From contig NZ_VORY01000027.1 in NCBI RefSeq assembly GCF_007997295.1, positions 1-36,812 on the forward strand: DNA of 36,812 nucleotides, in the 5' to 3' direction. The first letter of the stretch is position 1, and each line of letters opens with the position of its first letter. The stretch comes from Gillisia hiemivivida (GTDB lineage: Bacteria > Bacteroidota > Bacteroidia > Flavobacteriales > Flavobacteriaceae). Of this stretch, positions 1 through 36,812 are shown piece by piece. Under the pieces are notes generated by a model. That model did no database searches and had not been told where the DNA came from. It was given only the letters and a program-made list of their open reading frames with translations. Position numbers and translations under genes: made by a program.

Positions 1-798
1 CAAAATAGGTTACAAGCACTTCAGGAAGTAATAAATTAGCTATCGCTAATAACTTGTCTGAGGACATAGAAATTTTAAAGCAAAGTTCTCCTATTTTTAG
101 TTACTCCACAACTTTTTGTGTTGAGCCTATAATTTAGTGAGTTTATATCCAAAGAATTTTATAGGATCAAATTCAAAACTTGTTGGATTTCCGGATTAGG
201 CAAAAATTATTATCCTAAATCATTGTCGTCCGACAAAAGATATAAGATCGCTGCGCTGCTAGATTCAAGACGTAATACTTTATTCCAACTAATTGAAAAT
301 CACTATTTTAATATGTATAAATTTTCAAAAAAGAAAAAATAATTCTGTGTTCCAATAGCAAGCTCCTAAACTTTGAAAACAGTCCTAATCCAGGTTAATT
401 CTAGCCTCACCGAAATCCTGAATTTTTTTACCGGACAATACTAATCCTAAATAGGAAAAATCCACATTCCAAACTCCTTTAAACTGTGCTCTAAAAGTTT
501 TAGAATTTTATTGTTAATAATCAACTGTCTTTATTGAATAAGCCCTGCAAGGGTTTGGAACCCTTGCAGGGTTGGTGTCAATTCAACTTAGTTGTAGTCG
601 TAGGAAATTTTAAAATCAGAATTGGAAAAAGAATTAAACAAGTGAGAAAGAAGGCTTTTGAAAATGATCAATCTACCTTTGTGAATATTAAAACTCGAGA
701 ATTAGACTAATAACAATAAACCGAGGTGCTACAAATCTCATTACAGCAAAAAAAACCAATCAGAAGATAGATCCTGAAGATAAAAATACCTTTTCGAC
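1..798. other. gene-poor AT-rich region
   Basis: No intact gene can be supported here. All frames are broken by frequent stops. One short plus-strand stretch ending at a TAA at 708-710 reads like the first helix of an XRE-type helix-turn-helix protein (GKRIKQVRKK followed by QSTFV) but has no start and no remainder of the domain. A minus-strand stretch around 390-515 is open for about 39 codons with no recognised family. The region may be decayed coding DNA beyond the end of the hydrolase-engB unit. It also contains the palindrome listed at 543-571. Confidence 0.6.
543..571. repeat. perfect 13-bp inverted repeat (REP-like)
   Basis: The arms CCCTGCAAGGGTT (543-555) and AACCCTTGCAGGG (559-571) are exactly complementary around a TGG loop. 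It is far more GC-rich than its surroundings. Such short GC-rich palindromes are scattered between genes in many Bacteroidota genomes; the assignment as a dispersed REP-like unit is inference, since only one copy lies in this window. Confidence 0.75.
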
Positions 799-1404
799 TT
801 AATTGGAAATAAACTGAGTATTTAGGTCTTCAATATATTTCAGCACTTCTTCTCTTCCAAGATCACTTGTAGAGCTAGTGATAAAATGCACAGGCATCTC
901 TTCCCAGATTTCCAACATCTTTTCCTTATAAGTTTCTACGTTTCTTGTTAAGGCATTTGGCTTAAGCTTGTCGGCTTTGGTGAAGATAATACAGAAAGGA
1001 ATTCCGTGTTCTCCTAGCCATTGCATAAATTCAAGATCTATAGGTTGAGGATTGTGCCTGCTATCAATAAGAACAAAAGCACAAAGCATTTGTTCTCTTT
1101 GCTCAAAATATTGAGTAATAAATTTCTGGAAGGTCTTTTTGATGGATTTAGAAACTCGTGCATATCCATAACCAGGTAGATCTACTAAATGCCAGTCTTT
1201 ATTGATTAAAAAATGGTTGATTAGCTGAGTTTTTCCTGGTCTTCCAGATGTTTTTGCAAGACTTTTTCTGGCAGTAAGCATATTAATGAGCGAAGATTTC
1301 CCCACATTACTCCTACCAATAAATGCATATTCCGGCAATTTACTGTTTGGACATTTTGCAACATCACTGTTGCTTACTACAAATTCAGAAGATTTTATTA
1401 TCAT
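799..1404 (-). CDS. engB: ribosome biogenesis GTP-binding protein EngB (YihA/YsxC)
   Basis: A small cytosolic Era/TrmE-class GTPase needed for late assembly of the large ribosomal subunit. The 201-residue product matches the usual family length. The G motifs are visible in order: G1 GRSNVGKSS near residue 30, a GRPGKTQ switch region, G3 DLPGYG, G4 TKADK and a G5-like TSS. It starts at an ATG just 10 bases after the hydrolase gene ends, on the same strand, so the two are probably co-transcribed leftwards and divergently from the dcw operon. No clear terminator is seen after its stop. The family assignment is secure. Confidence 0.96.
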   Translation of the reverse strand: MIIKSSEFVVSNSDVAKCPNSKLPEYAFIGRSNVGKSSLINMLTARKSLAKTSGRPGKTQLINHFLINKDWHLVDLPGYGYARVSKSIKKTFQKFITQYFEQREQMLCAFVLIDSRHNPQPIDLEFMQWLGEHGIPFCIIFTKADKLKPNALTRNVETYKEKMLEIWEEMPVHFITSSTSDLGREEVLKYIEDLNTQFISN

Positions 1405-1414
1405 TATTTAAATC

Positions 1415-2188
1415 TTAGAAAGATCTCTTTTGAAGCCATTCAAACAATAGCTCATTAAAAGTGTCTGGATGTTCCATCATCGCTGCATGCCCACATTCAT
1501 CTATCCAATAAAGGTCAGAATCTGGAAGCAACTTGTTAAAGTCTATTGCAACATCTGGAGGAGTTACGTTGTCATTTCTACCCCAAATAATACAGGTTGG
1601 CGTTTGCATTTTTGGAAGATCCTTGGCCATATTATGGCGAATCGCGCTTTTAGCAATTGCTAATGTTTTTACCAGTTTGTTTCTGTCGCCAACAGTATAA
1701 TATACTTCGTCTACAATTTCTTTAGTGGCAACTTCAGGATCATAGAAAACGTTTTGCGCTTTCTTTTTGATAAATTCATAATCCCCACGTCTAGGATAAC
1801 TTTCACCCATTGCATTTTCATAAAGACCAGAACTTCCAGTAATAACTAAACCTTTTACTAATTCAGGATACATCTTTGTGCAAAGAAGGGCGATATGACC
1901 ACCTAGAGAATTCCCAAGAAGGATTACTTCAGAATACCCCTTGAATTCAATAAAATCTTTAAGATATTTAGCAAAGGTTCCTACACTTGTCTTTAATAGA
2001 GACATATTGTAAAGAGGTAATTCAGGAATTAGAATCTTATAGCCTCTTTCCGGAAAATAATTCACAACGCCACCAAAATTACTAAGGCCACCCATGAGTC
2101 CGTGTAAAATTACTATTGGTGTTCCTTCCCCTTTTTCTAGGTAAGTAAATTTTCCTTCTTGCTGTAAATCGTGTTCCATGAATGCCAT
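1415..2188 (-). CDS. alpha/beta-fold hydrolase
   Basis: A serine hydrolase of the alpha/beta fold with unknown substrate. Visible elements are the oxyanion-hole HGLMGG segment near the N-terminus, the nucleophile elbow GNSLGGH, a late acidic position in WGRNDNVTPP, and the catalytic His in CGHAAMMEHP close to the C-terminus, so the triad looks complete. There is no signal peptide, suggesting a cytosolic enzyme. An in-frame TTG lies six bases further out, but I chose the ATG at 2188 because a TATATTTG promoter element at 2205-2212 leaves little leader; the next ATG at 2179 is equally possible. The gene is followed closely by engB. Function beyond hydrolase cannot be read from the sequence. Confidence 0.88.
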   Translation of the reverse strand: MAFMEHDLQQEGKFTYLEKGEGTPIVILHGLMGGLSNFGGVVNYFPERGYKILIPELPLYNMSLLKTSVGTFAKYLKDFIEFKGYSEVILLGNSLGGHIALLCTKMYPELVKGLVITGSSGLYENAMGESYPRRGDYEFIKKKAQNVFYDPEVATKEIVDEVYYTVGDRNKLVKTLAIAKSAIRHNMAKDLPKMQTPTCIIWGRNDNVTPPDVAIDFNKLLPDSDLYWIDECGHAAMMEHPDTFNELLFEWLQKRSF

Positions 2189-2204
2189 TTGCAATTAGCA
2201 ATCG

Positions 2205-2212
2205 CAAATATA
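2205..2212 (-). promoter_or_regulatory. putative -7 promoter element for the hydrolase-engB unit
   Basis: On the minus strand this reads TATATTTG, an exact match to the Bacteroidota -7 consensus TAnnTTTG, about 17 bases before the chosen ATG. A TTG lies only 12 bases further upstream, shorter than the usual 17-23, so the -33 element is uncertain. It would give a very short leader. Confidence 0.45.
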
Positions 2213-2338
2213 GCGATTTCAGTACAAGTATAATCATTTTTACTTAATACACAGCTTTATTGCACAATGCTTTTGTGCTATAAAACACAAATTTTTCCTA
2301 CTAAAATTTGCCTAAAATCTGATGAAAAAACCAAGAGT

Positions 2339-2378
2339 CTGAAACATAATGAACTAGCTCTATTTAGAAGTGTTTCAG
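2339..2378. repeat. inverted repeat between divergent transcription units
   Basis: CTGAAACA (2339-2346) is perfectly complementary to TGTTTCAG (2371-2378) across a 24-base loop, in the intergenic space between the hydrolase and mraZ. A second small hairpin, GCACAA/TTGTGC, lies at 2262-2278. Either could be a regulator site or a weak hairpin; nothing else supports a function. Confidence 0.35.
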
Positions 2379-2404
2379 CATAATAGGTGGAAAAACTTAT
2401 CAAC

Positions 2405-2434
2405 AAAGTGGTAGAAAGTGGTAAAATGTGGTAA
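2405..2434 (+). promoter_or_regulatory. probable MraZ operator: three 10-bp direct repeats
   Basis: Three consecutive 10-bp units read AAAGTGGTAG, AAAGTGGTAA and AATGTGGTAA, exactly one helical turn apart. MraZ in other phyla is known to bind tandem direct repeats upstream of its own gene (TGGGN-type boxes in Escherichia coli, AAAGTG-type boxes in mollicutes), and these units resemble the latter. They end 9 bases before the TATATTTG element and cover the place where the -33 element should be, so bound MraZ would block the polymerase. A further partial copy, AGTGGTAA, overlaps the mraZ start codon at 2469-2476. Binding by MraZ is inferred from position and known family behaviour. Confidence 0.8.
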
Positions 2435-2443
2435 TAATTTCAA

Positions 2444-2451
2444 TATATTTG
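2444..2451 (+). promoter_or_regulatory. putative dcw operon promoter, -7 element
   Basis: TATATTTG matches the Bacteroidota -7 consensus TAnnTTTG exactly and lies 19 bases before the mraZ start. No good TTG is present 17-23 bases upstream; that space is filled by the direct repeats. Transcription would start about 2456-2460, giving a leader of roughly a dozen bases. Confidence 0.6.
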
Positions 2452-2469
2452 ACTCTATAAAGTTATTGA

Positions 2470-2937
2470 GTGGTAAATCTAATTGGAACATATGAATGTA
2501 AAGTAGACGCTAAAGGGCGTCTTATGGTTCCGGCAGCTTTAAAAAAGCAGCTGACACCGGTTTTGCAGGAAGGTTTTGTTCTTAAAAGATCTGTTTTCCA
2601 ACCTTGTTTGGAATTATATCCGATGGAGGAATGGAATGAAATGATGAAAAAGATCAATGGTTTAAACCGATTCAAGAAGAAGAATAATGACTTTATACGA
2701 AGATTTACAGCTGGTGTTAAAACTGTGGAAGTAGATGCAAATGGACGTTTATTGATCCCTAAAGATCTTTTTGGTTTTGCCGAAATGGATAAAGAGATCG
2801 TTCTTTCTTCTGCAATTAACATTATTGAGATCTGGGATAAAGATAAATATGAAAACACCATAGGTGCTGATGCCGAAGATTTTGCAGATCTGGCTGAAGA
2901 AGTTATGGGTAACGATGAATTTAATGGAATATCATAA
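2470..2937 (+). CDS. mraZ: transcriptional regulator MraZ
   Basis: First gene of the dcw operon. MraZ proteins form ring-shaped oligomers of AbrB/SpoVT-like beta-barrels that bind repeats in their own promoter. The 155-residue product shows both domain copies: DAKGRLMVPAALK near residue 14 and DANGRLLIPKDLF near residue 88. The start is a GTG (VNLIGTYECK follows) and is effectively forced, because an in-frame TGA lies directly before it at 2467-2469. The 3' end overlaps rsmH by 14 bases. Autoregulation is suggested by the three direct repeats at 2405-2434. Confidence 0.96.
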   Translation: MVNLIGTYECKVDAKGRLMVPAALKKQLTPVLQEGFVLKRSVFQPCLELYPMEEWNEMMKKINGLNRFKKKNNDFIRRFTAGVKTVEVDANGRLLIPKDLFGFAEMDKEIVLSSAINIIEIWDKDKYENTIGADAEDFADLAEEVMGNDEFNGIS

Positions 2938-3820
2938 TCCTGTCTTACTAAAAGAATCTGTGGATGGTTTAAATATTAAGCCAGACGGAGTATATGTAGA
3001 TGTGACTTTTGGTGGTGGCGGTCATTCCCAGGAGATATTGAGTAGGCTTGGGGAAAAAGGAAAATTATTTGGTTTTGATCAAGATGAAGATGCTTTAGAG
3101 AATGCTATAGATGATCCTCGCTTTACGTTGATAAATGAGAATTTTAGATTCATAAAGCGCTTTTTGAGATTCCACGGAATTAAAAAAGTAGATGGAATTC
3201 TTGGAGATTTTGGCGTTTCATCTCATCAGTTCAATGTTGCAGAGCGTGGTTTTTCAACCAGATTCGAGGCAAAGCTGGATATGAGGATGAGTCAGAAAAG
3301 CAGTTTGAGCGCTTTTGAAGTGATCAACGATTACGATCATGGACAGCTTAAAAAATTATTCTTTGAATATGCCGATCTAAGAAATGCTTCAAAAATAGCT
3401 GCAGAAATAATTAAAGCTAGAGAAGTTGCTCCAATTGAGAGCGGCGATCAATTAAAAGAAGTATTGAAACCTTTCCTGTTTAAGGAAAAGGAGCATAAAA
3501 TATTAGCTCAGATCTATCAGGCAATTCGCATAGAGGTAAATCAAGAGATAGAAGTTCTTAAGGAATTTTTATTACAAACCGAGGAGTTGTTAGATAAAGG
3601 TGGGAGAGTAAGTCTTATTTCCTATCACTCTTTAGAAGATAGATTGGTAAAACGATATATAAGAAGTGGGCTTTTTGAAGGGGAGCCTGAAAAAGATTTT
3701 TACGGGAATATATCTGTTCCGTTCAAAAAAGTAAAAGGATTAATAGTTCCTTCTGCAGATGAGATCTATAAAAACAATAGGGCTCGAAGCGCAAAATTAA
3801 GAATAGCAGTAAAGTTATAA
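2924..3820 (+). CDS. rsmH: 16S rRNA (cytosine1402-N4)-methyltransferase RsmH
   Basis: SAM-dependent methyltransferase that modifies C1402 in the ribosomal P site; formerly MraW. I chose the ATG giving MEYHNPVLLKESVDGL, which is the typical family N-terminus; an upstream open extension to 2864 runs through mraZ in another frame and is not homologous. The SAM-binding motif DVTFGGGGHSQEIL and the segments GILGDFGVSSHQ, RMS and SYHSLEDRLVKR near the C-terminus are characteristic. The product is 298 residues, normal for Bacteroidota. The 14-base overlap with mraZ implies translational coupling. Confidence 0.96.
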   Translation: MEYHNPVLLKESVDGLNIKPDGVYVDVTFGGGGHSQEILSRLGEKGKLFGFDQDEDALENAIDDPRFTLINENFRFIKRFLRFHGIKKVDGILGDFGVSSHQFNVAERGFSTRFEAKLDMRMSQKSSLSAFEVINDYDHGQLKKLFFEYADLRNASKIAAEIIKAREVAPIESGDQLKEVLKPFLFKEKEHKILAQIYQAIRIEVNQEIEVLKEFLLQTEELLDKGGRVSLISYHSLEDRLVKRYIRSGLFEGEPEKDFYGNISVPFKKVKGLIVPSADEIYKNNRARSAKLRIAVKL

Positions 3821-3859
3821 TGCTGATTAATTTCAGAAGAAATTTATAGCAAGACAGGG

Positions 3860-4177
3860 ATGAACAAGGGGATGTATAACATATTGAAAGCAAATTTCTT
3901 AATTAGCAATGATGCTGTTAAGAACTGGCGATTTATTGTGTTCTGTACACTACTTGCAATTATTATGATCGCCAGTTCACATAGTGCCGAACGCAAGGTT
4001 CATACTATAGCTAGGCTAAATACAGAAGTGCGGGAGATGCGTAGCGAATTTGTTGATATGCGTTCTGCCTTAATGAAACTTAAAATGGAATCTACCATTA
4101 CCAATAAAATGGCTGCAAGAGGAGTAAAACCTTCGGAAACGCCACCTTATAAAATAAAAATTAATATAACAGACTAA
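3860..4177 (+). CDS. ftsL: FtsL-like cell division protein
   Basis: A 105-residue single-pass membrane protein between rsmH and the division transpeptidase, the position always held by FtsL. It has a short cytoplasmic N-terminus, one hydrophobic segment about residues 25-40 (RFIVFCTLLAIIMIASS), and then a helical heptad-rich region (LNTEVREMRSEFVDMRSALMK) suited to a coiled coil with an FtsB-like partner. FtsL sequences are poorly conserved, so the name rests on topology, length and position. In known systems FtsL with FtsB and FtsQ activates the FtsW-FtsI synthase. Confidence 0.82.
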   Translation: MNKGMYNILKANFLISNDAVKNWRFIVFCTLLAIIMIASSHSAERKVHTIARLNTEVREMRSEFVDMRSALMKLKMESTITNKMAARGVKPSETPPYKIKINITD

Positions 4178-4185
4178 GTAAACCT

Positions 4186-6192
4186 TTGGCAACTAACGAA
4201 AAGCACATATTAAACCGATTGTACTTTGTAGCGGGATGTATGTTCCTATTTGCGGTGGCGGTAGCTGTGCAGTTACTTAATATTCAGTTTGTAGAAGGAG
4301 ATAAATATAAGCAGCTATCTGAAGAGAGAACTTTAAAGAATTTCACCATTCCAGCAAATCGTGGAAATTTATACGATGCTAATGGGAATTTATTGGCTAC
4401 TTCCATACCTAACTACGATATACGATTTGATGCGGTTACGGTTTCCGATAAAAATTTTGAAGAAAATATAGCGCCTCTTTCTAAAGAGCTCTATAAAATG
4501 TTTGGTAAAAGTGCTGCCTATTGGTCACTAAAATTGCGAACAGCAAGAGTTAATAAGCAGCGTTATTTTTTGATCGCAAGAAACTTAGGCTATTCAGATT
4601 ATATGAAAGTAAAAAGTTTCCCTCTTTTTAATCTTGGCACTTATAAAGGCGGAATGATTGTAGAGCAAAGAACTGTACGGGAGCATCCTCTAGGAGAAAT
4701 GGCTGCGAGAACGGTTGGCTACGAACGAAAGGACAAGGATGGATATTATACAAGAGTAGGTTTGGAAGGAGCTTTTGGGCCATTTCTAGAAGGAACCGAT
4801 GGGCATAGATTAAAACAAAAAATCGCTAAAGGGCAATGGAAACCTATAAGTGATAATAATGAAGTAGAGCCAAAAGACGGGTATGATGTAATTTCTACTA
4901 TAGATGTAAATATTCAGGATATAGCGCATCATGCGTTATTGGCTCAGTTAGAGAAATACGAAGCAGATCATGGAACCGTGGTGGTTATGGAAACCAAAAC
5001 AGGTGAGATCAAAGCGATCTCGAATCTTGGAAGAACATCTGCAGGCACCTATTTTGAAAAGTTGAACTATGCTGTTGGAGAAACACATGAGCCGGGTTCT
5101 ACATTTAAATTAATGGCATTGGTTGTTGCTTTAGAAGATAAGGTGATAGATACCAGTACGATTGTAGACACCGAAAATGGGGTTATGAGTGTGCGTGGTT
5201 ATAAGGTAAGAGATTCTCATCGTGGAGGATATGGTAAAATATCTGCGGCTAAAGCTTTTGAGGTTTCTTCGAATGTTGGTGTGGTAAAACTTATTTACGA
5301 AAACTACAAGGACAATCCACAAAAATTTATTGATGGATTAAATAGAATGCACTTAAATGAAAAATTAGGGATTTCTATAAAAGGAGAAGGAGAGCCATAT
5401 ATTCCGAAACCAGGTGATAAAAAATGGTCTGGTCTTTCTTTGCCTTGGATGGCGTATGGATATGGGAGTATTCAAATAACGCCTCTGCAAACCTTAGCTT
5501 TTTATAATGCGATTGCTAATAATGGTGTTTTGGTAAAGCCTCGTTTTATAAAGGAAATACGAGAATGGGATAAGGTGATCGAGAAAAATGAATTAACAAT
5601 ATTAGATCCTTCGATCTGTTCTCAAGAAACGGTAAATAAGGTAAAAGCAATGATGGAGAATGTAGTGGTGCGAGGTACCGCTAAAAGTTTATACTCTCCT
5701 AATTTCTCTATGGCCGGTAAAACAGGGACTGCACAAACCGAATACTGGATGGACGGCTGGAATTCCAATCCTAGATATATTTCTTCTTTTGTAGGCTATT
5801 TTCCTGCTGATAATCCAAAATACACAAGCATAGTTGTAATACATAAGCCTAATAGTAAAATTGGTATTTACGGTGCAGATGTTAGCGGTCCTGTATTTAA
5901 AAGAATTGCTCAAAAAATATATACTGATACTCCTATTGAAGATGAATTGGAATCATTGAATATCGAAAATGATAAGATCTCAGTAGACTTTGAAAAATAT
6001 TATGCAGCAGCGCAAAGCACTAACAAATTAATGCCAAATGTTGTTGGAATGCCTGCAATGGATGCTCTTTCACTATTAGAGAATTTGGGCTTATCAGTTA
6101 GAATAAATGGAGAGGGAAAGGTTAAAAATCAATCCATCCCTGCAGGACAAAAAATTAAAAATAATCAACAAGTAGCACTTAGTTTAAGTTGA
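4186..6192 (+). CDS. ftsI: division-specific transpeptidase (PBP3/FtsI-like) with C-terminal PASTA domain
   Basis: Class B penicillin-binding protein that cross-links septal peptidoglycan with FtsW. An N-terminal membrane anchor (residues about 11-31) is followed by the dimerisation domain (ANRGNLYDANGNLLATS) and the transpeptidase domain with all three active-site motifs: STFK with nucleophile Ser305, SSN at 361-363, and KTGT starting at Lys512. Residues about 610-668 form a PASTA domain (LMPNVVGMPAMDALSLLENL). The start is a TTG eight bases after ftsL; no ATG gives a complete anchor. The gene ends in TTGA, where its TGA overlaps the TTG start of murE. A 668-residue PASTA form is common in Bacteroidota and resembles SpoVD-type proteins. 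Confidence 0.94.
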   Translation: MATNEKHILNRLYFVAGCMFLFAVAVAVQLLNIQFVEGDKYKQLSEERTLKNFTIPANRGNLYDANGNLLATSIPNYDIRFDAVTVSDKNFEENIAPLSKELYKMFGKSAAYWSLKLRTARVNKQRYFLIARNLGYSDYMKVKSFPLFNLGTYKGGMIVEQRTVREHPLGEMAARTVGYERKDKDGYYTRVGLEGAFGPFLEGTDGHRLKQKIAKGQWKPISDNNEVEPKDGYDVISTIDVNIQDIAHHALLAQLEKYEADHGTVVVMETKTGEIKAISNLGRTSAGTYFEKLNYAVGETHEPGSTFKLMALVVALEDKVIDTSTIVDTENGVMSVRGYKVRDSHRGGYGKISAAKAFEVSSNVGVVKLIYENYKDNPQKFIDGLNRMHLNEKLGISIKGEGEPYIPKPGDKKWSGLSLPWMAYGYGSIQITPLQTLAFYNAIANNGVLVKPRFIKEIREWDKVIEKNELTILDPSICSQETVNKVKAMMENVVVRGTAKSLYSPNFSMAGKTGTAQTEYWMDGWNSNPRYISSFVGYFPADNPKYTSIVVIHKPNSKIGIYGADVSGPVFKRIAQKIYTDTPIEDELESLNIENDKISVDFEKYYAAAQSTNKLMPNVVGMPAMDALSLLENLGLSVRINGEGKVKNQSIPAGQKIKNNQQVALSLS

Positions 6193-7652
6193 AGATATTA
6201 AAAGACATATTATATAAAGTTCCTATGGAAGCCGTAATTGGCAACACTGGGTTAACTGTTAGTTCCATTCATTTTGATTCTAGAAAAGTAGAATTTAATG
6301 ATGTGTTTGTTGCTGTAAAGGGAACTGTTTCAGATGGGCATCAATTTATAACTACCGCAGTTAATCAAGGAGCATTAGCTGTGATATGTCAGGAAATGCC
6401 GAAGCAAATTGTAAATGGAGTTACTTATGTGCAGGTTGCAAATTCTCAAAGAGCCTTGGCTATTATGGCGGCTAATTATTACGATTCGCCTTCAGAAAAT
6501 TTAAAATTAGTAGGAGTTACAGGTACTAACGGTAAAACAACAGTTGCTACCTTATTATATCATTTGTTCAGCAAAGCAGGCTTTAAAGTTGGATTGCTTT
6601 CTACTGTGAATATCATGGTGGGAGAAAAAACCTATGCTGCGTCTCATACAACTCCAGATTCATTAACTATTAATTCATATTTGAAATTAATGAATGACGA
6701 AGGGGTAGAATATTGCTTTATGGAAGTGAGTTCTCACGGGATTGCGCAGGATAGAACTACCGGTCTAAAGTTTGCTGGCGGAATTTTCACAAATCTGTCA
6801 CATGATCATTTAGATTATCATAAAACATTCGCAGAATATCGAGATGTAAAAAAACTGTTTTTCGATCAGTTACCTGCATCAGCTTTTGCTTTGATAAATG
6901 CAGATGATAAAAATGGAGCTGTAATGCTTCAGAATACAAAAGCTGAAAAGCAAACCTATGCATTAAAAACCTATGCAGATTTTAATGCAAAGATCTTAGA
7001 AAATCAATTTAGCGGATTGTTGTTGAAGATAAATGGAGATGAAGTTTGGTCCAAGTTGATTGGAAATTTTAATGCTTACAACATTCTTGCAATCTATGCA
7101 GCTGGAAGTTTATTAGGATTAGAAAAGCTGGAAAACTTAAGACTTATAAGTGAATTGAATTCTGTGAGTGGTAGATTTCAGTATGTAGTTTCCGATAAAA
7201 AGATTACCGCCATTGTGGATTATGCACATACTCCAGATGCATTAAAAAATGTATTGGAAACGATTAATGCTATTCGCACAAAGAACGAAGAGTTGATCAC
7301 AGTTGTTGGCTGCGGAGGAGATCGTGACAAAACAAAAAGGCCAAAAATGGGAAATATCGCTGCGGCGTTAAGTAGCAAAGTTATTTTCACCAGTGATAAT
7401 CCAAGAACCGAAGATCCTGAAGAAATATTGAAAGATGTAGAAGCAGGCGTAGACGCGTTGGATTTTAAGAAAACAATGACGGTGGTAAATAGAAATCAGG
7501 CAATTAAGACCGCTTGTCAATTAGCAAATCCAAATGACATTATTCTAATTGCAGGAAAGGGTCATGAAACTTATCAAGAAGTAAATGGCGTACGATCTGA
7601 TTTTGATGATTATAAAATTGTAAACGAATATTTGAGCCAACTAGAAAAATAG
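6189..7652 (+). CDS. murE: UDP-MurNAc-L-Ala-D-Glu:meso-diaminopimelate ligase MurE
   Basis: Cytosolic ATP-dependent ligase adding the third stem-peptide residue. The Mur-ligase ATP motif GVTGTNGKTT is at about residues 109-118, and the DNPRTEDP motif near residue 403 contains the DNPR signature tied to meso-diaminopimelate rather than lysine, so this organism should make DAP-type peptidoglycan. The 487-residue length is normal. The start is TTG, overlapping the ftsI stop by four bases, which implies translational coupling. The C-terminal GKGHETYQ segment is also typical. Confidence 0.96.
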   Translation: MKILKDILYKVPMEAVIGNTGLTVSSIHFDSRKVEFNDVFVAVKGTVSDGHQFITTAVNQGALAVICQEMPKQIVNGVTYVQVANSQRALAIMAANYYDSPSENLKLVGVTGTNGKTTVATLLYHLFSKAGFKVGLLSTVNIMVGEKTYAASHTTPDSLTINSYLKLMNDEGVEYCFMEVSSHGIAQDRTTGLKFAGGIFTNLSHDHLDYHKTFAEYRDVKKLFFDQLPASAFALINADDKNGAVMLQNTKAEKQTYALKTYADFNAKILENQFSGLLLKINGDEVWSKLIGNFNAYNILAIYAAGSLLGLEKLENLRLISELNSVSGRFQYVVSDKKITAIVDYAHTPDALKNVLETINAIRTKNEELITVVGCGGDRDKTKRPKMGNIAAALSSKVIFTSDNPRTEDPEEILKDVEAGVDALDFKKTMTVVNRNQAIKTACQLANPNDIILIAGKGHETYQEVNGVRSDFDDYKIVNEYLSQLEK

Positions 7653-7690
7653 TAATTCTCTGTTATTAGCAAGGGATTAGAAGAAAAGAT

Positions 7691-8926
7691 ATGTTATACT
7701 ATTTGTTTGATTTTTTAGATAAGCAGTACCAGATTCCTGGTGCAGGTCTGTTTGAATTTATTTCATTCCGGTCGGCAATGGCTATTATTTTGTCATTAGC
7801 GATATCTACCATCTATGGGAAAAAGATCATCAATTATCTTTTGAAAAAACAAGTAGGAGAAAGTGTTCGGGATCTTGGTTTAAAAGGGCAGAGCGAAAAA
7901 GCGGGTACTCCAACTATGGGAGGATTAATTATAATTATCTCCACGCTTATTCCGGTATTGTTATTTGCAAAGTTAAATAACATCTACGTTATTTTACTGA
8001 TTGTGACAACTCTTTGGATGGGGACTATTGGTTTTATAGACGATTATATAAAAACATTTAAAAAAGATAAAGAAGGCTTAAAAGGGGTTTTCAAGGTACT
8101 AGGGCAAGTTGGCCTTGGGCTTATTGTTGGAGGGACTATGTATCTACATCCAGCAATTACAATTAAGGAAGATGTTAATGTCCCTGCCTTTAATATTGAA
8201 CAAGTTGAAACCAACGAGCAGGAAATCACTTCTGGGGTTGAAGAGAAATCTACCACCACGACTATTCCGTTTGTAAAGAATAATGAATTCGATTATGCAA
8301 GTTTAATCAGTTGGATCAATCCATCATTAGTGAACTATGCTTGGTTAATTTTTATTCCGATTGTGATTTTCATAGTGACGGCCGTTTCCAATGGAGCCAA
8401 TTTAACAGACGGAATAGATGGTCTTGCAGCGGGTTCTTCAGCAATTATTGTACTTACTCTGGGAATTTTTGCTTGGGTTTCTGGTAACATTATATTTTCA
8501 GACTATCTCAATATTATGTACATCCCACGATCTGGGGAGATGACCATATTTATAACCGCTTTTGCAGGTTCCTTAGTAGGATTCTTATGGTACAACACCT
8601 ACCCAGCTCAGGTTTTTATGGGAGATACAGGAAGTTTAACAATTGGAGGGATTATCGCTGTAATTGCCATTGCAACCAGAAAAGAGTTGTTGATCCCGAT
8701 TTTATGCGGAATATTTCTTTTAGAAAACCTTTCCGTAGTGCTGCAAGTTGGCTGGTTTAAGATCACTAAAAGAAAATATGGAGTAGGTCGAAGGATATTT
8801 CTAATGTCTCCCCTTCATCACCATTATCAGAAAAAAGGATTACATGAAAGCAAGATCGTAGTTCGGTTTTGGATCGTTGGAATTTTCCTTGCGATCGTAA
8901 CCATTATTACTTTAAAAGTTAGATAA
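7691..8926 (+). CDS. mraY: phospho-N-acetylmuramoyl-pentapeptide transferase MraY
   Basis: Integral membrane enzyme that transfers phospho-MurNAc-pentapeptide to undecaprenyl phosphate, making lipid I. Recognisable segments are GTPTMGG, the acidic FIDDYIK site, [20 protein letters not shown] and the [11 protein letters not shown] loop. At 411 residues it is about 50 longer than the 360-residue Escherichia coli enzyme; the extra length is a polar, Glu/Thr-rich stretch at about residues 157-205 ([20 protein letters not shown]) between two membrane segments. Longer MraY proteins are usual in Bacteroidota. The gene lies 38 bases after murE and 18 before murD. Confidence 0.96.
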
Positions 8927-8944
8927 ATAGATATTAAATACAAT

Positions 8945-10288
8945 ATGAGCAAAAACAAAAAAATAGCAATTCTTGGAGGTGGAGAAAGCGGTGTAGGTAC
9001 TGCGATTCTTGCACTTAAGCAGGGCTATGATGTTTTTGTTTCAGACTTTGGAAAAATAAAAGATAAGTATAAAGCTGAACTTGAAAAACTAGGAGTTTCT
9101 TGGGAAGAAGCCGGGCATACCGAAGCTAAGATCATGGATGCTTCAGTAGTTATGAAAAGCCCGGGTATTCCAGATAACGCAGCTTTGGTTATAAAGATCA
9201 AGGAGCAGGGAATACCTGTGATTTCTGAAATTGAATTTGCTGCTGAATATACTTCAGCAAAAATAATAGGTATAACTGGTAGTAATGGGAAAACCACCAT
9301 TACAAAATGGATCTATCATATTCTGAAGAATTCAGGATTGAATGTATCTATGGCTGGCAATGTAGGTGACAGCTTTGCAAAACAAGTCGCGGGTAATCCT
9401 GTAGATTATTTCGTATTGGAGCTGAGTAGTTTTCAGTTGGACGGAATAGTAGATTTTAGACCAGATATCGCAGTTCTTGCTAATATCACTCCAGATCATT
9501 TGGATAGATATAATTACAATTTAGATGAATATGTAGCATCAAAATTTCGAATCACCAAAAATCAGACTGAAGATGATTTCTTTATTTATGACGCTGATGA
9601 CGAAATAATTTCAAAATGGCTTAAAGCCAATTCAGTAAAAGCTCAAATGATTCCTTTTTCACTTCAGAAGAAATTAGAAATGGGAGCATATTTAGAAGAT
9701 AACAACATTAAAATAAACCTCAACAACACCCAATTTATTATGCCAAATTCCGCATTAGCACTAGAAGGTAAACACAATATTAAGAATGCCATGGCTGCCT
9801 CCACGGTTTCTCAATTATTAAGAATTAGAAAAGAGACCATTCGCGCAAGTATGGAGAATTTTCAAGGAGTAGAACACCGATTGGAAAAAGTACTTAAGAT
9901 CAATAATGTAATGTACGTGAACGATTCTAAGGCTACAAATACCAATGCTACTTACTATGCTTTAGAAAGCATGGAAAGTGAAACGGTTTGGATCGTTGGA
10001 GGAGTAGACAAGGGAAATGTGTATTCAGAATTGTTGCCTTTGGTAAATGAAAAGGTAAAAGCAATTATTTGTTTAGGAGTGGATAATTCTAAGATATTTG
10101 AAGCTTTTGGAAATTGTGTAGACACCATTGTAGAAACAAATTCCATGAAAGAAGCTGTTGGAATGGCGTATAAGTTTGCTGAAAGAGGAAATACGGTTTT
10201 GCTTTCTCCTGCCTGCGCAAGTTTCGATCTATTCGAAAACTATGAGGATAGAGGGAGACAGTTCAAGGATTCTGTAAGAAATTTATAA
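8945..10288 (+). CDS. murD: UDP-MurNAc-L-alanine:D-glutamate ligase MurD
   Basis: Cytosolic Mur ligase adding D-glutamate as the second peptide residue. The N-terminal Rossmann-like segment IAILGGGESGVGTA, the ATP motif GITGSNGKTT near residues 109-118, the central LELSSFQLDG, HRLEKV and NDSKATNTNAT segments and the C-terminal LLSPACASFDLFENYEDRG are family hallmarks. The 447-residue length is normal. It sits in the standard order between mraY and ftsW. Confidence 0.97.
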   Translation: MSKNKKIAILGGGESGVGTAILALKQGYDVFVSDFGKIKDKYKAELEKLGVSWEEAGHTEAKIMDASVVMKSPGIPDNAALVIKIKEQGIPVISEIEFAAEYTSAKIIGITGSNGKTTITKWIYHILKNSGLNVSMAGNVGDSFAKQVAGNPVDYFVLELSSFQLDGIVDFRPDIAVLANITPDHLDRYNYNLDEYVASKFRITKNQTEDDFFIYDADDEIISKWLKANSVKAQMIPFSLQKKLEMGAYLEDNNIKINLNNTQFIMPNSALALEGKHNIKNAMAASTVSQLLRIRKETIRASMENFQGVEHRLEKVLKINNVMYVNDSKATNTNATYYALESMESETVWIVGGVDKGNVYSELLPLVNEKVKAIICLGVDNSKIFEAFGNCVDTIVETNSMKEAVGMAYKFAERGNTVLLSPACASFDLFENYEDRGRQFKDSVRNL

Positions 10289-10311
10289 TAAATAATAAGA
10301 GATAAATCTGA

Positions 10312-11523
10312 ATGAACAACTTGTTTTCAAATATAAAAGGTGATAAAGTTATTTGGGCTACCACCGCTTTGCTGGCGATATTTTCGTTTTTGCCGGTGTA
10401 TAGCGCGAGTAGTAACCTAGCCTATTTATATGGAGATGGAAGTACAAGTAGCTATCTGGTGGTTCATTTTTTTCATCTTGTTTTAGGATTTTGTGTGTTG
10501 TTTGCTATACATAAAATACCTTATCATTATTTTAAAGGGCTTTCAATACTAATGTTACCGGTTGTGGTGGTATTATTAGTATACACAATTTTTCAGGGAA
10601 CAACAATAGATGGGGCATATGCCAGTAGATGGATTCAGATTCCGGTGGTGGGAGTTACTTTTCAATCCTCTACACTAGCGGCGGTGGTTCTAATGATCTA
10701 TGTTGCAAGATATCTTTCTAGAATCACTGAAAAGGACGTGACTTTTAAGGAGACTATTCTTCCGTTATGGATGCCGGTGTTTGTGGTTCTAGCTCTTATT
10801 TTACCAGCTAACTTTTCTACCACAGCAATCATTTTTACAATGGTGATCATGTTGGTTTACCTTGGTGGTTATCCCTTAAAATATTTAGGAATCATAGTAG
10901 GAGCAGGTTTATTATTGCTTACTATGTTCATATTAACAGCAAAAGCATTTCCAGGATTATTACCAAACAGGGTAGATACCTGGGCAAGTAGAATAGAGAA
11001 TTTTACTAATGATGAGGATACAGAGGCAGATTATCAAATAGAGAGAGCAAAGATTGCAATTGCCACAGGGGGCATTGCAGGTGAGGGAATTGGGAAAAGT
11101 ATCCAAAGGAACTTTTTACCTCAGTCCTCTTCAGATTTTATCTATGCCATTATAGTTGAAGAAATGGGATTAATTGGCGGCTTTGGAGTGATGGCGGCTT
11201 ATTTATTGCTGTTGTTCAGAATAGTGATTGTGGCAACAAAGGCCAATACAATTTTCGGGATGCTATTGGTTATTGGGGTTGGATTGCCTATTGTCTTCCA
11301 AGCCATGGTAAACATGGCGGTTGCGGTAGAATTATTCCCAGTAACAGGACAAACATTGCCTCTTGTAAGTAGTGGAGGGACATCTATTTGGATGACTTGC
11401 CTTGCATTGGGGATTGTGTTGAGCGTAAGTGCTAAAAGGGAAGAAGAGATAAAATTATCTGAAGAATCTGATAGAGAAAGAGAAGAAGAAAATCCTTTGG
11501 ACATTTTAAGCGAAGCGATATGA
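10312..11523 (+). CDS. ftsW: septal peptidoglycan glycosyltransferase FtsW
   Basis: SEDS-family polytopic membrane protein that polymerises lipid II at the septum together with the FtsI-type transpeptidase. About ten hydrophobic segments can be seen. The family signatures include [39 protein letters not shown] and the late [10 protein letters not shown] region. The 403-residue length is normal. The C-terminal tail is charged and cytoplasmic ([19 protein letters not shown]). The stop overlaps the murG start in an ATGA arrangement, a sign of coupled translation. Confidence 0.96.
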
Positions 11524-12623
11524 AGAAGCAATTAAAAGTAATAATATCTGGAGGAGGAACAGGAGGACATATTTATCCTGCGATCTCTATTGCAGATGAA
11601 ATTAAAAGACGTTATCCATCTGCTGAGATCCTTTTCGTGGGAGCAAAAGATAGAATGGAAATGGATAAAGTACCGCAAGCTGGTTATAAAATTGAAGGAC
11701 TTTGGATTTCTGGAATCGATAGAAGTTTAACCAAAAGGAATTTAAGCTTTCCGTTTAAGGTAATTAGTAGCCTTTGGGCGTCTAGAAAGATCCTCAAAAA
11801 ATTTAAACCAGATGTGGTTATTGGGACTGGTGGTTTTGCAAGTGGGCCTTTACTTAAAGTGGCAAATATCATGAATATTCCCACTTTAATTCAGGAGCAG
11901 AATTCCTATCCGGGAATCACGAATAGATTGCTAGGTAAAAAAGCAGATGCTATTTGTACTGCGTATGATAATCTGGAAGGTTATTTTCCATTAGAAAAAA
12001 CAATTAAAACAGGGAATCCTGTAAGACAGGATATTCTGAATATTAAAGATAAGAGAGAAGAAGCACAGTTGTTCTTTAAGTTGAAAAAGGACCGGAAAAC
12101 ATTATTGGTTTTAGGAGGCAGTTTAGGAGCAAGAAGAATAAACCAGTTAATGGAAGCCTTTGTAGCTTTTTTTGAAAAAAAGAAGATCCAACTGATCTGG
12201 CAAACTGGTTCTTTGTATTACGAGGAGTATAAGAAATACGATAGCGAGTATGTGCAAACCCATGCTTATTTAAGTAGAATGGATCTCGCTTATGCTGCTG
12301 CCGATGTAATTGTTTCTCGTGCGGGGGCAATTAGTGTTTCAGAATTATGTATCGTTGGAAAACCGGTATTATTTATCCCGTCTCCCAATGTTGCTGAAAA
12401 CCATCAGGCGAAAAATGCTTTGACGGTGGCAAATGAAGGAGCAGCCTATGTGTTGGATGAAAAGGATTTGGCGAAGGATTTTTCTGAAACTATTATGTTG
12501 ATCTTAGAATCTGAAAAAGTGCAGAAAAATCTTTCAGAAAATATTAAAAAATTGGCTTTACCAGGAGCAACAGTTGCTATAGTAGATGCCATGGAAAAAA
12601 TTATAAATACCCAGGAAGTATAA
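11520..12623 (+). CDS. murG: UDP-GlcNAc:undecaprenyl-PP-MurNAc-pentapeptide GlcNAc transferase MurG
   Basis: Peripheral membrane GT28 glycosyltransferase that turns lipid I into lipid II. The N-terminal glycine-rich loop [17 protein letters not shown], the TGGFASGP segment, the second loop [11 protein letters not shown] and the donor-binding [13 protein letters not shown] followed by [10 protein letters not shown] are all present. The 367-residue length is typical. It is translationally coupled to ftsW by a four-base overlap and lies four bases before murC. Confidence 0.97.
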
Positions 12624-12627
12624 ATTA

Positions 12628-13983
12628 ATGGATCATTTTAAAAACATAGAAAATCTTTATTTTATCGGCATTGGCGGAATAGGAATGAGCGCGTTAGCGC
12701 GATATTTCAATTCTCTTGGCAAGCAAGTTGCCGGCTACGATAAAACTTCTACTGTTCTAACAAGAGCATTAGAAGAAGAAGGGATTCAGGTTTTTTATAA
12801 AGATGAAATTGAGGTGATTCCAGATAACTTCAGAAATACTGAAAACACTTTAATTGTTTATACTCCCGCAATTCCTAAGGATAGCAAGCAACATAATTAT
12901 TTTATTCAGAAAGAATTTCAGCTTAAAAAGCGAGCAGTGGTTTTGGGAATGGTCACTCAAGGGGTATTCACCTTGGCAGTGGCAGGAACACATGGTAAAA
13001 CTACTACAACTGCTATTTTAGGACATTTATTAAAGGAAACTGGCGCTAAAGTCACTGCTTTTCTTGGCGGGATAAGTGAAGATATCCAGAGTAACCTTAT
13101 TCTTAAGGGGAATGAAGTGATGGTTGTGGAGGCAGATGAATTTGACAGATCATTTTTGAATTTATCTCCAAATATTGCCGCGATCACTTCCATGGATGCC
13201 GATCACTTAGATATTTACGGATCTCCAGAAAAATTAATTGAATCTTTTAATTATTTCGCAGCTTTAATACCGGAGAACGGTACTCTTTTTGTAAAGAATG
13301 GACTGCCACTTAAAGGTGGCACTATTGGAATTGAAGATAACGCAGATTATTCTGCTCAAAATATTACAGTAAAGAACGGAACTTATCATTTCGATCTGAT
13401 CACCCCAACACAAATTATAGAAGGTTTAAGGTTTAGCCTCCCGGGCAAACACAATTTATTAAATGCTATAACTGCTCTGGCGATTGCCATTCATTATGGA
13501 TCCCCAACCAATGAACTCGCCAGAGCATTATATAGTTTTAAAGGTGTAAACCGTCGATTTACGTACAGATTGAAAACTCCAGATCGTGTTTTAATAGACG
13601 ATTATGCACATCATCCGGCAGAAATTGCCGCCGTGCATCAAGCTGTTAGAGAAATGCATCCCGGTAAAAAGGTGATAGCAGTTTTTCAGCCGCACTTATT
13701 TAGCCGAACTAAAGATTTCGCCGATGATTTTGCGGAAAGCTTAAGTAAGTTCGATGAGGTAAGATTATTAGATATTTATCCTGCGAGGGAACTCCCAATG
13801 GAAGGGGTTACTTCTGAATGGTTATTGCATAAAATTAAGAATCAGAACAAAAAGTTAATAGATAAAGATCAGATTATAAACGAGTTAAATCTTTCGGAAA
13901 GCCCTGTAATTGTAATGATGGGCGCAGGAGATATTGGAGAAGAAATCATTAAAGTTGAAAAATATTTTAAGAATGAAAATTAA
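12628..13983 (+). CDS. murC: UDP-MurNAc:L-alanine ligase MurC
   Basis: Cytosolic Mur ligase adding the first residue, L-alanine, to UDP-MurNAc. The N-terminal FIGIGGIGMSALA dinucleotide-like fold, the ATP motif AGTHGKTTT near residues 118-126, the EADEFDRSFL segment, the DDYAHHPAEI motif and FQPHLFSRT are family hallmarks. Length 451 residues is normal. Its last 11 bases overlap the start of ftsQ, so the two are probably coupled. Confidence 0.97.
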   Translation: MDHFKNIENLYFIGIGGIGMSALARYFNSLGKQVAGYDKTSTVLTRALEEEGIQVFYKDEIEVIPDNFRNTENTLIVYTPAIPKDSKQHNYFIQKEFQLKKRAVVLGMVTQGVFTLAVAGTHGKTTTTAILGHLLKETGAKVTAFLGGISEDIQSNLILKGNEVMVVEADEFDRSFLNLSPNIAAITSMDADHLDIYGSPEKLIESFNYFAALIPENGTLFVKNGLPLKGGTIGIEDNADYSAQNITVKNGTYHFDLITPTQIIEGLRFSLPGKHNLLNAITALAIAIHYGSPTNELARALYSFKGVNRRFTYRLKTPDRVLIDDYAHHPAEIAAVHQAVREMHPGKKVIAVFQPHLFSRTKDFADDFAESLSKFDEVRLLDIYPARELPMEGVTSEWLLHKIKNQNKKLIDKDQIINELNLSESPVIVMMGAGDIGEEIIKVEKYFKNEN

Positions 13984-14689
13984 CTTCAACTACATAAAAG
14001 GCATTTTATTATTGGGCTTGATTGTCTTCTTTTATGGTTTTGCCGAAAAGAGAAATAATGATAGGAAATTGGAAAAAATTGAAGTACAATTTACCCAATC
14101 TGAAAACCTATATGTGTCCGAAGAATCGGTTAATAAATTGTTAATACAAAATAACATAGAGGTCTCAAGTATAGGTAAAGAAACTTTAGATTTGAATAGG
14201 GTAGAAGTTCTGTTGAACAAACACGAGATGATAGAAAATGCAGAAGTGTTTCTAAGCTTAGATGGAATTTTAAAAACCAAAATAAGTCAACGCCGCCCTA
14301 TCGGTAGAGTTTTGGGGAATAATGGGTTTTATTTAGATAGATTAGGCAAAAAGATGCCGCTTTCTAAAAGTTATTCTGCCAGAGTTCCGGTTCTTGTTAA
14401 TATGAAGGAAAAGGATATTGTAGATGCCTTTCCGATAGTAGATTATATTAACAATGACCAATTTTTGACTAAGCATATTACGTCTATCACTCTGTTGAAT
14501 GGTGGATATTATCAAATAGAATTAAGACAAACAAATTTCAATATTTTCTTCGGAAAAGTGGAGCGAATAGATGAGAAATTCAACAATTTTAAAGCCTTCT
14601 ATAAAAAAGGTCTTAAAGACGATTTATTAAATACTTACAAAATGGTGGATCTACAATTTGGAAATCAGGTTGTTTGCACTAAAAAATAA
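13973..14689 (+). CDS. ftsQ: cell division protein FtsQ
   Basis: Bitopic division protein that links FtsL/FtsB to the divisome. I chose the ATG at 13973 (MKINFNYIKGILLLG), which leaves a short cytoplasmic tail before a single membrane helix at about residues 8-25; a longer in-frame start at 13934 would lie inside murC. The periplasmic part carries a weak POTRA-like region and a segment (LKTKISQRRPIGRVL) of the kind seen in FtsQ/DivIB proteins. The 238-residue length and the place between murC and ftsA support the name more than the sequence alone. Confidence 0.9.
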   Translation: MKINFNYIKGILLLGLIVFFYGFAEKRNNDRKLEKIEVQFTQSENLYVSEESVNKLLIQNNIEVSSIGKETLDLNRVEVLLNKHEMIENAEVFLSLDGILKTKISQRRPIGRVLGNNGFYLDRLGKKMPLSKSYSARVPVLVNMKEKDIVDAFPIVDYINNDQFLTKHITSITLLNGGYYQIELRQTNFNIFFGKVERIDEKFNNFKAFYKKGLKDDLLNTYKMVDLQFGNQVVCTKK

Positions 14690-14692
14690 GGG

Positions 14693-16036
14693 ATGGAACA
14701 CAACGAAATTGCAGTAGGGCTGGATATTGGAACCACGAAGATCGTGGCCATGATTGGGCGGAAGAATGAGTACGGGAAAATGGAAATTATAGGGATTGGA
14801 AAATCTAAGAGTTTAGGTGTCCACCGTGGGGTTGTGAATAATATAACCCAAACTATTCAATCAATTCAACAAGCGATACAAGAAGCAGAAGCAGATTCAG
14901 GATTAAAAATAGAAGAAGTAGTAGTTGGAATTGCAGGACAACATATCCGCAGTTTACAACATAGTGATTATATCACCCGTCCTAATCCGGATGAGGTAAT
15001 AGATAGCGACGATATTTATACACTTTGCAATCAGGTTCATAAACTGGTAATGTTACCGGGAGAAGAGATTATCCATGTCTTGCCACAGGAATTTAAAGTA
15101 GACGGGCAGGCAGAGATCAAGGAGCCAATAGGAATGTATGGAGGAAGATTAGAGGCTAATTTTCATGTAGTGGTTGGTCAGGTTTCTTCTATTAGAAATA
15201 TTGGGCGTTGTGTGAAAAGCGCTGGTTTAGAACTTTCAGCAGTAACCTTAGAGCCCTTGGCATCTGCAAATGCAGTGTTGAGTCAGGAAGAAAAAGAAGC
15301 TGGAGTAGCACTTATCGATATAGGAGGTGGAACAACAGATCTTGCTATTTTTAAAGATGGAATTATTCGTCATACAGCGGTGATCCCATTTGGTGGAAAT
15401 GTAATTACAGAGGATATTAAAGAAGGCTGTTCTATTATAGAAAAGCAGGCAGAATTATTAAAGATCAAGTTTGGATCGGCTTGGCCAGGAGAAAATAAGG
15501 ATAACGAGATCGTTTCTATTCCGGGATTACGCGGAAGAGAACCAAAAGAGATCACCCTTAAAAACCTTTCTAAGATCATCCATGCGCGTGTAGTAGAAAT
15601 TATAGAGCAAGTTTATCTTGAAATTAAGAACTACGGACACGGGGAGCAGAAGAAAAAATTAATTGCCGGAATGGTAATTACCGGTGGTGGTGCACAGTTG
15701 AAGCATTTAAAGCAACTGGCAGAATATATTACCGGAATGGATACCAGAATTGGGTATCCTAATGAGCATTTGGCAGGAGATAGTGATACAGAAACTACGA
15801 GTCCGCTTTACGCAACTGCAGTAGGTTTGGTATTGAATAGCTTAGAGCAAAAGAATGCTAAGTTTCAAAACCAGGCGGGTACGGTAGAACAAGAAGTAAT
15901 GGTAGAAGAAGGAACACATTCCTTTAATACAGATGAAGAGGATGAACCTACTTCAGCAAATTCAAAAACAACTAAAAAGAGTGTTTTTGATAAATGGGCT
16001 GAAAAGTTCAAAGATTTTTTAGACAACGCAGAATAA
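14693..16036 (+). CDS. ftsA: cell division protein FtsA
   Basis: Actin-fold ATPase that tethers FtsZ to the membrane and recruits the divisome. Phosphate-binding motifs are visible: LDIGTTKIVAMIG at the N-terminus, LIDIGGGTTDLAIF in the middle and MVITGGGAQL towards the end. A low-complexity acidic linker leads to an amphipathic C-terminal helix (SVFDKWAEKFKDFLDNAE), the usual membrane-targeting sequence. Length 447 residues. It starts three bases after ftsQ and lies 27 bases before ftsZ. Confidence 0.96.
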   Translation: MEHNEIAVGLDIGTTKIVAMIGRKNEYGKMEIIGIGKSKSLGVHRGVVNNITQTIQSIQQAIQEAEADSGLKIEEVVVGIAGQHIRSLQHSDYITRPNPDEVIDSDDIYTLCNQVHKLVMLPGEEIIHVLPQEFKVDGQAEIKEPIGMYGGRLEANFHVVVGQVSSIRNIGRCVKSAGLELSAVTLEPLASANAVLSQEEKEAGVALIDIGGGTTDLAIFKDGIIRHTAVIPFGGNVITEDIKEGCSIIEKQAELLKIKFGSAWPGENKDNEIVSIPGLRGREPKEITLKNLSKIIHARVVEIIEQVYLEIKNYGHGEQKKKLIAGMVITGGGAQLKHLKQLAEYITGMDTRIGYPNEHLAGDSDTETTSPLYATAVGLVLNSLEQKNAKFQNQAGTVEQEVMVEEGTHSFNTDEEDEPTSANSKTTKKSVFDKWAEKFKDFLDNAE

Positions 16037-16063
16037 GAATATAGAACCAGTAAAAAAGGATTT

Positions 16064-18034
16064 ATGAGCAGTACAGAATTCGGAAATATTTCATTCGATT
16101 TACCCAAAAACCAATCCAACGTGATCAAGGTTATTGGAGTAGGAGGGGGTGGTAGCAATGCCATCAATCACATGTTTCAACAAGGAATCAAGGGAGTTGA
16201 TTTTATTATTTGTAATACAGATTCCCAGGCCTTGGAAAATAGCACGGTTCCCAATAAAATTCAGTTAGGTGTTCACTTAACAGAAGGTTTAGGAGCTGGC
16301 GCAGACCCAAAAGTGGGTGAAAACGCCGCTATAGAAAGTAGTGAGGAAATCAAACGCATGCTTGGCACCAATACAAAAATGGTGTTTATTACCGCTGGTA
16401 TGGGTGGAGGAACCGGAACAGGAGCTGCCCCTGTGATTGCCAAACAAGCCAAAGAAATGGATATTCTTACTGTGGGGATCGTAACTATCCCTTTTCAGTT
16501 TGAGGGAAAGATGCGAAATGAACAGGCTCAACTTGGAGTAGAAAACCTAAGAAAACACGTAGATTCTCTAATTGTTATCAATAATAATAAATTAAGAGAG
16601 GTTTATGGGAACCTTGGTTTTAAAGCTGGATTCTCAAAAGCCGATGAAGTATTAGCAACTGCTTCCAGAGGAATTGCAGAAGTTATTACTCATCACTATA
16701 CACAAAACATCGATTTACGTGATGCTAAAACGGTTCTTAGTAATAGTGGTACTGCTATTATGGGGTCGGCATTTGCATCTGGGGCAAGTAGAGCAAATGA
16801 TGCGATCATCAAAGCTTTAGATTCTCCGTTGTTAAATGACAACAAAATTAAAGGAGCTCAAAATGTGTTGTTATTGATCGTTTCTGGTTCTGAAGAGATC
16901 ACTATTGATGAAATAGGAGAGATCAACGATCACATTCAAAATGAAGCTGGACATAGTGCCAATATCATTATGGGAGTTGGTGAAGATGAAAGTTTAGAAG
17001 ATGCAATCGCAGTAACAATTATTGCCACGGGTTTTAATGTAGAGCAGCAAAATGAAATTGTTAATACCGAAACAAAGAGAATCATCCACACTTTAGAGGA
17101 TGAGCAAAAAGCTGTTCACAATTTTGATCAGAATAAATTTCAAAGACCTGCTTTTAATGAAGAAGAACCAGGAGAAGAAAAAGAGCAAAAGATCGTTCAT
17201 ACGTTAGGAGAAGAAGATAACTCTAAGACTCAAGAAGTAAAAGAAGATCTTCGCACCCCTCCAAGTGCCAGAAATATGAATGTGGATTACGAGGAAGTGT
17301 CTTATAAGGAAGATGATTTTATAATTACAGACACTTCAGCGAAAATAAATAAACTGGAGAAGCAGGAAAAAGAAAAATTAGAAGATGAATCTGAAGATCA
17401 GTTCATGTTCACTTTTGATTTCCCTATTAATCCAGAACAGAAACAGTCTAAAGAAGAACCTAAGACTGGAGAAAAGTCTCAGGGGTCTTTTGAAGCAGAA
17501 AAGCCAAAAAACCAGCGAATTATCCATGATCTTAATGATGAGACCAAGGATATGGAAGTGAACGAGCCAATTGAGATCATTCCTGTAACTGAAAATTCTT
17601 CAACTGGAGAAAAGCGTTATAGTCTGGATGATTATATGGAAGTGGAGCAAATGCTTAAAAAGTCGAAACCTGTTCAGCAAAAAGTAAAAGAGGAAGAGCA
17701 TGTAGTTTTCGAGAAGAAGACGGTGGCTCCCGAACCTGAAAAGAAAAAAATATCAGACCATGAGAACGATCCTTTTGACAATCCTATTTCTGAAGGCTTA
17801 ATAGAAAGAGCTGCAGAAAGAAGAGCAAAAATGAAGGAATTCAACTATAAGTTTAGAAGTAACGCCGCTCAAATAGATGAAATTGAAAAGCAACCAGCAT
17901 ATAAACGTGCAGGCATAGATCTTGAAAATTCCCGAAAGGAAGAAGAGAAGCTTTCCAGAACAACTTTGGGAGGTGATAATGACGATCTTAAGTTTAGAAG
18001 TAACAATTCGTTTTTACACGATAACGTAGACTAA
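16064..18034 (+). CDS. ftsZ: cell division protein FtsZ with long C-terminal linker
   Basis: Tubulin-like GTPase forming the Z-ring. The GTP-binding loop VGGGGSNAINHM is near residue 28, the tubulin signature GMGGGTGTGAAP is near 111-122, and the T7 synergy loop NIDLRD completes the GTPase site of the next subunit. At 656 residues it is far longer than Escherichia coli FtsZ (383). The excess is a highly charged Glu/Lys-rich linker from about residue 330, then a conserved peptide region with QPAYKRAGIDL, the likely FtsA-binding peptide. An additional tail follows it, and the motif KFRSN occurs twice (596-600 and 643-647). A strong terminator lies directly downstream. Confidence 0.96.
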   Translation: MSSTEFGNISFDLPKNQSNVIKVIGVGGGGSNAINHMFQQGIKGVDFIICNTDSQALENSTVPNKIQLGVHLTEGLGAGADPKVGENAAIESSEEIKRMLGTNTKMVFITAGMGGGTGTGAAPVIAKQAKEMDILTVGIVTIPFQFEGKMRNEQAQLGVENLRKHVDSLIVINNNKLREVYGNLGFKAGFSKADEVLATASRGIAEVITHHYTQNIDLRDAKTVLSNSGTAIMGSAFASGASRANDAIIKALDSPLLNDNKIKGAQNVLLLIVSGSEEITIDEIGEINDHIQNEAGHSANIIMGVGEDESLEDAIAVTIIATGFNVEQQNEIVNTETKRIIHTLEDEQKAVHNFDQNKFQRPAFNEEEPGEEKEQKIVHTLGEEDNSKTQEVKEDLRTPPSARNMNVDYEEVSYKEDDFIITDTSAKINKLEKQEKEKLEDESEDQFMFTFDFPINPEQKQSKEEPKTGEKSQGSFEAEKPKNQRIIHDLNDETKDMEVNEPIEIIPVTENSSTGEKRYSLDDYMEVEQMLKKSKPVQQKVKEEEHVVFEKKTVAPEPEKKKISDHENDPFDNPISEGLIERAAERRAKMKEFNYKFRSNAAQIDEIEKQPAYKRAGIDLENSRKEEEKLSRTTLGGDNDDLKFRSNNSFLHDNVD

Positions 18035-18056
18035 GCTTAAATTTACCCCAACAATT

Positions 18057-18093
18057 AACCTGAAATTCCCCAAAGAATTTCAGGTTTTATTTT
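18057..18093 (+). terminator. intrinsic terminator of the dcw operon
   Basis: AACCTGAAATTC (18057-18068) pairs perfectly with GAATTTCAGGTT (18075-18086) around a CCCAAA loop, followed by a T-rich tract. It lies 23 bases after the ftsZ stop and ends the operon. Confidence 0.9.
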
Positions 18094-18101
18094 TATATTC
18101 G
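18094..18101 (+). promoter_or_regulatory. possible -7 element for yqeY
   Basis: TATATTCG differs from the Bacteroidota consensus TAnnTTTG at one base and lies 24 bases before the yqeY ATG, directly after the ftsZ terminator. No clear -33 TTG is present because the terminator stem occupies that space. Confidence 0.35.
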
Positions 18102-18124
18102 CAGTCTTAATTAATACACTTAAT

Positions 18125-18574
18125 ATGAGTTTACAGGACCAGGTAATGACCGAATTGAAAGCTGCTATGCGTGCTAAAGACGCGGTTAAATTAGAGGCTC
18201 TGCGTGCCATTAAAAGTGGAATATTATTGGCGCAAACAGAAACCGGTACTAAGGAAGAAATATCTGAAGAAGAGGAGTTGAAGTTGCTTCAGAAATTAGT
18301 AAAACAACGCAAGGACAGCGCTGCAATTTATAAGGAACAGAACAGAAAAGATCTGGCACAACCAGAATTGGATCAAGCTGCAGTGATCGAGCAATTTTTA
18401 CCAGCTCAGTTAAGCGAAGCAGAAATAGAGCAGAAAATAAAAGACATTATTACTAAAACTGGTGCTTCAGGAATGAAGGATATGGGAAAAGTAATGGGAA
18501 TGGCTTCTGGAGAATTGGCTGGAAAAGCTGATGGCAAGACTATTTCGATGATCGTTAAGAGAGAATTACAGTAA
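18125..18574 (+). CDS. GatB/YqeY domain-containing protein
   Basis: A 149-residue protein consisting of a single GatB/YqeY tail domain, the helical region that in GatB contacts tRNA in the amidotransferase. It shows the usual family segments MKAAMRAKDAVKLEALRAIKS-like N-terminus, VKQRKDSAAIYKEQNRKDLA in the middle, and GMKDMGKVMGMASGELAGKADG at the end. Stand-alone YqeY proteins are widespread; a tRNA-related role is likely but not established. It sits alone between the ftsZ terminator and its own hairpin, next to a tRNA gene. Confidence 0.93.
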   Translation: MSLQDQVMTELKAAMRAKDAVKLEALRAIKSGILLAQTETGTKEEISEEEELKLLQKLVKQRKDSAAIYKEQNRKDLAQPELDQAAVIEQFLPAQLSEAEIEQKIKDIITKTGASGMKDMGKVMGMASGELAGKADGKTISMIVKRELQ

Positions 18575-18582
18575 GCAATTAA

Positions 18583-18629
18583 CAATAAACAATTAACAAT
18601 AAGCAATGATCATTGGTAATTGTTTATTG
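18583..18629 (+). terminator. AT-rich hairpin after yqeY
   Basis: CAATAAACAATTA (18583-18595) pairs exactly with TAATTGTTTATTG (18617-18629). The loop itself holds the perfect 12-bp palindrome CAATGATCATTG (18604-18615). It begins nine bases after the yqeY stop and ends 11 bases before the tRNA. There is no strong T tract, so its action as a terminator is inferred from position. Confidence 0.5.
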
Positions 18630-18640
18630 ATAATTGAATT

Positions 18641-18714
18641 GGCCGCGTGGCGCAACTGAATAGCGCATCAGATTTCGGCTCTGAGGGTTGGGGGTTTGAA
18701 TCCCTTCGCGGTCA
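18641..18714 (+). tRNA. tRNA-Arg, anticodon UCG
   Basis: The 74-base stretch folds into a complete cloverleaf. The acceptor is GGCCGCG with CGCGGTC (one G-U), the D stem GCGC/GCGC, the anticodon stem TCAGA/TCTGA with loop TTTCGGC giving anticodon TCG, the T stem GGGGG/CCCTT with loop TTTGAAT, and the discriminator base is A. CCA is not encoded. The anticodon reads CGA arginine codons. The gene marks the border between the conserved dcw block and the accessory region. Confidence 0.95.
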
Positions 18715-18719
18715 CGAAT

Positions 18720-18781
18720 AAATAGGAAAGGATAAAAATTTGTCGAGCTTGCTCGTAAATAATTTTTATCCTTTCCTATTT
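18720..18781. repeat. 21-bp perfect hairpin after the tRNA
   Basis: Arms at 18720-18740 and 18761-18781 are perfectly complementary over 21 bp. The 20-base loop contains a second inverted repeat, CGAGC/GCTCG (18744-18755). It lies six bases after the tRNA end. It may terminate or process the tRNA transcript, but the length and nested loop look more like an inserted palindromic unit. A smaller hairpin, TCAAAGC/GCTTTGA, follows at 18782-18798. Confidence 0.75.
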
Positions 18782-18788
18782 TCAAAGC

Positions 18789-18836
18789 GGAGCTTTGAGG
18801 GATCACCACGGGTAATCCTTCGCTGGCACAATAAAA
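18789..18836 (+). pseudogene. decayed copy of the tRNA-Arg 3' half
   Basis: This stretch aligns with the tRNA-Arg from its anticodon stem to just past its end (18676-18722). Matching blocks in order are GCTTTGAGGG against GCTCTGAGGG, then GGGT, AATCC, TTCGC, CAC and AATAAA, with small gaps. It cannot fold as a tRNA. Such partial 3' copies are what integration at a tRNA gene leaves behind, but the copy is imperfect and decay of a tandem tRNA duplicate is an alternative. Confidence 0.55.
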
Positions 18837-18995
18837 GTTCATCGAAAGGTGGGCTTTTTTTTTGAATGAAATTTGAGCTAGCTCAAGGATCGAATGTTTC
18901 GTGAGTTTTACTATAGTTTTTTAGGTATAACTTGTGCGTTTATATTAATACATATAATTATGCTTTTATAGATTGTATTGACCAATAGCGTGTTC

Positions 18996-19697
18996 ATGAA
19001 GAAAAAAGAAAATGGAACTAAAATAATAAAAAAGCCCTGGCCCACCAAAGATGCTATGGAGCAGGTTTATGAAATGAAACTTTGGGGTGACAACAAATCT
19101 GATTTTTATTCAGGTTTAGGGTCTCATGATCCGGAGATAATAAATCCATATTTAGAGGTTTTAATATCATTTTTAACATCTTTTAAAAATCCTCTAAGGG
19201 TATGTGATCTAGGTTGTGGGGATTTTAATGTAGGAAAAGAATTGGTTAAGCATACTAAGAAATATGTTGCGGTAGATATAGTGACAAACCTTATAGAATA
19301 TAATAGAGAAAAATTTAAAGCAGAAAATTTAGAATTCCATTGTTTGGATATAGCAGTAGATGATCTGCCTTCTGGGGATTGTGTAATTCTAAGACAAGTA
19401 CTGCAACATTTATCAAATGCTGAAGTACAAAGCCTAGTGAGTAAGTTGACTGATTATAAATATGTTATTTTAACTGAACATTTACCGGAAGGAGACTTTG
19501 TACCCAATAAAGAGTTAATATCTGGACAAGGAATTAGACTAAAAAAACGAAGTGGTATAAACTTATTAGCTCCTCCATTTAATTTAAAGGTAAAAGAAGA
19601 AAAACGGTTATTGTCTGTTGTTTTAAATGATTGTAAAGGAGTTATAGTAACTACGTTTTATAAGATTTTTCAAACTACAAGTATTCTAATGCTCTAG
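18996..19697 (+). CDS. class I SAM-dependent methyltransferase
   Basis: A cytosolic methyltransferase of unknown substrate, 233 residues from the chosen ATG; an in-frame TTG 18 bases upstream is less likely. The SAM-binding motif I is VCDLGCGDFNVG, the acidic end of strand beta2 is in VAVDIVTNLIEYN, and motif III-like residues follow in DCVILRQVLQHLSN, where the QHL segment resembles small-molecule methyltransferases. It is AT-rich, stands alone, and is the first gene after the tRNA-Arg. No partner gene suggests its substrate. Confidence 0.82.
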   Translation: MKKKENGTKIIKKPWPTKDAMEQVYEMKLWGDNKSDFYSGLGSHDPEIINPYLEVLISFLTSFKNPLRVCDLGCGDFNVGKELVKHTKKYVAVDIVTNLIEYNREKFKAENLEFHCLDIAVDDLPSGDCVILRQVLQHLSNAEVQSLVSKLTDYKYVILTEHLPEGDFVPNKELISGQGIRLKKRSGINLLAPPFNLKVKEEKRLLSVVLNDCKGVIVTTFYKIFQTTSILML

Positions 19698-19780
19698 ACA
19701 ACATTCAAATGTTTTATATCGGACTTAATTTACGCAAGAAAGCTTGGATTGGGGACTCAATCTTGTCGTCTTAGTTGTTT

Positions 19781-19883
19781 TTTTAATCCCTCATTGAGGG
19801 TTTAATTCCCGAGGCTTGCCTCGAATTTTTAAAAGTATTTTCCAAGTCATGCCTCGTGGGCTTGCCCCAAGGTTCTTGATTTT
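19781..19883. repeat. nested palindromic repeat, copy A (short form)
   Basis: About 103 bp that align with copies B (21159-21347) and C (27568-27751) at both ends and in the middle. It keeps the end palindrome AATCCCTCATTGAGGG, the core hairpin CGAGGC-TT-GCCTCG followed by AATTTTTAAAAG, and the terminal CTTGATTTT, but lacks the GC-rich inner hairpins found in B and C. It lies between the convergent methyltransferase and histidine kinase genes and could serve as a terminator for both (CGAGGC/GCCTCG then AATTTTT). Confidence 0.85.
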
Positions 19884-19946
19884 GATGTTTAAAACAGAAA
19901 TTTTAGTAATATGCCCGCTATTTGTAATAACCGCTATTGGCACAGG

Positions 19947-21149
19947 TTACTTTTCAAATGTAAATATGAACCTGGCTCCCTTTGTTGGTTCTGACTCTAC
20001 TTTTATTGAGCCACCACTATTTTCTATTACTTTTTTTACTGTTGCTAAACCTATTCCGTTACCTTTTATACCAAACCTATCTTCATTTCCAAGAACTTCA
20101 AAAATTTCAAAAATCTTTTCCTGATTTTCTAAAGCTATTCCTAATCCATTATCTTGAACATAAAACTCGTAATGAGTGACTGATTCTGACACCCCAATTT
20201 CAATTTCTACATTTTTCTTATCATTATATTTGATCGAATTAGTAATAAGATTTATCAAAACTTGCTCCAGAGCAGCTCTATTCATTTCTATATTAGTAAT
20301 TGAAGACTCTAATTTAAGTGTCAAATTGTGCTCATAAACAAAAAGACCAGTAAGCTCATCTATCAAACTATTGAGATTTATCTGTGATTTATTTTCTTTT
20401 AATACATTCTCACTTCTACTGTATTCTAGTAATCCGTCAATAAGTTTTTTTAAGTTTTCACTTGATTTTGAAATTAAACTGAGCATTTCCTTTCCTTCAT
20501 TATCAACCTGAGAATTATAATTTTCAGAAAGTAGTTGTGACAACCCGATAATGCCATTTAATGGAGATTTAAGGTCATGCGCAGCGACAAATGCAAACCG
20601 CTCTAACTCTAAATTTTTTTCTTCTAAATTTGCAGAAGCTTTTTCTAAGGTTAATTTAATTTTTCTGAGATTTAATATATTCATCACTTGACGTCCTAAG
20701 GCTCTTAAAGATTGGAGTTGACTTTGACTCAATAATCTTGGTTTGTGGTCAATCACGCACAAAGTCCCAAGAGGAAGGCCATTGTCGCTGATTAAAGGAA
20801 CACCTGCATAAAACACTAAGGATGGATCGCTGGTTACCAAGGGATTATCATGAAATCGTTCGTCTATTCTGGCATCTTGAACAGTGAATACATTTTTTGG
20901 ATCATTTATAGCATGAGCACAAAAGGCATATTCTTTTGGTGTTTCTGTTACGTCTAAGCCATGATGAGATTTAAACCATTGACGCTTATCATCAATTAAG
21001 CTAATTAAAGAAATTTCAGTTCCACATATACCTGCTGCAATAGCAGTTATATCATCATAATCAGTTTCTGAAAGGGTGTCAAGTATAGAATATGATTCTA
21101 AATCCTTTAATCTCTCTCTTTCTTTCTCGTGTTCTTTTGGTTCTAACAT
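19947..21149 (-). CDS. GAF-domain sensor histidine kinase
   Basis: A soluble two-component kinase of 400 residues with no membrane segment or signal peptide. The N-terminal half is a GAF domain (about 25-160; KRQWFKSHHGLD, AFCAHAI, GVPLISDNGLPLGTLCVID). A short coiled coil leads to the phosphoacceptor HisKA region (FAFVAAHDLKSPLNGIIG, H-box) and the ATPase domain with N box NLITNSIKYND, G1 DNGLGI and G2 GNGIGLATVKK. No response regulator is adjacent, so its output is unknown. The start codon is ten bases from repeat copy B and the stop is about 60 bases from copy A, so the gene is framed by direct repeats. The GAF ligand cannot be inferred. Confidence 0.93.
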   Translation of the reverse strand: MLEPKEHEKERERLKDLESYSILDTLSETDYDDITAIAAGICGTEISLISLIDDKRQWFKSHHGLDVTETPKEYAFCAHAINDPKNVFTVQDARIDERFHDNPLVTSDPSLVFYAGVPLISDNGLPLGTLCVIDHKPRLLSQSQLQSLRALGRQVMNILNLRKIKLTLEKASANLEEKNLELERFAFVAAHDLKSPLNGIIGLSQLLSENYNSQVDNEGKEMLSLISKSSENLKKLIDGLLEYSRSENVLKENKSQINLNSLIDELTGLFVYEHNLTLKLESSITNIEMNRAALEQVLINLITNSIKYNDKKNVEIEIGVSESVTHYEFYVQDNGLGIALENQEKIFEIFEVLGNEDRFGIKGNGIGLATVKKVIENSGGSIKVESEPTKGARFIFTFEK

Positions 21150-21158
21150 TTCTTCATA

Positions 21159-21347
21159 TTTAATCCCTCATTAAGGGTTTAACCCGCCTGACCGGCTGGG
21201 CAGGTTCCGCGAGGCCTGCCCGAAAAGAATTTCATTCAGGCGGGCTTGCCTCGAATTTTTAAAAGTATTTTCCTCCCGAACCATCGGGACATATCTAGTG
21301 AGCCCGCCCGTACTGTTCGGACGGGCTTGCCCCCGAGGTTCTTGATT
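21159..21347. repeat. nested palindromic repeat, copy B (long form)
   Basis: About 189 bp, same orientation as copies A and C. From the left: a degraded end palindrome (CCCTCATTAAGGG), an outer arm CCCGCCTGA pairing with TCAGGCGGG and enclosing GGGCAGG/CCTGCCC, the core CGAGGC/GCCTCG, then AATTTTTAAAAGTATTTTCC, the small hairpin CCCGAACCATCGGG, and GCCCGCCCGT pairing imperfectly with ACGGGC. The left end is only ten bases from the start of the histidine kinase gene, so the hairpins would lie in its leader or promoter region. Confidence 0.9.
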
Positions 21348-21494
21348 GATTGTCAAGGGGCTTAGTAAACTCAAGTAGCTAAACTAGGAACTGTTTTTTA
21401 GTTTCTAGATGTAACTTTTGAGTTCATAATTTTTGTCTTGTTCTATCTTCGTTGAATAGAAATACATTCTAATATCATAAAAAGATTTTACTAA

Positions 21495-24032
21495 TTAAGG
21501 GTGACCATTTAATGTTCTCATTAAATAAATTGCTGTTTTACTTTGTATATTTTTTGCGACTTTTTCTGGCGTTCCTGCTGCTACTACTTTTCCACCTTCT
21601 TCTCCAGCTCCGGGGCCTATGTCAATAATCCAATCACTTCCAGCCACAACTTGCATATCATGTTCTACCACAATTACAGTGTTGCCGGCATCAACTAATC
21701 TTGCAAGCTGAAGTTGTAATTTTTCTACATCAGCTGGATGCAAGCCCGTAGTTGGCTCGTCTAAAATATAAAGTATATTTCCACGACTTGGACGCTGGAG
21801 TTCTTTAGCAAGCTTTATGCGCTGCGCTTCTCCACCGGAGAGCTCAGTTGCCGGCTGACCTAAACGTAAATAGCCCAAACCTACTTCCTGCAATACTTTA
21901 AGGGGGCGACTTACTCGGTCTTCTTTCTCAAAAAATTCCGTTGCTTCATTTACGGTCATGTCAAGAACCTGGGCAATATTTTTATCATGATAAGTTACTT
22001 CCAAAGTTTCGTCATTATATCGAGTACCGCCACAAACAGAGCAGGGAGCATAGACACTTGGTAGAAATAAGAGTTCAACCATTACAAAGCCTTCGCCTTC
22101 GCAATTAGGACAACGACCCTTTCCGACATTAAATGAAAATCGACCGGCATTATAATGACGCGATTTAGCTAATTTTGTTGAGGCAAATAATTTTCGCACC
22201 ACATCAAACAAGCCTGTGTAGGTCGCAAGGTTGGAGCGTGGTGTTCTTCCAATTGGTTTCTGATTGACCACGACCATACGCTTTATGTCTTCTGAACCTG
22301 CGGTAATTTTACCACCTAGCGTAGCTACAACGTCTTGTTGCAAGGCATCTTCTGATTCTTCTTCTGGAGAATCTCCGTTTCCTAATTGGGTGGACATTAA
22401 TTCTACCAATACCTGGCTGACCAAACTGCTTTTACCCGAACCAGACACACCTGTAACACTGGTTAACACACCCAAAGGTAAGGATACCTCAAGATTAATT
22501 AAATTGTTTCTGGTAACTCCGCTCAATTTCAGCCATCCAGTGGGCGTCCGGGGTGGTGACTTTTTAAAAGGCAGATCATTAAAAAGATGTTCTCTGGTTT
22601 TAGACCGTGGAATATTTTTTAAATCTTCCGGTGGACCACTGTACAAAATTTCTCCGCCACCTTCGCCAGCATCCGGACCTACATCTACTATCCAGTCGGC
22701 ATGGCGAATCACATCCAACTCATGCTCAACTACAAAAAGTGAATTACCGGTAGCTTTTAATCTATCCAAAGTTTTGAGTAAAGCTTCTGTATCAGCGGGA
22801 TGCAATCCTGCAGAAGGCTCGTCCAATACATATACCACCCCAAATAAATTACTCCGTACCTGAGTGGCAAGTCTTAAACGCTGATGTTCACCAGGAGAAA
22901 GAGTAGGTGTGCTGCGCTCCAAGGATAAGTAGCCAAGTCCTAATTCCAATAAAACACTTACTCTCGCAACAAGATCTTCGGCGATCCGATGTGCCACCAT
23001 TGCTTTCTCCTGCTGTTGTTTGAATTTAGCCAAACCCGGCGCCGAACCATCGCTATAAGGAGAGAAAATAGTAAGCAACTTCTTAATAGGCAGCCTAGAA
23101 ATGTCGGCAATATCATAACCAGCAAAAGTCACCGAAAGAGATTCGCGACCTAAGCGTTTACCATTGCAGGTAGGACATTCGCTGCTCAGCATGTATTGCG
23201 ACACGCGTTTTTTCATCAATGCACTTTGCGTATTTGCAAAGGTGCGTAGTACATTTCTTTTTGCACCCGTAAAAGTACCCATGTAGCTTGGTTCATTCTT
23301 ACTTTTAATGGCAACTTGTACCGCGTCCCGTTCTAAGCCTGGGTATACCGGCACCTGTGGTTGTTCGTTTGTAAATAAGATCCAGTCGCGTTCTTTTTTA
23401 GGGAGATCTTTCCACGGAACATCAATATCGTAACCTAGAGTGATTAAAATGTTACGAAGATTTTGTCCCTGCCAACCAGTGGGCCAGGCAGCTATGGCTT
23501 TTTCCCGAATGCTAAGGCTATCATCGGGTACCATACTTTTTTCTGTTACCTGATATACTCTACCAAGTCCATGGCACTGAGGGCAGGCTCCTTCTGGTGT
23601 GTTTGTTGAAAATGAATCAGCATATAAAAGAGCTTGTCCCTCTGGATAATCGCCCGCGCGGGAATACAACATGCGCAACAAGTTAGACAATGTGGTCACT
23701 GAGCCGACCGAGGATCGGGTAGTTCCTGAACCTCGCTGCTGCTGTAAAGCAACCGCCGGAGGCAGACCTTCGATCTTGTCTACTTCAGGTATTGGCATTT
23801 GATGAAAAAGTCGCCTTGCATAGGGCGACACAGATTCGAGATATCTTCGCTGAGCTTCGGCATACAAGGTGCCAAAAGCAAGTGATGATTTGCCCGACCC
23901 AGAAACCCCGGTAAATACTACCAAAGCATCGCGAGGAATTTCCAGAGATACATTTTTAAGATTATTTTGCCGGGCTCCACATACAGCAACGAAGCCTTCT
24001 TTTTGCGTCTTATTTTCATTCGTTTGTTCCAT
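21495..24032 (-). CDS. UvrA paralogue (UvrA2-like ABC ATPase)
   Basis: An 845-residue tandem ABC ATPase of the excinuclease A family. Both Walker A motifs are present (GVSGSGKSS at 42-50 and again near 530), as are the signatures [12 protein letters not shown] near 377 and [12 protein letters not shown] near 731, with Walker B/D-loop [10 protein letters not shown] and [10 protein letters not shown]. Zinc-binding CPQCHG, CPTCNG, CPNCEG and CSVCGG pairs are visible. It is about 100 residues shorter than housekeeping UvrA (about 940), as in UvrA2-type paralogues, which lack the UvrB-binding region and are linked to drug or DNA-adduct tolerance. It is a single-gene unit, somewhat richer in GC than its neighbours, which hints at transfer. 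It probably does not replace the housekeeping UvrA. Confidence 0.9.
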
Positions 24033-24115
24033 GACTAGGGATGAACCAAAAAATATACCAAGAGCCTATTGGAATAGCTTTAAAACTGAGACTTTTGGTT
24101 AAGTTTAACGCTCGA

Positions 24116-24436
24116 TTATACCCCACTCAGGTTTTCAGGGAACATAAATTTCAGCAACCCACTTGCCGCAAAAGCTCCAATGATTTGTTTAGAAATATAG
24201 AATAGAGCTTCTTTTTTTGATGTAAATTTTCCTTTAACGGTGCAATGGTGACGGATGGATTAACGTGTGAGCCAGAAATATCTCCGAAAACATAAATCAT
24301 TGCACTTACTATTATTCCAAAAGCTAATGAAATTCCTATTTATCTTAAAGTTCCTTTGCTCAATTACGATAATAGCTCCTGTGCCACAAAAAAACCAATG
24401 CAAATGTGCCAATAAATTCAGCTAAATCTTTTTCAT
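24116..24436 (-). pseudogene. aquaporin/glycerol facilitator (MIP family) remnant
   Basis: Read on the minus strand in shifting frames, this stretch gives an MIP N-terminal half: an ATG at 24436 starts MKKDLAEFIGTFALVF, then after a frameshift CGTGAIIVIEQ, then GISLAFGIIVSAMIYVFGD and SGSHVNPSVTIA, which holds the first NPA-type pore motif (NPS here), and after another shift VKGKFTSKKEALFYISKQ, FAASGLLKFMFPEN and a stop. At least two frameshifts are needed, an in-frame TAA occurs, and the whole second half with the second NPA motif is missing. The gene is clearly inactive. Confidence 0.88.
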
Positions 24437-24446
24437 AATAATTTGA

Positions 24447-24484
24447 AATAAAAAAGAGGATAATTAGTTTTAATTATCCTCTTT
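24447..24484 (-). terminator. intrinsic terminator after the GlcG-like gene
   Basis: A 14-bp perfect stem (24453-24466 with 24471-24484) with a four-base loop is followed, on the minus strand, by a run of T. It begins 18 bases after the stop of the GlcG/HbpS gene and ends the leftward fdhA group. Confidence 0.92.
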
Positions 24485-24502
24485 AAATTAATTAGTATAT
24501 TA

Positions 24503-24901
24503 TTAGATTGCTGATGCTCCAGCTTCTGCAACGGTGTGATCATTTTCAACAGAACTTCCACTTACTCCAATAGCTCCAATAATTTCGTCTTGTTTATTTT
24601 TAATTGGAATTCCACCAGGAAATGTAATTAATCCGTTGTTAGAATGTTCGATATTAAATAAAGAACCTCCAGGTTGAGATAATTCACCGATACTTCCTGA
24701 ATTCATATCAAAGTAGCGCGCTGTTTCAGCTTTTTTGATAGCGATATCTGTCGAACCTAACCAAGCGCCATCCATACGCCCGAAAGCAACTAAATTTGCT
24801 CCGGAATCTACTACTGCAATATTCATTTTGGTATCTATTGCGATAGCTTTCTCTTTGGCTGCTGCGATTGCTTTTTCTGCTTGTGCTAATGTAATGTTCA
24901 T
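24503..24901 (-). CDS. GlcG/HbpS family protein (heme-degrading-like domain)
   Basis: A 132-residue single-domain protein of the GlcG/HbpS (DUF336) family. It covers the family's typical sequence: an N-terminal helix ([15 protein letters not shown]), [21 protein letters not shown], the [12 protein letters not shown] helix, [20 protein letters not shown] and a C-terminal DHTVAEAGA segment. HbpS binds heme extracellularly in Streptomyces and GlcG sits in glycolate operons, but the role of most members is unknown; no signal peptide is seen here. It follows fdhA by about 100 bases, has its own promoter and shares an upstream box with fdhA, which links it to formaldehyde or aldehyde metabolism. 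Confidence 0.9.
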
Positions 24902-24934
24902 AATTTATGTTTTAATATTATTATTATTTCAATG

Positions 24935-24964
24935 CAAATTTAAACTGAGAATCTATTAATTCAA
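24935..24964 (-). promoter_or_regulatory. Bacteroidota-type promoter of the GlcG-like gene
   Basis: On the minus strand, TTG (24962-24964) is followed after exactly 19 bases by TAAATTTG (24935-24942), an exact TAnnTTTG. It lies 33 bases before the ATG. This is the cleanest promoter in the window. Confidence 0.8.
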
Positions 24965-24984
24965 TTACCAAAATAGTTTAGTAA

Positions 24985-25002
24985 CTTATGAAAAAGGGTC
25001 AA
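24985..25002 (-). promoter_or_regulatory. operator-like box shared with fdhA
   Basis: On the minus strand this begins TTGACC and continues into TTTTTCATAAG. It directly follows the fdhA stop codon and is 20 bases upstream of the GlcG promoter's -33 TTG, the usual place for an activator. It is matched at most positions by the box at 26275-26292 upstream of fdhA. Binding by the neighbouring AraC-type regulator is inferred. Confidence 0.6.
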
Positions 25003-25003
25003 A

Positions 25004-26194
25004 CTACGAAGCTATCATGCCGTGTGGGTCGATAACAAACTTTTTAGCAACTCCGGTGTCAAATTCTTCATACCCTCTAGGTGCATCTTGCAGGCTTATT
25101 ACTTCCGCATTTACGGCTTTGGCGATATCTACTTTATCGTGCAATATGGCATTCATTAATTGTCTGTTATATTTCATTGTAGGAGTTTGTCCGGTATGGA
25201 ATGAATGGGATTTAGCCCATCCCAATCCAAAACGAATTTTCAGACTTCCTTGTTTTGCGGCCTCTTCTTTGGCTCCTGGATCTTCGGTCACATATAGACC
25301 TGGAATTCCGATAGATCCACCAGCTTTAGTAATCGCCATAGCTTGGTTTAATACAATGGCAGGCATTTCTTCCCCTGCGGAGGCGCCGTGTCCATTAGCT
25401 TCGAAACCTACACAGTCAACGAAGCAATCGACTTCGGGGATCCCGACAATCATAGCGATTTGCTCTTCTACAGGAATCCCGTTGGTTAAATCAATGGTTT
25501 CACAACCAAAACTTCTGGCATGGGCAAGACGGGCTTTATTCATATCGCCCACGATCACTACAGCTGCACCTAATAATTGGCAGCTTGAGGCACAAGCGAG
25601 ACCTACTGGTCCTGCACCTGCAATATACACAACTGAACCAGCAGTTACACCTGCCATAACCGCTCCATGAAACCCTGTCGGGAAAATATCAGTAAGCATG
25701 GTCAGGTCCAATATTTTTTCCATGGCTTGATCCTTATCTGGAAATTTTAATAAGTTAAAATCCGCATAAGGTATCATTACATATTCGGCTTGGCCTCCAA
25801 TCCATCCACCCATATCTACATATCCATAAGCGCCTCCTGGGCGATCTCCGTTTACATTTAAACAGATATTCGTTAGTCCTTTTTTACAATTTACACAACG
25901 ACCACAAGCAACATTAAAGGGAACTGAAACCATGTCTCCTTTTTTGATAAATTCAACATCTCGTCCACATTCTATGACTTCTCCTGTGATTTCATGCCCT
26001 AGAATTAAGCCTTTTTCGGCAGTGGTTCTTCCCCTTACCATGTGTTGATCTGAACCACAAATATTACTGGCCACTATTTTTAAGATAACACCGTGTTCAC
26101 ATTTTCGATCTCCCAAAGCCAGTTTGGGATAGTCTATTTCCATTAATTCTACTTCTCCTGTTCCTTTATAGGCGATTCCATGATTTTTGCACAT
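25004..26194 (-). CDS. fdhA: glutathione-independent formaldehyde dehydrogenase (FdhA type)
   Basis: Zinc- and NAD-dependent medium-chain dehydrogenase that oxidises formaldehyde (dismutating it in the Pseudomonas putida enzyme) without glutathione. Catalytic zinc ligands Cys46 (NICGSDQH), His67 (GHEITGE) and Asp169 fall at the same numbers as known for the Pseudomonas enzyme. The structural zinc cysteines are Cys97, 100, 103 and 111, and the NAD fold AGAGPVGLA is at about 190-200. The family-specific IRFGLGWAKSHSFHTGQTP segment is near the C-terminus. Length 396 residues is normal. Two operator-like boxes lie about 80 bases upstream of the start, an AraC regulator gene lies 5' on the same strand, and a GlcG-like gene follows. 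Confidence 0.95.
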   Translation of the reverse strand: MCKNHGIAYKGTGEVELMEIDYPKLALGDRKCEHGVILKIVASNICGSDQHMVRGRTTAEKGLILGHEITGEVIECGRDVEFIKKGDMVSVPFNVACGRCVNCKKGLTNICLNVNGDRPGGAYGYVDMGGWIGGQAEYVMIPYADFNLLKFPDKDQAMEKILDLTMLTDIFPTGFHGAVMAGVTAGSVVYIAGAGPVGLACASSCQLLGAAVVIVGDMNKARLAHARSFGCETIDLTNGIPVEEQIAMIVGIPEVDCFVDCVGFEANGHGASAGEEMPAIVLNQAMAITKAGGSIGIPGLYVTEDPGAKEEAAKQGSLKIRFGLGWAKSHSFHTGQTPTMKYNRQLMNAILHDKVDIAKAVNAEVISLQDAPRGYEEFDTGVAKKFVIDPHGMIAS

Positions 26195-26274
26195 AATGTT
26201 CTGATTTTAATTAAACTAATAAATATTTTCAATCGAATTTAGTTTTCAATTTAAGTTACTTTTGCTGGTTAACG

Positions 26275-26312
26275 CTTATGAAAACAGGTCAATAATTTGT
26301 AAATAAGGTCAA
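26275..26312 (-). promoter_or_regulatory. paired operator-like boxes upstream of fdhA
   Basis: On the minus strand two units in direct orientation begin TTGACC and continue into similar T/A-rich sequence: TTGACCTTATTTACAAAT (26295-26312) and TTGACCTGTTTTCATAAG (26275-26292). They are 20 bp apart, about two helical turns, as expected for a dimer of AraC-type regulators. The second unit matches the box upstream of the GlcG-like gene. A weak -7 candidate, TAAATTCG, is at 26234-26241. Confidence 0.65.
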
Positions 26313-26396
26313 GCAACAAATATTTAGGGAGCTTTAAGAGTGAAGTTAATCTTATTTGACTGAAAATGAATTAAATACGGAAAATAAAAGCTATAA

Positions 26397-27230
26397 TCAA
26401 GCTTCTTTTGGGCTGAAACCAAATTTATTTTTAAATGCAGTACTAAAATTTGAAAGGTTGTTATACCCAAAATCTAAATAAATGTCTGATGGTTTTAAAT
26501 CTCCTTGTTCCAAAATTTCTTTCGATTTTTGAAGCCGTTTATCCTGCAGCCATTTTCCTGGAGACACATTATATTCTTTAATGAAATAGCGCTTAAAGGT
26601 TGATAGGCTCATATGGCATAGGAATGCAATTTCCTCTAGCTTTAAGTTTGAATCTATTTGACTTTCAACAATCTTTTTAAATTGTGACTTTTCCTTAACT
26701 ATTAACGAATGTAAATAGATTTCAAACTTTCTTCCATATTTCTGTAGAAGATAAAGCATCAATTCTTCAAATTTTACAGCAAGTAAATTCTCCATAAAAA
26801 CTGTTGGTACCTCACTAATTGTGGATAAAGAATTTAAATATGAAGTGATATATGCATCATTTCTGATAATGAAATAAGGTGATCCATCTTTTGCGATGGA
26901 TTGAAATTCAGAATATTTATCTAAAAAATTCTTAAGCTTTTTATCCGAAAAAAAGAAGAGTTTACAATAATAAGTCGCATTTGTATCCAACAATTCGGTC
27001 CAAAGCCAATTTCCTTTTTTAAGCAATAAAGATTGGTCTTTATTTACTGCAACTGCTGTTCCAGCAAAATGAACTTGTTTTTTTCCAACTTGTAAAAAGC
27101 TAAACATATTCATGCCTAAATTGACCTTGCTTTTAACAATATCATTGGTCATTTTAAAATCATAGACGAATAAATCAGGACTTTCTTCCTTGTCCTCAAT
27201 ATAGATTTCAGGTATGTTTTCTATTGGCAT
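26397..27230 (-). CDS. AraC family transcriptional regulator
   Basis: A 277-residue regulator. The C-terminal third (about 180-277) has the two helix-turn-helix units of AraC/XylS proteins: LEEIAFLCHMSLSTFKRYFIKEYN followed by PGKWLQDKRLQKSKEIL and the second unit DIYLDFGYNNLSNFSTAFKNKFGFSP. The N-terminal part is a cupin-like ligand domain without a recognised specificity. It sits upstream of fdhA on the same strand with a 202-base gap that holds two direct operator-like boxes, so it is the best candidate activator of fdhA and the GlcG-like gene. Its own upstream region is the repeat R1. Confidence 0.92.
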   Translation of the reverse strand: MPIENIPEIYIEDKEESPDLFVYDFKMTNDIVKSKVNLGMNMFSFLQVGKKQVHFAGTAVAVNKDQSLLLKKGNWLWTELLDTNATYYCKLFFFSDKKLKNFLDKYSEFQSIAKDGSPYFIIRNDAYITSYLNSLSTISEVPTVFMENLLAVKFEELMLYLLQKYGRKFEIYLHSLIVKEKSQFKKIVESQIDSNLKLEEIAFLCHMSLSTFKRYFIKEYNVSPGKWLQDKRLQKSKEILEQGDLKPSDIYLDFGYNNLSNFSTAFKNKFGFSPKEA

Positions 27231-27274
27231 CTGGATTTTTTTTCAGCTTGCAGCTAACTCATATTATAAAAACG

Positions 27275-27563
27275 AATATAGCATTTTATAAAGATTATTA
27301 TCGAGATAACAGCAGTTGGACATTGTATTTAAAAGTATTGAGAGCAGCTCAATTTAGTTTATGTACCGATTAGTCATCACCCTATAAAATGTTTCTAGCA
27401 GTTCTTGAGCTTTTTTAAACTTAATTTTATCGATGGTTGAAAATACTATGTCATTAGATCAATAATTAAAGAAAGGATGCTTAGAAAATTGTTCTAATCT
27501 TTCCAGAGAAATTTTAATATAGTTGTAGACAATTTTTAAGGATTGAAAGCTGATTTTGAGCAT
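27275..27563. repeat. diverged repeat R1 (partner of R2 at 30472-30775)
   Basis: About 289 bp that align along their whole length with 30472-30775, in the same orientation. Shared blocks include AATATAGC at the left end, ACTTTTTTAAACTTAATT-like sequence in the middle, CGATGGTTGAAA, and TAGTTGTAGA near the right end. The identity is perhaps three quarters by eye. The right end carries the recombinase remnant at 27459-27563, the left end lies about 45 bases upstream of the AraC start, so this repeat also forms the AraC upstream region. Confidence 0.8.
27459..27563 (-). pseudogene. tyrosine recombinase C-terminal remnant (copy 1)
   Basis: A 34-codon minus-strand open stretch ending YNYIKISLERLEQFSKHPFFNY aligns with the C-terminus of the remnant at 30659-30892 (YNYIEACLIKHLENISKQ then VLFN). 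It keeps the Tyr region but has lost the GHTSEK part by deletion or frameshift. On its own it would not be recognisable; the call depends on the second copy. Confidence 0.6.
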
Positions 27564-27567
27564 GTCA

Positions 27568-27751
27568 TTTTAATCCCTCATTGAGGGATTAACCCGCCTG
27601 ACCGGCTGGGCAGGTTCCCCGAGGCCTGCCCGAAATATTCAGGCGGGCTTGCCTCGAATTTTTAAAAGTATTTTCCTCCCGAACCATCGGGACATACCTA
27701 GTGGGCCCGCCCGTACCGTTCGGGCGGGCTTGCCCCGAGGCTCTTGATTTT
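27568..27751. repeat. nested palindromic repeat, copy C (long form)
   Basis: About 184 bp, nearly identical to copy B and in the same orientation. Its end palindrome TTAATCCCTCA-T-TGAGGGATTAA is perfect, and the arm pairs CCCGCCTGA/TCAGGCGGG, GGGCAGG/CCTGCCC, CCCGA/TCGGG and GCCCGCCCG/CGGGCGGGC are all intact, which makes it the best-preserved copy. It begins four bases after repeat R1 ends. Confidence 0.92.
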
Positions 27752-27990
27752 ATTCTCTGTTTGAATATAGATAACGCAATAGTTCTATAGGGCTGAACAA
27801 AATGAACACATTGGGATTAAGGCAGGTAAACAAGGTGACTCATATTTCCGCAATAGCCCATTAGTAAAAAGCAACTGAAATCTAATCAAAAAGGTTTGAA
27901 AAATGAGGCAGTAGGTTTATCCTGTATCTATAAAAATGCTGCTATTTGGTTTAAAAGTTTTTTTGTAGCACATTCACATATAGGATGCTA
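27752..27990. other. intergenic sequence without recognisable gene
   Basis: AT-rich sequence between repeat C and the terminator of the lyase gene. A plus-strand stretch of about 31 codons ending near 27875 is open, but it has no start and matches no family I know. Nothing else can be supported. Confidence 0.5.
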
Positions 27991-28020
27991 CTCAAAAAAT
28001 TAGCCGATTTAGAAGCGGCT
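27991..28020 (-). terminator. intrinsic terminator of the amidohydrolase-lyase operon
   Basis: On the minus strand AGCCG (28016-28020) pairs with CGGCT (28002-28006) around a nine-base loop, followed by AATTTTTTG. It lies 56 bases after the lyase stop codon. Confidence 0.7.
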
Positions 28021-28075
28021 TACTTCAACTTGGATTAACTAAATTATGGAATTGTTGCGTTCAATGGGTTGCTAA

Positions 28076-29266
28076 TTAGATTTTTGAAAGCGCTTGATCA
28101 AAATCAGCAATAATATCTTCTATATTTTCTATTCCCACCGCACATCGTATTAAGGTTTCAGGAATACCCAACTGTTTTCGCTCTTCTTCTGTGGCTTCAA
28201 CATGACTTGTTACTTTTGGTGGGCCTATAAGTGTACTTACTGAACCTAAACTTGCTGCCAAATGAGCCAGCTCCAAACTATTCAAAAACACTTTCACTTT
28301 GCCGAAATTTCCTTTAACAGAGAAGGATAATACTCCTCCAAATCCTGTCATTTGGCTTGATGCAATTTTGTGTCCGGGGTGTGATTCCAGTCCTGGATAA
28401 AAAACCTGTTCAATTTTTTTATGTCTTTCCAGATGTTCAGCCAACTTCATGGCATTTTCATTTTGTCTCAAAACCCTCAATTCCAGCGTTTGGATTCCCC
28501 TCAATAACATGTAAGCAGTATTTGCATGCAAACTGGCACCGTTGATTTCCCGATAATGAAATATTTGTTGTATTAAATCTTTTTTACCGCAAGCTACTCC
28601 TCCCATTGCATCGGAATGACCTCCCAGATATTTTGTAGCGCTATGCAAAACAATATCGGCGCCAAGCTCCAGAGGCTGTTGATTGATTGGCGAAGCAAAT
28701 GTATTGTCTACAACAACTAATGCCCCAACTTCGTGGGCAGCCTTAATGAGCCTTTTTAAATCCAGTATTTTTAAGGTGGGATTTGTAGGAGTTTCCAGAT
28801 ATAGCATCTTACAGCCTTTTTTTACTTCTGCTTCAATTTCCTCATGATTTGTGGTATCACAGAGGCTTACCTCAATTCCATTCTTAGGAAGAAATTCTAA
28901 AAACACAATACTCGTACCACCATAAGTATCTTTGATAGAAACAACGCGATCGCCCTGGGATAAAAAAGTTGACAAAGTGTTGCTTATTGCGGCCATACCT
29001 GTTGAAAAGCTAGTAGCTGCTTCGGCATTTTCAAGAACTCTTACTTTTTCTTCAAAAACTGCTACCGTTGGATTGGTGTTTCTACTATAGATATGCCCTT
29101 CTTTCTTCCCAATGGCCACATCAAACCAGTCATCCACGTTGTCATATCCAAATGTTACACTATTTACGATAGGTACCTGAGTAGCTCCCTGATAGAACAA
29201 TTCGCTCTGCCCTCCCCATACCGCTTTTGTTCCTTGTTTCTTACTGTTCATTTTGTCGCTTTTCAT
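28076..29266 (-). CDS. PLP-dependent Cys/Met metabolism enzyme (cystathionine gamma-synthase/lyase family)
   Basis: A 396-residue fold-type I PLP enzyme of the transsulfuration family. The PLP-binding Lys212 is in SATKYLGGHSD, YSRNTNPT (60-67) gives the Tyr/Arg that bind the cofactor phosphate of the neighbouring subunit, and Tyr114 in DTYGGT stacks on the ring. The position after Tyr-Gly is Gly, not the Cys typical of methionine gamma-lyase, so cystathionine gamma-synthase/lyase or a broader C-S lyase is more likely; the exact reaction cannot be fixed from sequence. It starts four bases after the stop of the M20 amidohydrolase, so the two form one operon. Confidence 0.9.
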   Translation of the reverse strand: MKSDKMNSKKQGTKAVWGGQSELFYQGATQVPIVNSVTFGYDNVDDWFDVAIGKKEGHIYSRNTNPTVAVFEEKVRVLENAEAATSFSTGMAAISNTLSTFLSQGDRVVSIKDTYGGTSIVFLEFLPKNGIEVSLCDTTNHEEIEAEVKKGCKMLYLETPTNPTLKILDLKRLIKAAHEVGALVVVDNTFASPINQQPLELGADIVLHSATKYLGGHSDAMGGVACGKKDLIQQIFHYREINGASLHANTAYMLLRGIQTLELRVLRQNENAMKLAEHLERHKKIEQVFYPGLESHPGHKIASSQMTGFGGVLSFSVKGNFGKVKVFLNSLELAHLAASLGSVSTLIGPPKVTSHVEATEEERKQLGIPETLIRCAVGIENIEDIIADFDQALSKI

Positions 29267-29270
29267 AGTT

Positions 29271-30413
29271 TCATTTTGGATGCGTTAATATTCTTTTAAT
29301 TATTCCCTTAAACATGTTCATTCCCGTTTCTATGATTTCATCAGGGAAATCATAGTTGGCTTGATGTAGGGCAGGGGATTCTAGCCCGGCTCCAATGCCA
29401 AACATGGCAGCCTTGTGTTTTTTAGAAAACCAGCCAAAATCTTCTCCAAATTTAAAAGGGGTAATTTTATTAATGATATCATAATTGTGCATTTTTGCTG
29501 TCTCTGTAATGACTTGGGTACAGAACTCGTCATTAAAAACTGCGGGGAAAAAATCAAACCATTTTGCTGTGTAAGGCAATTTATGTTTTGAGCAAACTTC
29601 TAAAAGAATCCTGTCAACATCCTGCTTTAGCCCTTCCATTTTCTCTATGCTTTTGGTTCTTAACGTATAATGTATCTCGCCATACCCGGCAGAAATGCCA
29701 TAAGATTTCACTCCCATGCTGGAATAAATGGGTACACATAACCTGAAATCTTCTTTCGCAGGGTCATTATTATTTAACCTATTAAATTTTTGTATAAGCT
29801 CAGCAATACACAATGCCGGATTCACTCCATATTCAGGTTCAGCAGAATGCGACTCTTTACCTTTCAGTTGGATAGCAACACTCTGCACAGTAGAAGAAAA
29901 ATTGCCGTTAATGGTTATAATAGAATGAATTGGATGACCGGGAACATTATGCAATGCAAATATATAATCCGGTTTTAACTCACTAAACCTATTATCGTTT
30001 AAAACATTTGGCGCACCGGCACCTGTTTCTTCAGCCGGTTGAAAAAGCAATATCACTTTTCCATTCTTAAAATTCTGTTCTTTTAGCCAAAAGAACAGTC
30101 CGGCTACAATGGCCATATGACCATCGTGGCCACATTTGTGGGATATGCCTTTATTGATAGAACGGTGCAGAAAGTTATTTTCTTCTACAATAGGAAGAGC
30201 ATCCAATTCGCAGCGAATTACAATAGTGGGACCGCTATTTGAAAACTCAGTTATAACTGCTAACCCATTCCCTCCAATATTTTCAATTATTTTGGCATTA
30301 TGATATTTTTCTATGAATTTCTTAATCCGTCCAGCCGTTTCTGTCTCTTGCCCCGACAGCTCAGGATATATGTGTAATTCTTTTCTGAGCAATGTTAGTT
30401 CTTCGAGACTCAT
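29271..30413 (-). CDS. M20 family amidohydrolase (N-acyl-amino-acid hydrolase-like)
   Basis: A 380-residue metal-dependent amidohydrolase of the hippurate hydrolase/aminoacylase group. Visible elements are RKELHIYPELSGQE at the N-terminus, the metal site CGHDGH at 94-99 (Cys94, His96), the EETGAGAPNVL catalytic/metal segment near 131, HNVPGHP, the dimerisation-domain HSAEPEYGVNPA and the late FGEDFGWFS and LHQANYDFPDE metal-ligand regions. No signal peptide is present, so it acts in the cytosol. The family removes acyl groups from N-acyl amino acids. The downstream lyase gene suggests the released product is a sulfur amino acid or S-conjugate. The promoter must lie in or next to repeat R2. 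Confidence 0.92.
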   Translation of the reverse strand: MSLEELTLLRKELHIYPELSGQETETAGRIKKFIEKYHNAKIIENIGGNGLAVITEFSNSGPTIVIRCELDALPIVEENNFLHRSINKGISHKCGHDGHMAIVAGLFFWLKEQNFKNGKVILLFQPAEETGAGAPNVLNDNRFSELKPDYIFALHNVPGHPIHSIITINGNFSSTVQSVAIQLKGKESHSAEPEYGVNPALCIAELIQKFNRLNNNDPAKEDFRLCVPIYSSMGVKSYGISAGYGEIHYTLRTKSIEKMEGLKQDVDRILLEVCSKHKLPYTAKWFDFFPAVFNDEFCTQVITETAKMHNYDIINKITPFKFGEDFGWFSKKHKAAMFGIGAGLESPALHQANYDFPDEIIETGMNMFKGIIKRILTHPK

Positions 30414-30471
30414 CTATTTTACTTTTTTTGCACCCTGTCTTAAATTGTTTACAACATCTATTATACAAAGT

Positions 30472-30775
30472 AATATAGCTTTTTGTAAAGATAATTATCG
30501 GTACAGAAGTAGTTTAAAGCTTTTTATGAAAATATTGTTATCAACTCCATTTAGGAAATGGATCTATTAATCATTAGCCTGTGAAATGTTTCTGGCATCT
30601 CTTGAACTTTTTTAAACTTAATTGTACCGATGGTTGAAACTACTATGTTATAAGATCACTAATTAAATAAAACTTGCTTAGAAATGTTTTCTAAGTGTTT
30701 GATAAGACAAGCTTCAATGTAGTTGTAGAATACCTTTTCAGAAGTATGACCACTTAGCCGGAATGTTTTTAACAT
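30472..30775. repeat. diverged repeat R2 (partner of R1 at 27275-27563)
   Basis: About 304 bp in the same orientation as R1, starting about 60 bases upstream of the amidohydrolase start, just as R1 starts about 45 bases upstream of the AraC start. It therefore combines the end of a tyrosine recombinase reading frame with about 190 bases of adjoining non-coding DNA. R1 and R2 bracket copy C and the two-gene amidohydrolase-lyase operon. Confidence 0.8.
30497..30631. repeat. imperfect inverted repeats inside R2
   Basis: ATCGGTACA (30497-30505) followed after six bases by GTTTAAA (30512-30518) is mirrored by TTTAAAC (30611-30617) and, after five bases, TGTACCGAT (30623-30631). The arms enclose about 90 bases. 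In R1 the right-hand arm is kept in changed form (TTATCGAT) and the left arm starts ATCGAGATAA. They could be integrase-binding arms or the ends of a small element. Confidence 0.55.
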
Positions 30776-30892
30776 ACCTACTCCCTTTTTAAATTTTGGG
30801 GTATAAGTTTGTTTATGCTTTTTGATTGGAGTTTTGTGAGAAAGTTTAATAAATGGACTTGTTATACCGAGTTGCTTATAAATAAAAAGCAC
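30659..30892 (-). pseudogene. tyrosine recombinase/integrase remnant with internal deletion (copy 2)
   Basis: A 77-codon minus-strand frame. Its second half (FRLSGHTSEKVFYNYIEACLIKHLENISKQ, read in two parts) matches the C-terminus of flavobacterial phage/transposon integrases, including the GHT-S/T histidine and the catalytic Tyr in YNYI. The first half (LGITSPFIKLSHKTPIKKHK) resembles the beta-strand region that precedes the HxxR box in the same proteins. The HxxR box between them is deleted and the N-terminus is missing, so it is inactive. Confidence 0.72.
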
Positions 30893-30912
30893 AGCTTTAG
30901 GTGCGCTTTTTT
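30884..30912 (-). terminator. intrinsic terminator of the rsbQ-kinase operon (bidirectional)
   Basis: On the minus strand GCAC (30901-30904) and GTGC (in 30889-30892) form a stem extended by an A-run upstream and followed by TTTTT. It lies about 32 bases after the kinase stop. The A and T runs make it usable in both directions. Confidence 0.65.
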
Positions 30913-30943
30913 GATTTAGATGTTATTCTAATTAAAAAAATCC

Positions 30944-32992
30944 CTAATCTAAAATAGCTAGAATTTCACCTGCTTTCAACTTCTTTAGGCCTTCAATGAT
31001 CTTCTTGAATTCTGCGGTACATGCCTTAGATTTCTTCTGAAGTATTTCTGTAGCCGTAACATCTTTTTCTATCAAGATCCTTACTTCCTCCATCAATTTA
31101 CTGAGATTGTCTGCTTGAATATAGAACATAGACATAGTGCTTTTATGTATAAGATCTCCAAGCATTTCGGTACTGTTGGCTTTTACAGCATCCAGAAATT
31201 CTTGCTCATAAGTTACTAGTGCATCTAAGGTGCTTTTGATGAATTTATCTAGATAAAGTGCATTGTGGTTAGACATCTTTACAAATTTTGAGACATTAAA
31301 AGATGGACTCTGCCCTAGTTGAGGTTGTGACGTGTTTTTTACGGCTTGAATCTCTTTCTCATCTACCATTTCCTCAACCGACTCTAGATTGGTCAGAGGA
31401 TATTTTTTCATCTCTTGGTGGTCTGGATTATGTAAGTAATGTACTAACATTTCCAGTAGTTTTTCTGGCTGGAAGGGTTTAGGTACGTGATCTTGGAACC
31501 CTGCCTTTTTAAGTTTGTAGTTGATCTCTCCTCTTTCTGAAGCAGATAAAGCTATTAGAATAGGTTGTTTTTTCAGTTTCAGAGCACGAATTTCCTTAGC
31601 AGTTTTATATCCATTCAACTTGGGCATGTGTAAATCCAGCAAGATAAGATCAAAGTCCTTTTTCCTTAACATTTCTATCGCTTCAAAACCGCTTTTTGCC
31701 GATTCGTTTTCGAGTTTCCAATCATTTAAAAACTGAGCAGTTATATAAATATTGGCAGGATTGTCATCTACTACCAGCACTCGGGACGATTCTAAGATTT
31801 TTCGATCTTCTGTGCTAATTTTTTTATCCTTAGGGCAAGAATAATTTTCATTAACCTCGTACCAGATCTCGAAGCTGAATTCGGAGCCTTGACCCTCTAT
31901 ACTTTGCACTTTCATTTCTGATTTATGCAGGTGGAGTAGTTTTTGACTAATTGTAAGACCAAGCCCAGTGCCGCCATATTCCAGATTCACATCGTAACTA
32001 GCCTGAGAAAATTCCTGAAATATAGCTTCCAATTTGTCTTGTGGGATTCCCATTCCCGTATCACATACCTTAAATCCAAACAGGGACTCATTACTTCCTG
32101 TTTCCAGATGTTCAATAATAATTGATACAGATCCCTTTTTGGTGAACTTAATGGCGTTTCCAATAAGATTGGTAAGTATCTGCGAGAGCTTTATCGGATC
32201 TCCACTTAGTTCTTGTGGTACATTTTCGTCCATTTCTACCAACAAGTCTATATTCTTTTCTGCAGCCTTTACCCTAAAAGTTTGCTGCAGCATTTTAACC
32301 ATATTTTTAATATTGAAATCTCGTTTTTCCAGTTCCACCTTTTCAGCTTCAATTTTACTCAGATCTAGCAAATTATTTACCAGCCCTAGAAGATTTTCAG
32401 ATGAGAGCAGTAAGATTCTTGCATATTCCTTTTGATCCTCGTTGAGGTGGGTTTTACTTAAGAGATTTCCAATTCCTAAAATAGCATGTAGCGGAGTTCT
32501 TATTTCATGACTAATAGTAGATAAAAACTCTGCCTTAGCATGAGAATCTTCTTCAGCCTTCTTTTTGGCTGCCATTAGTTCCTTTTCATATTTCTTACGG
32601 TCGGTAATGTCAAATATGGTAGCTCGATAGGTAAGCGGATTCTTTCCTTTGGCGGGGATCTCATTCACATTTATAAGTCCGGGAAAAGAAGAACGGTCTT
32701 TTTTAACAATATCAAAATTGATTTCCTGAATAAAGCCTTGCATGCGTATTAATGGAAAAAAATGAGTTTCGAAAAAAATTTGCCCTCCTATCTTAAAAAG
32801 ATCGGGGAATTTCTTAACATAGATTATCTCCTCTTTGGTAGAATTAAGCCAAGAGAGTAGGGTGCGGTTAATATTATATATAGTCCCGTCTGTTAAGAAT
32901 GAAACATAGCCGCACGGGGAATTTTCATATAATTCCTCTGCAGTTTCAGTAACTTTCCCTTTAGGGATACTATGCTTATTTGTTATACTCAT
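30944..32992 (-). CDS. PAS-domain hybrid histidine kinase/response regulator coupled to RsbQ-like hydrolase
   Basis: A 682-residue cytosolic hybrid kinase without membrane segments. Domains in order: PAS (about 15-135; SPCGYVSFLTDGTIYNINRT, GGQIFFETHFFPLIRMQG), HisKA with phosphoacceptor His162 (FLSTISHEIRTPLHAI), ATPase domain (NLIGNAIKFT, DTGMGIPQDK, GTGLGLTIS), a receiver with VVDDNPAN, phosphoacceptor Asp453 (LILLDLHMPK) and the KPFQPEK lysine, and a C-terminal helical region that looks like a degenerate HPt with His616 (DLIHKSTMSM). The ATG overlaps the stop of the upstream hydrolase as ATGA. PAS domains with the ETHFFPLIRMQG segment are, as I recall, the kind found beside RsbQ-type hydrolases, in place of the RsbP phosphatase of Bacillus. 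Confidence 0.93.
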   Translation of the reverse strand: MSITNKHSIPKGKVTETAEELYENSPCGYVSFLTDGTIYNINRTLLSWLNSTKEEIIYVKKFPDLFKIGGQIFFETHFFPLIRMQGFIQEINFDIVKKDRSSFPGLINVNEIPAKGKNPLTYRATIFDITDRKKYEKELMAAKKKAEEDSHAKAEFLSTISHEIRTPLHAILGIGNLLSKTHLNEDQKEYARILLLSSENLLGLVNNLLDLSKIEAEKVELEKRDFNIKNMVKMLQQTFRVKAAEKNIDLLVEMDENVPQELSGDPIKLSQILTNLIGNAIKFTKKGSVSIIIEHLETGSNESLFGFKVCDTGMGIPQDKLEAIFQEFSQASYDVNLEYGGTGLGLTISQKLLHLHKSEMKVQSIEGQGSEFSFEIWYEVNENYSCPKDKKISTEDRKILESSRVLVVDDNPANIYITAQFLNDWKLENESAKSGFEAIEMLRKKDFDLILLDLHMPKLNGYKTAKEIRALKLKKQPILIALSASERGEINYKLKKAGFQDHVPKPFQPEKLLEMLVHYLHNPDHQEMKKYPLTNLESVEEMVDEKEIQAVKNTSQPQLGQSPSFNVSKFVKMSNHNALYLDKFIKSTLDALVTYEQEFLDAVKANSTEMLGDLIHKSTMSMFYIQADNLSKLMEEVRILIEKDVTATEILQKKSKACTAEFKKIIEGLKKLKAGEILAILD

Positions 32993-33810
32993 TGAGTCGT
33001 ACTTGCAAGATAATTCTTTATAGCAAGGGTAGTTTCCTCCGGAGCACTAAGATTAGGGCAATGTCCGGTTGCATTTAAGATCTGAAATTCAGAATTCTGA
33101 AGATTATCGTGTACATATTGGCCCACTTCTACGGGAGCTATAATATCTTGAGAACACTGTAATACCAAAGTGGGTACAACTACAGATGTCAAGTCTTTAC
33201 GATTATCAGATAAAAAAGTAACTTTGGCAAAATGTTTTGCGATCTCCGGATTGGTTCGGCAAAAACTATTGGTAAGCTCTTCACCCAACTCCGGTTTATC
33301 TGGATTACCCATTATAACAGGAGCCATATTAGCAGACCAACCCAAGTAGTTACTGTCTAAGGCCTCCATAAGATCGTCTATGTCTTCTTTATAAAAACCA
33401 CCCACATAACCATCATCATTAATATATCTTGCAGAAGGTCCTATCATAATTAATTTTGAAAATCGTGAAGGCTCCAGATTTGCTGCAAGTGCAGCTATCA
33501 TACAACTTACCGAATGAGCTACAAAAATCACATCTTTTAAGTCCAGCTCTTCGCAAATCTCTAAGATGTCTTCTGAATACCCCAAAAGCTCATCGTATTT
33601 TTCTTTGGAATAAGAATTATTGTCAGAATTACCTGCACCTACGTGATCAAAGAGAATGACCTTATAGTCTTTTTCAAATTCAGGGTACACATAGCGCCAC
33701 ATATGCTGGTCGCAACCGTACCCATGAGCAAATAGCATAGGCTGAATTCCGCTGCCAAGTACCTTGACATTGTTTCTTTGTAGTGCGGAAATCTTTTCTA
33801 AGGAACTCAT
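32989..33810 (-). CDS. RsbQ-like alpha/beta hydrolase
   Basis: A 273-residue hydrolase that follows Bacillus subtilis RsbQ along its whole length, for example KVLGSG, HGYGCDQHMW, VILFDHVGAGNSD, FSKLIMIGPS, LQCSQDIIAP and GHCPNLS. The triad is Ser100 (AHSVS), Asp222 and His250, within four positions of the known RsbQ triad (Ser96, Asp219, His247). RsbQ activates its PAS-containing partner, RsbP, in the energy-stress pathway, probably by making or delivering a small hydrophobic ligand; the plant receptors D14 and KAI2 belong to the same family. Here the partner is the overlapping PAS hybrid kinase. The nucleophile-elbow sequence is AHSVS rather than the GHSxG consensus. Confidence 0.93.
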   Translation of the reverse strand: MSSLEKISALQRNNVKVLGSGIQPMLFAHGYGCDQHMWRYVYPEFEKDYKVILFDHVGAGNSDNNSYSKEKYDELLGYSEDILEICEELDLKDVIFVAHSVSCMIAALAANLEPSRFSKLIMIGPSARYINDDGYVGGFYKEDIDDLMEALDSNYLGWSANMAPVIMGNPDKPELGEELTNSFCRTNPEIAKHFAKVTFLSDNRKDLTSVVVPTLVLQCSQDIIAPVEVGQYVHDNLQNSEFQILNATGHCPNLSAPEETTLAIKNYLASTTQ

Positions 33811-34291
33811 ATAAGAATATATTTTGGATGAATTTAAGAAAAGTCTAAGTAGTTTGTTGATAACAATGTGCCATTTTCACGAAATTTTATGAAACATGAA
33901 TATAACTATTATTAAAAGAATTTCATGTATTTATGGATCTCTTACATGAAAATTTCAATTTCACTAGAAAATGTTTAATATTGGAATGGAGAAAATATAT
34001 TCTTAACATTTGTTAAAATTTTATTTCTTCAAGAAATGTTAAAAATATCCTACAATCATCACTTTTGATTTTTCTCTTTTATAATTCACTTTTCTAATTG
34101 TTAGATTTCTAAAATATTGAACGTAACTCCATTCTGTTAATTGCGAGGCATTCGTGTGTTTGTCTTTAATTATTTTATTGAACGAATTTAAAAAAATGAT
34201 CTGGTAAAATGGATTATCTTTTTACCTTCATCGAAAATATATTATTTTCAATTTTTAAAACTGCAACACCAATCTGTAGCCCTATTTATTT
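33811..34291. other. AT-rich divergent intergenic region
   Basis: Space between the leftward rsbQ-kinase operon and the rightward symporter gene; promoters for both must lie here, but I see no convincing TTG-N19-TAnnTTTG pair. Structures that could bind regulators are the inverted repeat TTTCATGTA/TACATGAAA (33921-33929 and 33943-33951), preceded by a related ACATGAA at 33894-33900, and the small palindrome TTAACA-TT-TGTTAA (34003-34016). No gene is present. Confidence 0.55.
33921..33951. promoter_or_regulatory. inverted repeat in the rsbQ/symporter intergenic region
   Basis: TTTCATGTA and TACATGAAA are exact complements separated by 13 bases, about 110 bases upstream of rsbQ. A dimeric regulator site is possible; no regulator can be named. 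Confidence 0.35.
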
Positions 34292-35695
34292 ATGACTCAA
34301 ATAGATCAATTCATTGCCGATTTTGCCTCTTTTGTATGGGGACTTCCTCTTTTAATTTTGCTAATTGGTGGTGGTTTCTATCTCCTTATTATTTCAAAAT
34401 TTCTCCCTTTTAGATATTTGGGTCATGCGCTGCAAGTATTGCGAGGGAAATATGATAATCCAGATGATCCTGGAGAAATAAGTCACTTTCAGGCATTATC
34501 TACTGCCTTATCTGCTACCGTGGGAATGGGTAATATCGCCGGAGTTGCGGTGGCTATAGCAATTGGTGGACCTGGCGCTATTTTCTGGATGTGGGTTAGT
34601 GCTATTATTGGGATGGCTACAAAATTCTTTACTAATAGTTTAGCGGTCATGTATCGTGGGAAAGATTCTGATGGCAATATCCAAGGAGGTCCTATGTATT
34701 TTATTATGGAAGGATTAGGTAAGAAATGGAAAGCTTTGGCTGTGATGTTTAGTGTTGCTGGATTGGTAGGAGCGCTTCCCGTTTTTAATGTGAATCAGTT
34801 AACTCAGGCTATCAATTTTATTCTGCTGGAACCAAATGGAGTAGAAGTAGGGCTTGGTTCTAATTTAATAATTGGTTTAATTTTAGTAACAATAACTTCT
34901 GTAGTGATCTTTGGTGGTCTTTCCAGGATAAGTAAAACGGTTTCCAAATTAGTGCCTCTGATGGTGGTGATGTATTTTATTTCGGTACTTATTATTTTAT
35001 TCGTGAATTCAGATCAGGTGCCTTATTATTTTGGTTTGATATTTACCGATGCTTTTGCTGCAGATAACTTCACAGGAGATTCGTTTTTAGGCGGAGTTTT
35101 AGGCGGACTAATAATTCTAGGAATCCGAAGAGGAGCATTTTCCAATGAAGCCGGTATCGGAACAGCACCTATGGCTCATGGAGCTGCTAAGACGAACGAA
35201 CCAATTAGAGAAGGTTTGGTTGCTATGTTAGGCCCAGCCATAGATACTTTGGTGGTTTGTACGTTAACCGCCTTAGCTATTTTAGTAACCGGAGTTTGGC
35301 AAACTTCAGATCAGAACGGAGTAAGCTTAACCGCTGCTGCTTTTAATGATGCCATGCCCTTTTACGGAAATTATATATTGTTGATCTGTATTGTATTTTT
35401 TAGTATTTCCTCTTTGTTCTCTTATTCTTACTATGGAACAAAATGTCTTTCATTTTTAATGGGAGCAGATAAGAAGCATTACTACAATTACTTTTATATT
35501 TTAAGTATTCTGATGGGTGCAACCACTACTTTAAGTATGATGATCAATTTAATTGATGGTTTCTTTGCTTTGATGGCAATTCCAACAATGATCTCAACAT
35601 TGATCCTTGCTCCAAAAGTTTTAAAAGCAGCTAAAGATTATTTCCGAAGAATGGATCTTAAGAAGAAAGAAGCTTTGGAAACTGTGAATGACTAA
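34292..35695 (+). CDS. sodium:alanine/glycine symporter (AGCS family)
   Basis: A 467-residue inner-membrane transporter that couples uptake of alanine or glycine to sodium. It has about eleven hydrophobic segments and the AGCS signatures: FQALSTALSATVGMGNIAGVA near residue 66, GGPGAIFWMWVSA, GNIQGGPMYFIMEGLG, and the RRGAFSNEAGIGTAPMAH stretch near residue 290. Length is normal for the family. It stands alone, divergent from the RsbQ operon, with no obvious regulator, and the palindromic array begins 13 bases after its stop. Sodium coupling fits a marine organism. Substrate choice between alanine and glycine is not visible. Confidence 0.94.
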   Translation: MTQIDQFIADFASFVWGLPLLILLIGGGFYLLIISKFLPFRYLGHALQVLRGKYDNPDDPGEISHFQALSTALSATVGMGNIAGVAVAIAIGGPGAIFWMWVSAIIGMATKFFTNSLAVMYRGKDSDGNIQGGPMYFIMEGLGKKWKALAVMFSVAGLVGALPVFNVNQLTQAINFILLEPNGVEVGLGSNLIIGLILVTITSVVIFGGLSRISKTVSKLVPLMVVMYFISVLIILFVNSDQVPYYFGLIFTDAFAADNFTGDSFLGGVLGGLIILGIRRGAFSNEAGIGTAPMAHGAAKTNEPIREGLVAMLGPAIDTLVVCTLTALAILVTGVWQTSDQNGVSLTAAAFNDAMPFYGNYILLICIVFFSISSLFSYSYYGTKCLSFLMGADKKHYYNYFYILSILMGATTTLSMMINLIDGFFALMAIPTMISTLILAPKVLKAAKDYFRRMDLKKKEALETVND

Positions 35696-35707
35696 GGTTT
35701 TTAATTT

Positions 35708-36812
35708 GTCATTCCGAAGAATTGAGGAATCTCTAGTTTGAGATAATTTTTATTTCATTGAGATCCTTCGCTACGCTCAGGAATACAAGGTGTTTTAATT
35801 TGTCATTCCGAAGAATTGAGGAATCTCGAGTTAAGATAATTTTTGCTTCATTGAGATCCTTCGCTACGCTCAGGATGACAAGGTGTTTTAGTTTGTCATT
35901 CCAAAGAATTGAGGAATCTCTAGTTAAGATATTTTTTGTTTCATTGAGATCTTTCGCTTTGCTACCATTGACGTATTTTCAAAGTTACTCCCAATAAGAG
36001 ACCCTGAAACAAGTTCAGGGTGACGATACTGTTTTAACTGCCGTCATGCTGTCCCGAAGCATCGGGAGTTTCAGCATCTTTCATACGTCAATTTCCTCCG
36101 CTAGATAAATTTTTTTATCACAGGTCTCAGGATGACAAGGTGTTTTAGTTTGTCATTCCGAAGAATTGAGGAATCTCGAGTTAAGATATTCTTTATTTCA
36201 TTGAGATCCTTCGCTTTGCTATCATTGACGTATTTTCAAAGTTAATCCGAATAAGAGACCCTGAAACAAGTTCAGGGTGACGATACTGTTTTAACTGCCG
36301 TCATGCTGTCCCGAAGCATCGGGAGTTTCAGCATCTTTCATACGTCAATTTCCTCCGCTAGATAAATTTTTTTATCACAGGTCTCAGGATGACAAGGTGT
36401 TTTAGTTTGTCATTCCGAAGAATTGAGGAATCTCGAGTTAAGATATTCTTTATTTCATTGAGATCCTTCGCTTTGCTATCATTGACGTATTTTCAAAGTT
36501 AATCCGAATAAGAGACCCTGAAACAAGTTCAGGGTGACGATACTGTTTTAACTGCCGTCATGCTGTCCCGAAGCATCGGGAGTTTCAGCATCTTTCATAC
36601 GTCAATTTCCTCCGCTAGATAAATTTTTTTATCACAGGTCTCAGGATGACAAGGTTGTTTTTATTGTCATTCCGAAGAATTGAGGAATCTCGAGTTAAGA
36701 TATTCTTTATTTCATTGAGATCCTTCGCTTTGCTTAGGAATACAAGGTGTTTTAGTTTGTCATTCCGAAGAATTGAGGAATCTCTAGTTTAAGATAATTT
36801 TTATTTCATTGA
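35708..36812. repeat. tandem array of palindromic repeat units (93/94 and 257 bp)
   Basis: Units begin with GTCATTCCGAAGAATTGAGG at 35708, 35802, 35895 (one mismatch, CCAAAG), 36152, 36409, 36666 and 36759. The spacings are 94, 93, 257, 257, 257 and 93 bases, and the last unit is cut by the window end. A short unit is an imperfect palindrome: TGTCATTCC...GAGGAATCTC at one end and GAGATCCTTCG...CAGGATGACA at the other. Long units carry 164 extra bases with their own nested palindromes: ATTGACGTAT/ATACGTCAAT, ACCCTGAA/TTCAGGGT, ATGCTG/CAGCAT and TCCCGA/TCGGGA. The second and third long units are almost identical; the first is slightly diverged. Open frames here are products of the repeat and not genes. 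Confidence 0.95.

Follow-up and report, generated by a model that had tools for sequence, protein, structure and literature searches.

The RsbQ-PAS module was defined in 2011 by Nadezhdin, Brody and Price from 45 adjacent RsbQ-PAS pairs with phosphatase, histidine kinase or diguanylate cyclase outputs, adjacency being the rule by which this set was selected; three of the histidine kinases in the set carry a C-terminal receiver (PMC3183031). For the Bacillus subtilis pair RsbQ-RsbP, the same study established the contact between the PAS domain and RsbQ, in which residues F55 and Y59 of RsbP are required, and assigned a role in signaling to L48, F55, Y59 and E72 (PMC3183031). The catalytic triad of RsbQ is required as well, triad mutants being null; RsbQ acts positively, and pull-downs of the purified proteins failed without cell extract (PMC3183031). 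A coiled coil with a length of 21 residues or more connects the PAS domain to the output in 36 of the 45 pairs, and the DIT motif is absent from the aligned RsbQ-paired PAS domains of that set (PMC3183031). In an AlphaFold2 model of a 2:2 RsbP/RsbQ complex published in 2025, RsbQ is located between the PAS domains and the linkers (PMC12143880). The signal perceived by the RsbQ-PAS module was not known at the time of its description, and none of the later papers that we found reports it. RsbQ is closely related to the plant karrikin and strigolactone receptors.

Here we describe a gene pair from Gillisia hiemivivida, located in a stretch of 36,812 nucleotides (contig NZ_VORY01000027.1; hereafter, the window), that belongs to this known module, in its histidine-kinase branch. 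As in the published pairs, an RsbQ homolog is encoded immediately upstream, the PAS domain is the most N-terminal one, the output is of the kinase/hybrid-kinase type, and the PAS signature is found at the positions of C10, F55, Y59, P62, E72 and P86 of RsbP. The window pair differs in its Bacteroidota host, in the presence of a DIT motif and in an HPt-like tail that follows the receiver; it adds to the module a Bacteroidota set, a DIT-type PAS domain and, likely, a terminal HPt domain. The terms "Bacteroidetes" and "Flavobacteri" are absent from the main text of the 2011 paper, the species figure excluded (PMC3183031). The initial annotation of this locus regarded the kinase that stands in place of the RsbP phosphatase as a novelty; however, because RsbQ-PAS-kinase modules were published in 2011 (PMC3183031), and the coupling of the module to kinases and cyclases was restated in 2025 (PMC12143880), an output of this type was already known. 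The pair is of interest as a tool in the search for the RsbQ ligand, and because its study led to an alternative, STAS-like partner of RsbQ, described below.

Organization of the locus

Apart from short chance ORFs, the hydrolase-kinase pair (Table 1) is isolated in the window, with a divergent Na:alanine symporter gene at a distance of 481 bases and a downstream M20 peptidase gene at a distance of 530 bases. The overlap of the two genes had been taken to imply equal synthesis of the proteins, a reading that is not supported, given that the intergenic gap varies among the relatives (with the starts chosen mechanically); the overlap says little about the hydrolase:kinase stoichiometry. Searches for regulatory sites were uninformative, yielding 18 sigma-70-type promoter-like sites compared to 13.1 (sd 3.5) in shuffled sequences, one terminator-like site compared to 2.0 in shuffles, and one match to the Bacteroidota-type promoter pattern compared to 0.43 expected.

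Table 1. Predicted features of the RsbQ-PAS kinase locus in the window
Feature	Coordinates	Strand	Basis
RsbQ-type alpha/beta hydrolase, 273 aa, S100/D222/H250	32989..33810	-	ORF, sequence match, alignment
PAS hybrid histidine kinase, 682 aa	30944..32992	-	ORF, Pfam
ATGA overlap, hydrolase stop and kinase start	32989..32992	-	Sequence
PAS domain, aa 27-131	32600..32914	-	Pfam PAS_9; signature C27, F73, H77, P80, E90, P104
HisKA dimerization/phosphoacceptor domain, aa 152-217	32342..32539	-	Pfam; SHEIRTPL from aa 161
HATPase_c catalytic domain, aa 264-376	31865..32203	-	Pfam
Receiver domain (Response_reg), aa 405-516	31445..31780	-	Pfam; LLDLHMP from aa 451
C-terminal helical HPt-like region, aa 558-682	30947..31321	-	Profile; LIHKS from aa 614

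Conservation of the gene pair

Among 299 genomes of the same family, Flavobacteriaceae, the hydrolase was identified in 16, including that of G. hiemivivida (E 1e-40), and in all 15 other genomes, a PAS protein is encoded directly downstream, on the same strand. Six of these 15 partners are full hybrid kinases like the one in the window, eight resemble kinases but are shorter, at 369-413 aa (among these, the protein of locus L035 showed no Pfam match at E 0.01), and one is a kinase of the HWE type (L037). The reverse search, with the window PAS domain as the query (E 1e-15), retrieved 14 of the 299 genomes, all within the 16 that encode the hydrolase: 14 of the 15 PAS matches, that in the window included, adjoin the hydrolase gene, and the remaining one lies at a contig edge. 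In the other two hydrolase-encoding genomes, the adjacent PAS domain falls below this cut-off, and none of the 283 genomes without the hydrolase contain the window PAS at E 1e-15. The resulting co-occurrence table (14/2/0/283 for both, hydrolase only, PAS only and neither; n=299) yields a Fisher p of ~3e-22, with relatedness ignored. The sample includes one further genome of this genus, which has neither the hydrolase nor the PAS at these cut-offs, suggesting that the two are gained and lost together.

In a wider scan across many phyla, a PAS protein is encoded directly downstream of the hydrolase in 72 of the best 80 of at least 596 matches; these 80 loci were chosen by similarity to the query, so that the counts are not an unbiased census. 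In a sample of the phylum, 22 of 395 genomes encode the hydrolase (E 1e-50), and a PAS domain is adjacent at 16 of the 20 further loci, some of which may be species of the wider scan. The four phylum loci without an adjacent PAS domain within 1.5 kb include one at a contig end, one with a hydrolase that is 40% identical, and two (L157 and L167) with other genes downstream of the hydrolase. The initial annotation had proposed a functional partnership of the hydrolase and the PAS kinase and suggested adjacency in flavobacterial genomes as a check; the partnership withstands this check and is supported by the linkage seen in both directions among the 299 genomes.

When the flanks of the window pair were compared with those of 20 other kinase loci (30% identity, E 1e-10), only the pair itself was found in common. 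A conserved third gene for loci of the window type was rejected as a candidate, common flanks being confined to L023, L024, L025, L027, L028 and L060. Also rejected was a 1683-aa fusion of the hydrolase in L074, which we attribute to an ORF extended in the wrong frame, the DNA being GC-rich, because the hydrolase starts at an internal methionine and a normal PAS neighbor follows. The distances between the hydrolases and those between the PAS domains are correlated (Mantel r of 0.72, reached in 0 of 999 permutations), which bears on co-inheritance, not on contact, and could be explained by shared regulation of the two genes without contact.

The hydrolase

The protein with a solved structure that is most similar to the hydrolase is B. 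subtilis RsbQ (1wom; E=1.1e-87, 297 bits), followed by an Oleispira hydrolase (3qvm) and then by plant KAI2 proteins (E ~1e-60). The assignment as an RsbQ-type hydrolase with a full catalytic triad is thus confirmed, and the triad is unchanged in all 94 aligned homologs, 86 of them paired with PAS proteins and 8 with other partners (L023 and L026, duplicates of L059 and L075, were left out of this comparison). The nucleophile elbow of the window hydrolase reads AHSVS, with Ala98 in the position occupied by Gly in the other 15 homologs of the first alignment. The nearest named relative among the matches listed is the hydrolase of Gillisia mitskevichiae (86% to the window protein).

These matches also bear out the analogy to RsbQ-RsbP and to the D14/KAI2 receptors that had been drawn for this locus. 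The plant receptors KAI2, D14 and DAD2, to which the hydrolase is related in sequence, work via F-box and repressor proteins, and in contrast to the Gillisia pair, no PAS kinase is known to be involved there. The topologies of the plant receptors and RsbQ are essentially identical (PMC3548789), and by analogy, we propose that the hydrolase could follow the receptor logic of KAI2, D14 and DAD2. As to RsbQ-RsbP, the window pair shares with it both the hydrolase and the PAS signature, whereas a phosphorelay kinase replaces the PPM phosphatase. Of the claim that no sigma-B pathway exists in Bacteroidota, so that the output must be new to this branch, the first part is consistent with the genome searches: a search for SpoIIE-type PPM phosphatases (PF07228), which found them in the B. 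subtilis control, detected none in the G. hiemivivida genome, as expected if an RsbP-type route is lacking, and all four matches to the RsbW-type kinase domain HATPase_c_2 (PF13581) in this genome were below the cut-off. That the output is of a new kind does not follow from these results, as pointed out above.

The PAS domain and the phosphorelay

The HisKA, HATPase_c and Response_reg domains of the kinase scored well above the Pfam cut-offs, whereas the PAS_9 match, at 25.9 bits, is slightly below the cut-off of 27 bits. No solved relative of the PAS domain alone was found with phmmer at E 0.1; the PAS fold is supported by the matches of homologs to PAS_9 (81 of the 86 RsbQ-adjacent partner proteins) and by the structural model of a relative discussed below. 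This partner set, which consists of 85 of 87 partners (L023 and L026 dropped) and the window protein, is biased toward the query; by Pfam, its members contain HATPase_c (53), HisKA (49), receiver (28), SpoIIE (25) and GGDEF (2) domains. No membrane segment was seen in the window kinase upon inspection by eye, and the hydrolase-kinase sensor is probably cytosolic.

In an alignment that is ungapped from F55 to P86, residues F55, Y59, P62, E72 and P86 of RsbP correspond to F73, H77, P80, E90 and P104 in the window PAS domain, and the C10 position corresponds to C27; this register was taken from the numbering of the 2011 paper, not from the sequence of RsbP itself, with a one-residue offset before Q53. 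At the positions of C10, L13, L48, Q53, F55, C56, Y59, E72 and P86, the window protein contains C, V, F, Q, F, F, H, E and P, that is, it is identical to the signature at C10, Q53, F55, E72 and P86 and carries hydrophobic or aromatic replacements elsewhere. Across the 86 partners, the signature columns are occupied by F/Y in 82, H in 79, P in 84, E in 83, P in 71 and C in 75 sequences. The columns of Q53 and C56, which the 2011 paper places on the cavity side, are variable (R/K/Q and Y/F/H, respectively).

The window PAS domain closes with a DIT motif (aa 128-130, within FDITD, aa 127-131). A D[IVLM][TS] motif is present at the end of 18 of the 86 RsbQ-adjacent PAS domains, and therefore, the absence of DIT is not a defining feature of the wider module; given that the 2011 set was selected by adjacency, we read DIT in the window PAS as diversity within the module. 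The PAS domain (ending at residue 131) and HisKA (starting at residue 152) are separated by about 20 residues, and a single long helix follows the PAS domain in the model of the relative, L058.

The expected phosphoacceptors are His162, because the SHEIRTPL motif starts at residue 161, and, in the receiver, Asp453, because LLDLHMP starts at residue 451. The C-terminal tail of the kinase showed no Pfam match at E 0.001, and a profile of the tail matched, weakly, the HPt domains of two sensor kinases (3myf, E=0.069; BarA, 3iqt, E=0.24), which were outscored by other helical proteins, designed ones and one more. The LIHK motif of the tail aligns with LIHK of BarA, making His616 the candidate phosphoacceptor; this histidine is retained in 15 of the 19 aligned tails (from partners of 630-720 aa, excluding L131, with a receiver-looking tail, L023 and L026), the exceptions being two Corallococcus, one Archangium and one Pontibacter protein (L063, L069, L079 and L103). 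Judging from these alignments, the tail is a probable HPt domain, with which the kinase would form a His-Asp-His relay that leads to a regulator not linked to the pair. Thus, four of the five parts originally assigned to the kinase (PAS, HisKA, ATPase and receiver) are upheld, and the fifth is HPt-like by the weak matches just described. If the tail is an HPt domain, the HisKA-ATPase-receiver-HPt order is that of hybrid kinases of the BarA/ArcB/TorS type, from which the window kinase differs in its input, a PAS domain plus a separate hydrolase, and for which it falls far below the curated family cut-offs. The G. hiemivivida genome contains 42 receiver matches, and therefore, the receiver search does not single out the target regulator.

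A model of signal perception and its alternatives

Taken with the published work on B. subtilis, these observations make it quite probable that the Gillisia pair is a sensor in which the hydrolase, when occupied by its ligand, docks on the PAS domain and switches a His-Asp-His relay. Under this scheme, which follows Model 2 of the 2011 paper (PMC3183031), the hydrolase would be the ligand-recognizing subunit and the primary sensor, docking via the conserved F-alpha face on the N-terminal PAS domain of the dimeric hybrid kinase. The hydrolase-PAS contact would be altered when a small hydrophobic ligand is bound or turned over at Ser100, and this change would pass along the PAS-to-HisKA helix, so that control would run from the hydrolase to the kinase. 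Phosphate would then move, under this control, from His162 to Asp453, probably on to His616, and finally to an unlinked response regulator. The autophosphorylation of such a kinase provides a direct in vitro readout for ligand hunting.

The initial annotation had the hydrolase make or present a small hydrophobic signal, which is one of the two models of the 2011 paper. In that model (Model 1), the hydrolase generates a small molecule, which it passes into the PAS cavity, so that PAS is the sensor. Such delivery would account for the invariance of the triad in the 94 aligned homologs as well as for the null phenotype of the published triad mutants, and PAS domains often bind ligands (PMC3183031). 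We nevertheless consider it unlikely and favor the hydrolase as the sensor because, in the 86 partners, F55 and Y59 on the outer side of F-alpha, with P62 beside them, are near-invariant whereas the cavity-side Q53 and C56 vary, and because the triad is intact also in eight hydrolases of Pontibacter and Adhaeribacter that have no adjacent PAS domain and a different partner. The same conserved face suggests contact rather than a common substrate and thus also argues against a third scheme, in which an ester or lactone of the cell is bound by PAS and destroyed by the hydrolase, which thereby turns the kinase off. Such a termination mechanism would fit a hydrolase that is apparently active and is encoded upstream of the sensor, but RsbQ acts positively in B. 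subtilis (PMC3183031), and we regard this scheme as improbable. Finally, a metabolic esterase could lie next to an unrelated PAS kinase by coincidence, as the four of 20 further phylum loci without PAS within 1.5 kb, one of which is truncated where its contig stops, might be taken to indicate; the two-way linkage in 299 genomes, the 72 of 80 best loci and the lack of other window neighbors in the flanks of the relatives leave hardly any room for this explanation.

Docking was addressed with an AlphaFold2 model of the linked hydrolase and PAS domain from the Christiangramia relative L058, which was obtained as a monomer from a mostly unpaired alignment (mean pLDDT 93.3, pTM 0.70). Both domains fold well, and superposition of the hydrolase half with 1wom gives an rmsd of 1.0 over 267 alignment columns; given the pTM of 0.70, however, the relative placement of the two domains is not fixed, so that the modeling of the complex proposed in the initial annotation succeeded for the domains but did not settle the docking. 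For this model, the alignment drew on a selection of the rows that contain only the hydrolase or only the PAS domain.

RsbQ homologs paired with a STAS-like protein

All eight loci without PAS among the best 80 of the at least 596 scan loci come from Pontibacter or Adhaeribacter, both members of the family Hymenobacteraceae. The next gene on the same strand in these loci encodes a single protein family, with lengths of 134-152 aa in seven of them; in L116, the first usual start codon lies 33 codons inside the profile match, so that the start of this copy is ambiguous. Pfam searches with three of the eight proteins yielded only a weak match to DUF7793 in one, and NCBIfam searches with four yielded no match. 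The AlphaFold2 model of the L078 protein (eight aligned rows; pLDDT 91.4, pTM 0.86) was most similar, according to Foldseek, to chains of the SpoIIAB:anti-anti-sigma complex (two at E <0.001), followed by SpoIIAA-like proteins; RsbS (6jhk, TM 0.69/0.79) and RsbV were found at E ~0.04, among unrelated low-TM enoyl-CoA hydratases. From this model, the partner of RsbQ in Pontibacter and Adhaeribacter is predicted to be a STAS-fold protein.

We examined ten genomes, namely, the eight without PAS at the scan locus and those of L103 and L070, which encode a PAS pair. The latter two also encode a second RsbQ with a STAS-like protein, and the L116 genome encodes a PAS pair in addition, so that the RsbQ-PAS and RsbQ-STAS pairs occur together in three of the ten genomes. 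In the other seven of the eight genomes, a profile of RsbP-type PAS domains (E 1e-8) retrieved nothing or weak matches in frames of 892-1802 aa. At all ten STAS-pair loci, the pair comprises the only plausible conserved genes, the remainder being antisense ORFs over or beside the hydrolase gene. A search of the G. hiemivivida genome with the STAS-like profile, run without a control and thus showing little, gave no match.

Among the papers listed, none describes the RsbQ-STAS pair in its title or the opening of its abstract, and the passage of PMC10634447 that was considered is a citation only; this pairing is more novel than that of RsbQ with a kinase. Tentatively, and with more doubt than belief, RsbQ can be viewed as a bacterial receptor for small molecules that belongs to the KAI2/D14 lineage and is portable, with PAS as only one among its partners and with either a PAS phosphorelay kinase or a STAS-fold protein as the reader in Bacteroidota. 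If so, one widespread ligand would be reported to unlike outputs by docking, not by delivery to a PAS cavity. Comparing the PAS-paired hydrolases with the STAS-paired ones affords natural controls for telling which of the partners is the reader of the ligand. Positions 59 and 186 distinguish the two groups (86 and 8 sequences, respectively) consistently, and positions 188 and 190 do so for the most part; judging by the alignment, these positions may mark the partner-binding side, or else the differences could reflect relatedness, the eight coming from one family.

Variation among RsbQ partners

At ten loci of Pontibacter and Adhaeribacter, the RsbQ homologue has as its partner, in place of the PAS protein, a small predicted STAS-fold (SpoIIAA/RsbS-like) protein, a member of a multi-copy family with 3 to 9 matches per genome in the 10 genomes searched. 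At locus L165, the gene directly after a divergent RsbQ (40% identical) encodes 500 aa or more; its product gave no match in a PAS profile search and is perhaps another type of RsbQ partner. HATPase_c was not found (Pfam, E 0.01) in the kinase-like partners of L035 and L036, which are possibly degenerate kinases that have retained the pairing with RsbQ.

Coordinates of variant RsbQ pairs and of the window nucleophile elbow
Feature	Locus	Position	Remark
RsbQ + predicted STAS-fold pair	L078	5998-7263	
same	L093	4366-5655	
same	L095	6016-7307	
same	L098	6007-7289	
same	L099	6010-7278	
same	L108	5998-7273	
same	L116	6001-7272	
same	L124	6028-7305	
same	L142	4316-5604	
same	L143	3886-5151	
Divergent RsbQ + downstream protein	L165	1-2310	
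Kinase-like partner	L035	9590-10741	
Kinase-like partner	L036	7590-8783	
RsbQ pair with HWE kinase	L037	6279-8431	genome G202
Nucleophile elbow AHSVS	window	33511-33519	hydrolase gene on (-)

In the Flavobacteriaceae assembly with the HWE-kinase pair (G202, 68% complete), a further PAS, at a contig edge, shares 70% identity with the window PAS, and the pair itself may lie on a foreign contig. A second Flavobacteriaceae subtype of the RsbQ pair has conserved surroundings, with gldF, gldG and dnaN before the pair and mnmE after it (names from L024 only); relatives of these flanking genes are present in six loci (L023, L024, L025, L027, L028 and L060).

Sequence features of the kinase tail and the hydrolase

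In the kinase-tail alignment (A3), the kinases of L063, L069, L079 and L103, from three myxobacteria and one Pontibacter, retain the HPt-like tail with the candidate phosphoacceptor His substituted, a replacement which suggests that these tails do not function in phosphotransfer. In the nucleophile elbow, the window hydrolase has Ala98, whereas all 15 other homologues in the first hydrolase alignment (A1) have Gly.
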